Positions 1 through 64,000 of a stretch of 64,000 bases of DNA are shown here, piece after piece. A program made the translations under genes and the position numbers. Source of the DNA: a virus. Under the pieces are notes generated by a model. That model searched no databases. It worked only from the letters and a program-made list of their open reading frames with translations, and had not been told where the DNA came from. How positions within the stretch are numbered: the stretch's first letter is position 1; each line of letters starts with the position of its first letter. Location of the stretch: IMG/VR virus record IMGVR_UViG_3300005825_000057, positions 37,534-101,533 of that record; one strand, given 5' to 3'.

Positions 1-485
1 AATCCCCAAGTCTTATCATCTTCGGGAGCTTCATTCATCTTCTCTAAGCAATTGTGGAAAGCCACTTTGATTGCTTGGACCTTGGCAAAATAAGTAATTT
101 TATCAAGAAGATATTCTCTAGTTTCTAATCCGGGGACGTAATACTCGTAAAGAGTGTGAAGCTCGCCCGTAAAATAAATTTGAATTGCCTTTTCTCTTTC
201 CTTGAGCTTATTTTGCAATTCATTGTGTAAAATCCATTTGTCGGGAATTACTCTGTGTTTGTCGAAATATTCAAACAAAAGAGAACAAATTGTGACATGA
301 GATTCTGTCGAAAAATACATTGGCTTGATCTTATCCACACTCTGAACGAGCATGAAATGATCGGTAAGCAACATTCCCAGCAATTTTTTCTGGAATGTTT
401 CGTCCCAAGCAAACTTGGTTTGAGTAACATCAGGGTCAGTCAAACTTTCCAGCTTTGCTTGTTCTTCAGGAGATAATTCACGCAT
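1..485 (-). CDS. Replicative helicase N-terminus, DnaB-like (partial)
   Basis: Open minus-strand frame from an ATG at 485 running off the left edge; 161 residues are visible. The N-terminus (DETFQKKLLGMLLTD, then IKPMYFSTESH) resembles the N-terminal domain of phage DnaB/gp41-type replicative helicases, which unwind DNA ahead of the polymerase. The ATPase motifs lie outside the window, so the family is inferred from this domain and from the downstream position in a minus-strand run with the DNA polymerase. The start is 5 bp past the Nudix stop. Confidence 0.6.
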   Translation of the reverse strand, partial: MRELSPEEQAKLESLTDPDVTQTKFAWDETFQKKLLGMLLTDHFMLVQSVDKIKPMYFSTESHVTICSLLFEYFDKHRVIPDKWILHNELQNKLKEREKAIQIYFTGELHTLYEYYVPGLETREYLLDKITYFAKVQAIKVAFHNCLEKMNEAPEDDKTWG

Positions 486-490
486 AAGTT

Positions 491-976
491 TTACCCATTT
501 ATAAAGGGCGTCTCAATTGGCAATTCAATAGAAATCTTGTGATGATCTACACCAACACTCGACTCCTGATCTGTAATTCGCCAGCCCTTAACTTCCATCT
601 TTAGTAATGGAATTATTATACGCAAATTAGGCATCAAACGGTAGTCATCTTTTATATCTTCCCAAGCATACCAAGCAACTTTTTCAATTTCTTCTGCTCT
701 AGGCTTTGGTTGCTTGTAATAATTCATTTCTGCGAGGAAGCAATGCACCACGCAATCGTTGCCAATAATCTCTCCCATCAATGTCATTTTGTCGGCAGGC
801 CATCCTGCCTCTTCTTGTAATTCACGCTCGGCAGCTTCTTGGGGAGATTCACCTTCTTCGACTTTTCCGCCTACAAGATTAAGTCTTCCTTTTTGCCATG
901 CGGGTTTTTCTTTGAGAACCAATAGGGTTATGTTGGTTTTCCAAGGACGCACATGAATCAAAACGTATTCTTTCAT
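491..976 (-). CDS. Nudix hydrolase
   Basis: 161 aa. A complete Nudix box (G-x5-E-x7-REL-x-EE-x-G-W) lies at about residues 37-59, starting GKVEEGE and ending EEAGW. Nudix enzymes hydrolyse nucleoside diphosphates linked to another moiety; substrate cannot be read from sequence. Phage members often clean up damaged nucleotides or cap-like structures. Its 5' end overlaps the upstream glycosyltransferase by 4 bp, implying translational coupling in the replication-side minus operon. Confidence 0.9.
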   Translation of the reverse strand: MKEYVLIHVRPWKTNITLLVLKEKPAWQKGRLNLVGGKVEEGESPQEAAERELQEEAGWPADKMTLMGEIIGNDCVVHCFLAEMNYYKQPKPRAEEIEKVAWYAWEDIKDDYRLMPNLRIIIPLLKMEVKGWRITDQESSVGVDHHKISIELPIETPFING

Positions 977-1830
977 TTTTTCCTCAAAAGCAATTTTTTA
1001 GGCAAGAATGTCTTTCGTTCTTGTTGTACCGGAGTTGGCAACTCCATAGTTTTTGGCACATCTATCTTGGGATATTCTTTGTGAAAAAAATTCAACCAGT
1101 TATGAGAGAGAGTATGGAATATCTTGGTCGGCCCTCGATAAAATTCTTTCTCGACATGCGCAGAATCAAAATACACATAATCAAGCTCGTGATCCAGAGC
1201 AAATAATGTAAAAGCCAATTCTTCTCGTCCAGTTGCGTTTTGACTTACTTGATGTATCCATTCACCCATAGGGTGAATTTTCTTTTTAAGACTCAAGCAG
1301 TAATCATAAACCTCTTCGCCATATTTTCGCAAAAGATGGTTGTTAAACAAAACTACCCCAGAATTGAAAGAACGAATTGATTTGTTCTTCCAATTGGTGG
1401 GGTAGTGATCGCCAAAAGTATTTGTGGTGGCGGCAAAATCAACGTCTTTGTAAATATCAAAAAGACAAGTTATGTCGCCAAAAATAAAAGTATCCGAGTC
1501 AATAAGAATAACTCGTTCGTGCGGACATTCTGCAAAAACAATCCGCTGAGCAGAAAAATAACCCTTCTCTTCTTTTAAATCCAAATCATGATAAATTTTC
1601 AATTCGATATTGAGACTTTTACAAAGTTCAAAAAATTCCTGCTTCTCAACAAGTCGAATGTGACGATCAAGAGTGTCTTTATTTGTAATGCCACGACTAT
1701 CTCGGCAATTATCTTCAACAAAATAAATCGTGACCGGCAGGGTTGGATTGTGCTGACGTAAGGTTCGTAAGCTGTAGGATGCCATTGTCAAATAAAATGG
1801 CTCTTCATTTAAAACATAAACTGCTTGCAT
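973..1830 (-). CDS. Glycosyltransferase, GT8-like (GT-A fold)
   Basis: 285 aa. The N-terminus MQAVYVLNEEPFYL followed by a DSDT motif (LIDSDTFIFGD, about residue 100) fits a GT-A glycosyltransferase in which the DxD binds the metal and sugar nucleotide. Later residues contain FNSGVVLFNN, typical of GT8 enzymes. It may decorate phage DNA, virion or host surface; the acceptor is unknown. First gene of the trio ending in the helicase. Confidence 0.75.
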   Translation of the reverse strand: MQAVYVLNEEPFYLTMASYSLRTLRQHNPTLPVTIYFVEDNCRDSRGITNKDTLDRHIRLVEKQEFFELCKSLNIELKIYHDLDLKEEKGYFSAQRIVFAECPHERVILIDSDTFIFGDITCLFDIYKDVDFAATTNTFGDHYPTNWKNKSIRSFNSGVVLFNNHLLRKYGEEVYDYCLSLKKKIHPMGEWIHQVSQNATGREELAFTLFALDHELDYVYFDSAHVEKEFYRGPTKIFHTLSHNWLNFFHKEYPKIDVPKTMELPTPVQQERKTFLPKKLLLRKK

Positions 1831-1991
1831 ATTTTAATCCCAAAGTACAAGAGAATGTGAGACTGCAACACTAGGGAGTTCTATAAAACAATAAATTCTA
1901 ATTTTTAACTTTTTAAACTAACATCAACATATAAAATAAAGTATCCCTCGGCAATCCACTACCCCATTCTCAAACAATTATAGGGGAAAAA

Positions 1992-2582
1992 TCACAAAGC
2001 ACAAATTGCATTGTTATTTGTTTGACCCAAATAGTCGTACTCAGACAAAGAAACCTGACCGGCTCGAATTACTTTTTCTTTAGTAATCTTTTTACCCATG
2101 TTTTTCTGTCCGTTCCAAACAATAGCTTTGCAATATGTAGCAAACTTAGAATCAATTCTAAGGGGTGCATCCCTCATCGGTCTTTGAGCCTTGGGAACAA
2201 TTTTTTTGACAATTCGATCCAACATCAATTCTTGATGCGGACCAAACTTCTGTCGGTTTGCTCCATGTCGAGTTCTGTTGGCCCACAAGTCCATCAAATT
2301 AGCCACAATTCTTGAAAGGAATTTATCTTTGGCAGAATACTTCTTAGCCAAAGTCAAACAACTCTCAATATAAGTTTGACGCTTATAGTAAGAGCCTGCT
2401 CGAATTATGGAAAGTTGTAGTTCTTGGTTTATGTCATCAAAGTCATCAGTGTAGTTGTTTCTGGAATTCTTTTTTTGAAGTTGGTGGGCAGCGTAAAAAC
2501 AAAGTTTACCAAAGCTGTCATTAAGGTCTGCAAATTCATTATTGGTTATCGGGAAATTAACGCATATATCCTTCATATTCAT
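1992..2582 (-). CDS. Unknown protein between polymerase and glycosyltransferase
   Basis: 196 aa, not recognised. The ATG overlaps the polymerase stop (ATGA), so it is translated with the polymerase. Residues DDINQELQLSIIRAGSYY and later FATYCKAIVWNG faintly recall sigma-factor region 2 (the FsTYa..wIrq motif), but the spacing between the two stretches is wrong for a canonical sigma factor. A sigma-like transcription factor is one possibility; I do not assign it. Confidence 0.7.
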   Translation of the reverse strand: MNMKDICVNFPITNNEFADLNDSFGKLCFYAAHQLQKKNSRNNYTDDFDDINQELQLSIIRAGSYYKRQTYIESCLTLAKKYSAKDKFLSRIVANLMDLWANRTRHGANRQKFGPHQELMLDRIVKKIVPKAQRPMRDAPLRIDSKFATYCKAIVWNGQKNMGKKITKEKVIRAGQVSLSEYDYLGQTNNNAICAL

Positions 2583-3898
2583 TCCTTTTTGATTACATTT
2601 TTTAATTCATTGAGATTTCTGCCTGCTTTGCATGAAACTTTCAACTTTAAGCCGGGACATAACTCGCTTTCAGAAGAAAGTGCAAAGATCGCCTTTTGGT
2701 AAATTTCCTTCCAATTCTCCTTTGACGCATACACCATGTATCCATCGTGAACGTGGTAGGCCAATTTAGTCATAGGGACCAAGGCATAATAAAGTTGGAT
2801 TAGTTTTTCTAAGCAAATAATTGAGGCGGGAGATTGAACGCAAAAATTGCGAACTCTGTATTCTTTACCCTCGAAATAACGGCGTTTGCCAAATATGTCA
2901 TCAGCATAGCCTCTTTCTTTGACCTGATCTTGATAAGCCTGTATCCAAGCTAGAGCAGTCGGGAAAAGTTCATGGATTCGATTAACAATCGCTTCGGCTG
3001 TCGCTTCGGCAATTTTAAGTCTATCAGCCAGTGTATGGGCTGACATCCCATATATAATCGGCAAGAAGAATTTTTTGCATTTATCTCTTGCTTCTTTTAA
3101 ATTAGTCTGTTCACCAATTATTTTTTCATATAAAGCAAAATATACATCATTTGCTTTACAAAGTTCATTTAATAGCGGGTCTTTAGTCAACCACGCCAAC
3201 ATAAAAACTTCCATGCTGTTAAAATCAAAATACATGAAAAAATTCTCATGCAAAGGTTTTAACGCATTTTTCTTTTCCACGGTAAGGTTGTGGGGCACAT
3301 ACCCGTGGCTATAAGCCTTGTGACATAACAACCGCCCATTCTCTTGCCCATCAATTTCATAATAAGCATAAGCCTTATTTTCAATATCCGAATCGAGAAT
3401 GCCTACGGTTTCAAGATGTGGTAAAACCTGAGTCATCAAGGGCAGGTGAATATTTTTATATATCTTTGAAGATTCTTTGTAATTTGGCTCAGCAATAACT
3501 TTTTTCATTCGAGCTAGAGCTTCGCCCAAACTTTTTGGTGCTTGATTTTTAATTCCCAGATATGATTCGATTATTTTCAAATCAATAATTGCAGCATCAC
3601 AAAAAATTGGCTTTCCGGTTTTCGCCAAAATATAACTTGCGAAATTTTTCCAATTCCAAGTTACAATCCTAGCGCCCTTGGCCAAAAGGTTGAATCTCGT
3701 GATCTGACAGAAACGATTCAAATCCTCTTCCTCGTTAATTGCAAGCGAATAAGACTTTCCACCAGTTGCGTGAATATGCAAAAAATTCTCAGACTTTACA
3801 CTAAAGTCCAAGATTTCTGGATCAAATATAAAAAGACAATTTTGTGTTTCCAAATCTCCAAGAAACTCGGAAAACTTCAAGTAGTCCATTTGGCGCAA
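2579..3898 (-). CDS. DNA polymerase, family A
   Basis: 439 aa. Motif A is FDFNSMEVFMLAW, the O-helix motif B is KFFLPIIYGMSAHTLADRL and motif C is YHVHDGYMV, in the order of the family-A palm and fingers. The first 150 residues look like a degenerate 3'-5' exonuclease fold (DEDD residues not convincing), so proofreading may be absent or encoded elsewhere. Motif C is odd: family-A enzymes have HDE, here it is HDG, so one conserved acidic residue is missing. Far shorter than E. coli Pol I. Presumed replicative polymerase; transcribed away from the non-coding region. Confidence 0.9.
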   Translation of the reverse strand: MRQMDYLKFSEFLGDLETQNCLFIFDPEILDFSVKSENFLHIHATGGKSYSLAINEEEDLNRFCQITRFNLLAKGARIVTWNWKNFASYILAKTGKPIFCDAAIIDLKIIESYLGIKNQAPKSLGEALARMKKVIAEPNYKESSKIYKNIHLPLMTQVLPHLETVGILDSDIENKAYAYYEIDGQENGRLLCHKAYSHGYVPHNLTVEKKNALKPLHENFFMYFDFNSMEVFMLAWLTKDPLLNELCKANDVYFALYEKIIGEQTNLKEARDKCKKFFLPIIYGMSAHTLADRLKIAEATAEAIVNRIHELFPTALAWIQAYQDQVKERGYADDIFGKRRYFEGKEYRVRNFCVQSPASIICLEKLIQLYYALVPMTKLAYHVHDGYMVYASKENWKEIYQKAIFALSSESELCPGLKLKVSCKAGRNLNELKNVIKKE

Positions 3899-4573
3899 CC
3901 ATTTTAATCTTCGTGATCTTAGAAAAACCTAAAGTTAAGTATATCTTCGAGAATGTATTTAAGCAAGTACAATTTGCCAATTTATTCTCTTCTCTACTAT
4001 ACTCTATTCTTCTCTATTATTTATCCATAGGTACTTCTCTATGATATGCGCACACCGAGTCGCCGGTTAAGTTATACTTATTTAAAAGAATAAATACTAT
4101 AGAATAGATTTATTTCTTTTTGTTTTAGTAGAGGGAGAAAAACTTTCTACTAAAACACAAGCATAACATAACCCTAGTCCATAGATTTCTCTATGGAGAG
4201 TCAGTGTACCCAATAAAAAATGCAGCAACCAAACCCAAGACTAGATCGCTTTCTCGTCAAAAAGCGAATGGCTTTTTTGTCTAATCTAGGCACACCTACA
4301 CTGCTGAGCCGGATGATTCTCGTGGATCAATCCTGATACCTGTCAAGGCGCTCGGTTTTTTCACCCAAATTTCTTCAAAGGGGTACTCGTGAATACTTTT
4401 TGAATGGGAAGAAACGGTAACTAGCCGTTTATACCTTTCGGTAATTTAGAGCTTCCATCTCAGTTTATTTTTAAGTAGAGTGACGAGGCTAGAGTCAATA
4501 TAGCAAAATATTTGCGTTGTTCAACCCCTGAATCATAAATATTTGGATTGATCTTTTCTGCGCATGAGGTACA
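3899..4573. other. Structured non-coding region between divergent gene blocks
   Basis: About 675 bp without a convincing gene, between the minus-strand polymerase block and a plus-strand block. It holds four TTCTCTA repeats (3990, 4010, 4035, 4187), an 11-bp hairpin GTTTTAGTAGA/TCTACTAAAAC (4122-4132 with 4146-4156), a 7-bp CCATAGA/TCTATGG hairpin (4179-4196), and mutually exclusive hairpins at 4246-4277. Divergent promoter region, replication origin and leader RNA are all plausible; nothing in sequence alone separates them. Confidence 0.6.
4246..4277 (+). terminator. Alternative hairpins, possible attenuator
   Basis: TCGCTTT (4246-4252) can pair with AAAGCGA (4261-4267), or AAAAAGC (4259-4265) can pair with GCTTTTT (4271-4277), which ends in a T run like an intrinsic terminator. 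The two share bases so only one can form, the layout of an attenuator. CTAGA/TCTAG (4241-4245/4285-4289) can close the whole element. Confidence 0.45.
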
Positions 4574-5302
4574 ATGGCCAAAAATAAGAATCCCAATTTT
4601 TCTGAGGACGAAGATATGCCCCTTCTTGATGCAATTGCGTATTATGGCATGGATTCTATGGAATCTGCTGCCTATAAATTGAGCATTATCTGGGTAGAAA
4701 AGAGCAGAAAGTTTTTTCCTGATTACGAGCATGGCCGAATCAAAAAAGGTGATCCTCGAAAATCTTTGATGTTTAAAGTATGTTACAAATTAGTCCGAGA
4801 AACACAAGGGATTTTAAAAGAAGAAGATTATCCCTTGTACGTCCGGGCACAATTGGATATATTGAGAAATATAAACATGGGCAGTGAGCATCCCCTTATT
4901 GACCCAAACTGTCTTGTTGGCGAAAAAGCGTGGAAACGCTGGAAATTGTGGAAGAAAAAATATGATTGCGTTGTTGAACAAAAAGGCTTCAATATCAAAA
5001 TTACGATTTCATCCCAAAAAATCGTGGAAGCGCTTGAAAAAACAAAAGAGTTTATTTTCAAAACTCTCGGTGCCGAACCATCCATCGAACGCTACAAAGA
5101 AGCAATCATCAACAAAAATTTGTTCCGATGGATTAACTTTGGGAAAATCTCGCCGTATTATCTCGTTATGTCGCCGTACATTAAACAACTTGTGTCTGAA
5201 GAAGATTTGAAAAAAATCAATTTCGACCTTGAAGTTTATAAACCCTGTGCTACCAATGAAATATTGGCCCTTTTCAAAGAAAAGTTCAAATATGAGTTCT
5301 GA
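4574..5302 (+). CDS. Unknown protein, 242 aa
   Basis: Not recognised. Mixed charged protein with an acidic N-terminus (FSEDEDMPLLDAIAYYG), a basic tryptophan-rich middle (WKRWKLWKKKYD) and no signal peptide or membrane segment. First plus-strand gene after the non-coding region, 12 bp ahead of the next gene, so probably the head of a three-gene unit. Confidence 0.75.
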   Translation: MAKNKNPNFSEDEDMPLLDAIAYYGMDSMESAAYKLSIIWVEKSRKFFPDYEHGRIKKGDPRKSLMFKVCYKLVRETQGILKEEDYPLYVRAQLDILRNINMGSEHPLIDPNCLVGEKAWKRWKLWKKKYDCVVEQKGFNIKITISSQKIVEALEKTKEFIFKTLGAEPSIERYKEAIINKNLFRWINFGKISPYYLVMSPYIKQLVSEEDLKKINFDLEVYKPCATNEILALFKEKFKYEF

Positions 5303-5314
5303 AAGAGTGTCAAA

Positions 5315-5662
5315 ATGGCAGTCAAAAACCGATCTGTCGAATGTGATTGTGGAGAATTATTCCACGAAAACAATAAAGGCGAATTAACTGGCAATTTGAT
5401 CTACTCGCCTTGGCGACTTAAACACAATAAAGTTCGTCAGACAAAATCTGCAAATCAATGCGATATTATGCTTTGTATATTTGAGCGTGCTGTAGGATGC
5501 GCCAAATGCAAGCAAGAAATATTTCGTGACAAGAAACAGTATGAGATTACCCCGCCAATAGGCAAAGAAGATTTGCCCATCACTTCGTATTCATCTAAAG
5601 AATACGTTTACTCGGATAAAACAGAATTCGTAGAGCCAACAGAAGATTCTACAAAAGCATAA
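5315..5662 (+). CDS. Unknown Cys-containing protein
   Basis: 115 aa. CDCGELFH near the N-terminus and CAKCKQEIF at about residues 62-70 could together form a zinc site. Length and frame are conserved between tightly packed neighbours. Function unknown. Confidence 0.7.
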   Translation: MAVKNRSVECDCGELFHENNKGELTGNLIYSPWRLKHNKVRQTKSANQCDIMLCIFERAVGCAKCKQEIFRDKKQYEITPPIGKEDLPITSYSSKEYVYSDKTEFVEPTEDSTKA

Positions 5663-5669
5663 ATATTTT

Positions 5670-6449
5670 ATGCTAAAGCTCCCACAAACAAAAATATGGG
5701 TCAGAAGAACAGAAGATTGGTCAATTATGACCAATGATAAACTTATCAATCAAATTGAAAGCAAATCTCTGAATCGTCCATATGCTAATCCAAATAAATA
5801 TATTCAAAATGTTGTATTGTGGAATAATACAATGAATATTAGTTATTTTGCATATAGACAAGAAATTAAAGACATAGCATTTAAGAGTTTTTCAGCCACT
5901 AAATTAAAAACAATAGTTGGAAATTTTACCTTCATTGATGCAATTAAAAATTCTATAACCCTTCCTACTGACGACGATGATTGGTATCATCCAAATATAG
6001 CAGATTACACAGAAGAATGTTTTCAAAATCCAAAAATCAAAATGGTATTCTGGCAGGCATGGATTTATCATTTGAGTAAAAATTCAACTTATGATAAGAA
6101 GAATTTTTTTACATTCACAGAAAGACATGGTAAGTGGATGGCAAGTAATGGATATGCTATAAGAACAAATGAATTTAGCAAATTACATTGCCACATAAGA
6201 AATAGATTAGACGATTATGCTCCCAATGAGGTTATTTATATTGATAAGCCGCTTAGTATTTGGGTGCAAAATCCAGCATCTATTTGGGAATTGCAAAGTT
6301 TCGATCTTGATATTAAATTGACTGAATGGGAGCCTATACCAAAAGAATTGATGTGGGCCGAAGAATATATTGAAAAATCTTACCAAAGCACACAACAAAT
6401 AAAAAAGGCACCTTTCGGTGCCCTTAATCAGCTTATGCAGCCAATTTGA
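5670..6449 (+). CDS. Possible glycosyltransferase-like protein
   Basis: 259 aa. A TDDDDWYHPN motif at about residues 99-108 resembles the DDD nucleotide-sugar site of some GT-A transferases. Lys/Asn rich, more AT-rich than its neighbours. No membrane segment. Its 3' end runs over the terminator of the convergent minus gene. Confidence 0.55.
   Translation: MLKLPQTKIWVRRTEDWSIMTNDKLINQIESKSLNRPYANPNKYIQNVVLWNNTMNISYFAYRQEIKDIAFKSFSATKLKTIVGNFTFIDAIKNSITLPTDDDDWYHPNIADYTEECFQNPKIKMVFWQAWIYHLSKNSTYDKKNFFTFTERHGKWMASNGYAIRTNEFSKLHCHIRNRLDDYAPNEVIYIDKPLSIWVQNPASIWELQSFDLDIKLTEWEPIPKELMWAEEYIEKSYQSTQQIKKAPFGALNQLMQPI
6401..6424 (-). terminator. Intrinsic terminator for the minus gene
   Basis: GGCACC-TTTC-GGTGCC (6407-6422). 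Read on the minus strand the stem is followed by six T residues (A6 at 6401-6406). It sits inside the 3' end of the plus-strand gene ending at 6449. Confidence 0.8.
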
Positions 6450-6675
6450 TTCCAAAGAGTTGACCACTCTCAATTAGCTTCTTGAGATAGGCCGCTTCCG
6501 AACCCATGCGGGTAAATTGATCGCCGTGTTTGCCGGTTACAAATGGTGTTCCACCATGTTTGCCGACTGGCAAATAAATTGTTTTTTGTTCGTTGGTGAC
6601 TTCCAGCTTTTCCGAAGCTGTTTGGAACGCATTACCTGCGTGCAATAGGTCGATTTCAAAAGTTACTGTGTACAT
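6433..6675 (-). CDS. Small unknown protein, 80 aa
   Basis: 80 aa (MYTVTFEIDLLHAGNAF...), not recognised. Convergent with and overlapping the previous gene by 17 bp; followed by a clear terminator, which supports it as expressed. Confidence 0.65.
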   Translation of the reverse strand: MYTVTFEIDLLHAGNAFQTASEKLEVTNEQKTIYLPVGKHGGTPFVTGKHGDQFTRMGSEAAYLKKLIESGQLFGIKLAA

Positions 6676-6709
6676 ATTCCCTCCTTAATGGCTTACATTA
6701 TATATGCAT

Positions 6710-7189
6710 TTAAGATTCAAGTTGTTTTAGGCAAACCAAGACTTCGGTTAAATATTCCTTAACTGCCTTGTAAGTGCCCGGAGCCGTCTGTTCTGAATTC
6801 CCTGCTATATTAAGTGTTTCTATATTGTTTTCTATTACCCATTTTGCCACTTCTTTTGGTGTAATGGGTGTAGCTAAATTTACATCAATATGTGGTTTGT
6901 CATACTTGACAATTGCTTTTAAAGTGCATTTTTCACCAGCCGACCCAAAATTAAATGCTAAACGAATTGTGCCGTCAGCATCTTGCACATTTTTGTGGGT
7001 TCGGGGGACATAGCTTTCAGACGCATGTTCTTCGATTCCAAAAAGTTTGGCATAATCTGGTTTTGGTCCTTCAAGGGTTTTGAATCCTTTTGGCATACTT
7101 CCACCTGTAGCCAAACCAGATTTCTTTGCTACGACCAACCCAGCTATATCGGCACCAGTTTGACCGCCAGAAATCATTTTTTTGAGCAT
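6710..7189 (-). CDS. Circularly permuted YpsA/SLOG-like protein
   Basis: The chosen ATG at 7189 has GGAAG 5 bp upstream; a TTG four codons earlier is less likely. ISGGQTGAD at the N-terminus, GSMPKG, and LNIAGNSEQTAPG near the C-terminus match the circularly permuted YpsA (putative molybdenum carrier) family, a Rossmann-like nucleotide-binding fold of the SLOG superfamily. Ligand unknown; nucleotide or NAD-derivative sensing is possible. Lies 1 bp after the thioredoxin gene in a minus operon. Confidence 0.75.
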   Translation of the reverse strand: MLKKMISGGQTGADIAGLVVAKKSGLATGGSMPKGFKTLEGPKPDYAKLFGIEEHASESYVPRTHKNVQDADGTIRLAFNFGSAGEKCTLKAIVKYDKPHIDVNLATPITPKEVAKWVIENNIETLNIAGNSEQTAPGTYKAVKEYLTEVLVCLKQLES

Positions 7190-7190
7190 G

Positions 7191-7745
7191 TTATCTTCCA
7201 AAAAGCCATGACAAGAATCCTTGGCTCTTACCCCAACGACCCATCACCCAATTGATAAAATCTTCTGGGTCTTTATATCCTGACCCATCACGCAATGTGT
7301 TTTCGTCTTTGTCAATCAAAACATAAGCTGGAATGCCACGAACAGAATACTTGCGAGCAATGTCTTTTCTGTTGTCTGTATCCACATAAATTTCAATGAT
7401 ACCTGCTTCGGCAACAGTTTTGATTACTTTATCGTTGCTCAAGGTCTGGCTTTTTAGTTTTGTACACCAGCCACACCACTTGGCACCAAACACAACAAGA
7501 ACCTTTTTATCAGTTCTTTTGGCTTCTGCCAAGGCTTGTTCATAACTTGTGATTTGAATGGGTATATTCTCAATCGGCGGCTGTACAATTGGAGGTTGAA
7601 CAGGATTGGGATTGTTGTTTTGTACATTTTCCCAAATGTTATTCTGTGGCCCAGAATGATTGAAACTTTCTTTGCTAAAGTAAATTGCGGCGACCAGTAA
7701 CAATAAACCGGCAATGACAAAATTTAGGATATTCTTCTTAAACAT
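7191..7745 (-). CDS. Membrane-anchored thioredoxin-like protein
   Basis: 184 aa. One N-terminal membrane segment (NFVIAGLLLLVAAIYF), a Pro-rich linker, then a thioredoxin fold with active site WCGWC at about residues 99-103 and the cis-proline loop RGIPAYV. The orientation suggests a periplasm-facing or membrane-tethered disulphide reductase/isomerase. Overlaps the carbamoyltransferase by 8 bp. May be a redox partner of the FTR-like protein at 26.6 kb, but that is inference. Confidence 0.88.
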   Translation of the reverse strand: MFKKNILNFVIAGLLLLVAAIYFSKESFNHSGPQNNIWENVQNNNPNPVQPPIVQPPIENIPIQITSYEQALAEAKRTDKKVLVVFGAKWCGWCTKLKSQTLSNDKVIKTVAEAGIIEIYVDTDNRKDIARKYSVRGIPAYVLIDKDENTLRDGSGYKDPEDFINWVMGRWGKSQGFLSWLFGR

Positions 7746-8628
7746 GGTTTAGTAACTCCATTAGTATCGCTATTCGTATATATAGACCGTTTCTAATTTG
7801 TTTGTCCTTAAAGACAGCACGGCTATCCTCATCCACATCCGTATCTATTTCACTTCGCCTCGGAAGAGGATGCAAAATTCTTGCGTTATTACTCAATTTT
7901 TTAACCAAGTTTTTTGTTAAAATGGGGTATTTGATTTCTCCGACATCCCCAAATCTTTCATCTTGAATTCTGGTCATGTAAATAACGTCTACATCTAATC
8001 TATCTTCAATATTTTCTATATAATTTCCAAATTCTTCTTGATATTTGAAGTCATAATTTTCACATTTGGCAGGGCAGAAAACAATTTCGTTGTTTTCGTA
8101 AAGTTCAAGAAGTTGAACAAGGGAACGAATAGTGCGGCTATTTTTTAGGTCGCCACAAAAAAGAACTTTGAGATTATCTGTTCTGCCAAATTCTTTGTGA
8201 ATAGTTAACATATCCAACATCGCTTGGGTTGGATGTTCATCGCTGCCATTCCCAGCATTTATGATTGGAACGGTAGCGGCATTTACTTCGTGAATCCAAT
8301 TTTGATCTGGATGTCTAAAGACTATCACATCTGAATATTGAGATAGAGTATAAAAAGTGTCACGGATAGTTTCGCCTTTTCTTAAAGAAGAAGAGGCTGA
8401 TGCGTCAGCAGCAGTGATGACTTTGCCGCCGAGCCATAACATGGCTGATTCAAAAGAAAGCCTCGTTCTTGTAGATGCTTCTCCAAAGAACGAGGCCATA
8501 GTTTTATTTGAAAAGAATTTAGGGTATCTCCAAGGATGGTAAAATATCTTTTCTACTTCCTTGGCCGTCTCGATCAGATTATCAATCTTCTCACGGTCCA
8601 GTTGCTTCACCGACAAGAAGTTTTTCAT
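7738..8628 (-). CDS. pyrB: Aspartate carbamoyltransferase catalytic chain
   Basis: 296 aa from ATG 8628 (GGAG 10 bp upstream; a TTG start at 8655 is possible). Transfers carbamoyl from carbamoyl phosphate to aspartate, the committed step of pyrimidine synthesis. Motifs: STRTRLSFE (carbamoyl phosphate), LRKGE loop, HPTQ, HPLPR. Length fits a complete catalytic chain; no regulatory chain is seen nearby. Ornithine carbamoyltransferase is less likely because the aspartate-loop pattern is ATCase-like. Confidence 0.88.
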   Translation of the reverse strand: MKNFLSVKQLDREKIDNLIETAKEVEKIFYHPWRYPKFFSNKTMASFFGEASTRTRLSFESAMLWLGGKVITAADASASSSLRKGETIRDTFYTLSQYSDVIVFRHPDQNWIHEVNAATVPIINAGNGSDEHPTQAMLDMLTIHKEFGRTDNLKVLFCGDLKNSRTIRSLVQLLELYENNEIVFCPAKCENYDFKYQEEFGNYIENIEDRLDVDVIYMTRIQDERFGDVGEIKYPILTKNLVKKLSNNARILHPLPRRSEIDTDVDEDSRAVFKDKQIRNGLYIRIAILMELLNHV

Positions 8629-8678
8629 TTCATGGGTTCTCCAAGATGAGTCCAAAACTGTTTATTTATAACATTTTT

Positions 8679-9497
8679 TTAGTACGTCATCAAGATAATT
8701 TTTATGCACTCAACAATTTTTTTGATGTCTTGAGTTGGTGCGAACCATTCTTCAAAATCAGATGGTTGAATTGTCCATGTGTGTTGTCTCATTTTGGAGT
8801 CGATGTTATAACCCCAACATTTCATAAGTCCCTTATTTTTATCCCAAAATAAATCAATGTTAAATTGTTCAGCACGACTTGCGGTAGGAGCTTCAACTCC
8901 ATGTCCTCGAAATTCATAAATGATTTTAAAATATCCTTCATCCATTTTCTTCATGCCAATAGGAAACATGCAATAGGCCGGATAATGTCTTTTGACTTCG
9001 TTGAAAAGTTTATAAGCCAAAGTGTCAAACTCTGGATATTCCATTTTGGGTGAATCATATTCATTTTTGTTTATTTCTATCAAACAATCATAAATTTCAT
9101 GAGCCAAAGGGATTTCGTTTTTATTGTGTTCATTTTCACTAAAATCAACAACATCTTTGCAAATCCATGTGGCTTCGCCTTGCAAATCTCTCGTCTTTCT
9201 ACGAATGATCGTTTTATACGAACCAAGTGGACTGATATAAACTTGCAAAGCCCCAACATCATACCCCCATTCAAGTATGTTTGACATTTTGGCACGAGGC
9301 GAGAAATAACCCAATGCTGGCAATCTAATCAATTCATTCATAATCATTTCGGAATCCACTGGATCAATTGGGTTTGCTCCTTCTGCTGGTACAGTACCAC
9401 CCAAGCTGTCCGACTTCATATCGGCCAGTTTTTTCTCAAATCCAAAATCAGCCCACTCCTTGAGAGTTTGCCATCGTTTAAAACTTAATTTATTCAT
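8679..9497 (-). CDS. Unknown protein with capsid-targeting-like N-terminus
   Basis: 272 aa. Begins MNKLSFKRWQTLKEWADFG, the F-x-x-W ... L-x-E pattern shared by seven proteins in this window. The rest is not recognised. Likely a virion or head-packaged protein if the motif is a real prohead-protease site (cut after LKE). Confidence 0.75.
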   Translation of the reverse strand: MNKLSFKRWQTLKEWADFGFEKKLADMKSDSLGGTVPAEGANPIDPVDSEMIMNELIRLPALGYFSPRAKMSNILEWGYDVGALQVYISPLGSYKTIIRRKTRDLQGEATWICKDVVDFSENEHNKNEIPLAHEIYDCLIEINKNEYDSPKMEYPEFDTLAYKLFNEVKRHYPAYCMFPIGMKKMDEGYFKIIYEFRGHGVEAPTASRAEQFNIDLFWDKNKGLMKCWGYNIDSKMRQHTWTIQPSDFEEWFAPTQDIKKIVECIKIILMTY

Positions 9498-9540
9498 GTT
9501 AACCTATATATCAGCAGAACCTACTTGTTTATGAGGACAT

Positions 9541-9672
9541 ATGAAAAACGAAGGAATTATAGCAATGATTATTGGCATAATTATTGGGTTTGCAGCCGGT
9601 TATTACGTTGGTCATGAGCGAGCAATTCAAGATAATAATACTTTTAGATTTGAACTAAGGTCTGACAGATAA
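9541..9672 (+). CDS. Small membrane protein
   Basis: 43 aa: one membrane helix with small residues (IIAMIIGIIIGFAAGYYVG). GAGG lies 5 bp upstream of the ATG. The stop overlaps the next start (TAATG). Confidence 0.7.
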   Translation: MKNEGIIAMIIGIIIGFAAGYYVGHERAIQDNNTFRFELRSDR

Positions 9673-9953
9673 TGCAATTCCGCACATGGTTATTTGAGAA
9701 CGAACAAAAAAACTTTGACTTTTACAAAGATGTCATGTTAAATTATCTAGGCTTGGACCCGACTAAAGGTCTATCTCAAAGCCTTGATACTTTTAATAAA
9801 GACAATTTGAAACAAAAGTTACAAGGTTTGGGGGAGTTTTCTGCATTGCCTGACCATGTGCAGGCCGATATTCTGTCGAGGCTTGATAGCTCTCAGAGTG
9901 GTACAATGGGCGACATTATTAGATTGATGGCATCCAGAAGAGGAAATGTATGA
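9672..9953 (+). CDS. Small protein with capsid-targeting-like N-terminus
   Basis: 93 aa starting MQFRTWLFENEQKNF: F-x-x-W-L-x-E, a potential prohead-protease site after LFE. Remainder is helical and unrecognised. Coupled to the genes on both sides by short overlaps. Confidence 0.75.
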   Translation: MQFRTWLFENEQKNFDFYKDVMLNYLGLDPTKGLSQSLDTFNKDNLKQKLQGLGEFSALPDHVQADILSRLDSSQSGTMGDIIRLMASRRGNV

Positions 9954-10753
9954 AGTTCTTGATGTGCGATCCTAAGTTTTATGACATCCAATATGAAATC
10001 AATCCTTGGATGAAAATAGAAAATAAGCCATCAAATCATTTAGCCGTCGAACAATGGACAAAATTAGTAGAATTACTTAGAAAATTAGGTGCGACTGTAG
10101 AAATTATGGTCGGCAAAGCCAGCGTCCCAGATATTGTTTTTACTGCTAATGCGGCATTGATGGTTGGCGAAACAGCATATTTATCTAATTTTTCACATCC
10201 AGAAAGACGTGCTGAAACTCAACTTTATAAAGTTTGGTTTGAACAAAATTACTACCAAATAGTCGAAGTAAAAGATTTTTTTGAAGGGGCGGGAGACGCC
10301 CTTTTTGATTATAATAGACGATTATTTTGTGGTCACGGATTCAGATCGTCAGATGGAGCATTACTTAGAGATAACAACTTTCTTTCCCAAATTGGCGGTG
10401 TTCCTGTTCATTATTTGAAACTTGTTAATTCTTACTTCTATCATCTCGATACTTGTTTTTGCCCTCTGAAAGATGGATTTGCTTTGGCTTTTCCTCCTGC
10501 TTTTGATACAGAATCATATGAAATAATTCAATACCACATGGATGTCATTGAAGTTTGCGAAGAAGACGCCAAGAAATTCGCTTGCAATGCTGTCTGTATG
10601 GGAAATCAAGTGGTCATTCCGAGTGGTTGTGATTCAACTTATAGACAGCTTGAAAGTGCAGGCTTTGAAGTGTATCATACGGATGTATCAGAATTTATCA
10701 AAGCAGGCGGTGCCTGTAAATGTCTTACTTTACGATTGGATGATTTTGCATGA
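9950..10753 (+). CDS. Amidinotransferase/DDAH-like guanidino-modifying enzyme
   Basis: 267 aa. The fold of dimethylarginine dimethylaminohydrolase and arginine deiminase is indicated by DIVFTANAAL, FEGAGDAL (Glu/Asp), YHLDTCFCPL (catalytic His) and GGACKCLTL near the C-terminus (nucleophilic Cys). Such enzymes act on guanidino groups through a covalent amidino intermediate. Substrate unknown; candidates are free arginine or a modified arginine. Start overlaps the previous stop by 4 bp. Confidence 0.85.
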   Translation: MKFLMCDPKFYDIQYEINPWMKIENKPSNHLAVEQWTKLVELLRKLGATVEIMVGKASVPDIVFTANAALMVGETAYLSNFSHPERRAETQLYKVWFEQNYYQIVEVKDFFEGAGDALFDYNRRLFCGHGFRSSDGALLRDNNFLSQIGGVPVHYLKLVNSYFYHLDTCFCPLKDGFALAFPPAFDTESYEIIQYHMDVIEVCEEDAKKFACNAVCMGNQVVIPSGCDSTYRQLESAGFEVYHTDVSEFIKAGGACKCLTLRLDDFA

Positions 10754-11325
10754 CAGAGCGTATTCTTGTTCGACATGGACAAAGTGAACACAATATTGGA
10801 CTCACCAGAAATTTGGATAGTAATCTTACGCCATTCGGTATCGAGCAAGCTACAAAAACTGGACTTTATCTGCGAGACAACTTTTCAGATATAAAGGAAT
10901 TTGTCGGTATAACTTCTCCATATCATCGTTGCTTGCAAACTTCAAATATTATCCACTCTTTGACTGGCATTTCTTTTCAAGTTAAGCCCGGCCCTAGAGA
11001 AATAATGATGAGTTACGACGAATGTAAAGTTGTTAATCGAAAAGATAAATTCAATCATTTTCATTGGCACCATGAAGAAGATTTTCATTTTATTCAGGAA
11101 GATGAAGGCGAATTTGTTTTCCGAATGCGTGAATATATTCACAGTGAAGATCATCCAAAATTATTGATTGTTTCGCATGGATCGCCCATTAAAGCGATGT
11201 TTGATGCTCTGTTGGGTTCAGAAGTTTTGCCAAATTTACATGACTATCCAGATAATTGCAGCGTTAATTATGTTAGAAATAAAGAGCCTGTTTGCTTCAA
11301 TCTCAAGCCTTGGGATGCATCGTAA
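10750..11325 (+). CDS. Histidine phosphatase (phosphoglycerate mutase family)
   Basis: 191 aa. LVRHGQSEHN (phospho-accepting His) at the N-terminus and VSHGSPIKAM (second His) at about residue 140 define the branch. Removes phosphate from small molecules or proteins; substrate not predictable. Overlaps the previous gene by ATGA. Confidence 0.88.
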   Translation: MTERILVRHGQSEHNIGLTRNLDSNLTPFGIEQATKTGLYLRDNFSDIKEFVGITSPYHRCLQTSNIIHSLTGISFQVKPGPREIMMSYDECKVVNRKDKFNHFHWHHEEDFHFIQEDEGEFVFRMREYIHSEDHPKLLIVSHGSPIKAMFDALLGSEVLPNLHDYPDNCSVNYVRNKEPVCFNLKPWDAS

Positions 11326-11331
11326 TCTTGC

Positions 11332-11360
11332 TTTACAACCATTCTTTTCTGTGGTAAGAT
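11332..11360 (+). promoter_or_regulatory. Sigma70-like promoter of the recurrent family
   Basis: TTTACA (11332-11337), 17-bp spacer ending TGTGG, TAAGAT (11355-11360). The RNA ligase ATG begins 8 bp downstream, at the expected transcription start, so the mRNA may be leaderless. Confidence 0.75.
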
Positions 11361-11367
11361 ATACCAC

Positions 11368-12081
11368 ATGAAACCTTTTACGTCCCAAAAACGAATTATT
11401 CCTGAATTTCCGAGGACTCGCCATCTTCCGTGGAAGCCGAATACGGTACGGGGTGATTTAGTCGTTTCCGAGGATGACGCCAAGGTAATTTTTGAAAATC
11501 CTTTTACCTACGTTCAAGAAAAGGTTGACGGGGCGAATTCTGGCATGGCCCTTGTGAATGATGAACCGATTGTCCGCAATCGGGAACACATTCTCCGCAA
11601 AGGCTTTATGAAGGATACCCCGGCCAAGAAACAATTCGCTTCAATCTGGGGCTGGTTTTACGACCACAAAGAGAATTTTCAAAAACTCAATGATCTTCTC
11701 GGCCCGGTTTCCGTTTATGGCGAGTGGATGGTGCAAATTCATGGTATGGTTTATGAAAATTTGCCCGATTGGTTCCTCGCCTACGACGTTTATGATTATG
11801 AAGTTGAGAAATTCCATGATCCCAAAGTTTCTATGGAAGCCTTGGTAGAATGTGGCTTTTCTGTCGTGCCTACTCTTAAATCCGGGCCTACTTCCTACGA
11901 AGAATTAGAGAAGTTTGCTAACGAACCTTCGGCTTTTGCTCCCACTCCAAGAGAAGGGGTTTATGTAAAAACCTCAGACGGACAATGGCAGACTGATCGC
12001 TTCAAGATGGTTCGCCAAGGCTTTGTTCAAGGTGGACTTTTTGATAATAAGGTACTTCGCAAAAATCGTTTGGCGAAGTGA
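11368..12081 (+). CDS. RNA ligase, Rnl2-like
   Basis: 237 aa. Nucleotidyltransferase motif I EKVDGANSG at about residues 51-59 (Lys is AMP-linked), motif III VYGEWM, motif IV EGVYVK, motif V FKMVRQG. Seals RNA breaks using ATP. With the P-loop kinase at 12.7 kb and the RNA-nucleotidyltransferase at 37.7 kb it forms a possible RNA-repair set that would protect tRNAs from anticodon nucleases. Expressed from its own promoter. Confidence 0.88.
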   Translation: MKPFTSQKRIIPEFPRTRHLPWKPNTVRGDLVVSEDDAKVIFENPFTYVQEKVDGANSGMALVNDEPIVRNREHILRKGFMKDTPAKKQFASIWGWFYDHKENFQKLNDLLGPVSVYGEWMVQIHGMVYENLPDWFLAYDVYDYEVEKFHDPKVSMEALVECGFSVVPTLKSGPTSYEELEKFANEPSAFAPTPREGVYVKTSDGQWQTDRFKMVRQGFVQGGLFDNKVLRKNRLAK

Positions 12082-12121
12082 TACTTGAATTCGACGTACC
12101 GTATTGTCATTGGAGGAAAAT

Positions 12122-12328
12122 ATGCTGTCGAAACTAATTGAAGCACTTCAAATTTTTCTGAAATATGGTGACGTGAGTTATCCAACTCATTGTGAGCATG
12201 ACGTGCTTACAGTCTGTGTTGACCCAAGTGTAGTTTCAGAGGAAGATAAATCTGCTTTGAATTCACTTGGATTCATTGTTGATGAATCCGAGGATTGTTT
12301 TAAATCTTACCGATATGGTTCAGCTTGA
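12122..12328 (+). CDS. Small unknown acidic protein
   Basis: 68 aa. Start chosen because GGAGG lies 6 bp upstream. No recognised motif. Overlaps the next frame slightly. Confidence 0.7.
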   Translation: MLSKLIEALQIFLKYGDVSYPTHCEHDVLTVCVDPSVVSEEDKSALNSLGFIVDESEDCFKSYRYGSA

Positions 12329-12339
12329 GGGAAAATTCC

Positions 12340-12678
12340 ATGCTTCGCAGCGGTCTTACTGTAATTGAATTGTTGATTATCTTAGTCATCATTCTGATTG
12401 TTGGTTCTCTTATTTTTGCAGGCGTCGGCGGCGGCGGTTTTCTGTCAGAGACTTTTGATGGCAAGGTTGTCGAAAAGTGGACTGATGTAGATTGGGAAGG
12501 TGGAAAGATTTATCGGGTTCAAGTAATGAAGCCCGATGGCGAAGTTGATACATGGGACTCATGGTGGGTTCACAATAAAGTACAAAAAGGCACTTGGTAT
12601 AAATTCAAGACCCTTAGTGGTCAAATCAGTGGAGTTGAGAATACACCACAACGAGTCGAGGTTGAAAATGGACATTAG
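12340..12678 (+). CDS. Prepilin-like membrane protein
   Basis: 112 aa. The N-terminus MLRSGLTVIELLIILVIILIV matches the type IV pilin/pseudopilin signature: short basic leader, Gly, then TxxE five residues on and a hydrophobic helix. The remainder is a small beta-rich domain. Either a phage copy of a pseudopilin that could enter the host pilus or secretion machinery, or a membrane protein that mimics the motif. No pilus assembly genes are nearby. Confidence 0.7.
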   Translation: MLRSGLTVIELLIILVIILIVGSLIFAGVGGGGFLSETFDGKVVEKWTDVDWEGGKIYRVQVMKPDGEVDTWDSWWVHNKVQKGTWYKFKTLSGQISGVENTPQRVEVENGH

Positions 12679-13219
12679 TTGGCTGAAAAGCCCGGAAAAC
12701 AACAAAGTTTTGATTTTGATGCGGGGAGTTCCCGCAGCAGGAAAGAGCTATCGTGCCAAGGAATTGGCTGGCGATACTCCTGAAATCATCTTCTCGGCAG
12801 ACCATTTCTTTGGTGCTACTTCTGAAGAGTATGTCAAGAATTGGTGTATCGAGCAACTTGGCAATGCTCATAAGCAGTGTCAAAAGAATACTCGTATGGT
12901 TATGCAGCGGCAGGGGCCGTTGGTAATCGTGGACAACACGAATACGCAAATTCGTGAAATGATGCCATATTTCGATATGGCGGTTCAGTATGGGTATCGT
13001 TTGGATATTCATGAGCCGACTTCTCCGTGGTGGGTCGAGCAGATTGCTCCGTATCTAACCGACAAGGAAGGTAATCGTAAGCACTTGGAGAAGATGGCTG
13101 AACTTCTCTGGAAGAAGAATCAGGAAACTCACTGTGTTCCTTTGGAAAGCATTAAGAAAATGCTTTTCCGATTCCAGCCGAACGTCACGGTTGACGATCT
13201 TGCAAGGTGTTCAAAATGA
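12668..13219 (+). CDS. P-loop kinase, polynucleotide kinase-like
   Basis: 183 aa. Walker A GVPAAGKSY at about residues 20-28 and VIVDNTNTQ (Walker B-like), as in the 5'-OH polynucleotide kinase/zeta-toxin type AAA group. No phosphatase domain. Could phosphorylate RNA 5' ends ahead of the RNA ligase. Starts inside the preceding gene. Confidence 0.75.
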   Translation: MDISWLKSPENNKVLILMRGVPAAGKSYRAKELAGDTPEIIFSADHFFGATSEEYVKNWCIEQLGNAHKQCQKNTRMVMQRQGPLVIVDNTNTQIREMMPYFDMAVQYGYRLDIHEPTSPWWVEQIAPYLTDKEGNRKHLEKMAELLWKKNQETHCVPLESIKKMLFRFQPNVTVDDLARCSK

Positions 13220-13392
13220 TTCGCCAAGCATTGATTTTTGGAGCCGTGACTGGCACTCTATTTTGGGTACTTGGTTTTCCAAGCACTTCTTGGGGACACA
13301 CCATGTTCGATTGGGCATGGTGTGTCGGTGCCATGTTCACTGGATGTGTGCTTGTGGATATTTTAAAAAATGGGAAAAAGGTGGGATGGTAA
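13216..13392 (+). CDS. Small two-helix membrane protein
   Basis: 58 aa from ATG 13216, overlapping the kinase stop (ATGA). Two hydrophobic helices (FGAVTGTLFWVLGF and WAWCVGAMFTGCVLVDIL) and a basic tail. Holin-like in shape, but no evidence for that role. Confidence 0.65.
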   Translation: MIRQALIFGAVTGTLFWVLGFPSTSWGHTMFDWAWCVGAMFTGCVLVDILKNGKKVGW

Positions 13393-13776
13393 ATGCTCGC
13401 CATGCTCAAGCACTTAGACAAGGAATATCCCTTTAAGGATGCTCTTAAAAGGGAAGGGGTTTGTCGTATTCAAATATTTCAAAAAGCATCAGTGTCATTT
13501 TACATGGTGTTTTTTACCGAATTGAAAAAAAACACAGGACCAAGTGTTACCAATTCAATTGAATATTTGATTAAATCTATTTTTGATGGAAGAAATGGCC
13601 CTCTTGGTTTTATAGACCCGGATGATGCCATTTTTTTGTTTGCTGAGCGATACGAAGAGCATCCCGAATACTTTGATTGGGTACAATTAGGAAGTAATGG
13701 CTCGCCTGTGTGGACACGGGCAACTTCCGAAGAAATCAAAACTATTTTGCCACATTTGGATTTTCCACATGCTTAG
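13393..13776 (+). CDS. Unknown protein, 127 aa
   Basis: Directly follows the previous stop with a GGTGGGATGG ribosome site. No recognised motif, no membrane segment. Confidence 0.65.
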   Translation: MLAMLKHLDKEYPFKDALKREGVCRIQIFQKASVSFYMVFFTELKKNTGPSVTNSIEYLIKSIFDGRNGPLGFIDPDDAIFLFAERYEEHPEYFDWVQLGSNGSPVWTRATSEEIKTILPHLDFPHA

Positions 13777-14833
13777 AACATTTACTTTGTTTACATTTAA
13801 GGGTATCGACCTCAAGATTAGTTGGTCGTTTCAAGTATTTTTAACCCTTATTTTTGTTATGGGTTTCATTGCTGGCTTGAGCAAAGGCGTCCCGGTTGCT
13901 TTGGCATCTGGATGCACTATTCTTTTTATGCTTGTTTTTGCTTATGGATTTGTGACGATCCATGAATATGGACACGCATTAGCTGCGAAACATTTAGGAT
14001 ATAAAACTAGAGACATTGCTTTGTATCCTATGGCGGGCTTGGCTTCTATTTCTGGGGATTGGCACAAAAATCCTTGGCATGAATTTATCATTACTGTTTT
14101 CGGGCCGCTAACAAATGTTGTTATGGGCGGTGTTGCATTTATTGTTTTACAATTTTGTCCTCCTGAAACTTTGCAACATGCTCTCGTTAATTTTGCATTT
14201 AAAGTTAATTTTACTTTACTTATTTTCAATTTGATTCCTGTATACCCAATGGATGGCGGTAGAATCTTTCGCTCTATTGTAGGTGGGATCACTAATGATT
14301 GGTGGCTTGGCACAATTTGGGCAACACGAGTTTCTTTCATTTGTGGGCTAATAGCTGTTCCTCTTGGGTTTTATTTTGATTACGCAATTGCAGGCTTAAT
14401 GATTGGTTTTATGGGCTTATTGGCTTCCCAAGCTGAATTGAGCCATTTAAAAAACATTCGAGAAATTGAACAGATTGAAGAAGAGCGACTTTTGTTATTT
14501 GAAATGCTTTTGCGGGGCGAATCAGAGAAGTTGTGGTCGAATGATAAAGAAAAACAAAATGAATTTATTTCAACAATGTTGGGATTTCATAAGTTTTTAA
14601 TGAGATTTGTGAATTGGGCCGTTAAAGAAAAAATTCCTGTTGAGAAGTTTGAACGAGCCATAGCTCATCTTTTTTCTACCATTTATAATGATGAAGAACA
14701 AAGGTTGGCGTTGAACAAAAAGGCAACTTATGATGAGGTTGCCGTATTTGAAGAAATTTGTGAGGCGTCCGATGAAGATCAGTCAGTTGATGGTGACCCA
14801 CAACCACTTGAGGCACAAAGAGAATCTGCATGA
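13769..14833 (+). CDS. Site-2 protease-like metalloprotease (M50)
   Basis: 354 aa from ATG 13769. HEYGHA (zinc HExxH, about residue 69) and NLIPVYPMDGG (second active-site motif) lie in a multi-helix membrane domain, followed by a roughly 130-residue acidic cytoplasmic tail. Site-2 proteases cleave membrane-embedded substrates such as anti-sigma factors. Unusual in a phage; it might release a host regulator or process a phage membrane protein such as the prepilin-like protein upstream. Confidence 0.88.
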   Translation: MLRTFTLFTFKGIDLKISWSFQVFLTLIFVMGFIAGLSKGVPVALASGCTILFMLVFAYGFVTIHEYGHALAAKHLGYKTRDIALYPMAGLASISGDWHKNPWHEFIITVFGPLTNVVMGGVAFIVLQFCPPETLQHALVNFAFKVNFTLLIFNLIPVYPMDGGRIFRSIVGGITNDWWLGTIWATRVSFICGLIAVPLGFYFDYAIAGLMIGFMGLLASQAELSHLKNIREIEQIEEERLLLFEMLLRGESEKLWSNDKEKQNEFISTMLGFHKFLMRFVNWAVKEKIPVEKFERAIAHLFSTIYNDEEQRLALNKKATYDEVAVFEEICEASDEDQSVDGDPQPLEAQRESA

Positions 14834-14834
14834 A

Positions 14835-15365
14835 ATGATTCGCTTTGTGTCTGAGGGTGGTATTTGGACTAAAGGTCATCTTGAACAATATAGCCGAGAA
14901 AAAGGCTTAGACCGTGTTTCGCCTTTAATTCAGCTTTCTCAATTTGATGATGGCAAGTTATTTTTACATGACGGCCATCATCGAGTTGTTTCAACTTTCT
15001 TGGCCGGGCGTGATGTTCTTGAGTCAACTGAATATGAAATTTCTAACTGGAAATATCCAGATTATTTAGAAATCAATCATGGCAATGGTTGGTACACTCC
15101 ATTTGATCCGAGGATTCATACTCGCACACCAGACTTTGGAAAATTTAAAAAGATTGCTAGAGAGCGATTTGCCGATGATCCAATTGGGGCCGAGAAGTGG
15201 ATTCTTGAAAATCAAAATCTTTATCGAGAGGATCGTCGGTTTTGGTTTGCCCCGGAGTTAGCTGAAGAAGTTCTTTGGTTAATTCAGAAAGGTGTAGACC
15301 CCGTTACTGGCAAAATGTGGCTTACTACTCGAATGAAGCGTGAAGCCAATGAGGTCAATTTATGA
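14835..15365 (+). CDS. ParB/Srx-like nuclease-domain protein
   Basis: 176 aa from ATG 14835; upstream in-frame starts would overlap the protease. FLHDGHHRVVSTFLAG at about residues 36-51 is the ParB/sulfiredoxin-fold signature (DGxHR). CTP- or ATP-dependent DNA-binding and nuclease roles exist in this superfamily; the partner is unknown. Confidence 0.65.
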   Translation: MIRFVSEGGIWTKGHLEQYSREKGLDRVSPLIQLSQFDDGKLFLHDGHHRVVSTFLAGRDVLESTEYEISNWKYPDYLEINHGNGWYTPFDPRIHTRTPDFGKFKKIARERFADDPIGAEKWILENQNLYREDRRFWFAPELAEEVLWLIQKGVDPVTGKMWLTTRMKREANEVNL

Positions 15366-15621
15366 TTCTTGGGAAGTCACAAAGGTAAAGCCAACGCCTT
15401 TTGAACCTATTCGATTTGTTCAAGAGAATTTAGCTCCTTGTTTTACTTCCGAAGAATATGTTGAATATATCAACAAATACAAGGTTCAAGCAATTCACGA
15501 ATACGATGAAGATCATCGTATGCCGGGGCATTACATTCACGCAGAAATTGTAGATGGGGAAGTTTGGGTGATCTTTCAACCAGAAAAAGTTGGAAAATAT
15601 TGGATTAGTTTAGCAAAATAA
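15349..15621 (+). CDS. Small unknown protein
   Basis: 90 aa from ATG 15349. Compact beta-like sequence (YIHAEIVDGEVWVIFQPEK). Last gene of the plus run; a strong terminator follows. Confidence 0.65.
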   Translation: MRSIYDSWEVTKVKPTPFEPIRFVQENLAPCFTSEEYVEYINKYKVQAIHEYDEDHRMPGHYIHAEIVDGEVWVIFQPEKVGKYWISLAK

Positions 15622-15652
15622 AAAGCCCCTGATTTCTCAGGGGCTTTTTTTA
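15621..15652. terminator. Bidirectional intrinsic terminator
   Basis: AAAAGCCCCTGA-TTTC-TCAGGGGCTTTT plus further T residues; symmetrical, serving the plus run and the convergent minus genes. Confidence 0.9.
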
Positions 15653-15883
15653 TAAACGTCCACCCAGCATCCAAACTCTAATTGATTCTAACAATTCTAA
15701 TTGAACACCAAATATACGTTCCGCTGACCACGCACACATATGTCTGTAGCCGATTCCGTCGCCCGGCAAAACATATAGGTCTTCTTCGTTGGTCCGCCCG
15801 ACATTCTTTTTAATTGGTTTATGTTGCGTAAGCATGTATAAACCATTGCGTTGTCTGGATAGCCAACAGGGAATTCTTCTCAT
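15650..15883 (-). CDS. Small unknown protein
   Basis: 77 aa from ATG 15883, which overlaps the upstream gene stop (ATGA). Contains EEDLYVLPGDGIGYRHMC. Function unknown. A longer frame to 15991 exists but would lie inside the upstream gene. Confidence 0.6.
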   Translation of the reverse strand: MRRIPCWLSRQRNGLYMLTQHKPIKKNVGRTNEEDLYVLPGDGIGYRHMCAWSAERIFGVQLELLESIRVWMLGGRL

Positions 15884-16137
15884 TTCTTTAGGCACTCGAC
15901 CTTTTCGGTCAAGCCCAACGCCGAGAGTTTTTCCCCCAAGCCATTCTCCACGGCTTGCATGACCCCTACATCGTTTAAATGGCCGAGCCATTCGATTAAA
16001 GAGGCTTCAATGGCTACGACTCCATCCAATCCAATGTCATGATAAGTCAAGACATTATCAAAAAAGTTAGTCGCAACGCCGTCTTTGACTTCTTTTACGT
16101 TAAAGTCAATTCGGATTTCAAATCTTTTATCTTTCAC
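15880..16137 (-). CDS. Small unknown protein
   Basis: 85 aa (MKDKRFEIRIDFNVKEVKDG...), beta-rich N-terminus, no recognised motif. First gene of a two-gene minus unit; AAGGAGAAATGAGCGG lies upstream of the ATG. Confidence 0.65.
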   Translation of the reverse strand: MKDKRFEIRIDFNVKEVKDGVATNFFDNVLTYHDIGLDGVVAIEASLIEWLGHLNDVGVMQAVENGLGEKLSALGLTEKVECLKK

Positions 16138-16393
16138 CGCTCATTTCTCCTTAGAGAGACATAGAAAGTTTTACGACGTTTACACCAACGTCGTTTCAAT
16201 GATGTTAGAAAGATAATCGAAATCCACAAGAACTAGATTGATGCATTAAAGAACTAGAAAATATAGACCTACCCTCCCATTCGTGGTAGTTCCTCATGCC
16301 AAAAACATTGAGAAATCATCTAGTTCCCCCTACCATTCGTGGTAGTTCTTTATTTTTTTCAAATTCTGCAAAAATATTATTGCAAGGGTAGAC

Positions 16394-16421
16394 TTGACAA
16401 CTCAATCTAATTTGGTAAGTT
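16394..16421 (+). promoter_or_regulatory. Promoter of the Cys-rich peptide gene
   Basis: TTGACA (16394-16399), 16-bp spacer, TAAGTT (16416-16421). Confidence 0.55.
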
Positions 16422-16428
16422 GTTGCAA

Positions 16429-16452
16429 CCATCAATGGTGATGGGATTTTTT
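16429..16452 (+). terminator. Leader hairpin, attenuator-like
   Basis: CCATCA-ATGG-TGATGG followed by GATTTTTTG, between the promoter and the ribosome site. It could stop transcription early. Confidence 0.5.
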
Positions 16453-16472
16453 GTTTCAAGGAGGCTTGTGGA

Positions 16473-16694
16473 ATGAAGACTTTTGCCGCTATCGCTTGTT
16501 TGTTTGTAGTATTGGCTTTTTCTGGCACGGCTGAGGCCGGTGTTAGAGGGCATCGTTGTTGCAGACAAAAAGTGGTTGTTTGCAACTCTTGTTGTTGCAA
16601 AACGCACACTCCTGTTAGAACTGCAATTAAGGCGGTCGGGAAGACGGTTCGTGCCGCACTTCCGCCTTATCGTTGTGGGAAGTGTTGCAAATAG
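16473..16694 (+). CDS. Secreted cysteine-rich peptide
   Basis: 73 aa. Signal peptide MKTFAAIACLFVVLAFSGTA with an AEA cleavage site, then a basic mature peptide of about 50 residues with clustered cysteines (HRCCRQK, CNSCCCK, CGKCCK). AAGGAGG ribosome site. Mature form would be disulphide-bonded or metal-binding in the periplasm or outside the cell. Function unknown; defensin-like or superinfection-exclusion roles are guesses. Confidence 0.8.
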   Translation: MKTFAAIACLFVVLAFSGTAEAGVRGHRCCRQKVVVCNSCCCKTHTPVRTAIKAVGKTVRAALPPYRCGKCCK

Positions 16695-16973
16695 TTAATC
16701 CCACTTTTCTACATCATCAATCCAATAATGTAGAATCCATCGACCGGAAGTTGAAAAATACTTCCGGTCGATTTTTATTTGCCCACTATGAATTTTGCGA
16801 TGGCAATTAGAGCAAGCCACGACAGTATTATGGTCGGTATATTTTCCGCCATCTTCGCCGGGTATTATGCGGTGACAATCGAGAACTGAATAATCATTTT
16901 CACCACAGAAGTAACATTTCTTTTCAGATTTTTTCTTTGTTACTTTGTTTATCAGTGTTTTGCGGCGTCCCAT
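16695..16973 (-). CDS. HNH endonuclease
   Basis: 92 aa. CYFCGENDY ... DCHRIIPGEDGG ... NTVVACSNCHRKIH: two CxxC pairs and the H-N-H catalytic residues. Free-standing homing-type nuclease; it overlaps the PD-(D/E)XK gene by 50 bp. Confidence 0.88.
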   Translation of the reverse strand: MGRRKTLINKVTKKKSEKKCYFCGENDYSVLDCHRIIPGEDGGKYTDHNTVVACSNCHRKIHSGQIKIDRKYFSTSGRWILHYWIDDVEKWD

Positions 16974-17460
16974 TATTCTCGCAGCTATTTAATTCAGATA
17001 TTCTAACATTATAACAACTGGCCTTTACCCTCCAAGGCGTGCCGGGTTCGATCTGCCCCTTTTTGAGATAGAAGGCTTTGTTATAGAAATCTTCTTTGGG
17101 CAACCAACCTAAGACAAATGCTTTAGTTGGATTTTCAAGAGGATATAAACTTACAAAAATATAATTGTCACATTTTTGTTTTGTATTATATTCAGCTACA
17201 GAGCAGTTGTATTTTTCGAGCGGCACAACATTGCGTGCTTTTGTTTTTACTTCCCAACTTTTTTCTTCTTTTAAGATGTCGTAGTCATAAGATTTGCCAC
17301 TTACGATTTTTCCTTTTATAACTTTATTTGCAGCCATTTCTCCAAGAAAGCCGGTGATATTGCCTTCACCTTTGCGAATTGAATTTTTCAGCTTGCCAAG
17401 TTCTTCGGCCTTTCTCTTTGCTACTTTCAACATTGCTGGTGTAATTGGTATTTCTATCAT
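16924..17460 (-). CDS. PD-(D/E)XK nuclease-like protein
   Basis: 178 aa. GFLGEMAAN (Glu), YDYDIL (Asp) and WEVKTKAR (E-x-K) at about residues 38-76 form the core. Likely a DNA-cutting or resolvase-like enzyme. Overlaps genes on both sides. Confidence 0.7.
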   Translation of the reverse strand: MIEIPITPAMLKVAKRKAEELGKLKNSIRKGEGNITGFLGEMAANKVIKGKIVSGKSYDYDILKEEKSWEVKTKARNVVPLEKYNCSVAEYNTKQKCDNYIFVSLYPLENPTKAFVLGWLPKEDFYNKAFYLKKGQIEPGTPWRVKASCYNVRISELNSCENNGTPQNTDKQSNKEKI

Positions 17461-17774
17461 AAATTCCTCAAAAGATTTTGTAGATCGTCGTCTTTACCTC
17501 GAATCTTGAATGCTCTCTTTTTAGATTGCTTTTCAATATATTCTTTGACGAGCTTTTTATCATAGATGCCCCACTCTACAGCTTCTTTGAGGGTTTCTTC
17601 CAACCCAGCTAAAAATGCCCAAATTTTATATTCGTCATCTTTAAAGAAGTCTTTGGTTCGTTGATAGAACTTATCCCAATTCAAACGACACTTCATTTTA
17701 GCGAATGTCTTTGAATATCGCAGAGCCATCATTTCATTTTGCTTATCGTAGAATTCTTTTGGTAAGTCTTTCAT
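17457..17774 (-). CDS. Unknown helical protein
   Basis: 105 aa, charged and helical, not recognised. Sits between the helicase and the nuclease in one minus operon, so perhaps an accessory to them. Confidence 0.65.
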   Translation of the reverse strand: MKDLPKEFYDKQNEMMALRYSKTFAKMKCRLNWDKFYQRTKDFFKDDEYKIWAFLAGLEETLKEAVEWGIYDKKLVKEYIEKQSKKRAFKIRGKDDDLQNLLRNL

Positions 17775-17782
17775 AAGTTACC

Positions 17783-19222
17783 TTAAAAGTCGAAGTTGTC
17801 TTTAATTATAACTTTGTGGCCTTGTGCTTTCAAGATTTTGATGCGCTTTTGGCTATGCTCTAAAAGGTAGGGATTTATATTGAATAAGAAATCATAGTAG
17901 TTAAGTTCTTCTTTATCATCGGCGGTTCTTAGACCACGACCCATTCTCTGAATGATTTGGTGATCTGCCTGACCACCAGCCGCATTGATAAGATTATGAA
18001 TAAATACGTTAATGCCTGTGTTGAAAATCTGTTGCGTGGCAATTGCAATTATATTTTCTTTTGATTTCTGTAATGTTTGAATAACGCTTTTTCTTGTCTT
18101 TGAATCATCTTTACCTTGTACCCACAAAGACCCCGGCAATAAATTGTGTAAAGCATCACCGTGAGCAATACGGTCCACTAAAATAAGGGTTCTACCGGAT
18201 TGTTTTTTGGCTAGTTTTTTAACTATCTTGTGAAAGTGAAAACTTTCTGCGATGCCACGGGTGACCGCATCAATATAAATATCGTGTGGAATTGAAGGTT
18301 CATCAATTGGAAAGAAGGTACAATTAGATGAAGACAAGATTCCACGATCTTGAAGTTCTTTTGTTGTAAGAACGCCAGCTTCCGCAGATTTAATTTTCAA
18401 TACTGGTCCAAAGAATCCTTTTACATAATGTTTTTGTACTTTATCTTTCTCTCCAAATTTGAATGGCGTTGCACTAAGGGCTACTCGTATATCGCAACCT
18501 TTGAGTCTTCGATATACAGCTTTAGGCAAAGCACTCATCATATCGTGAATTTCGTCCACGATTAACACTTTGATTTTTGGCAATACTTTTTCCATTTTGG
18601 AAATAGATTGTACACTGGCAACTGTAATCATATTTGGTTTAACATTGCCGCCCCATAAGGTTCCTACATTTGGAATGCCCCATTTTGTAATTTCAGAATA
18701 ATTTTGTTCAGCTAAACCAACTCTATTTTGCAGAACCAATGTGGGTGTATTGGGAGGCAGAGCTTTAAGAACGCCAAGCATCATAAAGGTTTTGCCAGCA
18801 CTTGTCGGAGCGAATATAACCCCTCTACGATATTTAAGAACTTGATTTACCAAGTCTACTTGATAATCGTGTAGCTTGATTGGATCAAAACCTTCGGGAA
18901 GGCATGTGTTAAAAAAGTCATCTTGTATTTCAGAAAGCAAGAGAGGGGTTTTGTTTCTTTCATCTAAGACTTCATATGGAATATTGAAGTGCTTTAATGC
19001 ATGGACAACTTCTGGAAGCAGGCCAGTTAGAAACTTTCCATTTTCTTGTTTGAAAAATTCTGTATAGCCATCCCACATGCCCATTTTATATCGCCGGTTA
19101 TGAAAGTAGTTTCTTTCACGGAAGCGAAGGCAATCCCAAATTTTATGTTTAATCGTAGTCTGATCCGTCATCAAATACGAATAATCATTGTTGATTTTGA
19201 GTATTGCTTTGTTGTTGGTCAT
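17783..19222 (-). CDS. SF2 helicase, UvsW-like
   Basis: 479 aa. Motif I PTSAGKTFMML, motif II VDEIHDM, motif III ALSATPF, motif VI QRMGRGLRT. Matches T4 UvsW, which drives branch migration and shifts the phage from origin- to recombination-dependent replication. The N-terminal 110 residues carry the UvsW-type accessory domain. Overlaps the small gene upstream by 38 bp. Confidence 0.88.
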   Translation of the reverse strand: MTNNKAILKINNDYSYLMTDQTTIKHKIWDCLRFRERNYFHNRRYKMGMWDGYTEFFKQENGKFLTGLLPEVVHALKHFNIPYEVLDERNKTPLLLSEIQDDFFNTCLPEGFDPIKLHDYQVDLVNQVLKYRRGVIFAPTSAGKTFMMLGVLKALPPNTPTLVLQNRVGLAEQNYSEITKWGIPNVGTLWGGNVKPNMITVASVQSISKMEKVLPKIKVLIVDEIHDMMSALPKAVYRRLKGCDIRVALSATPFKFGEKDKVQKHYVKGFFGPVLKIKSAEAGVLTTKELQDRGILSSSNCTFFPIDEPSIPHDIYIDAVTRGIAESFHFHKIVKKLAKKQSGRTLILVDRIAHGDALHNLLPGSLWVQGKDDSKTRKSVIQTLQKSKENIIAIATQQIFNTGINVFIHNLINAAGGQADHQIIQRMGRGLRTADDKEELNYYDFLFNINPYLLEHSQKRIKILKAQGHKVIIKDNFDF

Positions 19223-19334
19223 TTGTTATCCTTTTCTGTCGCTTGTTTTTTTCAAGCGAATTACGAACTATCTTACCAGATACCGAGGGCTTCCGTCTAG
19301 GCTTTTTTCTTTTTCCACAACTAGAACATGCCAT
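19185..19334 (-). CDS. Tiny basic Cys protein
   Basis: 49 aa: MACSSCGKRKKPRRKPS..., one CxxC and a strongly basic body. GGAGGAATT ribosome site just upstream. Too short to classify; nucleic-acid binding is plausible. Confidence 0.6.
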   Translation of the reverse strand: MACSSCGKRKKPRRKPSVSGKIVRNSLEKNKRQKRITNDQQQSNTQNQQ

Positions 19335-19354
19335 AATTCCTCCTATATTTATGT

Positions 19355-19669
19355 ATGGAACCAGAGTTACAGATAGATAGTCAAGTTATTGTGCCAAAAG
19401 CACGAAAATTAAAGGCGATTTGGTCATATGAAGCTCAGCAAGATTTGCGCCAATTTCACAATATTGATGCGGAGAAAGAGTTATCAAAAATATTAGCAGA
19501 AGAAATAAGTAAGGAAATTGACCAAGAAATTCTCAATGATCTACGAAGTGCATCTGAAAAAGGCCAAGAAACAGAAAGAAAGATAATAAGCGGTAAAATT
19601 AAGAAGAAGAAAATTAAAGTAAGTTGGAGTTCTGTATTTGACGATTTTGAACCAACTAAAAAGGATTAA
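19355..19669 (+). CDS. Short protein resembling a segment of T4-like major capsid protein
   Basis: 104 aa. Residues about 15-65 (KARKLKAIWSYEAQQDL, then HNIDAEKELSKILAEEI and EIDQEILNDLR) closely recall the segment of T4-like major capsid proteins that reads LKAEYS-ELAQDLKAIHGLDAE-ELANILS. The rest of a capsid protein is absent. May be a capsid-gene fragment or an assembly factor that mimics the interface. See also the protein at 52687. Confidence 0.6.
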   Translation: MEPELQIDSQVIVPKARKLKAIWSYEAQQDLRQFHNIDAEKELSKILAEEISKEIDQEILNDLRSASEKGQETERKIISGKIKKKKIKVSWSSVFDDFEPTKKD

Positions 19670-19671
19670 AT

Positions 19672-20049
19672 ATGGCTATTCTTAGAGGTTTTCCTCCATC
19701 AAACTCGATTTTTCCAACCACTTATATTCCAGATATAGTTGAAACCTCAATAAAAATTGGCAATTTAGAAGTAGAAGAAAAATTTCGTACTGAAGATGGT
19801 TCAGAATACTTGAAATTGAAAAATGCTTCTTGGGAATGTAGAGCAATTTGTTATAAAAGCAAAACAAACGAAGCAGGAGCTATTTATGGTTTTGATATTA
19901 ACAGAGAAGTTATTTGGCTTAGAAAGAGTTACAAGCATGTGCCTTTGACAGACGTAAGTTGTTGCCAAAAATGCGGTGAAAAATTGATTATTGATGAATT
20001 TTCAAACCAATATGGAGATTGGTGCCCAAATCCATCTTGTTCAAACTAA
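19672..20049 (+). CDS. Virion-associated-like protein with C-terminal zinc ribbon
   Basis: 125 aa starting MAILRGFPPSNSIFPT, a start seen in T4-like cyanophage virion proteins (established only by my recall). C-terminal zinc ribbon CCQKCGEK ... WCPNPSCSN. Directly after the capsid-like fragment. Confidence 0.6.
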   Translation: MAILRGFPPSNSIFPTTYIPDIVETSIKIGNLEVEEKFRTEDGSEYLKLKNASWECRAICYKSKTNEAGAIYGFDINREVIWLRKSYKHVPLTDVSCCQKCGEKLIIDEFSNQYGDWCPNPSCSN

Positions 20050-20381
20050 CAATTTCTTAGTGCGGCCAAGGCAGCAACTTTTAAGTCTTCAAAATATATT
20101 GTTGCCAAATCCACAGCTTCTTGGTGCGTACAAAGTTCTTCTTCGTTGTAATAAGCGTTAAATGTATCTTGGTAGAGAGGAATAACTTGTCCGCCAGTTC
20201 TGTAACCCTGTTTTAGAATTACTTTTTTGATTGCGATTTTTTCTAAAACTCCACGAACTGCTTTGTACCGTAAAAATACGATGGAATTTTCACCGTATTT
20301 ATAGGTGTAATAATTCGATTGTTTTATTCGGGCACAACCGAAAATATTGATGCCGCCTGAGCCTGTGTATTGCATTGCCAT
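20046..20381 (-). CDS. Unknown protein, about 110 aa
   Basis: ATG 20381 chosen; a TTG at 20408 would add nine residues and neither has a strong ribosome site. MAMQYTGSGGINIFGCARIK..., C-terminal helical ATIYFEDLKVAALAALRNC. Convergent with the preceding gene by 4 bp. Confidence 0.6.
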   Translation of the reverse strand: MAMQYTGSGGINIFGCARIKQSNYYTYKYGENSIVFLRYKAVRGVLEKIAIKKVILKQGYRTGGQVIPLYQDTFNAYYNEEELCTHQEAVDLATIYFEDLKVAALAALRNC

Positions 20382-20419
20382 GATTTTATTTAGTTTAGCT
20401 GATCTCAAACTTTTACTTC

Positions 20420-20448
20420 TTTACAAGTCTTTTGATTTGTGCTAGAAT
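20420..20448 (+). promoter_or_regulatory. Promoter of the recurrent family
   Basis: TTTACA (20420-20425), 17-bp spacer with TTTGTGC, TAGAAT (20443-20448). Drives the gene at 20487. Confidence 0.7.
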
Positions 20449-20486
20449 ATTGCGAAATCCACTTCTCTTTTCTCAGGAGGCTTTCC

Positions 20487-21311
20487 TTGAATACCTATCT
20501 CACCCTAGACAATGTGACTGTTTCGTTTCGTGATGAAAGCGGCACGCTTTGTGCCTTGCGAAAGGCCAAACATTATAAAAGAGAACGGCCCCGGTCATGG
20601 CAAGATGATGACTTTTATCTTGTCGTCCATACTGATGGCGAAATTTATGCAAATGTCGAAGGCAATGGAGCGGTTCTTCTGAATGAAGAATCGGTTGGCG
20701 ATCTGCCAGTAAAAGATTTGCCTTTACATAAGGCTACAAATAAATTCTTGGTGACTTCAAAAGGCAAAGTTTATACTTTTACCGTTCACTTGGTTCTTTG
20801 TAAAGAAAACACAAGTGTGTCGCCTGAAATTAGATCGAAGGGAATATCCTACAATCAAGAAGATGATTGTTGGTTTTTTGATAATGTCGGATTTTTCTAC
20901 AGTTTGTTTTGGTTATTCTCTGATGCATATCAAGATGACTATCAAGACGATTTCTCTATTGAAGGTATTCGAGAGGATCAATTTGAACAGCCCCCTTTTG
21001 AGGAAGAGGGGCAGGTCAATGTTCCTGTCGAACATGATTTGAGTTTGGCGGGAGAATCAGAAAAATCTGACGAATCCAGCGAACCTTCTGTTACGGAAAG
21101 CGTCCAACATAGTGAACCTGAGCCGACTCGCAGCGAGCCGGAACCAACGCATCATTCGGAGCCAGAGCCAACCCATTACAGCCCATCAAGTTACGACGAT
21201 TCACATCGTAGCTACGATCCCGGTCCCAGCCATGATTACGATCATGGGTCGAGTTACGATAGCGGATCAAGTTACGATAGCGGTGGGGATTCTGGTGGAA
21301 GTTTTGATTGA
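20487..21311 (+). CDS. Unknown protein with low-complexity Ser/Glu/Pro/Asp tail
   Basis: 274 aa. TTG start at 20487 with AGGAGG 6 bp upstream. N-terminal globular domain of about 150 residues (MNTYLTLDNVTVSFRDE...), then an acidic linker and tail with SEPEPT and SYDSG-type repeats. Tail probably disordered. Function unknown. Confidence 0.7.
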   Translation: MNTYLTLDNVTVSFRDESGTLCALRKAKHYKRERPRSWQDDDFYLVVHTDGEIYANVEGNGAVLLNEESVGDLPVKDLPLHKATNKFLVTSKGKVYTFTVHLVLCKENTSVSPEIRSKGISYNQEDDCWFFDNVGFFYSLFWLFSDAYQDDYQDDFSIEGIREDQFEQPPFEEEGQVNVPVEHDLSLAGESEKSDESSEPSVTESVQHSEPEPTRSEPEPTHHSEPEPTHYSPSSYDDSHRSYDPGPSHDYDHGSSYDSGSSYDSGGDSGGSFD

Positions 21312-21383
21312 TCGTTGCAAGAAATTCGTCTTTCATTGACGAACGGATGTGATACGAGATTGTGGTTGACCGTATTGGTTGTG

Positions 21384-21413
21384 TTCCCGGCGAAAAAAAA
21401 GATTCGCCGGGAA
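21384..21413. terminator. Strong symmetrical hairpin
   Basis: TTCCCGGCGAA / TTCGCCGGGAA, 11 bp with an A-rich loop, between the 20487 gene and the next promoter. No T run on the plus strand. Confidence 0.6.
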
Positions 21414-21414
21414 C

Positions 21415-21442
21415 TTTACAACGCCGAAAATTGTGGTACAAT
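21415..21442 (+). promoter_or_regulatory. Promoter of the structured RNA
   Basis: TTTACA (21415-21420), 16-bp spacer ending TTGTGG, TACAAT (21437-21442). Confidence 0.7.
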
Positions 21443-21448
21443 AACGGC

Positions 21449-21683
21449 AGACGAGAAAAAAATTCTGAATCTCTTGAAAAAACGAATTAGTGACACTACT
21501 ATAGTGTTACACAAGACAAAAGGTGCAATCGTGAACAAGTTCTCTTATCAGCTTAGCAGTTTATCATCCTCGTTGCTATTTAGCAACGACAGGGGAGGCT
21601 GTGTCCGCTGAGTAAGAGGACATAACGGGTTTAACCCCGGTAGCCCCCCAAGATGTTTGGGACTAGGCTACCGGGGTTTTTTT
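21449..21683 (+). ncRNA. Structured non-coding RNA, or long leader, of unknown class
   Basis: Bounded by the promoter above and a textbook terminator (CCCCGGTAGCC at 21635-21645 with GGCTACCGGGG at 21666-21676, then T7). Inside: a 9-bp hairpin (21490-21510), a long-range helix CTCTTATCAGC (21542-21552) with GCTGAGTAAGAG (21607-21618), enclosing CGTTGCT/AGCAACG (21571-21588) and ACAG/CTGT (21589-21602). No convincing ORF. Either a free ncRNA of about 235 nt or a termination-type riboswitch for the S24/S26-like gene just downstream. Confidence 0.65.
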
Positions 21684-21694
21684 GTGGGATAATT

Positions 21695-21994
21695 ATGAGT
21701 TGGGCCACACATTACATCGAAAAACTTCGCAAGGGTGAAACGGTTAGTTTCAGGCCAAGGGGAGGTTCGATGAAAGGCAAAATTGAATCCGGGCAATTAT
21801 GCACGGTGGAACCTGTAAAGGGTGAACTTGAAGTTGGTGATATAGTTTTATGTAAAGTTGGCGGAAGTCAATATTTACATTTGATTAAGGCAATCCAAGG
21901 TCAAAGGTATCAAATCGGAAATAACCGAGGCGGTATCAATGGGTGGATTGGGATGAATTCGATCTTTGGCAAATTGGTAGAAATCAATGAGTAA
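21695..21994 (+). CDS. S24/S26 peptidase-like protein
   Basis: 99 aa from ATG 21695. GGSMKGKIESGQ (candidate Ser), VGDIVLCKV and HLIKAI (possible Lys) match the signal-peptidase/LexA catalytic fold. No DNA-binding domain or membrane segment, so an isolated peptidase domain. Substrate unknown. Follows the terminator of the structured RNA. Confidence 0.7.
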   Translation: MSWATHYIEKLRKGETVSFRPRGGSMKGKIESGQLCTVEPVKGELEVGDIVLCKVGGSQYLHLIKAIQGQRYQIGNNRGGINGWIGMNSIFGKLVEINE

Positions 21995-22382
21995 TACGGA
22001 CGAAAGTGCCAGTATGACTAGCGATTGGGCTGTGGGTGCATTCAAACCCAAGTCTATTCCAAGTCAATCAGAGGAATTTTTAACTCAATTGGCCAAAGAT
22101 ATAGCGATGAACTTGGTCTTTACATCAGACCATGTTAATCGTGAACAGTGGGACAACCTTCTCGGTATGATATTCATGCCGGTGGTTTTGGGAGCCTTTT
22201 CGGATTATACCGAGGAAGCCCGCAAAGACATTGGAATGATTTATGAATATTGGGATAAAGCTGGACCACGATCAATCAACGGGTATCCAATTTTCTTTTC
22301 TTTCGCAATTGTGAATGTAAAAGACAGATTGTTTGTCTGGGAGAAAGTAGAAAAAATTCGGAAGGTTCTGGAAGCCGTATAA
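21987..22382 (+). CDS. Unknown protein
   Basis: 131 aa; start overlaps the previous stop by 8 bp. No recognised motif. Last protein gene before the tRNA array, ending 1 bp before the first tRNA. Confidence 0.7.
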   Translation: MSNTDESASMTSDWAVGAFKPKSIPSQSEEFLTQLAKDIAMNLVFTSDHVNREQWDNLLGMIFMPVVLGAFSDYTEEARKDIGMIYEYWDKAGPRSINGYPIFFSFAIVNVKDRLFVWEKVEKIRKVLEAV

Positions 22383-22383
22383 C

Positions 22384-22466
22384 GGGAGTGCTAATGCTGT
22401 GGGAAGCTACGCTGGCTGTAACCCAGCCGCCTTAATGGATAAGGGGTTCGATTCCTCACACTCCCA
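22384..22466 (+). tRNA. tRNA-Tyr (GTA)
   Basis: Acceptor GGGAGTG/CACTCCC, anticodon arm GCTGG-CTGTAAC-CCAGC, variable arm, T-loop TTCGATT. One A-A mismatch in the T-stem. Discriminator A, then CT; no encoded CCA. Confidence 0.8.
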
Positions 22467-22479
22467 CTTGAGAAAAGAA

Positions 22480-22698
22480 ATGAAAGCATACTTGCTGGAT
22501 AAACGTGGAATAAGCAAAGTATATCTTGTCTTCGGAGAAGATTGTGTCTCTGCTGCCAAGGTACTAGCTGAAAAGCTAGGTTGTGATTACGAAGATTTTT
22601 CAGTAGGTGGTTCATGGGATGTTGACCCGAATGAGCCTATAAATTTAAGTCAACTATGGCCTTATTTTACAAATGCCCCCGGAAGGCATAGTACATAA
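22480..22698 (+). CDS. Small unknown protein in the tRNA array
   Basis: 72 aa from ATG 22480 (MKAYLLDKRGISKVYLVFGED...). A longer frame would read through the tRNA and is rejected. Function unknown. Confidence 0.65.
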   Translation: MKAYLLDKRGISKVYLVFGEDCVSAAKVLAEKLGCDYEDFSVGGSWDVDPNEPINLSQLWPYFTNAPGRHST

Positions 22699-22706
22699 GG
22701 AAAAAT

Positions 22707-22788
22707 GGCCTCGTGGTGGAATTGGCAGACACGCCAGACTCAAAATCTGGTGCCGCAAGGCGTGTGGGTTCGAGTCCCACCGAGGCCA
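22707..22788 (+). tRNA. tRNA-Leu (CAA)
   Basis: Acceptor GGCCTCG/CGAGGCC, anticodon arm CCAGA-CTCAAAA-TCTGG, long variable arm TGCCGCAAGGCGT, T-loop TTCGAGT. Discriminator A then CT. Confidence 0.93.
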
Positions 22789-22789
22789 C

Positions 22790-22877
22790 TGGTAGATGGT
22801 GGAAGTTAGACACGGCCCCGTGTAGGGGTTGGTAGGCCGATCACCTACCGTGCAGGTATCGAATCCTGCTCTACCAA
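22790..22877 (+). tRNA. Class II tRNA-like element, anticodon uncertain
   Basis: Acceptor TGGTAGA/TCTACCA, D-arm like the Leu tRNAs, 6-bp variable arm GGTAGG/CCTACC, T-stem GCAGG/CCTGC. The anticodon hairpin CCC-CGTGTAG-GGG lacks U33 and the T-loop TATCGAAT has 8 nt instead of 7. It is the only element here followed by an encoded CCA. Possibly decayed or specialised. Confidence 0.55.
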
Positions 22878-22882
22878 CCACG

Positions 22883-22955
22883 GGACAGGGAGCTAGTGTG
22901 GTCATAGCACTGGACTGAAAATCCAGCAAAATCAGTTCGATTCTGATCCTGTCCA
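22883..22955 (+). tRNA. tRNA-Phe (GAA)
   Basis: Acceptor GGACAGG/CCTGTCC, anticodon arm CTGGA-CTGAAAA-TCCAG, T-arm ATCAG-TTCGATT-CTGAT. Discriminator A then CT. Short variable loop, class I. Confidence 0.9.
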
Positions 22956-22972
22956 CTGTGAAAGGAAAATTT

Positions 22973-23137
22973 ATGGCTAGATCATTGTGTAAAGACCCAA
23001 GTATATCTCAAAAAAACGATGCGAGTTGCATCGGAAATAAACGGGGTATGGCTCGCAGAGCTAAGAGAAATAGCAACAAAAGGGATCGACAAAAACTAGA
23101 CAAAGATTTGAAAGAAAGAATTGCACTTGTTCGGTAA
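22973..23137 (+). CDS. Tiny basic protein
   Basis: 54 aa, very Arg/Lys rich (MARRAKRNSNKRDRQKLDK), GAAAGGA ribosome site. Possibly nucleic-acid binding. Confidence 0.6.
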   Translation: MARSLCKDPSISQKNDASCIGNKRGMARRAKRNSNKRDRQKLDKDLKERIALVR

Positions 23138-23171
23138 TCCGTTGCATATATACTTCTTAAAAGGAGTCTAT

Positions 23172-23579
23172 ATGTTTCAAGATACGAACAACACTTTGAA
23201 TCAAGGCGGCGTTGGGTTAGCGAGGGCGATATATGAGTATCAAAGATTGGGGTACACAGTTTGTTTACCTTTAGTTGATGCTCAAGATTACGACCTTGTA
23301 ATTGAAAAGGATAAAAAGTGGGAGTCTGTTCAATGCAGAACAACTTCTACCAAAGCAAGAAGTAGAAAAGGCGGATTTATTGATGGTAGGTATGAAGTTA
23401 GTTTGAGGACCATAAAAACTAATACAAAAGAGACTACCATTAAAAAGAAAGGTAATTTTGATTTGCTTTTTGTGATGTGTGATAATGGCGATTGTTATTC
23501 GGTGCCGAATAAAGAATTGCCTGAATCTGGCACCACGGTCGGCGGTCCAAAATACGAAAAATACAAAATTGGAAGCTAG
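23172..23579 (+). CDS. PD-(D/E)XK endonuclease-like protein, stop inside tRNA-Ser
   Basis: 135 aa from ATG 23172 (GGAGTCTAT before it). GVGLARAIYEYQRLGY, YDLVIE and ESVQCRTT follow the group I intron-type PD-(D/E)XK nuclease pattern (D...E-x-Q/K). Homing-type role possible. Its last codons and the TAG (23577-23579) lie in the acceptor stem of tRNA-Ser(GCT). Confidence 0.7.
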   Translation: MFQDTNNTLNQGGVGLARAIYEYQRLGYTVCLPLVDAQDYDLVIEKDKKWESVQCRTTSTKARSRKGGFIDGRYEVSLRTIKTNTKETTIKKKGNFDLLFVMCDNGDCYSVPNKELPESGTTVGGPKYEKYKIGS

Positions 23580-23659
23580 GCAACTGCTGGTTTGTTGCAC
23601 CGCTTTGCTAAAGCGGCCCGGTCTAAACCCCGGCGAGGGTTCGATTCCCTTGGCTTCCG
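23571..23659 (+). tRNA. tRNA-Ser (GCT)
   Basis: Acceptor GGAAGCT/GGCTTCC, anticodon arm CCGCT-TTGCTAA-AGCGG, long variable arm, T-loop TTCGATT. Discriminator G then CT. 5' end overlaps the nuclease stop codon. Confidence 0.92.
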
Positions 23660-23660
23660 C

Positions 23661-23741
23661 TTGCTCAAATGCCCGAAGGGATTACATTCTTGAAAAGTGT
23701 GTACCGAAAGGTAAACTATCTCTTTATTATTCGTTGAGCAA
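23661..23741 (+). ncRNA. tRNA-like element A after tRNA-Ser
   Basis: Closed by TTGCTCAA/TTGAGCAA. Contains ACATT-CTTGAAA-AGTGT (an anticodon-like arm reading TGA) and TACC-GAAA-GGTA. No T-loop consensus. Shares GGGATTACATT, GTAAACTAT and TTCGTTG blocks with elements B and C. Confidence 0.45.
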
Positions 23742-23745
23742 ATAT

Positions 23746-23817
23746 GGATCAGTAGCTTAGATGGCAAAGCGTCTGTCTGAACAACAGAAGAGTGGAATTC
23801 GAGCGTCCATTGATCCA
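23746..23817 (+). tRNA. tRNA-Phe-like (GAA)
   Basis: Acceptor GGATCAG/TTGATCC, anticodon arm TCTGT-CTGAACA-ACAGA, T-loop TTCGAGC with one A-G mismatch. C37 instead of the usual purine. Discriminator A then CT. Confidence 0.7.
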
Positions 23818-23822
23818 CTTAT

Positions 23823-23901
23823 GGCCTTGTACGCAAACTTATGGCAAAGCGGCTTCTTTCAAAAAGAAGTGATTTTGTGGGTTCGACTCCCACCAAGGCT
23901 A
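23823..23901 (+). tRNA. tRNA with Leu anticodon CAA but short variable loop
   Basis: Acceptor GGCCTTG/CAAGGCT, D-arm ACGCAAACTTATGGCAAAGCG, anticodon arm CTTCT-TTCAAAA-AGAAG, variable loop only TGATTTT, T-arm GTGGG-TTCGACT-CCCAC. Leu tRNAs normally have a long variable arm. A then CT. Confidence 0.7.
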
Positions 23902-23903
23902 CT

Positions 23904-24104
23904 ATGATGAAATTTTGTGGTGTATGTGGATTTCAATTACAAGGAAAAGGTGTTAAAAGATATAAGACCTGTCCTGAATGCGAAGAAAATGCCCGTGTAC
24001 GCAAATTGGCACAGCGGACTACCTCAGAAGTAGTTGTCTCCCCTTCAACAAGGGATACTGTCGGTTCGAGTCCGACCACGGGTACTTATGGGAAAGAAAA
24101 ATAA
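23904..24104 (+). CDS. Zinc-ribbon protein reading through a tRNA
   Basis: 66 aa. MMKFCGVCGFQLQ ... YKTCPECEEN is a zinc ribbon in the first 30 residues. The same frame then crosses all of tRNA-Leu(CAG) and stops at 24102-24104. The C-terminal half is thus encoded by tRNA sequence. Confidence 0.55.
   Translation: MMKFCGVCGFQLQGKGVKRYKTCPECEENARVRKLAQRTTSEVVVSPSTRDTVGSSPTTGTYGKEK
23991..24084 (+). tRNA. tRNA-Leu (CAG)
   Basis: Acceptor GCCCGTG/CACGGGT, same D-arm type as the short-arm group, anticodon arm ACTAC-CTCAGAA-GTAGT, but a long variable arm (TCCC...GGGA) as expected for Leu. T-arm GTCGG-TTCGAGT-CCGAC. A then CT. Lies within the preceding reading frame. Confidence 0.85.
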
Positions 24105-24252
24105 AAGATATTGTATCCGGGCTAATCCGCCAAAAGGTTGGCAGATATGGGATCGGAAATTGGCAAGATGGTGGGGAAATCCTACAAAGGAATTTCCTTA
24201 TACAGTCTTGCAGAAATTGAATGAAGGAAAGCAGAGTGAATTGAAGTATTAA
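24088..24252 (+). CDS. Tiny unknown protein
   Basis: 54 aa (MGKKNKRYCIRANPPKGWQI...WW), starting 4 bp after the tRNA and ending 2 bp before the next. Weak ribosome site. Confidence 0.55.
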   Translation: MGKKNKRYCIRANPPKGWQIWDRKLARWWGNPTKEFPYTVLQKLNEGKQSELKY

Positions 24253-24254
24253 AT

Positions 24255-24334
24255 GGCCGGGTACGCAAACCTAATGGCAAAGCGGCGAAGCTCAGAACTT
24301 CGTGATTTTATGGGTTCGACTCCCATCCCGGCTA
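24255..24334 (+). tRNA. tRNA with Leu anticodon CAG, short variable loop
   Basis: Acceptor GGCCGGG/CCCGGCT, anticodon arm CGAAG-CTCAGAA-CTTCG, variable loop TGATTTT, T-loop TTCGACT. A then CT. Confidence 0.7.
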
Positions 24335-24336
24335 CT

Positions 24337-24451
24337 GTTTAATTTGGTGTAACGGTAGCATTCCCCCGGAAGGGGCAAGAACGGTTCGACTCCGTATATT
24401 AGTGTAACGGCAGCACAGAAATGAGGATCGGTTCGACTCCGAAAATTAAAC
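24337..24451 (+). tRNA. Composite tandem tRNA-like element
   Basis: A perfect 7-bp outer acceptor GTTTAAT (24337-24343) / ATTAAAC (24445-24451) encloses two tRNA cores: two GTGTAACGGnAGCA D-arms and two CGGTTCGACTCCG T-arms. Only the first has a hairpin at the anticodon position (CCC-CCGGAAG-GGG, no U33). Either two decayed Gln/Glu-type tRNAs or one fused RNA. Confidence 0.5.
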
Positions 24452-24458
24452 AATTTAT

Positions 24459-24534
24459 GGCCTTATACGCAAAATGGCAAAGCGGCTTGTTTTAAAAATA
24501 AGTGATTTTGTGGGTTCGATTCCCACTGAGGCTA
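24459..24534 (+). tRNA. tRNA with Leu anticodon TAA, short variable loop
   Basis: Acceptor GGCCTTA/TGAGGCT, anticodon arm CTTGT-TTTAAAA-ATAAG, variable TGATTTT, T-loop TTCGATT. A then CT. Confidence 0.7.
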
Positions 24535-24547
24535 CTATCCACCCAAT

Positions 24548-24629
24548 GGCCCCGTGGTGGAACCGGCAGACACGCTGGACTTAAAATCCGGTGCCTTCGG
24601 GCGTGAGGGTTCAAATCCCTCCGGGGCCA
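24548..24629 (+). tRNA. tRNA-Leu (TAA)
   Basis: Acceptor GGCCCCG/CGGGGCC, anticodon arm CTGGA-CTTAAAA-TCCGG, long variable arm, T-loop TTCAAAT. A then CT. Confidence 0.93.
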
Positions 24630-24635
24630 CTTTTT

Positions 24636-24723
24636 GGAAGCTAGGTCAGATGTTGGTTCGCTGCACCTGTCTTGAAAACAGGACCGGGTAAAACCGGCGA
24701 GGGTTCGATTCCCTTGGCTTCCG
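24636..24723 (+). tRNA. tRNA-Ser (TGA)
   Basis: Acceptor GGAAGCT/GGCTTCC, anticodon arm CCTGT-CTTGAAA-ACAGG, long variable arm ACCGGGTAAAACCGG, T-loop TTCGATT. G then CT. Confidence 0.93.
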
Positions 24724-24725
24724 CT

Positions 24726-24837
24726 TGCTACAAATGCAAATTAGGAGTACATTGACAAAAGTAAAGTCGTCGGGCAAAACCCGATATATGTGGGTATCGA
24801 ATCCCACTGTAACCTCTTGGTTAAATTCGTTGTAGCA
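24726..24837 (+). ncRNA. tRNA-like element B after tRNA-Ser
   Basis: Closed by TGCTACAA/TTGTAGCA. Contains TCGGG-CAAAA-CCCGA and a T-arm-like GTGGG-TATCGAAT-CCCAC with an 8-nt loop, as in the element at 22790. Blocks shared with element A. Confidence 0.45.
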
Positions 24838-24843
24838 TTTTTT

Positions 24844-24925
24844 GGAAGATAAGCGAATGGTTAGCGGTCACACTGGAAATGTGATGCCCCGCAAGGGGTT
24901 GCGGGTTCGAGTCCCGTGTCTTCCG
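24844..24925 (+). tRNA. tRNA-Ser (GGA)
   Basis: Acceptor GGAAGAT/GTCTTCC, anticodon arm TCACA-CTGGAAA-TGTGA, variable arm GCCCCGCAAGGGGT, T-loop TTCGAGT. G then CT. Confidence 0.93.
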
Positions 24926-24939
24926 CTGGGAGAAAATAA

Positions 24940-25167
24940 ATGGTCACTGTAAAAATTGTTGGTCCCGGTTTGGTTGTGAATAAACCGGCTGCGATAATTT
25001 ACAAAGCATTGACTGAGGCTGGTTACAAAGTTGATCTTGAAGAATTTGCTGGACAACATCAGTATGTTCCAAAAGACGAATGGCCAGAGAAAGAATTAGT
25101 TGATACAGAACGCCAAAAGGGTATGGAAGTCAAAGTGGATGTTGATCCACTCCCTTGGGGCGGATAA
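24940..25167 (+). CDS. Small unknown protein
   Basis: 75 aa (MVTVKIVGPGLVVNKPAAII...), GGGAGAA ribosome site. Alternating beta/alpha pattern. Ends 1 bp before the next tRNA. Confidence 0.65.
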   Translation: MVTVKIVGPGLVVNKPAAIIYKALTEAGYKVDLEEFAGQHQYVPKDEWPEKELVDTERQKGMEVKVDVDPLPWGG

Positions 25168-25168
25168 T

Positions 25169-25257
25169 GGAGAGTAGGCAAATACTGGTTTGTTGCATCT
25201 GATTGGAAATCAGACCCGGTTTAAAACCCGGTGAGGGTTCGATTCCCTTGCTCTCCG
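25169..25257 (+). tRNA. tRNA-Ser (GGA), second copy
   Basis: Acceptor GGAGAGT/GCTCTCC, anticodon arm TCTGA-TTGGAAA-TCAGA, long variable arm, T-loop TTCGATT. G then CT. Body more like the GCT and TGA Ser tRNAs than the other GGA copy. Confidence 0.92.
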
Positions 25258-25262
25258 CTCGC

Positions 25263-25371
25263 ACAGATGAAGGGCGTTCCCCTTAAATGAGAAATTGGCA
25301 TCGAGGGCCAGTGAGCCGTAAGGCGAAGGGCCGGGGCTATGTGGGTTCGAGTCCCATCGCCTTTCATCTGT
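25263..25371 (+). ncRNA. tRNA-like RNA with 14-bp closing helix (element D)
   Basis: ACAGATGAAGGGCG (25263-25276) pairs over 14 bp with CGCCTTTCATCTGT (25358-25371), followed by GTTTTTATA, so it can also end transcription. It holds a T-arm GTGGG-TTCGAGT-CCCAT and a GCC-GTAA-GGC hairpin but no clear anticodon arm. Confidence 0.5.
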
Positions 25372-25393
25372 GTTTTTATAAGTAGGGAAGCTA

Positions 25394-25594
25394 ATGCACG
25401 CCAAAGTTTTTTATACTTTAGGGCAAAGAGATACGATTGCCGGTCTTTTTGCTATGATAAGATCAAAAGGAATAAATTCGACTTTGGCAGAACTTGCGGC
25501 TGAATATACTAAAGCATTTGATGAACCAAATCCCCATGTGGAATGGTGGATAAAACAAAATGAAAAGAAAGAAGATGTAGTTGAAAATGGATAG
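25394..25594 (+). CDS. Small unknown protein, stop inside tRNA-Tyr
   Basis: 66 aa (MHAKVFYTLGQRDTIAGLFA...), preceded by GGGAAGCTA. TAG at 25592-25594 lies in the acceptor stem of tRNA-Tyr. Confidence 0.65.
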   Translation: MHAKVFYTLGQRDTIAGLFAMIRSKGINSTLAELAAEYTKAFDEPNPHVEWWIKQNEKKEDVVENG

Positions 25595-25671
25595 GTTGAG
25601 CAATTGGCTGGCTCGCCAGACTGTAAATCTGGTCCCTTCGGGGCATGTGGGTTCGAGTCCCACCCTATCCA
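25589..25671 (+). tRNA. tRNA-Tyr (GTA), second copy
   Basis: Acceptor GGATAGG/CCTATCC, anticodon arm CCAGA-CTGTAAA-TCTGG, variable arm CCCTTCGGGG, T-loop TTCGAGT. A then CT. Confidence 0.92.
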
Positions 25672-25680
25672 CTGGTTTTT

Positions 25681-25758
25681 GGCTGGGTACGCAAACTTCG
25701 GCAAAGCGGCCACTTCGAGAGAGTGGTGATTTTGTGGGTTCGACTCCCATCCCAGCTA
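25681..25758 (+). tRNA. tRNA with Leu anticodon GAG, short variable loop
   Basis: Acceptor GGCTGGG/CCCAGCT, anticodon arm CCACT-TCGAGAG-AGTGG with C instead of U at position 33, variable TGATTTT, T-loop TTCGACT. A then CT. A different register would read CGA (Ser). Confidence 0.6.
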
Positions 25759-25760
25759 CT

Positions 25761-25988
25761 ATGCATAAGAATTATTACAACCACGATGAATCTGAGAAAC
25801 ATTATCGAAGACATATATCAAACCTTGCGTACCGATATAAATTTAAGGTAATTTACGAAGACGAAAGAATTTTGAAGAAAGAGAATGGCGAAACAACAGT
25901 AATTGTGGATATAACAGAAACACCCCGCAATACTTTATGTTGGAAGGCTTGGCTCAAACTTCAAAATGAATACGAAAATGGATTCTGA
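25761..25988 (+). CDS. Small unknown protein
   Basis: 75 aa (MHKNYYNHDESEKHYRRHIS...), starting 2 bp after a tRNA. Longer frames run back through tRNAs and are rejected. Confidence 0.6.
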   Translation: MHKNYYNHDESEKHYRRHISNLAYRYKFKVIYEDERILKKENGETTVIVDITETPRNTLCWKAWLKLQNEYENGF

Positions 25989-26163
25989 AAAGATCGTGAT
26001 TGATACACAAGAAAAACTTTTGGAACACTTTGGGAAACCAGAGAAAGATTTTTTTGGTATATCTGGTCTTTATATGGATTCATTAGAGAATGGACGAAGA
26101 ATGCAATCGAGGATGGTGGATAACTATTTAAGATTGATATTTAAATTACAAAATGGAAGCTAG
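25966..26163 (+). CDS. Small unknown protein, stop inside tRNA-Ser
   Basis: 65 aa (ATG 25978 also possible). Overlaps the previous gene by 23 bp. TAG at 26161-26163 lies in the acceptor stem of tRNA-Ser(CGA); the last codons read the GGAAGC of the tRNA. Confidence 0.6.
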   Translation: MNTKMDSEKIVIDTQEKLLEHFGKPEKDFFGISGLYMDSLENGRRMQSRMVDNYLRLIFKLQNGS

Positions 26164-26241
26164 GCAGATGTTGGCTTGCTGCACTTGTCTCGAAAACAAG
26201 ACCGGGTAAAACCGGCGAGGGTTCAATTCCCTTGGCTTCCG
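26155..26241 (+). tRNA. tRNA-Ser (CGA)
   Basis: Acceptor GGAAGCT/GGCTTCC, anticodon arm CTTGT-CTCGAAA-ACAAG, long variable arm, T-loop TTCAATT. G then CT. Confidence 0.92.
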
Positions 26242-26433
26242 CTGGGCACTAAAAGTGTCGTTCAAAAAAGTAAACTATTTCATGTAGAAATAAACTTGCT
26301 CCGACACAAAAACAAGAAAGGGCAATTAGAGGGTAGAAATTAAAGTGTAAAAATCCCCAACCCAAAAATAAAAAAATCCATGCTATAATTTGTATTTTTC
26401 TCATACACTATTGTAGTATATAATGAAGAAAAT
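26242..26433 (+). other. Non-coding stretch with element C and a -10 box
   Basis: No gene. GTGTCG/CGACAC (26255-26307) closes a segment sharing AAAAGTGT and GTAAACTAT with element A. TATAAT at 26419-26424, without a good -35, precedes the next tRNA by 9 bp. Confidence 0.4.
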
Positions 26434-26510
26434 GGGGTCGCACGGCGAATTAGTTTGGTAAGGCACAAGTTGCTCCAAGCTATTAGAGGGTTCAACTCCC
26501 TCCGACTCCA
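26434..26510 (+). tRNA. tRNA-like, identity uncertain (Trp CCA?)
   Basis: Acceptor GGGGTCG/CGACTCC and T-arm GAGGG-TTCAACT-CCCTC are intact. The anticodon region AGTTG-CTCCAAG-CTATT reads CCA with imperfect pairing and a variable loop that is too short, so the call is weak. A then CT. Confidence 0.5.
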
Positions 26511-26515
26511 CTTAT

Positions 26516-26597
26516 GGCCTCGTGGTGAAATTGGCATACACGCAAGTCTTAGGAACTTGTGCCGCAAGGCGTGTGGGTTCGAGTCCCACCGAGGCCA
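26516..26597 (+). tRNA. tRNA-Leu (TAG)
   Basis: Acceptor GGCCTCG/CGAGGCC, anticodon arm CAAGT-CTTAGGA-ACTTG, variable arm TGCCGCAAGGCGT, T-loop TTCGAGT. A then CT. Confidence 0.93.
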
Positions 26598-26616
26598 CTT
26601 TAATTTGGAGAATATT

Positions 26617-26997
26617 TTGAAAGAGCCATCTCAACAGTCTGTTGCCAAAATCGAAAAATATGTTGAGAAGTATTGGGAAAAGTCAGGAACGTCTCCGCAT
26701 CCTGATAAAGAAGTTACAGAAGCTGTTGTAACTGGATTGGCACATCATTTAGAAGTTCTAGGGCGTCCACTTTGTCCTTGCAACTTTTATCCTGACAAGC
26801 AAGCAGAAGTTGAGCGAAGTCGTGAATGGTTTTGTGCCTGCGATGAAATGAAAAAATATAAATATTGCCACTGCTTGCTTTTTGTAACCCCCGAAGGGTT
26901 GCCCATCACCGAATACTTGCCAGAAGATCATGAAGGCAAGCAAATTTATGGTGAAGTCAAAGACCCCACTCCAAACAAGGGGCGTGAAGGCAAATAA
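26617..26997 (+). CDS. Ferredoxin:thioredoxin reductase catalytic (beta) chain-like
   Basis: 126 aa from TTG 26617 (GGAG 6 bp upstream; the ATG further up lies in a tRNA). CPC - 17 residues - CAC - 8 residues - CHC is the FTR beta signature (family standard CPC-x16-CPC-x8-CHC), providing four [4Fe-4S] ligands and the redox-active disulphide. Known enzymes pass electrons from ferredoxin to thioredoxin. The spacing and the CAC variant are slightly off family. No alpha chain is seen; the thioredoxin at 7.2 kb could be a partner. Confidence 0.85.
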   Translation: MKEPSQQSVAKIEKYVEKYWEKSGTSPHPDKEVTEAVVTGLAHHLEVLGRPLCPCNFYPDKQAEVERSREWFCACDEMKKYKYCHCLLFVTPEGLPITEYLPEDHEGKQIYGEVKDPTPNKGREGK

Positions 26998-27002
26998 TCG
27001 CC

Positions 27003-27031
27003 TTTACAATCAAATTTTTCTGTGGTAGAAT
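27003..27031 (+). promoter_or_regulatory. Promoter of the recurrent family
   Basis: TTTACA (27003-27008), 17 bp ending CTGTGG, TAGAAT (27026-27031). An ATG at 27038 sits at the expected +1, but a better start lies at 27110. Confidence 0.75.
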
Positions 27032-27080
27032 CCGGGCATGAGGTTCGCATTCTTACCTTTAAAACATTTGCAAGAAGTTC

Positions 27081-27100
27081 TCGCTCTTACGGAAGAGCGA
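27081..27100 (+). promoter_or_regulatory. Leader hairpin upstream of the ribosome site
   Basis: TCGCTCTT-ACGG-AAGAGCGA, perfect 8 bp, ending directly before CGGAGCAAG-ATG. Confidence 0.6.
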
Positions 27101-27109
27101 CGGAGCAAG

Positions 27110-27352
27110 ATGTTTATACAGGTAATCATGCATCACCACGAACTAATTGGTGTGACGGGGAACTTTGAAGTTATCAAAGTTCCTGTTTCTTTTTTTACAC
27201 CGTCCGGGGATGGAACAACCCCGGATTTTAACGATGTTCGTATTGATGATTATGGCCATACGGTTTGTTTTGGTATTTATGAGGCCGCTACCGATGCCAT
27301 AATTGAGTTTTCCCACACTTCCCTTAATGGAGATTGCGACAATGGCAACTAA
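27110..27352 (+). CDS. Small unknown protein
   Basis: 80 aa from ATG 27110 (GGAG 5 bp upstream); ATG 27038 would give 104 aa and a leaderless mRNA. MFIQVIMHHHELIGVTGNF..., beta-rich. Head of a run of tightly overlapping small genes to 30.5 kb. Confidence 0.65.
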   Translation: MFIQVIMHHHELIGVTGNFEVIKVPVSFFTPSGDGTTPDFNDVRIDDYGHTVCFGIYEAATDAIIEFSHTSLNGDCDNGN

Positions 27353-27686
27353 ACTTGCGAAACCTGTTACACGAGTCATTAACGTAAAAGATTTGAACGG
27401 CACTGAGGGGGAAATCTCCGTTACAATCAGTGCAAAAGGTGTTCAATTCATTAAGGGACGCCGAAAACTCGATGTGGTTCCTTGGGAAGAAGTTGGTAAA
27501 TTGACTCATCTTCCTTTGAATGCTCCCGCCCGATTTTCTGGAAACAATTTAGGATGGCTCGTTGAGTTGTCCAAAGATAAAGATGAAGACGGTTCGTCGC
27601 CTGTTGTGGCTACATCGCCGGAACCGCCTGTTTTGCCGCCATCCACTGCTCCTGATCCTCTTGAACAAGTGGCTACAAATGAATGA
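27342..27686 (+). CDS. Unknown protein with Pro-rich tail
   Basis: 114 aa from ATG 27342. Globular N-terminal 80 residues (VINVKDLNGTEGEISVTIS), then a disordered Ser/Pro tail. Overlaps the gene before by 11 bp and after by 8 bp. Confidence 0.65.
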   Translation: MATKLAKPVTRVINVKDLNGTEGEISVTISAKGVQFIKGRRKLDVVPWEEVGKLTHLPLNAPARFSGNNLGWLVELSKDKDEDGSSPVVATSPEPPVLPPSTAPDPLEQVATNE

Positions 27687-27912
27687 AGTTGCACCCGAAG
27701 GTCAAGTGTGGGTTTGTTTAGCCTGCGGGAAAATGTCCAAAGATAAATATGGGGATCAAAAAATAAGTTGGGGCTGGGACGCATCTTGTATGCTTAATTC
27801 TGCGTTATTCAAAGAATCTAATTTGGTTATTGACAACAATCAAGTTGTCAAAATATTAGCAGAAGAGAAAGATAATGCTGAACAAGGTGAGAATCGCAGT
27901 AGCGATGAATGA
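27679..27912 (+). CDS. Small CxxC protein
   Basis: 77 aa. VWVCLACGKMSKDKYG is half a zinc ribbon; a later single Cys may complete it. Function unknown. Confidence 0.6.
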   Translation: MNEVAPEGQVWVCLACGKMSKDKYGDQKISWGWDASCMLNSALFKESNLVIDNNQVVKILAEEKDNAEQGENRSSDE

Positions 27913-28099
27913 ATACGGTCAATGGGCCGCTTATGGAGAGTATCAAACACAAGATGCTCAAGCTAAAGAAGAAGCCTTGGGAAATGTCCCACAGGGCGAT
28001 TGTGCCGTGGGAGTTTATTTTGTAGAAGCTGATATTGTTCCGCCCAAACCACCAACCGTGAAAGGTAATGTAAATGGCGAAGAAGAAGCAGCCAGTTAG
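27875..28099 (+). CDS. Small unknown protein
   Basis: 74 aa (MLNKVRIAVAMNEYGQWAAYG...). Start at 27875 follows AGAAGAGAAAG; ATG 27905 is an alternative. Acidic C-terminus. Confidence 0.6.
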   Translation: MLNKVRIAVAMNEYGQWAAYGEYQTQDAQAKEEALGNVPQGDCAVGVYFVEADIVPPKPPTVKGNVNGEEEAAS

Positions 28100-28637
28100 T
28101 GGCGTGGACCTGACTAATTTGAGCCTTGAACAACTTAAATTGCTTCAAGGCGAAATCTTCCAAAAAACTGAAAAGTTATTGGAAGATCAACATGAGAATT
28201 CTTTGGCCGAAGCCAAGCAATCTGGCCGCTTTCAAGAATTGAAAGATCAGGCCAAGGCATTGCGAAAAGAACTTCGTCTTTTGGCAAAGGGTGGGCAATT
28301 TGAACTTGTTTTGCCAATTCGTTTTTCTTTTAAAGGCGAAATCAACGATTCCAATCCTTTTGATCCGACGCAATATGATGACGCCTATGGAACATTGGAC
28401 ATTGGAGATTTTGTCAATTTTGAATTTAAGGCCAAACTTGATACTTCAAAATTGAACAAAAGTCAATCTGCTTTACTTAACGATGTTGTGAATGATTATG
28501 CACAAGATGCTTGTGAGGATATTTGGCATCTTGTTCCTGAAAACATGCTTGTATTGATGAACGACTGGCAAAAGCGATTTGATACTTTCATCAAGGAATT
28601 TAAAGCCGAAGGCTTTAAACCAGAAGATTTTCAATGA
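28074..28637 (+). CDS. Unknown protein with N-terminal coiled coil
   Basis: 187 aa. Residues about 15-70 are a coiled coil (LSLEQLKLLQGEIFQKTEKL), followed by a mixed domain (FVNFEFKAKLDTSKLNKSQ). Not recognised. Confidence 0.7.
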   Translation: MAKKKQPVSGVDLTNLSLEQLKLLQGEIFQKTEKLLEDQHENSLAEAKQSGRFQELKDQAKALRKELRLLAKGGQFELVLPIRFSFKGEINDSNPFDPTQYDDAYGTLDIGDFVNFEFKAKLDTSKLNKSQSALLNDVVNDYAQDACEDIWHLVPENMLVLMNDWQKRFDTFIKEFKAEGFKPEDFQ

Positions 28638-28882
28638 GCGAAGAACAACCAGTATTGAATTTCGACAAGCCAGTAATCTATCGGGATTTAATGGAATATT
28701 ATCCCGATAGTGATGGTCCTCGTGGGCGATACCACGCTTGTGAAGTCTGCGAGAAGGGCATTATTCCGGGCTTTCGCAATACGGAATCCCCGTTTAATGT
28801 CTTGCACGATCAAAATTGTATTGGGTGTGGTCAACGCTATCATTTCAAAAATTTGGGTATATTTGAAAGGCCCGGTTGGTAA
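28634..28882 (+). CDS. Zinc-finger-like small protein
   Basis: 82 aa. CEVCEKG and CIGCGQRYH form a two-CxxC zinc site. Overlaps neighbours by ATGA and TAATG. Confidence 0.65.
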   Translation: MSEEQPVLNFDKPVIYRDLMEYYPDSDGPRGRYHACEVCEKGIIPGFRNTESPFNVLHDQNCIGCGQRYHFKNLGIFERPGW

Positions 28883-29118
28883 TGATAGAAATCCCTTATG
28901 GCGATTGGATTACCGCCATTTTGACCGTGACTTACATTCAATGTTTAGCGATGAAAAAGTGGTGGGGATGGCCTATCGCTTTGGTCGCTCAAACATTTTG
29001 GATTTACATTACGTTACAAAAAGAACTATATGGACTCACCATTCTATCCGTTGTTTTAACATTCCAATTTATCTACGGATGGTACAATTCGGGAGCTAAA
29101 AATGAGGTTGAGCGGTGA
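28882..29118 (+). CDS. Three-helix membrane protein, PnuC-like
   Basis: 78 aa. Three hydrophobic helices with WWGWPIALVAQTFWIYIT and KELYGLTILSVVLTF, reminiscent of part of PnuC vitamin transporters. Too short for a complete PnuC; role unknown. Confidence 0.65.
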   Translation: MIEIPYGDWITAILTVTYIQCLAMKKWWGWPIALVAQTFWIYITLQKELYGLTILSVVLTFQFIYGWYNSGAKNEVER

Positions 29119-29326
29119 AGAAAAATATTTTGTATGCGGTGTTTTGAAAAATAATGGTTTGCTTACCGGCTATACAAATGCGACTTGTCCTCTACATGCA
29201 GTAAGAATGCTTTGTGCCGCAAGAGGAATTACCGTAACTGAACTTGAAAGCTGGTCTTCTCACAATATTCGTATGTTTAACGATGCCAATGTTGAAGTTC
29301 CCACTTTTCACATGGTAGAAGCATGA
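29102..29326 (+). CDS. Small unknown protein
   Basis: 74 aa (MRLSGEEKYFVCGVLKNNGL...), overlapping both neighbours. Not recognised. Confidence 0.6.
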   Translation: MRLSGEEKYFVCGVLKNNGLLTGYTNATCPLHAVRMLCAARGITVTELESWSSHNIRMFNDANVEVPTFHMVEA

Positions 29327-29610
29327 CTACTGACGAAGATTATTTGCGAAGAATGGCTGAGCGTGATTTACTCATGATTGAGGAAGGTCACGATATTGAA
29401 ACGTGTGGTATGTGTTATCATGCTTTTCTGTGGTCCGAAGTCGCCCGTGAAATGGTAGAAAAAGGCGATTTTGAAAATGGCATTTCTCGCTGGTCAGATG
29501 AAACCAGACGACGCTGGGAACAAACTAAATTCTTTAAATTATGGCAAGAAGAATCTGCGGCTGGTCGTGACCCACACAAAGCATTCGAGAATAAGGGATG
29601 GGAACCATGA
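29323..29610 (+). CDS. Small unknown protein
   Basis: 95 aa, charged and Trp-rich, with CGMCYHAF. Not recognised. ATGA-coupled to the gene before. Confidence 0.6.
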   Translation: MTTDEDYLRRMAERDLLMIEEGHDIETCGMCYHAFLWSEVAREMVEKGDFENGISRWSDETRRRWEQTKFFKLWQEESAAGRDPHKAFENKGWEP

Positions 29611-29975
29611 TGATTCCTCAAATCTATTGTATGATGAATAGTGGCAAGCCTTTGACGGATGAAGTTCGTCAAGTTCTTCTCATTAACGCCTGTGATATGG
29701 CCGAAATGGGAAATGAACAACAAAAGGTTAAGGGCCGAAGATACGAAGGTATTATCAAATCTAACTTGGAATCACTGTCTTACGCTGGGCTTAGCATAGT
29801 CATGTTTGAGGCCGACGTTATTTGTCCAGATATTGGGCCAACCAAAGTTCGATATGGTGTTCGTACTCAAGACCTAGATGAAGGTTTGCTTGCCCTTGGG
29901 AAGTGGGGTTCGCTTGCTGAATATATGGCCGCATGTGGTTATGAATCGCAGCGATTTAATCCTGAGTTGAACTAA
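29607..29975 (+). CDS. Unknown protein
   Basis: 122 aa from ATG 29607 (AAGGGATGGGA upstream). MMIPQIYCMMNSGKPLTDEV... Not recognised. Confidence 0.6.
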   Translation: MMIPQIYCMMNSGKPLTDEVRQVLLINACDMAEMGNEQQKVKGRRYEGIIKSNLESLSYAGLSIVMFEADVICPDIGPTKVRYGVRTQDLDEGLLALGKWGSLAEYMAACGYESQRFNPELN

Positions 29976-30256
29976 TGACCAGATTGATGTATATTGAGAA
30001 TAAAGTAACAGGGGAAGCCCATATTGGGTTTGTTACTTTTTCAAAAACATACAAGACTGTTTATTACAAAGATAAAGAGCTTGCTAGAATTCCTAAAGGT
30101 GGAATCACCGGCAATCATTATGATGTAAAAACAGGCGAAGAGTATTGGATTTCTGGCCCCAAAAAACGGGGCGGTGATCGCTCCTACGAGCCAATTAACC
30201 TAATCATTGATGAAGATGCACGGGAAGAATATGAGCAACTTAAAAATAAAGCGTAA
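29975..30256 (+). CDS. Small unknown protein
   Basis: 93 aa; TAATG junction. YIENKVTGEAHIGFVTFSKTYKTVYYKD is a beta-rich stretch seen in many short phage proteins. Not recognised. Confidence 0.6.
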   Translation: MTRLMYIENKVTGEAHIGFVTFSKTYKTVYYKDKELARIPKGGITGNHYDVKTGEEYWISGPKKRGGDRSYEPINLIIDEDAREEYEQLKNKA

Positions 30257-30527
30257 TTGTTTTTGTTGCGAAAAATCTATTGGACATGCTGGCCCTACGG
30301 ACGGCAAAGATAGTATCAGCAATCCACCAGATGATGCGACTTATTGGCAGACTCTCGGCAATTACGGCAGTACCGTATTTGATGGGGGAGAATTTACGGG
30401 CGAGCGTTTAGAAATGTTCGTTTGTGATTCTTGTTTAAAAGAAAAGGCTCATCTTGTTTATCATTATCGAGTTGTGCAACCTGTCGTTGTTGTTGAAGAT
30501 TTGAAAATATTTGATCCTCATGGGTAG
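30231..30527 (+). CDS. Zinc-ribbon protein
   Basis: 98 aa from ATG 30231 (GGAAGA before it). CFCCEKS near the N-terminus and FVCDSCLKEK later. Its TAG stop is the first part of the 23S-like element. Confidence 0.65.
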   Translation: MSNLKIKRNCFCCEKSIGHAGPTDGKDSISNPPDDATYWQTLGNYGSTVFDGGEFTGERLEMFVCDSCLKEKAHLVYHYRVVQPVVVVEDLKIFDPHG

Positions 30528-30800
30528 TTGGCTTAGAAGCAGCCATCTTTAATGAGTAACCGCCGTGTGGGAGTCTGCCTGCCTTCGGGCTAGTCCTTTG
30601 AGAACCATTAACTCCGTATAGGGCACCATTTAATTTATTTTGGTTGAGTAGTTCACTACGGGATAATTTGGCCACCGAAAGGGATCAATTTATCACTGAA
30701 ATATTTTAATTGAACCCTGCTCAAAGGAAGATGGGGAGTAACGGCTTAAAAAATCTCCTGTTAATGGCATGTGTAGTTTTTGGCGTAACAGCACGCCCAG
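30516..30800 (+). ncRNA. Structured RNA resembling the 23S rRNA GTPase-associated centre
   Basis: Bases 30527-30547 match without change the helix-43 hairpin of bacterial 23S rRNA (E. coli about 1059-1079, recalled: GUUGGCUUAGAAGCAGCC AUC). Similarity goes on through TTTAA, GTAA, GAGTC and GCCTGC blocks to about 30591, and a second block GGAAGATG ... TAACGG ... CTTAAA at 30726-30749 matches the rRNA segment that follows. About 130 nt lie between where rRNA has almost none. CTCAT/ATGAG (30516-30520/30552-30556) can close the first hairpin. Function unknown; an L11 or translation-factor decoy is possible. Confidence 0.65.
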
Positions 30801-30810
30801 AGGTTTAAAT

Positions 30811-31560
30811 ATGTTTTTTTGGCCAAAATCAGCAGAACAATATCTAAACCCAATTCTAATTGCGCCAATAGAATGGCTAAGAGATGAATCGTTTGTTGAA
30901 ACTTTAATTTCAAACTGTGGGATCAATGCGGAGTATCAACTTCTTGAGTCTATTGGTATAAGTGATCGGGCTATGCCACAATATTTTGATGTCGATAAAG
31001 GAATGAGATTGTGGCAGTATCCAAAACAGTTTGCAAAATATCTTGTTTGGCTAAGTGATAAAAAGATTGAATCCTATCTTGAAATAGGCACGAGATATGG
31101 GGGTACATTTTTGGTAACGGTTGCTTATTTATCTCGTTTCAATCCGATAAAAGCTATAGCAGGAGTTGACCTTCTTGTAAGCGAAGAATTGTCTCTTTTT
31201 TCTCAAGAAAATATTGAATTTAGATATTTGGTTACCTCTACAGAAAGTGTAGAGTTTGCAGAATTGATTTATTCTCGGCAATGGGATTTAGTTTTTGTAG
31301 ATGGCGATCATTCAAATCCAATACTTCAAAATGATTTGGAGCTTGCTAAGAAAAATTCTCGTTTTGTTGCTTTACACGACATCGTGGATATGGGTTGTCC
31401 GCATGTAATGGAACTATGGCAATCTTTGAAAAAACAATATCAAAATGTAGAATTTATTGAACAATATACGGAGGTTTTTAACCGAACAGGTAAAAATCAT
31501 TTAGGAATTGGAATAGTCGATCTAAACAGAGGTTTAAAATGGATGAATCCTGTGGTATAA
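30811..31560 (+). CDS. Class I SAM-dependent methyltransferase-like protein
   Basis: 249 aa from ATG 30811. YLEIGTRYGGTFL (SAM-binding loop), LVFVDGDHSNP and FVALHDIVDMGCPHV fit the Methyltransf_24/CmcI type group often found with glycosylation genes. Substrate unknown. Its 3' end contains a promoter. Confidence 0.75.
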   Translation: MFFWPKSAEQYLNPILIAPIEWLRDESFVETLISNCGINAEYQLLESIGISDRAMPQYFDVDKGMRLWQYPKQFAKYLVWLSDKKIESYLEIGTRYGGTFLVTVAYLSRFNPIKAIAGVDLLVSEELSLFSQENIEFRYLVTSTESVEFAELIYSRQWDLVFVDGDHSNPILQNDLELAKKNSRFVALHDIVDMGCPHVMELWQSLKKQYQNVEFIEQYTEVFNRTGKNHLGIGIVDLNRGLKWMNPVV

Positions 31561-31561
31561 T
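31533..31561 (+). promoter_or_regulatory. Promoter of the recurrent family
   Basis: TTTAAA (31533-31538), 17 bp ending CTGTGG, TATAAT (31556-31561). Lies over the start of the next gene; an in-frame GTG at 31566 is close to +1. Confidence 0.65.
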
Positions 31562-31727
31562 CGAAGTGTGTGAAGGCTGTAAAAAGCACCCGGTCGAATA
31601 TGACGCTCCGGGCAATTGGTGTCGTTTCTGTTGGGTTGATTGGTGGCACGAAGACGACGATGCCGAAGGCAAACAAGAAACATTGAAAGAAATTGAGGAA
31701 AAATATGGACCCGTTCAAACCTCTTGA
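31539..31727 (+). CDS. Small Cys/Trp-rich protein
   Basis: 62 aa. CEGCKKHP ... WCRFCWVDWW: a zinc-finger-like pair. Two starts possible: ATG 31539 on the upstream transcript, or GTG 31566 on the promoter inside its 5' end. Confidence 0.6.
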   Translation: MDESCGIIEVCEGCKKHPVEYDAPGNWCRFCWVDWWHEDDDAEGKQETLKEIEEKYGPVQTS

Positions 31728-32250
31728 TCTTCTCAATCAATATCTTGAAGACGATACCATCTTCAATCTTTTGCAAGATCGAAGTAATTGGGACAGCTTG
31801 ATTGTCAATCGTCGTAAACCCCATACATATCGAGTTTTCACTTATGTTGGGGAAAACAGAATTTGTTTGCATCGGTTTGATGTGTGTGATTTACACGAAT
31901 CGTTTGACCACCCGCATCCTTGGCCGGGAGCCTTTTTGCTTTTGAAAGGTTCTTACCGAATGAGATTAGGACGATCCCCAGACCGAGAATCACCGCCTGT
32001 AGCGGTTGCCGATCTTGTTTTAACTGAGGGGTCCGCTTACGAAATTTCTGATCCTTTGACGTGGCATTCGGTTACGCCGCTAGAAACAACATATACGATT
32101 ATGTTGAATGGTCCTACATGGGCAAAAGACGTTGCTCACAAAGATGTACGGACTACAAAAGGCAAAGATTTGGACAAAATGCCAGAAGATGAATTACTTG
32201 CTCATTTAAAAGTTTTCTCAGACTTGGAAATGGGATTTGGGCGAGACTAA
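31705..32250 (+). CDS. Cupin-like protein
   Basis: 181 aa from ATG 31705. HPHPWPGAFLLLKGSYRMRLG and LTWHSVTPLE give the two cupin-type motifs (His-x-His and a second His). Possibly a sugar epimerase, dioxygenase or binding protein; not narrowed down. Confidence 0.6.
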   Translation: MDPFKPLDLLNQYLEDDTIFNLLQDRSNWDSLIVNRRKPHTYRVFTYVGENRICLHRFDVCDLHESFDHPHPWPGAFLLLKGSYRMRLGRSPDRESPPVAVADLVLTEGSAYEISDPLTWHSVTPLETTYTIMLNGPTWAKDVAHKDVRTTKGKDLDKMPEDELLAHLKVFSDLEMGFGRD

Positions 32251-32270
32251 GGAGATTATAGGCATACGAG

Positions 32271-32335
32271 AGGGGTTTATAGTTACCCGTTGTCGTTCCT
32301 GCTTATATGTGTTGGTTCGATTCCAGCCTTGCCCA
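32271..32335 (+). tRNA. Decayed tRNA remnant
   Basis: T-arm GTTGG-TTCGATT-CCAGC is intact and followed by CTTGCCCA then CT like the other tRNAs. The 5' GGCA pairs only partly and no anticodon arm forms. Confidence 0.45.
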
Positions 32336-32352
32336 CTGAAAAAGCTATTCAC

Positions 32353-32397
32353 AAAATCGACAAAAGTGCATTGAATATAGGGGTTTTTGTCGATTTT
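32353..32397. repeat. 13-bp inverted repeat with flanking AGCTATTC repeats
   Basis: AAAATCGACAAAA (32353-32365) pairs with TTTTGTCGATTTT (32385-32397). Three AGCTATTC copies flank it. Could be a terminator or relic of an insertion. Confidence 0.6.
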
Positions 32398-32441
32398 AGC
32401 TATTCAAAAAGCTATTCGGAAATCTATTTATCAATCTGTTC

Positions 32442-32492
32442 TTGATTGACTCAATATATCTTCCTAGAATAAACGAGGTTTATTATTCTAGG
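32442..32492 (+). promoter_or_regulatory. Promoter with RBS-sequestering leader hairpin
   Basis: TTGATT (32442-32447), 17 bp, TAGAAT (32465-32470). CCTAGAATAAAC (32463-32474) pairs with GTTTATTATTCTAGG (32478-32492, 3-nt bulge), which includes the first bases of the AGGAG ribosome site of the M16 gene. Confidence 0.6.
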
Positions 32493-32500
32493 AGATTCTA

Positions 32501-33748
32501 ATGCTTAATTACCGAGTTTCTGATTCAGGGTATCCTGTATATCATATTCAAATGAAAGATGCCTCTGTTTGTGAGGCACACATTGTAGCAAACTGTGGTT
32601 CTTCTCACGAAGAAGATGATTCTTGGGGTGTTGCCCACTTTTTAGAACATATGTGCTTTCAAGGCACTCCCACAAAAAACAAACATCAAGTGAGTCGAGA
32701 GCAGTCTAAAGTTGGCTCGTATAATGCTTATACAAATCAATTTAATACTGTATATCATTTTGATGCATTAAACGAAGATTTTGAACGAGGGTTTTCGCTT
32801 TTAAAAGAAGCGGTTTTTGACTCTTGTTATCCAGAAAAAGAATTTGAAAAAGAAAAAAGTGTAATTATCGAAGAATGGCGAATGTACGATAATTACCCAA
32901 CGGAACATTTTTTTGATTATTTAACAGATAAATGTTACGGGCCAACAGAAGGTCATCCTATTATCGGAACAGAGGATTCAATCAAGGGAATGAATCCTGA
33001 AAAATTACATCGTTTCCGAAATAAGTGGTATGGAAAAAACAATGTATTTGTTGTTGTTGTTGGCAATCTTGAATTTGACAAAGTAATGGATGTTGTCAAT
33101 CGAACATTGCCGCCTGCTCCTGATGTAGAAACCAGTCCGGTTTGTTTGACTAATTACTATGCAGATCAATCCAAGTATGTTTTTGAAACAAGTCGTTTTG
33201 AACAAGCTGCTTTTGGATTGGTTGGTAAATGGCCGTCTGCAAAAAATGCCTTCGAGGATTGGGCGGTAGCGAACTTTTTCTCGTCTGCGTTGTCCAAGTA
33301 TATGTATGAGTACATCCGAGATGATCTTGGACTTTGTTATGGCGTGTGGAGCTATCGTCATCGGCATTTTGACAATGTGAACAACATTGCTTTCATGTTG
33401 ACCAACAATGGTTACTTGGAAAAGGCCGAAACAGAGTTGCACAATTTGTTTGAGAAGGTAAAATCAGAAGGATTCCCAGACGAACTTTTTGAAATTTCCA
33501 AGAAACAACAGACTTACAACCAAGTTAAAGTTTTGGATAATGTGCATGGCGTTGCAAGTTCTATTGTGCATGGCGTTTTGAGTTGCGGCGACAAGAGTTG
33601 GTTTTTAAATGAGGGTCACAAGGCTATGGACCCAGCGTGGCTAAAACAAGCTGCCGCCAAATTGACTCAGGATAATCTCAAAGAATTTGCCAACAACTGG
33701 CTGAATGATTTTACTAAGTTTGCGATGGTGTCAACCAAGGTGAAGTAA
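32501..33748 (+). CDS. M16 family zinc metallopeptidase
   Basis: 415 aa. Inverted zinc motif HFLEH at about residues 46-50, with the third ligand Glu near EEWRMYDNYP. Both halves of a pitrilysin/processing-peptidase single unit are present. Unusual in phages; might process virion or host peptides. Regulated by the hairpin above. Confidence 0.9.
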   Translation: MLNYRVSDSGYPVYHIQMKDASVCEAHIVANCGSSHEEDDSWGVAHFLEHMCFQGTPTKNKHQVSREQSKVGSYNAYTNQFNTVYHFDALNEDFERGFSLLKEAVFDSCYPEKEFEKEKSVIIEEWRMYDNYPTEHFFDYLTDKCYGPTEGHPIIGTEDSIKGMNPEKLHRFRNKWYGKNNVFVVVVGNLEFDKVMDVVNRTLPPAPDVETSPVCLTNYYADQSKYVFETSRFEQAAFGLVGKWPSAKNAFEDWAVANFFSSALSKYMYEYIRDDLGLCYGVWSYRHRHFDNVNNIAFMLTNNGYLEKAETELHNLFEKVKSEGFPDELFEISKKQQTYNQVKVLDNVHGVASSIVHGVLSCGDKSWFLNEGHKAMDPAWLKQAAAKLTQDNLKEFANNWLNDFTKFAMVSTKVK

Positions 33749-33981
33749 TGTGGTGTCAAGAGGAAGATGTTTGTATCGACTGGCTAGGATGGGCTGGTCG
33801 AACAAAAACATATCCTAAACGAATGCGATGCGAGAAATGTGGTAAAAGATTTCTCACATTTGTTCGTGAATGCCACGATCCCGGTTGTCTTCATCTTTAT
33901 TTTCCAAAACATAAAGTGAAGAAGAAAATACCAAAGCAAAAAACTAGACATGAGAAATCAGTACGAGGCCGACCATGTTAA
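33748..33981 (+). CDS. Basic zinc-ribbon protein
   Basis: 77 aa. MRCEKCGKRFLTF ... CHDPGC, then a very basic tail (KHKVKKKIPKQK). Probably nucleic-acid binding. Confidence 0.6.
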   Translation: MWCQEEDVCIDWLGWAGRTKTYPKRMRCEKCGKRFLTFVRECHDPGCLHLYFPKHKVKKKIPKQKTRHEKSVRGRPC

Positions 33982-34172
33982 AAATGGGAGGGTTGATTTG
34001 CGATGGGTGTCGTGTTATAATCGACGCCAATCAACACATCCAAGTGCGGGGGAAAAGAAGGATGCTTGATTTTTGTGATGTTTGCGCTAAAAAAAGGAAT
34101 GACCCCCATGCCCGAATATCTAGCAACCGTTTTTATATCGGAAGCCAAAGGCAAAAAGATTGTAAAGATTAA
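33975..34172 (+). CDS. Small zinc-ribbon protein
   Basis: 65 aa. LICDGCRVII ... FCDVCAKKR: two CxxC pairs. Contains a promoter near its 5' end. Confidence 0.6.
   Translation: MLKMGGLICDGCRVIIDANQHIQVRGKRRMLDFCDVCAKKRNDPHARISSNRFYIGSQRQKDCKD
33993..34021 (+). promoter_or_regulatory. Internal promoter
   Basis: TTGATT (33993-33998), 17 bp, TATAAT (34016-34021) with an upstream TG (extended -10). Would serve the gene at 34108. Confidence 0.5.
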
Positions 34173-34293
34173 CGCTCCGTCTTATTCTGATGCGGAAAAA
34201 GAAGCCCTTTCTATGATAACTAAGAAGGGGAAGATTTTGAAACTCGAAAGAATTGGCGACTTCCTCAACACTGTTTCCTCAAGTCGAAAGTAA
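34108..34293 (+). CDS. Small unknown protein
   Basis: 61 aa from ATG 34108 (AAGGA before it). MPEYLATVFISEAKGKKIVKI..., beta-alpha pattern. Not recognised. Confidence 0.6.
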   Translation: MPEYLATVFISEAKGKKIVKINAPSYSDAEKEALSMITKKGKILKLERIGDFLNTVSSSRK

Positions 34294-34304
34294 AAAGGTG
34301 ATTT

Positions 34305-34412
34305 ATGTGCAATTTTAATTCCTTCCGTAAAAGTATCGAGCTTCGCTGGTACTTTCATTACGGAGGGATTTATGAAGAGATGGCATCAAGAGATGCACAT
34401 CACGTTGCGTGA
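34305..34412 (+). CDS. Possible leader peptide
   Basis: 35 codons from ATG 34305 (AAAGGTG upstream), overlapping the next gene start in another frame. Its body is the hairpin below, so its translation would open that hairpin. Confidence 0.35.
   Translation: MCNFNSFRKSIELRWYFHYGGIYEEMASRDAHHVA
34324..34364 (+). promoter_or_regulatory. RBS-sequestering hairpin
   Basis: TCCGTAA-AAGTA (34324-34335) pairs with TACTT (34350-34354) and TTACGGA (34358-34364). The 3' arm contains the CGGA of the CGGAGGG ribosome site for ATG 34372. Confidence 0.55.
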
Positions 34413-34659
34413 GTGGAAAAAACACCGCAAATCGCACGTTGATAGCAACAAGTCTCGCAATAGAGTGGGTGTTTCCGCTTATGTTGTAGACTGTGAGTGT
34501 GACGAACAAAAAGGACGCTTTCGCAAGAAAGACGCTTGGGATTGCGGAAATCCTAGATGCTTTGTCTGTCATTCGGATAAGTTTCCAAAACGGGATAAAA
34601 CCTATCAGGAAATCAAAGCCGAAATGAAGATGAGGGAACAGATTGAGGATTTGGGTTAA
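34372..34659 (+). CDS. Small basic protein with Cys cluster
   Basis: 95 aa. VVDCECDEQKG, WDCGNPRCFVCHSDKF; basic N-terminus. Possible zinc-binding nucleic-acid protein. Followed by a terminator. Confidence 0.65.
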   Translation: MKRWHQEMHITLREWKKHRKSHVDSNKSRNRVGVSAYVVDCECDEQKGRFRKKDAWDCGNPRCFVCHSDKFPKRDKTYQEIKAEMKMREQIEDLG

Positions 34660-34664
34660 GACCA

Positions 34665-34694
34665 AGCCCCGGAGAAATCCGGGGCTATTTTTTT
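34665..34694. terminator. Intrinsic terminator
   Basis: AGCCCCGG / CCGGGGCT then ATTTTTTT, between convergent genes. Confidence 0.88.
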
Positions 34695-35350
34695 GGTGGG
34701 TCCGCAAATCCCATTCTTTGATTGAATTTTCTTAAATACAAAGGACATTCAATTAAGTTGTGTCGTAGTCTAATGTCCATTACATCTAATACTTCTTTCA
34801 ATTTGATTTCATCATATTTATCTGGATCAAATATTTTGATTATATTTTCCAAGTGATGTGCTGGTCTGTTCAAGAAATCATAATATTCCAAGAAATAGGC
34901 TTGAGGATTGTTGTTATAAATTAACCATTTTTGAATAAATCCATGATAATAATCACGTTTTTCATTGCAAAAACTTTTGAATTCTTCGACTTCTTTTTCA
35001 AGAAATTTTTTCAACTCATCTTCTGGAACTCGCTCGTTTCTGCCAAATATTCCTTTCATACGCAAGTTTCTATACATTGCATTTAATGTTGATTGTGCGT
35101 CTTTTCTGTATTGAATAATATAAGGCATATCCATATCAGTAGGCAAATATGGCATCACTTCTGTTTCATGAATATTGCCGTGCATAGCAATATCATGATT
35201 TTTTTGAAAATCTGCATTCAATGGGCAATTTAGTTCTTTGCAGCAACCATAAAAATTGCAATATTTAAAATCGTCAAAATAACGAGTTAAACAATTAACC
35301 AAAAGGTGATGGCCGGTTCTTGGAATTGATACTGATTGAACTTTTTTCAT
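34685..35350 (-). CDS. Sulfotransferase-like protein
   Basis: 221 aa. SIPRTGHHLLVNCL at the N-terminus is the PAPS 5'-phosphosulfate loop; IIQYRKDAQSTL matches the 3'-phosphate-binding motif. Would move sulfate onto a sugar or small molecule. Sits with glycosyltransferase and methyltransferase genes. Confidence 0.7.
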   Translation of the reverse strand: MKKVQSVSIPRTGHHLLVNCLTRYFDDFKYCNFYGCCKELNCPLNADFQKNHDIAMHGNIHETEVMPYLPTDMDMPYIIQYRKDAQSTLNAMYRNLRMKGIFGRNERVPEDELKKFLEKEVEEFKSFCNEKRDYYHGFIQKWLIYNNNPQAYFLEYYDFLNRPAHHLENIIKIFDPDKYDEIKLKEVLDVMDIRLRHNLIECPLYLRKFNQRMGFADPPKK

Positions 35351-35375
35351 ACATTATTTAGCTTCGGCCAAATTA

Positions 35376-35401
35376 AAAGCCCCGGATTTCTCCGGGGCTT
35401 T
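35376..35401. terminator. Intrinsic terminator between minus genes
   Basis: AAAGCCCCGGA-TTTC-TCCGGGGCTTT, symmetric; terminates the gene at 35404-35736. Confidence 0.85.
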
Positions 35402-35403
35402 CT

Positions 35404-35736
35404 TTATCTCAAAGTGCCTTTGTTTAGATAAGACTCTTTAATTGGTTTATGCATAGGCTTAAATACCTTTTTGTAAACAACAATAAAGTCTTGATCTTTG
35501 TCAACGGCTCGTTTGATAATCTCGGTTAAAGCAGACCAACTTTTTTCTGTAAAAATGGTTTGTCCGCTATTCAAGTGAATAATACTGCCGCCTGTAGAAC
35601 TTGTTTCTACATATTCAATAGCATCAACAGATACCATTACGCCGACTGTTTTTTCAGGAAGATTGAAATCAACAGCTTTTGCTGGCGAGGCCATCATTGC
35701 CAACCCTAAAACACAACTTACCAAAATTTCTTTCAT
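35404..35736 (-). CDS. Secreted small protein
   Basis: 110 aa. Signal peptide MKEILVSCVLGLAMMASPAKA, mature domain beta-rich (IIHLNSGQTIFTEKSWSALT). Periplasmic or secreted. Not recognised. Confidence 0.7.
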   Translation of the reverse strand: MKEILVSCVLGLAMMASPAKAVDFNLPEKTVGVMVSVDAIEYVETSSTGGSIIHLNSGQTIFTEKSWSALTEIIKRAVDKDQDFIVVYKKVFKPMHKPIKESYLNKGTLR

Positions 35737-35865
35737 TTTGCTTGTCCCTGTTGGGCAGTCCTTATTGACTGCGGAAGTAATAGTAGATGTCCAAATGTCA
35801 AGATCAAGTAAAAAGTATCGAAAATCTTAAAATAAAACCTAGAGCTTATCTGAATAGATAAATCC

Positions 35866-36465
35866 ATGAAAGGTTTTAAAGATTGGCTACAGGAAAACAT
35901 GGGATCAGGCCCATACATTGGTAATTGTCGTCCAACCGACGATTATCAGGTATTTGGTGCCTGTAGCGATCAAAATACGGAAAAAAAGAACTCTTTGATC
36001 CGAAAAGGCGAAGAACCGCCTCGTAAAAAGAAGAAAATAAACACTAAATTCAAAGAATTTGTCGAACAAGAGGATCAAGCCTTTCAACAACAGCAACCAT
36101 CAGCATATCCGTCGCCAGAGTTGCCAACTGCTCAAAAAAAGAAGTGGAAAGCAACAAAAGACCAAATTATATCCTATTGGCATTCTTTGAGAGATGACTC
36201 TCCAATAGCGATTAAACCTATTCCTTACGAACATACGGGTTCTACATATGGAGAAGATGGCGTTAGATTAACAGGATCGCCTGAATTTATTGCTTCAATG
36301 CTTCCTAGATTGCGAGAATTATTGGCTTACGAAACACCTTCTACCAAATTGGCTTTAGTTTATAGAGAAACTGAATCACCAAGTAAAATTGCTCTAGGAA
36401 CTAGCAAAACATCTTATGTGTTTTATTTACAAGTAAAAGAAAGGGGTCAAAAAGGTGCAAAATAA
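35866..36465 (+). CDS. Protein with capsid-targeting-like N-terminus
   Basis: 199 aa starting MKGFKDWLQENMGSG: F-x-x-W-L-x-E. Followed by a basic linker (RKKKKINTKF), a second FKEFVEQE segment, a Gln/Pro region and a C-terminal beta domain. Likely virion-packaged if the motif holds. Confidence 0.7.
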   Translation: MKGFKDWLQENMGSGPYIGNCRPTDDYQVFGACSDQNTEKKNSLIRKGEEPPRKKKKINTKFKEFVEQEDQAFQQQQPSAYPSPELPTAQKKKWKATKDQIISYWHSLRDDSPIAIKPIPYEHTGSTYGEDGVRLTGSPEFIASMLPRLRELLAYETPSTKLALVYRETESPSKIALGTSKTSYVFYLQVKERGQKGAK

Positions 36466-36718
36466 AAAAGGCGTAGATACAAATCGACAGAAAGCTATAA
36501 TAGACATGGCTTCCAGTTTGGCTAGAGTTTTCAGAAAATATTCACGCAGTAATCGTGAAAAGGCGTGGGGAGAACTCATGAAACCAGACGGCCAAAGAGA
36601 AATGAAGAAAATCTTACAAGACCCAGATAGGTCTTTAAATGGTTTTCCTAAATTGGCATTTAAGGAATGGTTATGTTTGCAATCGGAATCATCACGGCCC
36701 GTCGAGAAAAAAGAATAA
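36455..36718 (+). CDS. Small helical protein
   Basis: 87 aa, charged, helical (QKAIIDMASSLARVFRKYSR). Overlaps the gene before by 11 bp. Not recognised. Confidence 0.6.
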   Translation: MQNKKGVDTNRQKAIIDMASSLARVFRKYSRSNREKAWGELMKPDGQREMKKILQDPDRSLNGFPKLAFKEWLCLQSESSRPVEKKE

Positions 36719-37320
36719 ACTATCTTCCACACTCCCTTCGTGAATTAAGAAATGGAGGGTTTTCTGAAACAATAAATATTTTTGCAGAACCCTATTCTCC
36801 TGTCCAAAACTTTGTAAATTGTAAATTACTCTCTCATCATAAAAAATTAGGCAATGCCAATAATTGGTTATTTGCTCTTAACTTTTTGTTGAAAAATACA
36901 CAAGATGATTGGATTGTTATTTCAGAAGATGATATTTCTTGTAAATCAAATGCTTATCAAAAAATAAAAGACTTTGCAAGTTCTTTAGATCATCAAATAG
37001 GATACATTTCTGGATTTACTTCTGAATACTATTTTCTAAAAGATGTATTTACTGGTAAGAAAAAAGACTGGATTGAATTCAACCCCGGCTTAAATGCATA
37101 CGGCAATCAATTTTATGTTATGCCAAGAGTCTCTGCTCAATTGCTTTTGGATCAATCAAAAGATTATTTTAATCAATTTGAAGAATACAAAAAAGAAACA
37201 AGGGGAGTTGATTTTATAGTTTCTACTTTCTTTGAAAAAAATAAACTACCTTGCTATTATCCTATTCCAAGTCTCTTTGACCATGTTGCTGACGCCGTTT
37301 TTCATGGCTACCTTTATTGA
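36673..37320 (+). CDS. Glycosyltransferase-like protein
   Basis: 215 aa from ATG 36673 (AAGGA 6 bp upstream). WIVISEDDISC gives an acidic EDD site, GNQFYVMPR and DHVADAVFHGY later. Resembles GT25/GT-A like small transferases; family not certain. Confidence 0.55.
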   Translation: MFAIGIITARREKRINYLPHSLRELRNGGFSETINIFAEPYSPVQNFVNCKLLSHHKKLGNANNWLFALNFLLKNTQDDWIVISEDDISCKSNAYQKIKDFASSLDHQIGYISGFTSEYYFLKDVFTGKKKDWIEFNPGLNAYGNQFYVMPRVSAQLLLDQSKDYFNQFEEYKKETRGVDFIVSTFFEKNKLPCYYPIPSLFDHVADAVFHGYLY

Positions 37321-37349
37321 TTTACAGGTTGACTTTTCTGTGGTACAAT
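37321..37349 (+). promoter_or_regulatory. Promoter of the recurrent family
   Basis: TTTACA (37321-37326), 17 bp ending CTGTGG, TACAAT (37344-37349). ATG at 37356 is 7 bp on, at the expected +1. Confidence 0.75.
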
Positions 37350-37355
37350 CTGCTC

Positions 37356-37673
37356 ATGATGTATTCCATTGATTCCTTCACTGAGGACAAATTCTACCTT
37401 TCGACTGGAAAGGGTGAAAATTGGTCTGATTACGACGGGCCGTTTGACAACATTCAAGAAGTGTGTGACCACATGGCAGTTCTATGTGGAGAATACACTA
37501 CTCCCGAAATGTTGCATTCTGCTGTTGTAACGCATTTCAAGAATAATGTTCTTGACTTGGTGAAAGATGATAATGGCTCGCCGGTCAATGGTAACCAAAT
37601 TTATTGGAAAAACACCATTTACTATAAAGGCGAAGTTGCTTGGGAGCCTCAACGTGTCGAGCGATCTGGATAA
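37356..37673 (+). CDS. Small unknown protein, possibly leaderless
   Basis: 105 aa (MMYSIDSFTEDKFYLSTGKG...). No ribosome site; start coincides with the predicted transcription start. Not recognised. Confidence 0.65.
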   Translation: MMYSIDSFTEDKFYLSTGKGENWSDYDGPFDNIQEVCDHMAVLCGEYTTPEMLHSAVVTHFKNNVLDLVKDDNGSPVNGNQIYWKNTIYYKGEVAWEPQRVERSG

Positions 37674-38259
37674 ATTTCGAGACAAATATTCTCTTGGAGA
37701 TAGGGAAATTCTCTTGTTCCCCTATGGATCAAGAGTTTATGGAACATCGTCTGTAAATTCAGATTATGATTACAACTGTGTTGTGCCAGACCGTAAAGGC
37801 ATTCAAACAGGCGAAGCCTTCCATCACAACAAAACTAACGTCCAAATTTACACTCGCAGTGATTGGCAAGATCAATTAAATCTGCATAAGATTCACTGTC
37901 TTGAGGCGTATTATTTAGACGATGGCGTGTGTCGTTCTGAGTTTTCTTTTAAGTTGAATTTACAACAGCTTCGGGCTTCTCTTTCAGAGAAGTCTTCGCA
38001 TTCTTTTGTAAAGGCAAAGAAAAAGATCGACAAAGAGAAAGATTACTACATTGGATGGAAAAGTCTTTTTCACAGTTTGAGGATTTTGGTTTACGGAATC
38101 AGAATTGCCAGTTTGGGCAAGATTGATTACGCCGAAGCGAATCATTACTGGAAAGAAATCATTGAAAATCCCCAATACAATTGGGATTTTTACAAGCAAA
38201 AGTATCAACCTGTTTACAACAATCTGGCCACTGTTTTCAAAAAGGCCGCACCAAAATGA
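37654..38259 (+). CDS. RNA nucleotidyltransferase, RlaP-like
   Basis: 201 aa from GTG 37654 (GGGAG before it). FPYGSRVYGTSSVNSDYDYN at residues 24-43 is the Pol beta-type nucleotidyltransferase site (GS ... SDxD). RlaP-family proteins occur with RNA-repair enzymes; the substrate is probably an RNA end or small nucleotide. Confidence 0.75.
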   Translation: MSSDLDKFRDKYSLGDREILLFPYGSRVYGTSSVNSDYDYNCVVPDRKGIQTGEAFHHNKTNVQIYTRSDWQDQLNLHKIHCLEAYYLDDGVCRSEFSFKLNLQQLRASLSEKSSHSFVKAKKKIDKEKDYYIGWKSLFHSLRILVYGIRIASLGKIDYAEANHYWKEIIENPQYNWDFYKQKYQPVYNNLATVFKKAAPK

Positions 38260-38666
38260 ATTTTTATAGAGTCAATAATGCCGCCGAAATGTTGTGGCTC
38301 GCCAATGAAATGAAAATGGATGCTGTTCTTGAAAAACAAGACCAGCCAACAGAATATAGTAAAACAGAAGCGGAGGCTTTTGAAAGAACAGAGCGAGAAT
38401 TTCCTGACGGAAATGTTCCTCATTCTGTTGCTATTCTTTACAACGATATTGTTTACTCTGTTGTTTTGACTTGTGAAACTTATGAGGGAGAGATGTGGCA
38501 TCTTTCTCTTGGCAAAGCAAACACGTTGGGTGGTCCGCCTGAGAGGGTCGATGATGAAACGGCGAAATTTATCCAAGAAGCCTTCTTTGGGAAAACTTCT
38601 CAAGAATGTCCACCCGAAGGTGCTTTCCAAAACGTCCGACACTATAGAGCCACAAAAGTTCTCTGA
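38256..38666 (+). CDS. Unknown protein
   Basis: 136 aa from ATG 38256, ATGA-coupled to the nucleotidyltransferase. MNFYRVNNAAEMLWLANEMK..., not recognised. Confidence 0.65.
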   Translation: MNFYRVNNAAEMLWLANEMKMDAVLEKQDQPTEYSKTEAEAFERTEREFPDGNVPHSVAILYNDIVYSVVLTCETYEGEMWHLSLGKANTLGGPPERVDDETAKFIQEAFFGKTSQECPPEGAFQNVRHYRATKVL

Positions 38667-38973
38667 TCTGAATATTTGTGGCAAAAGAGTTAAGACGACA
38701 ACCAATTTTATTTTGAAGTTTGGTATGGCCAAACTCAAAGAATTGGTCACAGAGTTTTCCGCTGAAAATCATGAAGTTTATGATTTTGGGCGAAATGTTT
38801 TTGTTACTGACCATTTTGATAAAACGGTCAATGGCGAAAAAATTTACATGATTAACATGCGAAGTCCGCAAGGTGTTAATCATATCATTTGTGACACTTT
38901 TGAACATTTGATGGCAGCGGGCGTCATTAAAGAATCTTGCCTGCTAGATGGGCAAAACAAACATGAGCGATGA
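38620..38973 (+). CDS. Unknown protein, start uncertain
   Basis: About 117 aa from GTG 38620; no start has a good ribosome site and ATG 38725 (82 aa) is an alternative. KTTTNFILKFGMAKLKELV... Not recognised. Confidence 0.5.
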   Translation: MLSKTSDTIEPQKFSDLNICGKRVKTTTNFILKFGMAKLKELVTEFSAENHEVYDFGRNVFVTDHFDKTVNGEKIYMINMRSPQGVNHIICDTFEHLMAAGVIKESCLLDGQNKHER

Positions 38974-39271
38974 TCGAGTAGTTACTGGTTATATGTGCAA
39001 GGTTGATTGGGATCACGAATTGGGTGAAGCCCTCGGTGGAAACACCGTATATCCTTCACAAGCCGATTTGATTTCCAACAAAAAATGTACTGATGAATGC
39101 GGGATTGTAGAAGTTGAAATCCGACTTAAACGAGTGATTCAAGAATCGGATTTCAGTATAAAACCAAATAAAACGTATCGAATTAGTTCCCGTGATGAAA
39201 ATGGCAAAAGGGTTTGTGAAACCGTAACTGGCGCAGAACTCTTGGCCAAAAGAAAGAAAAATGATGTATAA
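38963..39271 (+). CDS. Small unknown protein
   Basis: 102 aa from ATG 38963; ATG 38948 possible. GYMCKVDWDHELGEALGG..., not recognised. Overlaps the GluRS-like gene by 8-11 bp. Confidence 0.6.
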   Translation: MSDDRVVTGYMCKVDWDHELGEALGGNTVYPSQADLISNKKCTDECGIVEVEIRLKRVIQESDFSIKPNKTYRISSRDENGKRVCETVTGAELLAKRKKNDV

Positions 39272-40142
39272 TACTCGCATTGCTCCAAGTCCGACTGGCG
39301 ACATGCATATTGGCACCGCCCGGACTGCTTATTTTAATTGGCTTGCCGCCAGAGCTTCCGGTGGCAAGTTTTATCTTCGTATTGATGACACCGATCAGAA
39401 GCGAAATGATCCAGCGTTTGTTAAAGTCATTCTGGAAACAATGGATTGGCTTGGGTTGAATTCTGATGATACTTTCTATCAGAGCAACCGATTTGATCGT
39501 TATTCTTCTTTGGCCAAAGAATTCCTTGATAAAGGAATGGCGTCCATTAAAGATGGAGCAACTATTTTGTTGCTTCCTAATGGTAATTTGCCCGATAAAT
39601 GGACTGATATGGTCAAGGGTGATATTGCCATTACAACAAATGATATTGAGAACACAGATGGAATTGTTCTCATTAAGAGTGATGGTTCGCCTTCTTATAA
39701 CTGGTCTAGCGTGATTGATGACATTGATTATGACATCAATTTGGTTATTCGTGGAACCGATCACATTACTAACACCAGCCGTCAGGCTTTGCTTTATCAT
39801 TGTCTTGGGAAAACTCCACCTAAGTATGCTCACGTTAGTTTAATTGGCTATAAAGGAAAGCCAATGAGCAAGCGTGATGGTGCAGCGAGCATGTTGCATT
39901 ATCGAAATGCTGGATATGATCCTGATGCCATGTTGAATTTTTTAGCTCGGCTTGGTTGGGGTCCGACTGTTGATGATAAATCCACGGTTATGTTGGATAA
40001 AACTCGCATGATCGAATTGTTTTTAACAGGCGGCAAAATGAGAAATGCCTTTTCTGGATTCGACTTGTCGAAGTTGGAATCTTTTGATAGAAAGTACAAG
40101 GCAAAAAAGGGTATTTGGAGAAACGGCGATAATCTTTTGTAA
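39261..40142 (+). CDS. Truncated glutamyl-tRNA synthetase-like protein
   Basis: 293 aa (two ATGs in a row; either may start). HIGH-type motif PSPTGDMHIGTARTAYFNW, DDTD, GTDHITNTSRQ and KMSKS-type KPMSKRDGA place it in the GluRS/GlnRS class I group. It covers the catalytic and connecting domains but lacks the anticodon-binding C-terminus of full GluRS (about 470 aa), like GluQ-RS. It may charge a tRNA lacking anticodon discrimination, or amino acid-modify another acceptor. No tRNA-Glu is clear here. Confidence 0.85.
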   Translation: MMYNTRIAPSPTGDMHIGTARTAYFNWLAARASGGKFYLRIDDTDQKRNDPAFVKVILETMDWLGLNSDDTFYQSNRFDRYSSLAKEFLDKGMASIKDGATILLLPNGNLPDKWTDMVKGDIAITTNDIENTDGIVLIKSDGSPSYNWSSVIDDIDYDINLVIRGTDHITNTSRQALLYHCLGKTPPKYAHVSLIGYKGKPMSKRDGAASMLHYRNAGYDPDAMLNFLARLGWGPTVDDKSTVMLDKTRMIELFLTGGKMRNAFSGFDLSKLESFDRKYKAKKGIWRNGDNLL

Positions 40143-40154
40143 TGAAAGGATAAA

Positions 40155-40361
40155 ATGACTACTGCTCAAGTTGAAGTTTATCGTTTGTGGCCTGATGGTC
40201 ATTGGGATCGGACTACTGTTGAAGTTTTAGCTGAGCCGTGGTCTATGGAAATTATCGAGTCACGGGCTGCTTCCGCTGCTTGGAAGCAGCTAATTGCGGA
40301 AGAGGCGAAGCCTCTTCAAATAGGTTTGTTTATGCATTCAATCAAGGAACCTTTGGTATGA
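40155..40361 (+). CDS. Small unknown protein
   Basis: 68 aa; AAAGGA ribosome site. MTTAQVEVYRLWPDGHWDRT..., not recognised. Confidence 0.6.
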   Translation: MTTAQVEVYRLWPDGHWDRTTVEVLAEPWSMEIIESRAASAAWKQLIAEEAKPLQIGLFMHSIKEPLV

Positions 40362-40693
40362 GCGGTGAATATGGGCCTGAATTCGACAAATTTGTTGAGC
40401 GTGCCCGCAAAGAATTAGTCCCGAAGATTGAGGGAAGTTCAATATTTGTCTCCATTACTCCTTCAAATCCCGAAAAGGTTGATATTAAGTTTGCCTTGGA
40501 ATTGGGTTTGGCAATTATGTATGACAAGCCCATTATTGCTTGCATTCAACCGGGCACTAAAATTCCAGAGAAACTTTCACGAGTTGTCGAGAAATTTGTT
40601 GAATTGGATTTAAACGACCCAACTCAGCGTGATCGACTGACCGATGCAATCAATGAAATGATGGGGGAACAAAGTGACTTGGATATATCTTGA
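40358..40693 (+). CDS. Nucleoside 2-deoxyribosyltransferase-like protein
   Basis: 111 aa from ATG 40358, ATGA overlap. IKFALELGLAIMYDKPIIACI is the flavodoxin-like core (E of the AxELG region). Short for the family; role in nucleotide salvage or signalling is possible. Confidence 0.5.
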   Translation: MSGEYGPEFDKFVERARKELVPKIEGSSIFVSITPSNPEKVDIKFALELGLAIMYDKPIIACIQPGTKIPEKLSRVVEKFVELDLNDPTQRDRLTDAINEMMGEQSDLDIS

Positions 40694-40850
40694 ATTTTGG
40701 TGGGCAATACACAATTTAATTGCACATCCATTATCTCAAATTGTGTGGTGGATTAGTTTATTTGGCACAATTAAGCCAATAGCATCTTTTGGAGATTGGA
40801 TACACGACTGGACAGTGCCAATACATGAAGTGGGAAAAGGTCGAGGATGA
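40674..40850 (+). CDS. Small Trp-rich membrane-associated protein
   Basis: 58 aa from GTG 40674 (GGGGGAACAAA upstream). FWWAIHNLIAHPLSQIVWWI is amphipathic. ATGA-coupled to the next gene. Confidence 0.6.
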   Translation: MTWIYLEFWWAIHNLIAHPLSQIVWWISLFGTIKPIASFGDWIHDWTVPIHEVGKGRG

Positions 40851-41227
40851 ATCTGAAATTTGAAACAAATTTTACAGTGATGCCAAAACACTGTAATTAT
40901 ATGTATCCAATGATTTTTGGCGGACATTTCTTTAGTGAAATGGACCTTTGTGCTGCTTGTTGTGTAAATCGTTTACTTCATGATTCAGAGTGTGATTCGG
41001 CAGTTACGCATAAGTTTGAAGGTACATTTCACGCCCCGACAGAGAATGGTGATTTAATTTTTCTCGAAGCCGAAGTGGTTGAGTTGAGAACTAAAGCAGT
41101 TGTTGTTGTTGTAAAGGCTTTTAGAGAAAAGCGTGCTGTGGCGGGAAGAGACTTTGTTGCAGAGGCTAAGTTTGTTTTTGTAACAAAAAAAGATGGTCTT
41201 TATACAAAACATGGTTTGAGCTTATGA
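40847..41227 (+). CDS. HotDog-fold thioesterase-like protein
   Basis: 126 aa. FGGHFFSEMDLCAACCVNRL (HotDog helix) and FVAEAKFVFVTK (C-terminal strand) match acyl-CoA thioesterase-type proteins. Substrate unknown. Confidence 0.65.
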   Translation: MNLKFETNFTVMPKHCNYMYPMIFGGHFFSEMDLCAACCVNRLLHDSECDSAVTHKFEGTFHAPTENGDLIFLEAEVVELRTKAVVVVVKAFREKRAVAGRDFVAEAKFVFVTKKDGLYTKHGLSL

Positions 41228-41589
41228 TTTGTATTTTATTTACTGATGGAGTTTTGAAACTCCGTGAGATTGCCGATGAATGTAAAGCACAAAAGTGGGT
41301 TCCCATTTGTGTGTATCGAGAAAAAGGCGTTGATGATGGCGTCCCCACTGTCATTGGCTTCAACGATCAAGAAACAGCCAAGAAATTCGCTAAAAGAAAT
41401 TTGCCAAAAGAATGGCTTCGGGGTGGCGTAGAACTTACCGAAGAAGACATAACATGGATTAAAAATAAAGGTTGGAAGATTGAAATTTTTAGTTTTCCCC
41501 GACTTATGAATAGTCACCCACTATATGAGATTTCTTTTGAAGTCCTAGAACTTAGCGATCAACCCGAATTGCGTTATCAAAGAGGCTAA
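41224..41589 (+). CDS. Unknown protein
   Basis: 121 aa, ATGA-coupled. MICILFTDGVLKLREIADEC..., not recognised. Confidence 0.6.
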   Translation: MICILFTDGVLKLREIADECKAQKWVPICVYREKGVDDGVPTVIGFNDQETAKKFAKRNLPKEWLRGGVELTEEDITWIKNKGWKIEIFSFPRLMNSHPLYEISFEVLELSDQPELRYQRG

Positions 41590-41613
41590 AACACATCCTT
41601 TTGGAGTCATAAC

Positions 41614-42045
41614 ATGGGCTGGTGGAGAAGCGAAAACGGGTCGATTGGTGATTGGCCCGCTGACATTATGGATAAAGCCCTCAAAGATATTGAGGATGTT
41701 TATCTTCATCAATGCGGTCGATTGCCCACACAGGGCGAAATTGCTAACCTGATTGAGTTCTGTTCCTGCGGAACACTCAAGCCCGCTTGTGGCGATTCAA
41801 AATATCCCTTTACGAAGGCTTCTCTGGCTGATGAAGAAACGCCACGAGCATCACCGAGAGGCAATCAAGGGATCAGCGGCCCCGCTTCAACTAATGCTGT
41901 TAAAACGGGTCAAATGGTTAATGTTGATCCAGCCACCGGGGAATGTTTCTCTACAAAGGATGCTGAGAAAGTGCTTGAGCAGCAATTCAAAGAAATGAAA
42001 GACCGGGGCATGGAAGAAGGCGGGCCATATACGGCAGGTCAGTAA
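41614..42045 (+). CDS. Unknown protein
   Basis: 143 aa. CSCGTLKPACGDSKYPF could bind metal; Gly/Pro linker; acidic C-terminus. TAATG junction with the next gene. Confidence 0.6.
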   Translation: MGWWRSENGSIGDWPADIMDKALKDIEDVYLHQCGRLPTQGEIANLIEFCSCGTLKPACGDSKYPFTKASLADEETPRASPRGNQGISGPASTNAVKTGQMVNVDPATGECFSTKDAEKVLEQQFKEMKDRGMEEGGPYTAGQ

Positions 42046-42473
42046 TGCAAACTTTTTTGCCTTATCCTTCTTTTGAAAAGACCGTTGCTTGTTTGGATTG
42101 GCGACGACTTGGAAAACAACGAGTCGAAGCCTATCAAATATTAAATGTTTTGCGTGGACAATCAACGGGTTGGGCCAATCATCCGGCCATTAAAATGTGG
42201 AGGGGTTACGAAGACGCTTTGGCCGTCTATATGAATTGTTGTATTTCCGAATGGATCAGAAGGGGCTACAACAATAACATGAAACTAGAATTGGTTGAAA
42301 ATTATGATCTTCCCGAATGGGTTGGCTGGGAAGATTTCCATTCTAGTCACCGATCAAATTTACTTAGGAAAGACTTTATCTATTATTCCCAATTTGGTTG
42401 GGATGAACCAAATGATTTGCCTTATGTATGGCCAAAAAACAACCCGCAGAAAAATCTGCGGGTTGCAACTTAA
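42045..42473 (+). CDS. MSMEG_6728-like protein (pyrimidine-dimer glycosylase-related)
   Basis: 142 aa. MQTFLPYPSFEKTVACLDWR, LGKQRVEAYQILNVLRG and NHPAIKMWRGYEDAL are characteristic of the MSMEG_6728 family, related in annotation to phage endonuclease V. DNA-repair function is not established for this group. Confidence 0.75.
   Translation: MQTFLPYPSFEKTVACLDWRRLGKQRVEAYQILNVLRGQSTGWANHPAIKMWRGYEDALAVYMNCCISEWIRRGYNNNMKLELVENYDLPEWVGWEDFHSSHRSNLLRKDFIYYSQFGWDEPNDLPYVWPKNNPQKNLRVAT
42434..42465 (-). terminator. Terminator for minus gene, inside plus gene end
   Basis: CAACCCGCAG / CTGCGGGTTG (42440-42465). On the minus strand it is followed by T6 (A6 at 42434-42439). Confidence 0.8.
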
Positions 42474-42691
42474 CCATTGGCCACAATGTCACCATGAACA
42501 TTAGCATCCTTGCGACAGTAATGGTGGCCATGATTTTTTGCCCATTCATCGAATGGACAAGAATCATTCTCGGTCTTGCGATCTGGATTGTGGCAATCCT
42601 CGTTGTCTCGATATGGACAGGGCGGTTCTTCAACCAAAATCTGCCAGTCTGCGACAAGGGGAATGACGTGTTTGCATTTGTTGTTGCTCAT
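42470..42691 (-). CDS. Small Cys/His-rich protein
   Basis: 73 aa. CPYRDNEDC, DSCPFDEW, GHHYCRK suggest metal binding. AAAGGGGTGA ribosome site, own promoter and own terminator support it over the plus-strand frame in the same place. Confidence 0.65.
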   Translation of the reverse strand: MSNNKCKHVIPLVADWQILVEEPPCPYRDNEDCHNPDRKTENDSCPFDEWAKNHGHHYCRKDANVHGDIVANG

Positions 42692-42726
42692 AAATCACCC
42701 CTTTCATGGGTTTGCTCATCCATATT

Positions 42727-42756
42727 ATTATAGTATCTTGAGAGTTAAAAATGCAA
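42727..42756 (-). promoter_or_regulatory. Minus-strand promoter
   Basis: TTGCAT (42751-42756), 18 bp, TATAAT (42727-42732), read on the minus strand, for the Cys/His-rich gene. Confidence 0.55.
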
Positions 42757-43383
42757 TCTGAGGCCGCTCTTAAATTGTTTTCTAAATTAAAACGTAAGGA
42801 AAGAAGAATTCATCTTTCCCCACAGGATAATATTGTTTTTTTTGCTCAAGAGCAACCAATCAATGATGAAATGCGTTTGTTTCGTAAACCCAAAGGACTT
42901 TGGTATGGAATAAATGATTCTTGGATTGATTGGTGCCATTCTGAATCAATGGGATGGGTTCACAATTATATTCATGAAGTGATTTTAGATACTTCAAAAA
43001 TTCTTAGGATTTCAAATATTAAAGAATTTGAAGCCTTTGAGGATGAATATAGCGATATTGATCCTATACTTGCCGAACTTTCAAAGACTTATCCCAACTT
43101 TAACGCCACATTTGATGGTTGGCAAGACAGAAATCATCGTCGTCGTGGCATGAATTGCATTCGCTTTGATAAGGTAGCTGAAAAATATTCAGGCATTGAA
43201 ATTACTCCGTATCTTTGGGAAAAAAGATTAGAGTCAATGTGGTATTACGGGTGGGATTGTGCCTCTGGTTGTGTTTGGAATCCTGATGCCGTATTGGATG
43301 TAAATCTTTTTGCTTCATTTGATGAAGTAAAGCAGACTTTCATTCGTTCTGCTTTACAACGAAAAAGACCTGTGGTAGAATAG
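42751..43383 (+). CDS. Unknown protein
   Basis: 210 aa. LWYGINDSWIDWCHSE and MWYYGWDCASGCVWNPDA are Trp-rich conserved-looking motifs, possibly ligand-binding. Not recognised. Confidence 0.7.
   Translation: MQSEAALKLFSKLKRKERRIHLSPQDNIVFFAQEQPINDEMRLFRKPKGLWYGINDSWIDWCHSESMGWVHNYIHEVILDTSKILRISNIKEFEAFEDEYSDIDPILAELSKTYPNFNATFDGWQDRNHRRRGMNCIRFDKVAEKYSGIEITPYLWEKRLESMWYYGWDCASGCVWNPDAVLDVNLFASFDEVKQTFIRSALQRKRPVVE
43353..43381 (+). promoter_or_regulatory. Promoter of the recurrent family
   Basis: TTTACA (43353-43358), 17 bp ending CTGTGG, TAGAAT (43376-43381), at the end of the previous gene. Confidence 0.75.
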
Positions 43384-43436
43384 GGTTGTTGCTGACTCAC
43401 CCCCTTAGTTGTTTAATTGAAACCCGGAGAAAAAAC

Positions 43437-43679
43437 ATGCACTCAATGACTCTGTTCGCCTTTGCTTTGCCGGAAAACTTTTGGATCGGGGCCGTTGGTT
43501 CTTTGATCTTTGGAGTAATCGGCATCGTTCTTCTGTTGCTGGGCTACTTCGCCTTCGACATTGTGACGCCCAAGCTGGACGTTCCTGCTGAACTCACCAA
43601 GGGCAATATTTCTGTGGGTATTGTGGTTGCCGCCCTTCTTCTGGCAATTGCTTATATTGCTGCAAACGTCGTTCAATAA
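43437..43679 (+). CDS. DUF350-like membrane protein
   Basis: 80 aa from ATG 43437 (CCCGGAGAAA upstream). Two to three membrane helices; YFAFDIVTPKLDVPAELTKG and SVGIVVAALLLAIAYI match the DUF350 (YjfL) family. Function unknown. Confidence 0.7.
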   Translation: MHSMTLFAFALPENFWIGAVGSLIFGVIGIVLLLLGYFAFDIVTPKLDVPAELTKGNISVGIVVAALLLAIAYIAANVVQ

Positions 43680-43909
43680 ATATTAAACCCAGCTAGTTCC
43701 TAAAAAATACTATTTCGCTTCGTCGTTACATATCAAATATAAATATTTGATAATGGATTTTGGCCACCGACTTCCACAATGGCCACCGGCCCCCGCCGAG
43801 TTCAAGTGGTTGTCGAGTTCAACTTTCATGACGACGACATAATTCTTATAAAATTATGTCAGAAATAGTATTTGGTCTAGCTGGGTTTATTTTTTTCATG
43901 AGGCCACCC
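43680..43909. other. Non-coding stretch
   Basis: Perfect 9-bp hairpin TATCAAATA-TAAA-TATTTGATA (43731-43752), two TGGCCACCG and two GAGTTCAA direct repeats. No promoter found. Confidence 0.5.
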
Positions 43910-44056
43910 ATGTCCCAATCTAAGCCAGAAGAGCTATTGCAAAAAAGCGACAATATTCATACATTGTTAGCTCACATAGAGAACACTCAGAAGCAGCGTC
44001 GGTTCAAGATGTGGCTAAAAAAACTCTGGGCAAAGCTATGCTTTTGGCGGAAATAA
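43910..44056 (+). CDS. Tiny basic protein
   Basis: 48 aa from ATG 43910 (GAGG 7 bp upstream); ATG 43856 would add 18 residues. Helical with Trp/Lys C-terminus (MWLKKLWAKLCFWRK), possibly membrane-active. Confidence 0.5.
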   Translation: MSQSKPEELLQKSDNIHTLLAHIENTQKQRRFKMWLKKLWAKLCFWRK

Positions 44057-44057
44057 T

Positions 44058-45167
44058 ATGCTATTAACACAAGAACAAAAACACGCCATTTTATCTTTGG
44101 TAAAAGGCGTAAAACAAGACGTTCAAGTTCAAACTTTGGGCGGCTATGCGGGAACGGGCAAGACAACAACAATCAAGAATGTCAGAGAATCTTTAAAATC
44201 CAAAAAAATGAATTTTGCAGTTGCGGCCTACACAGGCAAAGCCGCAAATGTTTTGAGAGGCAAAGGAATAGATGCCTCCACAATTCATAGACTCATTTAT
44301 GCGCCATTCAAAAACGAAAACGAAGAAACTATCTGGTATGTAAAAGATAAGTTTCATCCTGATATTATTGACATTCAAGGTTTTATCATTGATGAAGCCT
44401 CAATGGTCAATAAGGAAATTTATCATGATCTAGTTTCATTTCAAAAACCCATTATCTTTGTAGGCGATCACGGCCAACTAGAGCCGATTGGTGGACATAA
44501 ATTTAATCTTATGTCCGAACCGATGTACAGATTAGAAGAAGTGCATCGAAATGCTGGTGAAATTGCTATCTTTGCCGAACATCTTCGCAAAGGCAACACA
44601 GCATCGAGTTTTACTGCCGCTGAAAAAGTACAGCTTGTTAAAGCTACTGCCATTCACAACGATCACCTTGCTGGGGTCGATCAGGTCATTGTTGCGTTTA
44701 ATGGACAAAGAGTTGAAATCAACAACCGGGTCAGGTCATATAATCGCCTTGATTATGTTTACTTGTCTGTTGGCGAAAAAGTAATTTGCTTACGCAACAA
44801 CCACAAAGAAGGATTGTTCAACGGTCAACAAGGAACTGTGACCGCTATTTCTGATGATGGGGATCACTTTGATTTCCGCACAGAAGATAATTATTTCTTT
44901 TACAATATTCTTTTCGATCCAGAAATTTTTGGTCAAGAAAAACCAGAACTTGATTTCAGAAAGAAAGAGAATCCTTTTGATTATGCTTATGCAATTACTT
45001 GTCATAAAGCACAAGGGGATGAATTTGGTTCTGTAATTGTTTATGAAAAAGAATGTGATCTTTGGGAACATAAAAGGTGGGCTTATACTGCGGCAAGTCG
45101 AGCTTCCAAATCTTTGATTTGGGTTCTTGAAAATGCACCCGCCCGATTCATCCCTAAGTATTTGTAA
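44058..45167 (+). CDS. SF1B helicase, Dda/RecD-like
   Basis: 369 aa. Walker A GYAGTGKTTTI, motif II IIDEASMV, motif III VGDHGQLEPI, motif V-VI YAITCHKAQGDEF and YTAASRAS. Resembles T4 Dda, a 5'-3' helicase for replication initiation and for clearing proteins off DNA. Followed by the RNase P RNA promoter. Confidence 0.88.
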   Translation: MLLTQEQKHAILSLVKGVKQDVQVQTLGGYAGTGKTTTIKNVRESLKSKKMNFAVAAYTGKAANVLRGKGIDASTIHRLIYAPFKNENEETIWYVKDKFHPDIIDIQGFIIDEASMVNKEIYHDLVSFQKPIIFVGDHGQLEPIGGHKFNLMSEPMYRLEEVHRNAGEIAIFAEHLRKGNTASSFTAAEKVQLVKATAIHNDHLAGVDQVIVAFNGQRVEINNRVRSYNRLDYVYLSVGEKVICLRNNHKEGLFNGQQGTVTAISDDGDHFDFRTEDNYFFYNILFDPEIFGQEKPELDFRKKENPFDYAYAITCHKAQGDEFGSVIVYEKECDLWEHKRWAYTAASRASKSLIWVLENAPARFIPKYL

Positions 45168-45176
45168 ACAACCTGC

Positions 45177-45205
45177 TTTACAAAAATAAATACTCGTGGT
45201 ATAAT
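45177..45205 (+). promoter_or_regulatory. Promoter of the RNase P RNA gene
   Basis: TTTACA (45177-45182), 17 bp ending CGTGG, TATAAT (45200-45205) with extended TG. Expected start about 45212. Confidence 0.8.
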
Positions 45206-45215
45206 CCTCCATGAT

Positions 45216-45450
45216 TGGCGTGTTCCGAGTCTGCGCTGGCGGCGTAAGTCGTTAGAGGAAAGTCGGGCCACATCTGCTCCTTGTGGGAGAGTTCGCTCGT
45301 TAGCACCACAATGCGTGCAAGCCGTACAGACCTAGCCGGTGAGCAGGGCTATGATGGTCGGGTAGGTGCAGTTATCCATAACCGGGTAGCATGGTGAGAA
45401 CCATAGAAAAATGCAGACATAGAACAGAAGTCCGCTTACGGGAACCGCCA
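45216..45450 (+). ncRNA. rnpB: RNase P RNA
   Basis: About 235 nt, catalytic RNA that cuts the 5' leader from pre-tRNAs. P1: TGGCG and GTTCC (45216-45226) with GGAACCGCCA (45441-45450). P2: GTCTGC (45229-45234) with GCAGAC (45413-45418). P3: 8 bp with a GUAA loop (45236-45255). CR I GAGGAAAGUC and CR V ACAGAAGUCCGCUUAC form P4: AAG-bulged U-CGGGC (45260-45268) with GUCCG-CUU (45430-45437), including the universal bulged U. Shorter than host types A/B, so peripheral helices are missing. Own promoter. Confidence 0.88.
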
Positions 45451-45475
45451 GTCTCTTTTTGTTCAAAAGGAGACT
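45450..45475. terminator. 11-bp hairpin after RNase P RNA
   Basis: AGTCTCTTTTT-GTTC-AAAAGGAGACT. Symmetric; no T run follows, so it may protect the 3' end or act on the next ribosome site (AAGGAG is in its arm). Confidence 0.5.
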
Positions 45476-45481
45476 ATTCAT

Positions 45482-45949
45482 GTGAGGGCGTCCATGATCC
45501 ATGTCACCGATCACGCAAGAGAAAGGTGGCACAAAAGAGCATCCATTGGAGGAAATGAGAATGTACATGATATTATCGACGCAGTTAAGAAATCGAAATT
45601 CATCAAGAAAAATCAACCATTACCTTTTGGATTACCCCGTTTACCGGGCACAGTGTATTCCTTAAACAATGGTGTTGTGTTCGTCATGGAAGCCATGACG
45701 ATTGATGAGTTTAGATTGGTCACAGTGATTACCGAAGACGAAAAGGCTGTCATAAAGAAAGCCACAGGACCACCAAAGAGAAGACTAGCTTTACGACAGA
45801 AGCGACTGATTCGTAAATCACTAGATAAGAAAAGAGAGATATTCAAAGATGAGTCAGGTACTAATCACAAAAACCGCACTTCTCGTAAAGAAAGACGGAA
45901 AAAAGCCCCGTCGTGCGAAGAAATTGACGGTTTTGACTCATCTCCGTGA
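45482..45949 (+). CDS. Unknown basic protein
   Basis: 155 aa from GTG 45482 (AAGGAG upstream; ATG 45494 possible). Begins HVTDHARERWHKRASIG; beta-rich middle; very basic C-terminal third (RRLALRQKRLIRKSLDKKR). Downstream of RNase P RNA, so an RNA-binding protein partner is conceivable, but it does not look like RnpA. Confidence 0.6.
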   Translation: MRASMIHVTDHARERWHKRASIGGNENVHDIIDAVKKSKFIKKNQPLPFGLPRLPGTVYSLNNGVVFVMEAMTIDEFRLVTVITEDEKAVIKKATGPPKRRLALRQKRLIRKSLDKKREIFKDESGTNHKNRTSRKERRKKAPSCEEIDGFDSSP

Positions 45950-46688
45950 TGCTGTTGAAATTGCGGAAGGGGTCACTTTGCGTGACCTCTTCCGTATTGT
46001 TTCTAAATACAAATTGCTCAAGTTGTTTGTCTCTCAATATTCATGGTGTCGGCAACTTGAAGAATTTCATGCACAAGCCGAAGAGCCTATGCGTGAAGAG
46101 GAAACAGACAAACTCGAACATCTTGAAATTTATTGGCACGCATCTACACACAAATACAAAGGTGAATCTTCCATTGATATGGAAGCGGGATTCCACGGAA
46201 TTGGAGTTTCTAAAGAAATAGAAAACAATGGGCCTGATGGAAAATGTCATTTTTCCGTTTCGTACAGTCCTATGTATGAATTGGCCGACCTTCCACTCAA
46301 ACTGAACACAAACATTAAGATTTGGGGTCCGTGGGAAGGGAAACCCCCTCAAAAAGTTCTCTTTGAAGGCAAAAAATACTTTTCTTTATTGGAAGTATTG
46401 GATGCTATTTATTGGGACATTAGCTTTATGGGTGGTCCCGCTGAAAATAAAGAATTCATTGAAGATATGAATTCTCGTGTGGACGATATTAAATCGGGAA
46501 TTACTAAGGGCATTCCTGCCGAAGAAGTTTTCAAAGAATTGGGGATGGAAATGCCAGAAGCCAATGAAGGTGGCTTTAAGATGATTCTTTCTCCCGATGT
46601 TGTTGCTCAATTCGGCCTCAATCCCGATGATTTTGAAGGGATTGATATGAACGAGGATGATGATGAATCCGCCGTGGGACACACTTAA
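45849..46688 (+). CDS. Unknown protein
   Basis: 279 aa, overlapping the previous gene by 101 bp. IYWHASTHKYKGESSIDMEAGFHGIG is beta-rich; acidic C-terminus (DDFEGIDMNEDDDE). Not recognised. Confidence 0.65.
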   Translation: MSQVLITKTALLVKKDGKKPRRAKKLTVLTHLRDAVEIAEGVTLRDLFRIVSKYKLLKLFVSQYSWCRQLEEFHAQAEEPMREEETDKLEHLEIYWHASTHKYKGESSIDMEAGFHGIGVSKEIENNGPDGKCHFSVSYSPMYELADLPLKLNTNIKIWGPWEGKPPQKVLFEGKKYFSLLEVLDAIYWDISFMGGPAENKEFIEDMNSRVDDIKSGITKGIPAEEVFKELGMEMPEANEGGFKMILSPDVVAQFGLNPDDFEGIDMNEDDDESAVGHT

Positions 46689-46725
46689 AGTATTTTTTTC
46701 ACAAATTTTTTCTAGGAGAAAAACC

Positions 46726-47226
46726 GTGGGTGGCATCAACGAATCTGTTCTTGAAGCTGACGAGAAAAAGAAAAAGAAAAAAGATGGTGCGGTGCTTGCC
46801 CCCGATCCACCTGTGAGCGGAGTGGTGCTTGCTCCCGATCTTCCCCCTGCGTCCGCTGCTCCGATTGTCAAATCGGAAAAGCCAGTTGAACCGCCAAAGC
46901 CGGTTGCCACGCCTACGCCCCTTCCAGAGTCGCCAGAAGGCATTCCTCGGCAATATCAATCAATTCGTCAGCACATTTCTGCTGGCCAAGTTCATCTGCA
47001 CGATGATGACAACAAATTGAAGGTTTCCATTCCTGTTGCGGAATGGTATGTTATCGTGAGACAGATGAAAACTCTCAAGCCATACAGCTATGTCGATACC
47101 GACTTCAATTGCTTGGCTAATTTTCATCCTTATGCCAAAGATGGCTATTTTGAAGTAGCCATTGAAATGGTTCCGATTACCGTGGGTGACCGATTCAAAC
47201 AATTGGCCGATCTGATTAAGAGATAA
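46726..47226 (+). CDS. Unknown protein with Lys and Pro linkers
   Basis: 166 aa from GTG 46726 (AGGAG 8 bp upstream; ATGs at 46657-46663 possible). Lys-rich then Pro/Ala-rich linker, C-terminal domain VSIPVAEWYVIVRQMK. Not recognised. Confidence 0.6.
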   Translation: MGGINESVLEADEKKKKKKDGAVLAPDPPVSGVVLAPDLPPASAAPIVKSEKPVEPPKPVATPTPLPESPEGIPRQYQSIRQHISAGQVHLHDDDNKLKVSIPVAEWYVIVRQMKTLKPYSYVDTDFNCLANFHPYAKDGYFEVAIEMVPITVGDRFKQLADLIKR

Positions 47227-47228
47227 TT

Positions 47229-47591
47229 ATGGACGAAAAAATCTGGCAGGAGTTTTACTGTGGGGAATGTCAAGGATATTTCCGAGTAAAACTCAATATC
47301 GCCCTCAATCATGAAGTTGAAATGGTTTGCCCAAAATGCAAACATAAACACCGTCGATGCATTAAAGACGGTGTGATTTATGAAGGCGGACGTTATGCAA
47401 CTTCCTGTAAAGAGGAAATTTGTCCGCCACTTTCTGCGTATAGCAAGGAACCGCTTACAAGGAAAATGGAAAAAACAAAATACGCCAGAGACGGCGTAGT
47501 AATTGATAAGGAAGATGACCTTTCTAAAAGGCATCCGTCAACTGACAGTATGCTTCGTGAACGCTGGTTTGAACTCTATGGAGGTAAATAA
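47229..47591 (+). CDS. Zinc-ribbon protein
   Basis: 120 aa. FYCGECQGYF and MVCPKCKHKHRRC. C-terminal region may bind a partner. Continuous with the next two genes. Confidence 0.65.
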   Translation: MDEKIWQEFYCGECQGYFRVKLNIALNHEVEMVCPKCKHKHRRCIKDGVIYEGGRYATSCKEEICPPLSAYSKEPLTRKMEKTKYARDGVVIDKEDDLSKRHPSTDSMLRERWFELYGGK

Positions 47592-47968
47592 TGACTGCCG
47601 TAGCTACAGAACGAGAAATCGACGTAGCTTTGCTGCGATCAGGCAACAAGCCGAGTAACTTGTCGGCTAAGATTAAAATTCCTGACGGCTTGCAAATTCT
47701 GGACGATCCAGATGCACGACCACCTTTAGGGTTCGGTGCTTTCCGCATCATGACTCCAAAGGATGGTGATAAGCGAGTTGTCTGGGATAAAAGAGATTTT
47801 GCCCAGATCGTAGAAGCTAAATCTATGTTCGATGAATGCGTTGCTCAAGGGTTAGTTCCCTATCGAGTGGGCGTAAACGGACAAGCCAGTGCCGAAGTTA
47901 TGGCCGAATTCGATCCTCATGCGGAGGAAATTATTTTCCTTCCAATCGCTATGGTAGCGGGAGGCTAA
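47591..47968 (+). CDS. Unknown protein
   Basis: 125 aa; TAATG junction. FGAFRIMTPKDGDKRVVWDK..., not recognised. Confidence 0.6.
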   Translation: MTAVATEREIDVALLRSGNKPSNLSAKIKIPDGLQILDDPDARPPLGFGAFRIMTPKDGDKRVVWDKRDFAQIVEAKSMFDECVAQGLVPYRVGVNGQASAEVMAEFDPHAEEIIFLPIAMVAGG

Positions 47969-47969
47969 T

Positions 47970-48809
47970 ATGGTCATTTATGATGCTGGCACCAGTGCTA
48001 TTTCTTATGGCACAACCGCTTCTTCCTGTGCAACCGATACATGGGTTGATTATGGTTATGAAGATTGCACTACCACTGGAAGTATGGGTCGCATTTGGTG
48101 CCCAACTCCTGCGACTGTAAAAATTCGTCAAAAGTGGAAGTGTTCAAATACTTCTGCTACAACTGGTTGGATTAAATATTCAGACAATTCTATAACTGGT
48201 TGTGAGTGGGAAGTTGTTGAAGATGATTATGGCGTATGTTGGGAAGGCACAGGTGCCTCTAATTACGTCTTGAATGCTGTAAGATGGCATTCCAAGCCAC
48301 TCTCACCAGAAGAATTGGCTGCTCAAAAAGAGCGACAGTTTAAGTCTAATTTCAAAAAGATTATCGACAGTCGTTGTGCCCCAAATATCATCATCAAACA
48401 AAATGATCGACGCAAGGCGTTACCTATGCCTGCTGATGTTAGGGAACAACGAGCCAGAGAAACCTTGAAGCGTGTTGTGGGTGAAAGAAAGTTCCAGAAC
48501 TTCTTGAAAGCTGGTTTTCTTTCGGTGAAGGCAAAATCGGGATTGGTTTACCAAATCTTCCCCGGACATGGTATAACATGCGTATTCAATCAAGGGCAAT
48601 TGGTTGATAGATTGTGTGTTGTTTTGCAGGGCGGCTTCCCACCAACTGATTCGCTCATTATGCGGTATCTCATGATACTAAATAACGAAAATCAGTTCCG
48701 CAGCTACGCCATTAAGCACACCCCGACCGTTCAGGTCTATCAAGAGGGCGCAGTCGATACGAGGTCGCTGGCGGAAATTTTCAAGGAATTGAAATCCAAG
48801 GTCGCCTAA
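47970..48809 (+). CDS. Unknown protein
   Basis: 279 aa. Cys/Gly/Thr-rich first 90 residues (CTTTGSMGRIWCPTPATVK), then RERKF-type helical domain. Looks like an appendage-type protein. Last of the unit; terminator follows. Confidence 0.6.
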   Translation: MVIYDAGTSAISYGTTASSCATDTWVDYGYEDCTTTGSMGRIWCPTPATVKIRQKWKCSNTSATTGWIKYSDNSITGCEWEVVEDDYGVCWEGTGASNYVLNAVRWHSKPLSPEELAAQKERQFKSNFKKIIDSRCAPNIIIKQNDRRKALPMPADVREQRARETLKRVVGERKFQNFLKAGFLSVKAKSGLVYQIFPGHGITCVFNQGQLVDRLCVVLQGGFPPTDSLIMRYLMILNNENQFRSYAIKHTPTVQVYQEGAVDTRSLAEIFKELKSKVA

Positions 48810-48825
48810 GAGACAACCACACTAG

Positions 48826-48861
48826 AGAACAGCTAGGAGAAATCTTAGCTGTTCTTTTTTT
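48826..48861 (+). terminator. Intrinsic terminator
   Basis: AGAACAGCTA / TAGCTGTTCT then T6, overlapping the 3' end of the convergent minus gene. Confidence 0.88.
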
Positions 48862-49021
48862 CTTTAAGCCATTCTTCAAAGGCTTTGTCTGTGTGTTTTG
48901 TTAGATATGCGTCTATTGCCCCGGCATTGAATACCTTGACTCGCTCAATTAAGTCCTGTACTTCTTCTACAGTAAACTTTATTTCTTTCTTCCAAAACCA
49001 ATCAAATAGTTTTTTGTTCAT
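48845..49021 (-). CDS. Tiny helical protein
   Basis: 58 aa, AGAGGGGAACA ribosome site, start overlapping the previous stop (ATGA). FTVEEVQDLIERVKVFNAGAI is helical. Last gene of the SNF2 operon. Confidence 0.65.
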   Translation of the reverse strand: MNKKLFDWFWKKEIKFTVEEVQDLIERVKVFNAGAIDAYLTKHTDKAFEEWLKEKKNS

Positions 49022-49302
49022 TGTTCCCCTCTATGATATTTATGTGGAGTATTTCTTTCTTCGCCTGACATAACATTGCCAATCATATTAGCAGCATCAT
49101 CTAACAACTTTGTTGCTTGCAATATTTGTGTATGATGTTCTTTCCATCGTTCATCTAAATTGAATGTAGTTCTTATATTAGATGCCAACTGTCGGATTTG
49201 CACTTCGGCACCACTAATTGTGTGTGGCTGTAAGGCTGGGCCATCTATCGAAGGAGTGTAACTATACCCTTCTTCAATTCGCCACTGTTTGAATTTTTTC
49301 AT
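49018..49302 (-). CDS. Small protein with capsid-targeting-like N-terminus
   Basis: 94 aa starting MKKFKQWRIEEGYSY: F-x-x-W then I-E-E. ATGA overlaps on both sides. Confidence 0.7.
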   Translation of the reverse strand: MKKFKQWRIEEGYSYTPSIDGPALQPHTISGAEVQIRQLASNIRTTFNLDERWKEHHTQILQATKLLDDAANMIGNVMSGEERNTPHKYHRGEQ

Positions 49303-52235
49303 AAGGATACTCCGTATAGCCAGAGTTCTCGCAACTCTTCTAGGTTATTTATGTAACTTCTAAATGATTCGCCCAAAGCCCCGCCCGCACCGGGTAATTC
49401 GTCATTTACAATATCAACCATTTCATGGTCAATTTGTTTCATCTGTCTTTGAGCCATCACCAACTTCTCCAACGCATCGGCGTTGTGTTCCGAATCATGA
49501 TATTCTTTTCTGTATTCTTGAATAATCGCCGCTAGTTTTCTCTTTTTCTGAACTAGCATAAATAGCTTTTTATCAATACCTTCACCGACCATATATTCAA
49601 TATTTACTGGATGGTTTGTGTTAATTCTGTAAATACGACCTTCACTTTGCTCAGCCGCTTCTGGTGTCCAATCAAAATCGTTGATGACCATGTTCTGAGC
49701 GGCATTGGGGAAGTCAATGCCCGTGCCACCCATACGCATCGACATAACTAAAACTTTTGCGTTCGGATCAGTAGTGAACCTAGATTTTACGGCTGCTCGA
49801 TCTGACTTCTTTGTTTCGGCAAGATATGTCAACGTATAAAAGCTGGGGTTTATTTGCTTTAAGCCTTGGTTGATTTTTTCAACCAATTGCTTTCCAGCTT
49901 CTACAAAGTTTGTGAAAACTACAACTTTACTTGCCGCAGGGTCTTTGTCTAAATTATTTGATACAATTCCCAATACTTTGGCTGTTGTTTGACCCGTCTT
50001 TAAATGAGCAACTGTCTCTCTCGCAGCAATTAACTTAGAGATAGGAAGGCTAGGGTCTTTATATTGATTTACCTTAGCAGTATAATGTTGTTGAAAACTT
50101 GATTGATCTATAGGAGTAGTCTTATCTCCTACTGTGATGTTTGGCATTTCTCGAACATCTTTTTTCGCCCTACGAACATAAACACCCGAAAGATTAAGCC
50201 ATCTGTTTAATCTTTCAGCCGATTTAATTTGCTCATCGTCATTGTCGTCTTGTTCGTAAGCTCCCTTATATCCAGTAGCTTTATAACCAGCGAAATCCTT
50301 TTTAAATTTACCTTCACTTACTTTGCCTAAATGATGGCCTGTCATTACAAGTTGATTTCTAACGTCCATTGGCTTGTTTGCAGAAACTGTAGCTGACGCT
50401 CCCCAGCGAGTTGGAATATTTTCAACAACTTTTGCTAGATTTTGAGATCGTTTTGATTTGCTGTGTTTTACTTTATGTAATTCGTCAAGTATTACGACTC
50501 CAAAATTTGCTCCCGCAAGAGCGGCTACATATTCATCAACTTTTTTGCCGCTTGAAAAATTATCGTAATAAACAACTGTCCATTTTTTAGGTGTTAATGG
50601 ATTTGTCGTGATATTGTCTTTCTCGGCATCGCCCATTACATTGATGATTTCATTAACCCATTGATTTTGAGTTGCCTTTAAAGTAACAATCAATGTTGGC
50701 TGTGGTTTACTCTGCATTCTTAAAGCCGCTGCACTAATTAACTGCACGGTTTTGCCAAGACCAGTCTCATCACCCAAAATGGCGTGGTCACGTCCATAAA
50801 GAAAAGCTACACCCTTCTTTTGTTCGTCATATAAATCAAATTTGCTCTCTGGTAGTTTCTCTTCGATCTTGTCTAAAAACTCTCGGTTGTCGTCATGCTG
50901 ACCTTCCCAATCTGTTTTTTCAAGTCTTCCGCTGTCTACTTTGGCTTTTACAATAGCTCGCAAGCCATCTACGTTGTATCCAAACTTTTTGAGTAATCGA
51001 CCAAATGTAATATATTGTTTGTAATTTCCGCCAACTGAATAAGCATATTCGTCGCCTATCCATCTATATTCTGGAAAGGTGTATTGAATGCTTTCTTTAA
51101 GAAATTCCTTCTTTCCAGCATCTAAGGCACGATAATTTACTTTGACCTTCATTTTTTCTGCTGGCTGATCTTCAAAACTTACTAAATCAGAATTGTTTGT
51201 TTGTTGTTGGGGTTGTTGCGGTTCTGCCGGGCCATCACCAAAGTGTTTTTTAGAAAACTCATCAAGTGGTGCAGTGTCTATTCCTGATTTGGCTATTTCG
51301 TCTTTGACATTATCGAACATGCTTCGATCTGCAATGTTAATCAAAAACCTAGATGGGGCAGAAGCGTAAGCAATGCCTCTAGGAGATAACCCGGCTCGTT
51401 TAAGAGCGTCAAATGTAGCCCTGCTGCGATCAAATGGAACAGCAAAACGAATGGCGAGCTTTTTGCCATAAGATGTGTTTTCAATTCCAATGATCTCAAT
51501 TTCTTCGTTTTTCTGTTCTGGTTGTGGCTGTGGTTGTTGACCGGCTGCTGTAGGAGCATTCCCTGTAGGAGCGGCCTGATCGGGTGCCTGACCACCAGAT
51601 TCATAAGTGATTTCAAATCCTTTAGATTTTAAGAATTCAATTATTTGAGGAAGAATTCCTCGATGTACTCGGTATGAATGCAAACTGCTTTTATCGGCTG
51701 AAAACTTTTTAAATCTAGGAAAACCTAATTTGTTATAGTTGTCATATTCTTTTTCAGCACCTTCTGCTTCAAATGTGGCATCAATGATTCTGTTAATCAT
51801 GATTGTCATTGAACGATCTAAACCATGAGGAATATAAACCTTGGTTTTTCCATATTCAGGAGGCGTCCTGTCGAAAATAACAACTTTGTCTTGGTCGTGA
51901 CTTGCTTTTGCTATCTTTGAAAAATCTTGTCTTACAAGTTGGCTAATTTGTTCGTAATTGTTTATTTGAGTATTTTTATAATGAGACAAAATTCTCAACA
52001 TACTCATGGCAACTTGAGCGGGCACAGATTCCCCACTGAGATGTCCTGATGCGGACATTCTTTGATAGGCTTCCCAATCTTGCTTGTTAAAACCGTAATC
52101 GTTATATTCTCTGGGTGCGCCTCTTGAAGCCATATCCTGAAAAGCTCTCTGAAGTGCCTGAATACCCGGTCCAGATACTTCAGCTTCTGTAGCTTCCCAT
52201 AGGTTTATTAGCTTCCATGTTTGAAAATCTATCAT
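49299..52235 (-). CDS. SNF2-family helicase, likely head-packaged
   Basis: 978 aa. N-terminus MIDFQTWKLINLWEATEAE carries the capsid-targeting-like motif. An N-terminal region of about 470 residues is unassigned. ATPase: motif I GDETGLGKTVQL, motif II LDELHKVKHS, motif V-VI MGGTGIDF and QSEGRIYRI at about residues 495-860. Remodels protein-DNA complexes. Could enter the cell with DNA to clear host proteins. Operon with three small genes. Confidence 0.85.
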   Translation of the reverse strand: MIDFQTWKLINLWEATEAEVSGPGIQALQRAFQDMASRGAPREYNDYGFNKQDWEAYQRMSASGHLSGESVPAQVAMSMLRILSHYKNTQINNYEQISQLVRQDFSKIAKASHDQDKVVIFDRTPPEYGKTKVYIPHGLDRSMTIMINRIIDATFEAEGAEKEYDNYNKLGFPRFKKFSADKSSLHSYRVHRGILPQIIEFLKSKGFEITYESGGQAPDQAAPTGNAPTAAGQQPQPQPEQKNEEIEIIGIENTSYGKKLAIRFAVPFDRSRATFDALKRAGLSPRGIAYASAPSRFLINIADRSMFDNVKDEIAKSGIDTAPLDEFSKKHFGDGPAEPQQPQQQTNNSDLVSFEDQPAEKMKVKVNYRALDAGKKEFLKESIQYTFPEYRWIGDEYAYSVGGNYKQYITFGRLLKKFGYNVDGLRAIVKAKVDSGRLEKTDWEGQHDDNREFLDKIEEKLPESKFDLYDEQKKGVAFLYGRDHAILGDETGLGKTVQLISAAALRMQSKPQPTLIVTLKATQNQWVNEIINVMGDAEKDNITTNPLTPKKWTVVYYDNFSSGKKVDEYVAALAGANFGVVILDELHKVKHSKSKRSQNLAKVVENIPTRWGASATVSANKPMDVRNQLVMTGHHLGKVSEGKFKKDFAGYKATGYKGAYEQDDNDDEQIKSAERLNRWLNLSGVYVRRAKKDVREMPNITVGDKTTPIDQSSFQQHYTAKVNQYKDPSLPISKLIAARETVAHLKTGQTTAKVLGIVSNNLDKDPAASKVVVFTNFVEAGKQLVEKINQGLKQINPSFYTLTYLAETKKSDRAAVKSRFTTDPNAKVLVMSMRMGGTGIDFPNAAQNMVINDFDWTPEAAEQSEGRIYRINTNHPVNIEYMVGEGIDKKLFMLVQKKRKLAAIIQEYRKEYHDSEHNADALEKLVMAQRQMKQIDHEMVDIVNDELPGAGGALGESFRSYINNLEELRELWLYGVSL

Positions 52236-52639
52236 TTTGACCTTTTTGCCCTTGATATTAACTGCCTAATGTTTTTGATATTTTCTTTTTTGATTAAATC
52301 CCCATTATTTAGCCATTCAACCGAATATCCGTTATCAGGTAGTTTTTTTGCCCAAATGATTACTTGTTGGTTGTATCTCTCTCCCAATTTAATCATGTCT
52401 AATTTCGATATATTAGGTATTAAGAAAGACTTCTCTTTTCTATCTTCAAATTGCCCAATAAAAGGCCACGGGTCATAATTTTGCGACCTTAAATCTCCGA
52501 AAAGTTTGTTGCTTCGCTCTTCGTTTGTTTCATCTTCTTTACATGAATCAATTTGGGTGTGGGCCGTAATAATTCCCACTGACTCCCCCTCAAAGCGGAA
52601 AACTTTATTTTCGATCAACCAATTCAGAAAACTTTCCAT
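52232..52639 (-). CDS. Protein with capsid-targeting-like N-terminus, DUF3293-like body
   Basis: 135 aa starting MESFLNWLIENKVFRF: F-x-x-W-L-x-E. Body IITAHTQID ... EKSFLIPNI resembles DUF3293-type proteins (function unknown). First gene of the SNF2 operon. Confidence 0.6.
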   Translation of the reverse strand: MESFLNWLIENKVFRFEGESVGIITAHTQIDSCKEDETNEERSNKLFGDLRSQNYDPWPFIGQFEDRKEKSFLIPNISKLDMIKLGERYNQQVIIWAKKLPDNGYSVEWLNNGDLIKKENIKNIRQLISRAKRSK

Positions 52640-52686
52640 GCTTTATTTAGGCTGGACAGGCTGAAAGAATTTGTTACTATTAAGGC

Positions 52687-53064
52687 ATGAGCGACATTTT
52701 AATGGGTTACAAAGGTACTTCTTACATGGACACAGGGTATTTCTTCGCACCCTATGTGCCGTTGACGCAAACACCAGTAGTCCTTGACCCTAGCGTATTT
52801 CAAAATAAAAAAGGCATTCTGACCCGATATGGAAAGAAATTGCTCTCGCAAGGAAAGCAACATTATGGGACAATGAGTGTTGGCCACGATGACTCTGGTT
52901 GGGGCATCAAGAAGAAAAAGAAAGTTCAATGGAACAACATTGATGAGCCAATGCAATCTACACGCAATTCGGGAATTGAAGAAATCAAAATCCAATGGAA
53001 CGACATTGATGAGCAATCTACACGCAATTCGGGAATTGATGAAATCTCTGACGAATCCGTGTAA
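52687..53064 (+). CDS. Short protein resembling C-terminus of T4-like major capsid protein, plus repeats
   Basis: 125 aa. Residues 4-60 (LMGYKGTSYMDTGYFFAPYV, PLTQTPVVLDP, ILTRYGKKLL) match the C-terminal region of T4-like capsid proteins (GYKG.S..DAG.FYAPYVPL ... TRYG). Then a tandem repeat of QWN(N/D)IDE...STRNSGI. No other capsid region is encoded. Pairs with the fragment at 19355. Confidence 0.65.
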   Translation: MSDILMGYKGTSYMDTGYFFAPYVPLTQTPVVLDPSVFQNKKGILTRYGKKLLSQGKQHYGTMSVGHDDSGWGIKKKKKVQWNNIDEPMQSTRNSGIEEIKIQWNDIDEQSTRNSGIDEISDESV

Positions 53065-53071
53065 TGAAATT

Positions 53072-53215
53072 GTGATCGACTATGGCAATGTTAATATATG
53101 CCAATTGGGAGATTTGAAATTTCGTGTTGACAATTGGCGTAAAAAGTATAAAAAGAAAAAGGTTTGGCGTTCTATTGAAGAAGAATGGCACCCTACTGCC
53201 GAAGTGGTGGAATAG
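53072..53215 (+). CDS. Tiny protein, stop inside tRNA-Leu
   Basis: 47 aa from GTG 53072, weak ribosome site. VDNWRKKYKKKKVWRSIEEE is basic. TAG at 53213-53215 lies within tRNA-Leu. Confidence 0.45.
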   Translation: MIDYGNVNICQLGDLKFRVDNWRKKYKKKKVWRSIEEEWHPTAEVVE

Positions 53216-53283
53216 GCAGACACAACGGACTTAAAATCCGTTGCTCCGTAAGGGGCGTGCGGGTTCAAGTCCCGCCTTCGGCA
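53198..53283 (+). tRNA. tRNA-Leu (TAA)
   Basis: Acceptor GCCGAAG/CTTCGGC, anticodon arm ACGGA-CTTAAAA-TCCGT, variable arm, T-loop TTCAAGT. A then CT. Lies alone, 27 kb from the array. Confidence 0.93.
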
Positions 53284-53299
53284 CTATCCAGAGAGTAAT

Positions 53300-53815
53300 A
53301 TGAGACAACCAACTAGAATGGAATGGGCTTCTCCGCTGCTTCATGCAGCGATGAATCTACACCTATCAGAAGATAAAGAAGATAAGGAAGATAGTGAGTT
53401 TTGGTCTAAAGAAGGCTTGCTCACCGAAGATCAAATAGATGAATTATGGGAAAATGGAAATGCCACATATTGGAAATGGATAGATTCTGAAGCTCCACAA
53501 ATTTGTAGAGATTTTTATGCTCAGGTGGGAAGTTTACATGACGCAATTTATGATGTTCTCGTAAAAGGCGAAACATCTTTTGAAGTTACTTTACAAGTTA
53601 AAAAAGAAGACCACTCTACATTTGAAATAAATTTCAATTGTGATAAATTGTGGAGTGGACAAACAGCCCCTGATTTTTTCTGTTCGGATGGTCATATTCT
53701 GCTATATGATGAATTTCATATAACAGAAAACAAATTGTCTTACCACTTTACTAGCAATAATGGTAAAGAATGGGCTTTTTACGGTGTTCAAAACATGAAA
53801 TGGAGTCAAAAATGA
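53300..53815 (+). CDS. Unknown protein
   Basis: 171 aa. Acidic helical N-terminus, then a beta domain (ETSFEVTLQVKKEDHSTFEI). Not recognised. Confidence 0.65.
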   Translation: MRQPTRMEWASPLLHAAMNLHLSEDKEDKEDSEFWSKEGLLTEDQIDELWENGNATYWKWIDSEAPQICRDFYAQVGSLHDAIYDVLVKGETSFEVTLQVKKEDHSTFEINFNCDKLWSGQTAPDFFCSDGHILLYDEFHITENKLSYHFTSNNGKEWAFYGVQNMKWSQK

Positions 53816-54078
53816 GTAGCGAAAGAATTACAAAAGAAGTTCGAGTCAATCGAGATGATGACCCCGGCATCGTAGCCGAGAAATTTGCAGAAATCCTTAA
53901 TGAATTTGGCATTCAATGTGTGAATACCAACCCAGATTCTGAGGATACTTGCGTCTATAAAATTGAAGTAGACGTGGAGGTTATGGAATTCGATCCTGAT
54001 GAACATCATCACCATGAGGGTTGCACTCACGAACACCATGAGGGTTGCACTCATGGAGAGAGTGGCGGCGGCTCATAA
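53812..54078 (+). CDS. Protein with metal-binding His/Cys tail
   Basis: 88 aa from ATG 53812. The tail HHHHEGCTHEHHEGCTHG is a natural His/Cys metal site with a repeated HEGCTH unit. N-terminus VNRDDDPGIVAEKFAEIL is helical. ATGA-coupled to the gene before. Confidence 0.6.
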   Translation: MSSERITKEVRVNRDDDPGIVAEKFAEILNEFGIQCVNTNPDSEDTCVYKIEVDVEVMEFDPDEHHHHEGCTHEHHEGCTHGESGGGS

Positions 54079-54082
54079 CGAT

Positions 54083-54322
54083 ATGAAAAACACCGAAGTC
54101 CCAGCCAAAGGCATCCGAGGATTTTTCCTTTATTCTCCTGTCACGAAAGAACATTTTTTTCGTGTATATGATTTGCTCGATAAAAGCAAGTTCACGGACT
54201 TTAAGGTGACTGCTGAAGAGATTGAAGTCGAACTAATAAGCGACTTCAATTCTTTTTATATTGATCCTGAAAATCCCGAAAAGAATAAGTTGGATTTTTC
54301 CAGTAGAGTGCTTGGCAAATAA
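54083..54322 (+). CDS. Small unknown protein
   Basis: 79 aa from ATG 54083; ATG 54053 would add 10 residues. IRGFFLYSPVTKEHFFRVYD..., not recognised. Confidence 0.55.
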   Translation: MKNTEVPAKGIRGFFLYSPVTKEHFFRVYDLLDKSKFTDFKVTAEEIEVELISDFNSFYIDPENPEKNKLDFSSRVLGK

Positions 54323-54331
54323 GGTAATACA

Positions 54332-54907
54332 ATGATTTACGTCTCGATTGACATTGAAACTACTGGCCTCAATTCACAAATCCATGATATTGTTGAATTT
54401 GGAGCCGTAATTGACAATTTGGCTGATCCTCAACCAATTGATAAATTGCCTACTTTCCATGCTTTCTTTAAGAAAGACAACTATTTTGGCAATGCTTATT
54501 GTATGAGTTTGCATAAGCGAGTTTGGGATGCCATTCTTGCTAAAGAAGGAAATATCATTGAAATTGAAGACCTGATGTATGGGTTTTCTAATTTCTTGTC
54601 TAAAAATGGTGTTCCTTATAACGAAGAAAAGCAAAGATATGATGTCAATGTGGCCGGAAAGAACTTTGCTGCTTTTGACTGGCAATTTCTAAAAGCCAAA
54701 ATACCAGCCGAAAAATGGGGCGAAGTTTATTTTCGTCATCGGTGCATTGATCCGGCTATTTTGTATTTTGATCCAAAAGTCGATACAGCACTTCCGGGTC
54801 AAGAACTTTGTCTGGAACGGGCCGGAATGAAGGAAGAAGTAACTCATGACGCTGTAGGGGATGCCTTACAAGTCGTCAAATTGATTAGAAAACACTTTCA
54901 AAAATAA
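54332..54907 (+). CDS. DnaQ-like 3'-5' exonuclease
   Basis: 191 aa. DIETTGL (Exo I), FAAFDWQFLK (Exo II), HDAVGDALQVVKL (Exo III) of the DEDD class. Candidate proofreading or RNA/DNA trimming nuclease; could serve the polymerase that lacks a clear exonuclease, or trim tRNA 3' ends. Confidence 0.85.
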   Translation: MIYVSIDIETTGLNSQIHDIVEFGAVIDNLADPQPIDKLPTFHAFFKKDNYFGNAYCMSLHKRVWDAILAKEGNIIEIEDLMYGFSNFLSKNGVPYNEEKQRYDVNVAGKNFAAFDWQFLKAKIPAEKWGEVYFRHRCIDPAILYFDPKVDTALPGQELCLERAGMKEEVTHDAVGDALQVVKLIRKHFQK

Positions 54908-54911
54908 CAAC

Positions 54912-54952
54912 ATCACCCTCTAAATAACATATCAGTTTATTTAGAGGGTGAT
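54912..54952 (+). promoter_or_regulatory. Strong hairpin over the ribosome site
   Basis: ATCACCCTCTAAATAA (54912-54927) pairs over 16 bp with TTATTTAGAGGGTGAT (54937-54952); TTTTA follows. Could end transcription of the exonuclease gene or hide the GAGGGTGA site of ATG 54956. Confidence 0.7.
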
Positions 54953-54955
54953 TTT

Positions 54956-55381
54956 ATGGCCGGATTTAGCGATTATGTCGAAGGACAACTAATAACTCAT
55001 ATTTTCAGAACAGGGTCTTTTACCAAGCCAACCACTTTGGCAATTGCTTTGGTAACTAGCGCTGCGACTGATAGTGACGATGGTTCAACTATTTCTGAAG
55101 TAGCTAATTCAAATAATTACGCACGTCAAACTTTAAATCCATTAGATGCCAATTGGTCTGCACCCTCAGTTGGTGATGGCAATACTCACAATCTTAGTGC
55201 CATTACTTTTCCCCAAGCCAGCGGCAGTTGGGGAACTATTGTTGGAGTAGTTATTTTAGATAATGCCACATATGGTGCGGGCAACATTTTGTTTCATGGC
55301 ACTTTAACCGACAATAAAACCATTAACAATGGCGATACATTTACATTTGCTATATCTGATTTAAATATTGTTCTTGCTTAA
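54956..55381 (+). CDS. Virion structural protein, tail-fibre-like
   Basis: 141 aa. MAGFSDYVEGQLITHIFRTGSFTKPTTLAIALVTSA... follows a pattern common in phage tail-tip/receptor-binding module proteins (MAGFSDYLE..LL.H.F....Y..P.TLYVAL). Beta-rich. Confidence 0.65.
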   Translation: MAGFSDYVEGQLITHIFRTGSFTKPTTLAIALVTSAATDSDDGSTISEVANSNNYARQTLNPLDANWSAPSVGDGNTHNLSAITFPQASGSWGTIVGVVILDNATYGAGNILFHGTLTDNKTINNGDTFTFAISDLNIVLA

Positions 55382-55552
55382 AGTTGATGTAATGTTGTGA
55401 AGTTCCCATTCTCCATGTCTAAGCTCAAAAGAAAGCATTAACATTGGGATATTTGTTGGTGAATTATACACCAATACCAGATACTCATCATATCTTTTAA
55501 TTTCGGCTACCATGCCGAGATGAGAATTCCATTTCTCAATAAGTTTTTCCAT
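55361..55552 (-). CDS. Small unknown protein
   Basis: 63 aa (MEKLIEKWNSHLGMVAEIKR...), convergent with the virion gene and overlapping it by 21 bp. Not recognised. Confidence 0.6.
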   Translation of the reverse strand: MEKLIEKWNSHLGMVAEIKRYDEYLVLVYNSPTNIPMLMLSFELRHGEWELHNITSTLSKNNI

Positions 55553-55555
55553 AGT

Positions 55556-57490
55556 TTAATCTACGATACTATCCTTGATGAATCGCACACCAACGTCTAA
55601 CCCAGCCGTGGTTATTGTGCCTGTTGTATCGAATGGTATATATCCTTTAAGTCTCACTCTTACCAAAACTGCTTCGGGTGCTGTATAAGCATAAGAAGTA
55701 GTGAAGATGCCAGAAGCATTGGTTGTTCCATCAATAATGTAAACTGCCCCCGGATCAGTTTGAATTCTTACTCTCGCTCCTTGAACCGCATTACCAGATT
55801 CGTTCTTGACTGTAACTGTTAGAGTTACGGAGTTCACAACAGTAGTGCTAGAGCCTGAGCCATTTCTAATTGTTGGAGTATCACCACCATTTACCACGTT
55901 GATCGTTACTGCTCCACCACTGTTGTTATAAACAGCGGCATCCATAGAACTGATATAATGTGTTTCTGTGCCAGTTGCCGTTAAATTTATACGGCTTGTA
56001 TCTGAGTTGGCATTGGCAACGCTAGTATAGAATGCCAATAAGTTTGCCGACACAGCACGAACATAATATGTCGTGGAATCTGTGAGGCCCATATTGACGC
56101 TACCGCCCTGTTTGTTGTAGCGAATGGCATTGCCAGTTGTATAACCATGAGCGGTTTTGGTAACTGTTTCTGCTGAACCATCTACATCAGTGGTTGTATT
56201 AAATCCAAATACTGTTGGTCCATATCCGCTAAATTTCAAAGCATCAAAAGTAATAGACCCTGTATTGCCTATCTTTATTCCGTGACCTTTGATGTCGTTG
56301 GTAGTTGATGCCGCACAAGTAAAAGAACACCTTTTAAGGTCGGTGTTAGCTCCCCATAAAATGGCGGCTTCTGAACCATCTGATGCTCCCACGAAACCGC
56401 TAAAAATGCAATTACGAACGACAATTCTACCGGGGTTCATTTGACCACAGCCGGAAACAGTGTTTCCACCAAATTCATGATTTGGTCCATTTGTAGCATC
56501 CGAAGAAAAAGTTAAAGCTCCCCGAAAATTGGTTATTGTAGAGCCATAAATTAAAACAAATTGGAGCGCAGAGTTTGAAGCCGTAAAGGGAGCAGATGTA
56601 TCCGCAGGAGCGGATACTGTAACTCCCGCAACTCCACTCATTGTATCTCCGGTTCCTGTTTTTGTGCCCCATCGAAAAGTAGTTGAACCAGTGGCGTTTC
56701 CTTGGATTGTTATGCTATATCTTCCACCACGAATACTACGATCTTCAAAAATCAAAGCTGAGTTATTTTCTACAAAATAAGATGCTGTTGTGCCAGTTGA
56801 ACCAAAAACAAGTGGTCCTTGGCAACCATAAACACCAGCAACTAATCTTCTGAAAATTCCATAACCCTTCAAATTGGTTGTTGTTCTATCGTCAGCAGCA
56901 ATGTCATCCCAAGTTCCGGGGACACCAGATGTACCTGCGGTAAGTTGCAAACCTCCTGTGCCATATCGAATGGCATCCACGAAACAGTTGGCAACACCAC
57001 CCTTAGACTTGGCAAGAGTTTTGAATCCAACGCCAATTTGCGTAATAGCAGCAAGATTTAAACTTCCCGCCGATCCAGCATAAGCCGTTAAAGATGCTGG
57101 CAAGTTAGCTGTATCTACAAGGAGGCTTTGCCATGTTACAGGACCGTCAGGATGTCTAAATGTTGCTCTATCAGAACCGGCCAGATGATAACCAATGCGA
57201 TTCGTACCATCTCCCAAAATGAGAGTTACACCACCGTTAGTCAGTGTGTCCATCTGACCGAAGGGAGCGGCCCATGCATAAACTAAATTGTTTTGTAGAT
57301 TGGTTGATCCAACTGTATAATACAATTGGGCTGTGGCGGTAGAAACTACTATACCCAAACAACCCGTTGCTTCTACTGGATCGGGGTCCGAAGTAAAAAC
57401 GGCAAGACCCGTACCTGTAACGGCAGTCCAGCTACCTGTAGCATCTGCTTCTGATGGTGTTGTTCTTAAATCTGTTACCGTTAATGCCAT
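55556..57490 (-). CDS. Large beta-helix virion/fibre protein
   Basis: 644 aa, Gly/Thr/Ser/Ala rich. Middle third looks like a right-handed beta-helix (repeated ...GGNTVSGCGQMNPGRIVVRN...). C-terminus holds an Ig-like unit (VTVKNESGNAVQGARVRI) and ends LKGYIPFD ... DSIVD, shared with the 980-aa protein. Candidate receptor-binding or appendage protein. Confidence 0.7.
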   Translation of the reverse strand: MALTVTDLRTTPSEADATGSWTAVTGTGLAVFTSDPDPVEATGCLGIVVSTATAQLYYTVGSTNLQNNLVYAWAAPFGQMDTLTNGGVTLILGDGTNRIGYHLAGSDRATFRHPDGPVTWQSLLVDTANLPASLTAYAGSAGSLNLAAITQIGVGFKTLAKSKGGVANCFVDAIRYGTGGLQLTAGTSGVPGTWDDIAADDRTTTNLKGYGIFRRLVAGVYGCQGPLVFGSTGTTASYFVENNSALIFEDRSIRGGRYSITIQGNATGSTTFRWGTKTGTGDTMSGVAGVTVSAPADTSAPFTASNSALQFVLIYGSTITNFRGALTFSSDATNGPNHEFGGNTVSGCGQMNPGRIVVRNCIFSGFVGASDGSEAAILWGANTDLKRCSFTCAASTTNDIKGHGIKIGNTGSITFDALKFSGYGPTVFGFNTTTDVDGSAETVTKTAHGYTTGNAIRYNKQGGSVNMGLTDSTTYYVRAVSANLLAFYTSVANANSDTSRINLTATGTETHYISSMDAAVYNNSGGAVTINVVNGGDTPTIRNGSGSSTTVVNSVTLTVTVKNESGNAVQGARVRIQTDPGAVYIIDGTTNASGIFTTSYAYTAPEAVLVRVRLKGYIPFDTTGTITTAGLDVGVRFIKDSIVD

Positions 57491-57491
57491 A

Positions 57492-57914
57492 TTACCTCAT
57501 TTTCAACATTCTATCGTATAAAACTAAAATTGCTGCTTGATGAGGCCATAGAAGACCTTGGTTTTGCACAGTTTCTATTTTTAAAGATAAATCACCTTCT
57601 CTAAAATATGTTGCAAAGGCAGATTGAGATGCTTTGCCAAATATATAAAGAGCTTTCGGTGGATGTACAAAATCATTAAGAGTATTTTGTCCATTTTCGT
57701 CTACGAAAATTACGGTTAAATCTGGATTGGCAGCAATGACATCAGATAATTCTGGATATTCTGTTACTGCTGGTTCGTTAATGCCAGTAATTGGACACAT
57801 ATCCCATTCGTCAATTCCAAAGTCTTGAAGAGGGAATTTCCAAAATGAACATTCTGTCAATGGGGCGGACCAACCAAATTCCCACAGACCGGCCACTTTC
57901 ACGATATTATCCAC
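57492..57914 (-). CDS. Unknown protein, possible RNA methyltransferase-like
   Basis: 140 aa. VKVAGLWEFGWSAPLTECSFWKFPLQDFG and GLLWPHQAAILVLYDRML. Resembles a conserved phage protein with SPOUT-like features; not certain. Next to virion genes. Confidence 0.5.
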   Translation of the reverse strand: MDNIVKVAGLWEFGWSAPLTECSFWKFPLQDFGIDEWDMCPITGINEPAVTEYPELSDVIAANPDLTVIFVDENGQNTLNDFVHPPKALYIFGKASQSAFATYFREGDLSLKIETVQNQGLLWPHQAAILVLYDRMLKMR

Positions 57915-57989
57915 AAGGAACTCCTAAAAAACAAAAATTGAATCTATATAACAGTACGACAATATTTATGTTCTGGGGAGAAATTAAAT

Positions 57990-60932
57990 ATGGCAATTAG
58001 TAGCGATTGGAATATTGATTATACAAACAAAATCATCAGCCACATTGATGGTGATTTAGATTATGATACGGGTGCAGGCACACAACCTCCTGTATCTGCT
58101 GTTATTTATGGCGGCACAACGAGTGCTTTGGGCAAAATTCTTGCTAGATCAGGCACCGCCGCAACAGGTACATTTACCTTGACCGATGTTGAAGGTCAGT
58201 TTAATAACAATGAAACTTTAACCTATTTAGATTCCGTTGGCTTTGACAACGTGACCAATAGTGGTTTTGTTGTTGGAGATACCATTACTGGCGCTTCTTC
58301 GGGTAGAACTGGCATAGTAAGAAAAATTGAATATTATGGCGGTGTAGGCACAGCTTGGGGCGATTTTGGCACAGGTTCTTGGACTGACAATGAAAATATT
58401 CAAGTTGGTGGTCAAACACGAGCTTTAGCCGCTGGTGTTGGTGCTGATAATACAGGCACATGGACTGCTGCTTTGGTAAATGAGCCAACCAATCAAACAA
58501 TCACTCAACCAACACTTTCTACAATTTTGAACTTTAATGCAGATTTGACAACTAATATTGAACTCCCCCGTTTTGCATATGTTCAAAATGCAGCTTCCGC
58601 ACCTACCGCTACAGGTTATATTCAGAAAGTATATGGTACAACCAACTTAGGTTCTGTACGTTTAATTGACGTAACTGGAACTTGGGCAGATAATGATATT
58701 ATTTATGTTGGCAATAAAGTAACATACAACAACGTACAAAGTGGTCAATCTTTCAAGGTTGGCGATACTGTGGTTGGAGCCACTTCTTCGGCCACAGGTA
58801 AAGTTTTGGTTGATACGGGTACAAAACTTACATTATTAAATCAATCTGGAACATTTACAGATACAGAAAATCTAACAGTTGGTGGTGTTTGGATTGCAAG
58901 TGTAAACGGTGTAGCCGCTGCTCAGATTACTGATCCTCATGCTACTCAAAACGGTGCTGCAATTGTAGAACAATTAGCTCAAGACGGTGGTATTTATAAC
59001 GCAACTGGTTTGAATGTAGTTCGAGACTGCAACGCTCTTTATACCTTCTTACAGGATACATTTGATGAACTAGGTGCTTTGGATGATACGATTCCAATGA
59101 CTGCTCAGGTTAAATTGCAGCAGTACACCTTGGTTAATGGTTGGAGAATTCCTGATCTTAGCTTTAGATTCTTGGAATCTGGTTCTATTCAGGACAGTTC
59201 TTTGGATAACATTTGGACGTGTTATCAAACGATTGGTACGGTTGACTTAATTTCTGACTTGTCTTATGGGGCAACCAGTCCTCAGCCTCGCATGTATGTT
59301 GAACAAGATGGTTCGGTTTTGAGTCCTTGGTGGTTGCCGGGTCATATTGATATTTTGGGTAAAGTAAAAACAAGTACGGCTCCACAATATGCTGCAACTT
59401 CTACAGGTCAGTTTGTAAATGGTGGCACGACGACAATTTTCTGTCGTAACTTTGGATCAACTTACGATCACTTTGAAACGTCCACCATCGCCGGTGTTGC
59501 TCCGATTCCGTTGGCTACTCAGAATGACTTGAACAATCGTTCGGGTACTCACTTTATCAACTTTACATCTGCCGCTGGCTTTGTTGTGGGCGAAGAATTT
59601 TATGTTGCTACCAACAAAAATAAGCGTGGAATTATTCGATCTATTGATACAAATACAGTTTATTATGTGTTAACCGGATCGACACAGTTTGCTAATGCAG
59701 ATTCTGTAACAGGTTCTTTTTCTGCCTCTGCCACGACAACCTCTAGCGCTCCAACAGCCGTTGTAGCCGGATATGGCACAGACATTATTATTGCAACTGT
59801 TGATTTTACAGTTGCTGGAACTTTAACTTCTGGCGTGTTTATTCCCGGTGAAACAGTTACTAGCTCTGACGCTGGAACTGCTATTTTCATGGGATATGAT
59901 GATGAAAATACGCCAACTTTAATTTACATTGGCAATACCACAAGTGATTTTAATATTGCTAATACAGACACCTTAACAGGTGGTGCATCTGGTGCAATCT
60001 GGACTGCTTCTGCGGGTCAAGTTGATTCTTCAATTATTCCTAAGAATATTCAAGATGGTAATGGAGTTCAAAACTACAATGCTACGATTTTCTTGGATCG
60101 TACTGGCGCATCTTCTCAAACTCTTTTGAAAATGTACGAGTGGATCAAATATCGTACTCGTCGTGAAGAACTTCAAGGTGAGTTGGAATACAATTTGTTG
60201 GGTGGAGCGGGCACATTTGCTGGCGTTCAAGGTAGAATTTATACAACTTTGAGTTCAAGCTATCCGTTGGTTAAAGCGTCTCCTTTCGGAACCTTTGCCG
60301 GTGGTACGTTCTTCGGTGCCCAAGGTGTATTTATTCAGGATATGGCTGCGGCTGATATTCGTTCTTATCAGTTGATTGATTCGGCTGGTACATTGCGTTT
60401 CCCACCAAACCAACAGTCACTTGTTGTAAACGGTTTGGTTGCTGGCGACCGTGTGGCTGTATTCCGTCGTCCAAGCTCGACTCCGGGTTCTGGTATCGAC
60501 TTCAGCGAATACACAGTCCTTTCTCCATCTGGAAACTATAACGGTACTGGTGACAGTATCATTAAGGTTTCTGGTACGATTAGCACGGATATTCCTAATT
60601 CCGGTAAGGTTCGTCTCTATAACACTGGAACTGGTCTTTATGATTCTTACACTTATACTTCAGTAGATAGAACTGCTGGTGGTGGTGGAGAATTCTTAAT
60701 TTCAACCACTCTTCCGGGTGATTTGGCTGGAACAGAAGATGTTTACGTTCCATTGATTGAAACTCAAGCTGCTGGAACAAGCGTAACGGCAACAATTGTT
60801 TATCTTTCCGATATTCCATTGTTGGCTCGTGTTCGTCGAAAGGGAATTCTTCCATTCGAGGTTGAAGGTACATTCGGTTCTGGTGGTTCTACGATTACGG
60901 CTATCCGAACGACGGATACTATCGTAGACTAA
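57990..60932 (+). CDS. Large virion structural protein
   Basis: 980 aa, Gly/Thr/Ser rich, beta-repeat architecture with recurring VGDTITGASSGRTG / ENIQVGG / ENLTVGG units. C-terminus RRKGILPFEVEGTFG ... TTDTIVD is shared with the 55556 protein. Tail or appendage component. Strong terminator follows. Confidence 0.75.
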   Translation: MAISSDWNIDYTNKIISHIDGDLDYDTGAGTQPPVSAVIYGGTTSALGKILARSGTAATGTFTLTDVEGQFNNNETLTYLDSVGFDNVTNSGFVVGDTITGASSGRTGIVRKIEYYGGVGTAWGDFGTGSWTDNENIQVGGQTRALAAGVGADNTGTWTAALVNEPTNQTITQPTLSTILNFNADLTTNIELPRFAYVQNAASAPTATGYIQKVYGTTNLGSVRLIDVTGTWADNDIIYVGNKVTYNNVQSGQSFKVGDTVVGATSSATGKVLVDTGTKLTLLNQSGTFTDTENLTVGGVWIASVNGVAAAQITDPHATQNGAAIVEQLAQDGGIYNATGLNVVRDCNALYTFLQDTFDELGALDDTIPMTAQVKLQQYTLVNGWRIPDLSFRFLESGSIQDSSLDNIWTCYQTIGTVDLISDLSYGATSPQPRMYVEQDGSVLSPWWLPGHIDILGKVKTSTAPQYAATSTGQFVNGGTTTIFCRNFGSTYDHFETSTIAGVAPIPLATQNDLNNRSGTHFINFTSAAGFVVGEEFYVATNKNKRGIIRSIDTNTVYYVLTGSTQFANADSVTGSFSASATTTSSAPTAVVAGYGTDIIIATVDFTVAGTLTSGVFIPGETVTSSDAGTAIFMGYDDENTPTLIYIGNTTSDFNIANTDTLTGGASGAIWTASAGQVDSSIIPKNIQDGNGVQNYNATIFLDRTGASSQTLLKMYEWIKYRTRREELQGELEYNLLGGAGTFAGVQGRIYTTLSSSYPLVKASPFGTFAGGTFFGAQGVFIQDMAAADIRSYQLIDSAGTLRFPPNQQSLVVNGLVAGDRVAVFRRPSSTPGSGIDFSEYTVLSPSGNYNGTGDSIIKVSGTISTDIPNSGKVRLYNTGTGLYDSYTYTSVDRTAGGGGEFLISTTLPGDLAGTEDVYVPLIETQAAGTSVTATIVYLSDIPLLARVRRKGILPFEVEGTFGSGGSTITAIRTTDTIVD

Positions 60933-60945
60933 TTAGTATAATACT

Positions 60946-60975
60946 AAGGGGGAAGTTTACTTCCCCCTTTTTTTT
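60946..60975 (+). terminator. Intrinsic terminator
   Basis: AAGGGGGAAG-TTTA-CTTCCCCCTT then T6. Confidence 0.9.
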
Positions 60976-60987
60976 AGGGAGAAAATT

Positions 60988-61170
60988 ATGGCTAATTGGG
61001 TTACTGTTTTAACCATTGAGCAAATTGAAGAAAGAGTTCAAAGGTGTGAACAACACATTTCTATCTTGCAAGAAAAAATTAAAGAACAAGAAGAAGTTAA
61101 ACAAGAATTACTCTTGATGAAATTAGATGCTCAAAGAAATGGCAAAAACATTTCCAAAAAGTCTAAATAA
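60988..61170 (+). CDS. Small coiled-coil protein
   Basis: 60 aa, almost all coiled coil (ERVQRCEQHISILQEKIKEQ). GGGAGAAAA ribosome site. Likely a structural or chaperone-like piece. Confidence 0.65.
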   Translation: MANWVTVLTIEQIEERVQRCEQHISILQEKIKEQEEVKQELLLMKLDAQRNGKNISKKSK

Positions 61171-61176
61171 TCAAGT

Positions 61177-61806
61177 ATGGCAATAGTATTCGATCCAGTA
61201 AACAAATTGATTCAACTAACATCGCCCACAACTAGCGTTACGGCTCAAGACCTTTACACCAACGCTATGGATTGGGCCGATGAGTTGGATAATTTGCAAT
61301 ATGACGTACCAATGGACGCCAATGGTAAATTCCAATTGGGTGGCGGCGTATATTCGGATATTATCTATCGTCTTTTGTCTAGTTGGAAATTAAAGTGGTT
61401 TGATGGCGACAAATCTGTTTTCGTTTCTGGCACTTTAATCACTGATGATAACACGCCTCGTACTGTTGCTGCCGATTCTGGCAATGTCGAAACAGTATTC
61501 CAAGTAAATACTTATGGCACCATTGAACAAACGGATGTTTCTGTCAATGGTTTTGTCAATGATTCGTCTATAGATGGTACAGAATTCGATGGCAACTCTT
61601 CTCTATCGTCCATTGATGATTTTTACAATGGTTCTGTTTTGGTATTTACGACAGGCGAATTAAAAGGCATTGCCCGAAAAGTAAGTGATTATATTGGTTT
61701 AAACAGAACATTTAGATTCTTAGGTGGGGCCGGTGCCGCCGACTCTGCTTTTCCTGTAGCACCTTCAGATCAAGACAAATTCAGAATCATTGGCAGAATG
61801 GTTTAA
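61177..61806 (+). CDS. Virion structural protein
   Basis: 209 aa. MAIVFDPVNKLIQLTSPTTSVTAQDLYTNAMDW resembles phage tail/baseplate protein starts; beta-rich. Between other virion genes. Confidence 0.65.
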   Translation: MAIVFDPVNKLIQLTSPTTSVTAQDLYTNAMDWADELDNLQYDVPMDANGKFQLGGGVYSDIIYRLLSSWKLKWFDGDKSVFVSGTLITDDNTPRTVAADSGNVETVFQVNTYGTIEQTDVSVNGFVNDSSIDGTEFDGNSSLSSIDDFYNGSVLVFTTGELKGIARKVSDYIGLNRTFRFLGGAGAADSAFPVAPSDQDKFRIIGRMV

Positions 61807-61864
61807 CGTCCACGCTTATTAACCATATATACTCTGTGTTCTAACCACGGGGCGGTTAAAAAGC

Positions 61865-63898
61865 ATGGAATTTTTCTTTTTTACATCATCAGGCGTAGCT
61901 GGCGTTAATGTTTATGCCAGTGCAACTATCAATTGCACTGCTACCGTTACAGCTTCAGCCAGTAAAACTTCCAATGCTTCCGCCACAGTTCTTTGCTCTG
62001 GAACTGTAATTGCTTCTGGTCAGGTTGTTCATAAAGCAGCAAGCACGATCACATGCACAGGTGATATATCTGCCGCCTCTTCTGTTATATTTGCTGGTTC
62101 TTCGCAAATCACATGCACAGGTGATGTATCCGCTGCTGGAAATGTTGTTCAAAATGCTGCTGCTACAATTACATGCACGGGCGATATATCAGCTTCGTCT
62201 CATGTTACGCATAGTGCCGCAAGTACAATTACATGCACGGGCGATGTTGTTGCCGTTGGCAAGGTTTCTCAACGAAACGCCGCCACAATTACATGCACAG
62301 GCGATATTGTTGCCGCCTCTTCTGTTATATTTGCTGGTTCCTCACAAATCACATGCACGGGCGACGTTGTTGCCGCCTCTTCTGTTGTGTTTGCTGGTTC
62401 CTCACAAATCACATGCATGGGCGACGTATCCGCTTCGTCTCATGTTACGCATCGTGCTACAAGTACGATTACATGCACGGGTGATATATCTGCGGTTGGT
62501 TCAATTACTCAACGTGCTGCCGCTACAATTACATGCACGGGTGATGTATCTGCTTCGTCTCATGTTACGCATCGTGCTACAAGTACAATTACATGCACGG
62601 GTGATATATCTGCTTCGTCTCATGTTACGCATCGTGCTACAAGTACGATTACATGCACGGGTGATATATCTGCTGCTGGCAATGTTGCTCAAAATGCTGC
62701 CGCTACGATTACATGCACGGGTGATATATCTGCTTCGTCTCATGTTACGCATCGTGCTACAAGTACGATTACATGCACGGGTGATGTATCTGCTAATTCC
62801 TCTGTTGTATTTGTTGGTTCTTCACAAATTACATGCACGGGTGACGTATCTGCTTCGTCTCATGTTACGCATCGTGCTACAAGTACGATTACATGCACGG
62901 GTGATGTATCCGCTGTTGGCACAAAAGCATTGTTTGCTCAAGCCACTATTACATGCACGGGTGACGTATCCGCTGTTGGTACAAAATATGTTGGTGGTCA
63001 AGCCACGATTACATGCACGGGCGATGTATCTGCCGATCCTAGAGCAGATTTTGCTGGCAAAACCACAATTACATGCACGGCCACGCTTACAGGCGTACCA
63101 TCTATTTCCAGACAAACCTATGTGGTTATATCTGGAACAGCGACAGTTGTTGCCCGTGGTGGAATTTACAAACTTGGCAAATCCACAATTATTTGTACCA
63201 GCGATATGTCTGCCAAGGGCAAGAGAATTGTTGGCAATCAATATAGCATTAGATTTGCATTCCAAGACATCGTATTGGATGGAGCAGCCAAACAATACAG
63301 TGTTGTTTACGCACAATATGAACATAATCGTCCAGTAATTATTCTTGCCGAAAGAAATGGTAAGACATATCAAATGTCTGAAATATATCAATTTTCAGAA
63401 GCCGGATGGTTACACACTCAAATTGAGAATGAACAACTTGGCAATTCGTTAGATCATTTGTTAAAGTTGGGCAAAATCAATTCATATATTGAGCCAAGTC
63501 CCGGCTTTAAGATCACCTATGTCGGAGACATTCAGACAAATGGTGGTGAAGCCATACTTGGTTTGAGTGAAGAACATCTCAAGAAATTGGGCAAGATTAC
63601 TTCGTTCTACGAACCAACTGCCGGAAATTACAGTGTAACTTATACTTACAATGATTCATTAAGTGGTGAATTAGCCGCTGGAAAGGCCAATTTCCAATTA
63701 GAAAAATTGAAAAATATTTCTACTTTCTTCCAACCATTAGTTGGAAAAGTTTTGAAAAATATTTCTACAACCGAGATAAATTCTGCATCTTCTCTTTATG
63801 CTGATGCAGATACTCGTCTAAAGAAGCTAAATAATATAAATGGTTTTACGGTTCCTGTTCCGGGTCGTCAAAAAATCCTTCAAAAAACGAGTAAATAA
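61865..63898 (+). CDS. Repeat-containing virion/fibre protein
   Basis: 677 aa. Residues about 55-400 are a tandem array of 20-residue units (TITCTGDVSASSHVTHRATS) with 17 clear copies plus degenerate ends. The C-terminal 200 residues (LDHLLKLGKINSYIEPSPGF, LEKLKNISTFFQPLVG) form a different domain with a four-fold LKKLxxIxxFxxP pattern. Repeats likely build a fibrous shaft. Cys in each unit could cross-link. Confidence 0.75.
   Translation: MEFFFFTSSGVAGVNVYASATINCTATVTASASKTSNASATVLCSGTVIASGQVVHKAASTITCTGDISAASSVIFAGSSQITCTGDVSAAGNVVQNAAATITCTGDISASSHVTHSAASTITCTGDVVAVGKVSQRNAATITCTGDIVAASSVIFAGSSQITCTGDVVAASSVVFAGSSQITCMGDVSASSHVTHRATSTITCTGDISAVGSITQRAAATITCTGDVSASSHVTHRATSTITCTGDISASSHVTHRATSTITCTGDISAAGNVAQNAAATITCTGDISASSHVTHRATSTITCTGDVSANSSVVFVGSSQITCTGDVSASSHVTHRATSTITCTGDVSAVGTKALFAQATITCTGDVSAVGTKYVGGQATITCTGDVSADPRADFAGKTTITCTATLTGVPSISRQTYVVISGTATVVARGGIYKLGKSTIICTSDMSAKGKRIVGNQYSIRFAFQDIVLDGAAKQYSVVYAQYEHNRPVIILAERNGKTYQMSEIYQFSEAGWLHTQIENEQLGNSLDHLLKLGKINSYIEPSPGFKITYVGDIQTNGGEAILGLSEEHLKKLGKITSFYEPTAGNYSVTYTYNDSLSGELAAGKANFQLEKLKNISTFFQPLVGKVLKNISTTEINSASSLYADADTRLKKLNNINGFTVPVPGRQKILQKTSK
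62040..63080 (+). repeat. 60-bp tandem repeat array
   Basis: ACATGCACGGGnGATnTATC core every 60 bp, about 17 units, some neighbours identical over most of the unit. In-frame, so copy number can change without frameshift. Confidence 0.9.
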
Positions 63899-63901
63899 GA
63901 T

Positions 63902-64000
63902 ATGGATAAATTCAGCGAATATTTGAAAAACAAAAGAATTCTGACAGAAGATATGGCTCCACCGCCGCCTGCTGGTGGTGCAGCACCACTACCGCCTCCC
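63902..64000 (+). CDS. Protein with capsid-targeting-like N-terminus (partial)
   Basis: 33 codons visible, running off the right edge. MDKFSEYLKNKRILTEDMAPP: F-x-x-Y then L-T-E, followed by a Pro/Gly/Ala linker. Seventh member of the motif group. Confidence 0.65.
   Translation, partial: MDKFSEYLKNKRILTEDMAPPPPAGGAAPLPPP

Follow-up and report, generated by a model that had tools for sequence, protein, structure and literature searches.

A short, diverged RNase P RNA gene encoded by a large tailed phage and its relatives

RNase P RNA is a near-universal ribozyme that, to our knowledge, has so far been treated as a cellular or organellar gene. A locus in a 101,533-bp viral record (G000) raises the question of whether phages carry such a gene as well, and what it would do for them. 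The stretch analyzed, here called the window, comprises bases 37,534-101,533 of that record (64 kb). An initial annotation, made from the sequence alone, had placed at this locus a phage-encoded RNase P RNA of about 235 nt, well below host size, with its own promoter. Genes for a T4-type major head protein, UvsX, a gp32-like SSB, DNA polymerase and a Dda-type helicase are present in the record; with head, recombination and replication functions all represented, we assign it to a large tailed phage. The phage setting is thereby confirmed.

Searching the window with Rfam at gathering thresholds revealed tRNAs only and no RNase P RNA. The bacterial class A model RF00010 (gathering score 100 bits) gave no match to the window, and the best public RNase P model, the archaeal RNaseP_arch (RF00373), reached 18.1 bits (E = 0.0035, E-value mode on a 500-nt stretch) in an alignment spanning the element end to end (45218-45448), without attaining its gathering score of 84 bits. 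A hold-out covariance model, R1, was then used, built from 11 RNAs of the subfamily to which the window belongs (subfamily A) with the window left out, aligned with MAFFT (alignment A1) and given a hand-made structure. Although the window was in view when the structure was drawn, none of the letters in R1 come from it. R1 matched the window RNA with 162.4 bits (E = 4.4e-44), its sole match across the whole 101.5-kb record, compared with a second-best score of 6.9 bits anywhere in the 64-kb window; given this difference for a model lacking the window, a chance match is excluded. The covariance-model search that the initial annotation had named as its check thus gives a match, strong with the phage-built model and weak with public ones, and a phage RNase P RNA of about 235 nt is confirmed on the plus strand (Table 1). 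Thermodynamic folding of the single sequence was uninformative, giving z = -1.9 and a minimum free energy structure that differs from the RNase P fold.

Table 1 Features of the RNase P RNA locus and tRNA genes, in window positions
Feature	Position	Strand	Basis or remark
tRNA array, 16 genes, presumed substrates	22384-26598	+	ARAGORN
Sigma-70-type promoter, TTTACA - 17 nt - TATAAT, TG before -10	45177-45205	+	11/12 consensus matches
RNase P RNA gene	45212-45449	+	Model match 45215-45448; P1 closes at 45449
P1 5' strand (GGCG..UUCC), partner 45441-45449	45217-45226	+	7/8 P1 pairs changed on both sides in relatives
P2 5' strand GUCUGC, partner GCAGAC 45413-45418	45229-45234	+	Model, covariation
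P3 hairpin, GUAA tetraloop 45244-45247	45237-45254	+	Model, covariation
CR I (GAGGAAAGUC) and P4 5' strand with bulged U, partner 45430-45437	45255-45268	+	P4 97.6% of cells paired, 42 distinct sequences; P4 absent from model
P5 5' strand CAC, partner GUG 45315-45317	45269-45271	+	Helix 6, 100% of cells paired
P6 5' strand CUGCUC, pseudoknot with GAGCAG 45341-45346 in P17 loop	45274-45279	+	99-100% paired
Whole specificity domain: P7 (UUGUGG/CCACAA, 45281-45286/45306-45311) around one hairpin, P8	45281-45311	+	Sequence; P7 and P8 covary
P15 45321-45323/45365-45367; P16 45329-45332/45356-45359; P17 45333-45337/45347-45351	45321-45367	+	Model, covariation
L15 GGGUA holding GGU	45360-45364	+	GGU kept in 39/42 homologues by regex
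Variable hairpins, P18 position	45371-45406	+	Insertion relative to model
CR IV-type J18/2 (AUAGAAAAAUGC) running into P2 3' strand	45403-45418	+	Model
CR V (AACAGAAGUCCGCUUA) with P4 3' strand	45423-45438	+	Sequence, model
Inverted repeat AGTCTCTTTT...AAAAGGAGACT directly 3' of P1	45450-45475	+	Sequence; no U run
tRNA-Leu(UAA), closest tRNA gene to the RNase P RNA (7.75 kb)	53198-53284	+	

The identification rests on the hold-out match together with the two universal blocks, CR I (GAGGAAAGUC at 45255-45264) and CR V (ACAGAAGUCCGCUUA at 45424-45438), which form P4 with the bulged U and one G-U wobble pair, as the initial annotation had described, and are crossed by P2 to give the universal RNase P core (clan CL00002). 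The P1, P2 and GUAA-capped P3 that had been judged constructible are placed by the hold-out model. The RNA also has the class A arrangement of P15 with a GGU in L15 and of P6, P16 and P17; in bacterial RNase P, the L15 GGU pairs with the tRNA 3' CCA. The specificity domain, by comparison, totals 31 nt, with P7 enclosing only 19 nt in the window, including P8 (GAG-UUCG-CUC, 45289-45298). P9-P14 with CR II/III do not fit into so short a domain, and the P9-P12 and CR II/III T-loop module of class A in RF00010 is lacking, the CR III motif being absent from the window. J18/2 in the window reads AGAAAAAUG, departing from the usual AGAUAAAUG.

The claimed promoter is present as a sequence close to consensus, from which expression is inferred; promoter-like sites occurred in shuffled regions at a mean of 1.2. 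No intrinsic terminator was found in a search 3' of the RNA: the inverted repeat at that position (10 bp, A/T-rich) is not a canonical one because it lacks a U run. It may be a 3'-end processing site of the RNA.

Homologues were sought in IMG/VR with the gapped pattern GAGGAAAGTC-N-ACAGAANNNNGCTTA at three spacings and with one subfamily-specific pattern scan. About 36 distinct homologues on viral contigs remained after chance matches and near-identical copies had been dropped, and a tighter 3'-end pattern yielded no new ones. The window RNA, one in the uncultured phage LR756511 (595 kb) and those of cultured Microbacterium phages also belong to the family. Subfamily A includes the window, L004, L006, L008, L011, L012, L015, L016, L023, L024, L035, L039, L040, L041, L042, L045 and, from a metagenome-assembled genome (MAG), L048; its viral records range from 12-kb fragments to a 527-kb contig. 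R1 also recognises the other phage RNAs, with 117 bits for LR756511 and 70.7 bits for the RNA of the Microbacterium phage A3Wally. A blastn search of INPHARED with the window RNA gave one real match, a weak one to LR756511 that the R1 score confirms; matches in Yersinia and Salmonella phages were 41-45-nt fragments within coding genes and were rejected.

That the RNAs are homologous to accepted RNase P RNAs, judged by models other than the family's own, is established through these relatives, the window itself reaching only the RF00373 E-value given above. RF00010 matched 13 of 17 subfamily-A records end to end with 46-72 bits (E 1e-15 to 1e-23), all below the gathering score, and the A3Wally RNA with 72 bits, while L007 exceeded that score with 105.5 bits. 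Because the relatives score under the gathering threshold, annotation pipelines miss the family; Rfam thresholds fit full-size RNAs, and standard annotation therefore passes over these genes.

Some members are built differently. The CR III string GTGAAACG was found by regex in only 5 of 42 homologues (L007, L025, L030, L031 and L034). These retain CR II/III-like strings, and three of them lack the GGU string, opposite to what is seen in subfamily A. Reduction may thus have followed two alternative routes, although string matching is a blunt test. Separately, L041:5364-5640 and L045:10745-11040 have about 80-115 additional nucleotides inside the P8 hairpin, possibly an insertion or intron, and L042:3208-3535 (minus strand) holds a tandem pair of RNase P-like RNAs, of which the first breaks off before the 3' half and the second has an altered CR I (GAGGAAGCUC).

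The proposed helices were evaluated by covariation. A structure of 59 pairs, including P4 and P6 as pseudoknots, left 89.4% of cells paired on A1 (11 relatives), compared with 68.3% in shuffled alignments and 34-44% when the structure was slid. The covariation score of 0.573 (versus 0.193) was reached by none of 500 shuffles, and 42 of the 59 pairs change on both sides. P1-P8 and P15-P17, with P4 and P6 as pseudoknots, covary strongly. Since P4 and P6 are not part of R1, the R1 alignment (48 rows, 42 distinct sequences) tests them independently of the model: 98.0% of cells are paired versus 82.7% after shuffling, and 11 of the 14 P4/P6 pairs change on both sides, with P6 reading, for example, CUGUUU/GAACAG. 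Four P4 pairs involve positions not constrained by the search pattern, and one of these pairs splits into A-U 14, C-G 13 and G-C 12; the remaining P4 pairs carry no weight because the pattern fixed them. One candidate, L033, fails all four unconstrained pairs and was set aside as a chance match, as were the pattern matches L046 and L047. The helices of the RNase P core are in this way backed by covariation.

These RNAs might instead be bacterial rnpB genes whose contigs were misclassified or chimeric. In CPR bacteria, RNase P RNAs are diverged and shortened (PMC8172020), and L048 comes from a planctomycete MAG that shows no standard rnpB, on a contig whose genes are of bacterial type. Against this, the window record carries the T4-type head, recombination and replication genes listed above, and the subfamily-A signature has one genuine place in 84,980 GTDB species genomes, L048, versus 16 viral contigs (two other GTDB matches arose by chance), which rejects the window subfamily as a bacterial type. 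The signature was not found in the CPR genomes searched. Across 149 genomes of the planctomycete phylum, R1 gave one strong match, to the L048 contig, while 23 of 24 members of the class have a standard rnpB of 357-585 nt, unlike the phage RNA. For the family, misclassification is refuted by three cultured, named phages that carry a homologue (A3Wally, Zooman and Big4), and for the window we find it hardly credible. In L048 itself (Planctomycetia MAG contig JANXSH010001016.1), the subfamily-A RNA lies beside three tRNAs, and no standard rnpB was found in the MAG; whether this represents an integrated phage tRNA island, a binning artefact or the replacement of a host gene is unexplained.

In A3Wally (MZ150783), which infects Microbacterium foliorum NRRL B-24224, the RNA occupies record positions 93851-94066, between two tRNA-Pro genes within the tRNA array, and the locus is unannotated; Zooman and Big4 carry it too (91% identical). 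The phage RNA is 216 nt long versus 363 nt for the ordinary Microbacterium rnpB (RF00010, 301 bits). Plus-strand blastn against that rnpB locus gave 7-nt matches only and thus no support for capture of the host gene, although a comparison in one orientation is weak. A recently captured host rnpB, now decaying and without function, would account for a length below that of the host gene and for scores below the Rfam thresholds. It would not account for the compensatory changes in most helices, including those in the window's own lineage, and the standard rnpB genes of the 23 planctomycete relatives, like that of Microbacterium within the limits of the comparison, do not resemble the phage RNA. 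We regard such decay as very improbable.

Genes of this kind lie unannotated next to tRNA genes in many large phages, a few of them cultured; the family is widespread among phages, and much of it lies inside tRNA arrays. A tRNA gene occurs within 100 nt of 26 of 42 homologues and within 3 kb of 32, and tRNA genes, as many as 63, were present in each of the nine subfamily-A records checked. The RNA in G000 stands outside the main array, 18.6 kb away, and about 7.7 kb from the closest tRNA. No CCA is encoded in 16 of the 17 window tRNA genes. A tRNA nucleotidyltransferase gene is found outside the window, at G000:C1:22231-23490 (L056:3231-4490; phrog_2244, E 8.4e-39), and of the 16 phage RNase P RNA records searched for this CCA-adding enzyme, 12 encode it, among them G000 and A3Wally.

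The window tRNAs (22384-26598 and 53198-53284) are nearly all class II, with a long variable arm: seven Leu, five Ser, two Tyr, two Phe and one doubtful Thr. tRNAs of class II length also cluster near the RNase P RNA in the relatives L016, L023 and G044 (311-321 kb).

A gene for the protein subunit RnpA (PF00825) was detected in none of 38 records, with 10 of 14 control genomes positive, nor in any of six records searched again or newly, including A3Wally and LR756511. The earlier statement that no RnpA-like protein is recognisable in the window's record is borne out. As the contigs are mostly incomplete, this absence is firm only for records deposited complete, such as A3Wally. A bacterial-type holoenzyme with RnpA from the same genome is therefore not in evidence; host RnpA could supply the protein.

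The explanation that we consider likely is that the phage makes an RNase P RNA subunit from its own promoter, that this RNA with host RnpA cleaves the 5' leaders of phage pre-tRNAs, and that a phage enzyme adds CCA. Homology, fold, phage context, the co-occurrence of tRNAs and CCA-adding enzyme and the lack of RnpA in the records searched are direct observations. On this model, the RNA, whose transcription is inferred, would fold into a complete catalytic domain with P1-P5, the P4/P2 pseudoknot, P6, P15-P17, the CCA-binding GGU and the CR I/IV/V junctions, its specificity domain cut down to P7 and one hairpin. Host RnpA, a partner that we infer, would bind the retained catalytic domain, and the putative holoenzyme would remove 5' leaders from pre-tRNAs encoded by the phage itself, catalysis and the choice of phage tRNAs as main substrates likewise being inferred. 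The phage tRNA nucleotidyltransferase would supply the CCA missing from most phage tRNA genes, to be read by the GGU of L15. Without CR II/III, the T- and D-loops of tRNA should be recognised less well. In type T RNase P, recognition relies on the acceptor stem, CCA and protein contacts, and by analogy the loss of the T-loop module suggests a similar reliance here. Against this explanation stand the distances of the RNA from the closest tRNA and the main array, the atypical J18/2, the weaker substrate recognition expected without CR II/III, a lack of RnpA that is firm only for complete records, and the fact that expression and activity are inferred. The initial reading, in which the phage controls its own pre-tRNA processing, is supported, with pre-tRNA cleavage, with or without host RnpA, remaining an inference.

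The RNA could alternatively act as a decoy: a structured look-alike of RNase P that ties up host RnpA or pre-tRNA and so throttles host RNase P, with no need for catalysis. No record searched has an RnpA gene, so the phage RNA must meet the host's RnpA if any, and its substrate-recognition domain is reduced, both as a decoy would have it. However, CR I, P4 with its bulged U, CR V and the CCA-binding GGU are kept in strongly diverged sequences, although an RnpA sponge would not need them, and the link with tRNA genes and a CCA-adding enzyme fits processing. A decoy role therefore appears improbable to us.

The lack of RnpA, which extends to A3Wally with its genome deposited as complete, and a divergence so great that Rfam misses the RNA would also suit a ribozyme acting alone or with an unrecognised phage protein. 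Bacterial RNase P RNAs, however, generally require RnpA at cellular Mg2+; the two ORFs downstream of the window RNA could be assigned to no family, and there was no systematic search for a conserved neighbour protein. We hold this rather improbable for the RNA described here. The broader proposal of a viral RNase P lineage free of host RnpA, either as a minimal ribozyme alone or with an unrecognised phage protein, is unlikely but a real possibility; if true, large phages could mature tRNAs while host RNase P or the host tRNA pool is shut off in infection.

Returning to the preferred explanation, processing with host RnpA, a phage family that combines an RNase P RNA of its own with tRNA arrays and a CCA-adding enzyme would be partly autonomous in tRNA maturation. 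The phage-tRNA literature examined leaves 5' ends to host RNase P or omits them. We found no earlier report of a phage-encoded RNase P RNA; most subscription papers were outside the reach of the search, so this means not found rather than never reported. RNase P is unmentioned in a huge-phage paper and two jumbo-phage reviews, and one metagenome survey flagged megaphages as records in which Rfam found only tRNAs and a tmRNA (PMC8172020). The naturally occurring series of deletions in the specificity domain of these RNAs would help in asking what RNase P requires, and the cultured Microbacterium phages make the question directly testable.

Among known systems, the phage RNA is most readily compared with bacterial class A (RF00010, the E. 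coli M1 RNA type), with which it shares P1-P5, P7, the pseudoknot of P6 with the P17 loop, P15-P17, the L15 GGU and CR I/IV/V, and to which its relatives align end to end with 46-105 bits. It differs in its length of about 235 nt versus 367 model positions, in scoring below the gathering threshold, in lacking P9-P14 and CR II/III, and in being phage-encoded without an RnpA gene. Of the public models, archaeal RF00373 scores highest on the window itself (18.1 bits); unlike the archaeal RNAs, however, the phage RNA has the bacterial P15-P17/P6 arrangement and L15 GGU, it falls 66 bits below the archaeal gathering score, and its relatives match the bacterial model far better than the archaeal one. 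The minimal type T RNase P RNA of Pyrobaculum has a drastically reduced specificity domain, as does the phage RNA. M- and T-type RNase P RNAs have been reported from archaea only (PMC7191817). RNase P RNAs of CPR bacteria have likewise lost helices and miss Rfam thresholds, but they are chromosomal and some lack the UGG/GGU motif (PMC8172020), whereas the phage RNA keeps the GGU and loses nearly all of the specificity domain. GOLLD/ROOL, tmRNA and theta ribozymes are also structured phage RNAs tied to tRNA arrays (PMC12286853, PMC10879173), and GOLLD or tmRNA occurs in some of the same loci as the phage RNase P RNA (L005, L012 and L013), but their folds are unrelated to it. Theta ribozymes have been proposed to act on 3' trailers in cis (PMC12286853, PMC10879173), whereas a phage RNase P would act on 5' leaders in trans.
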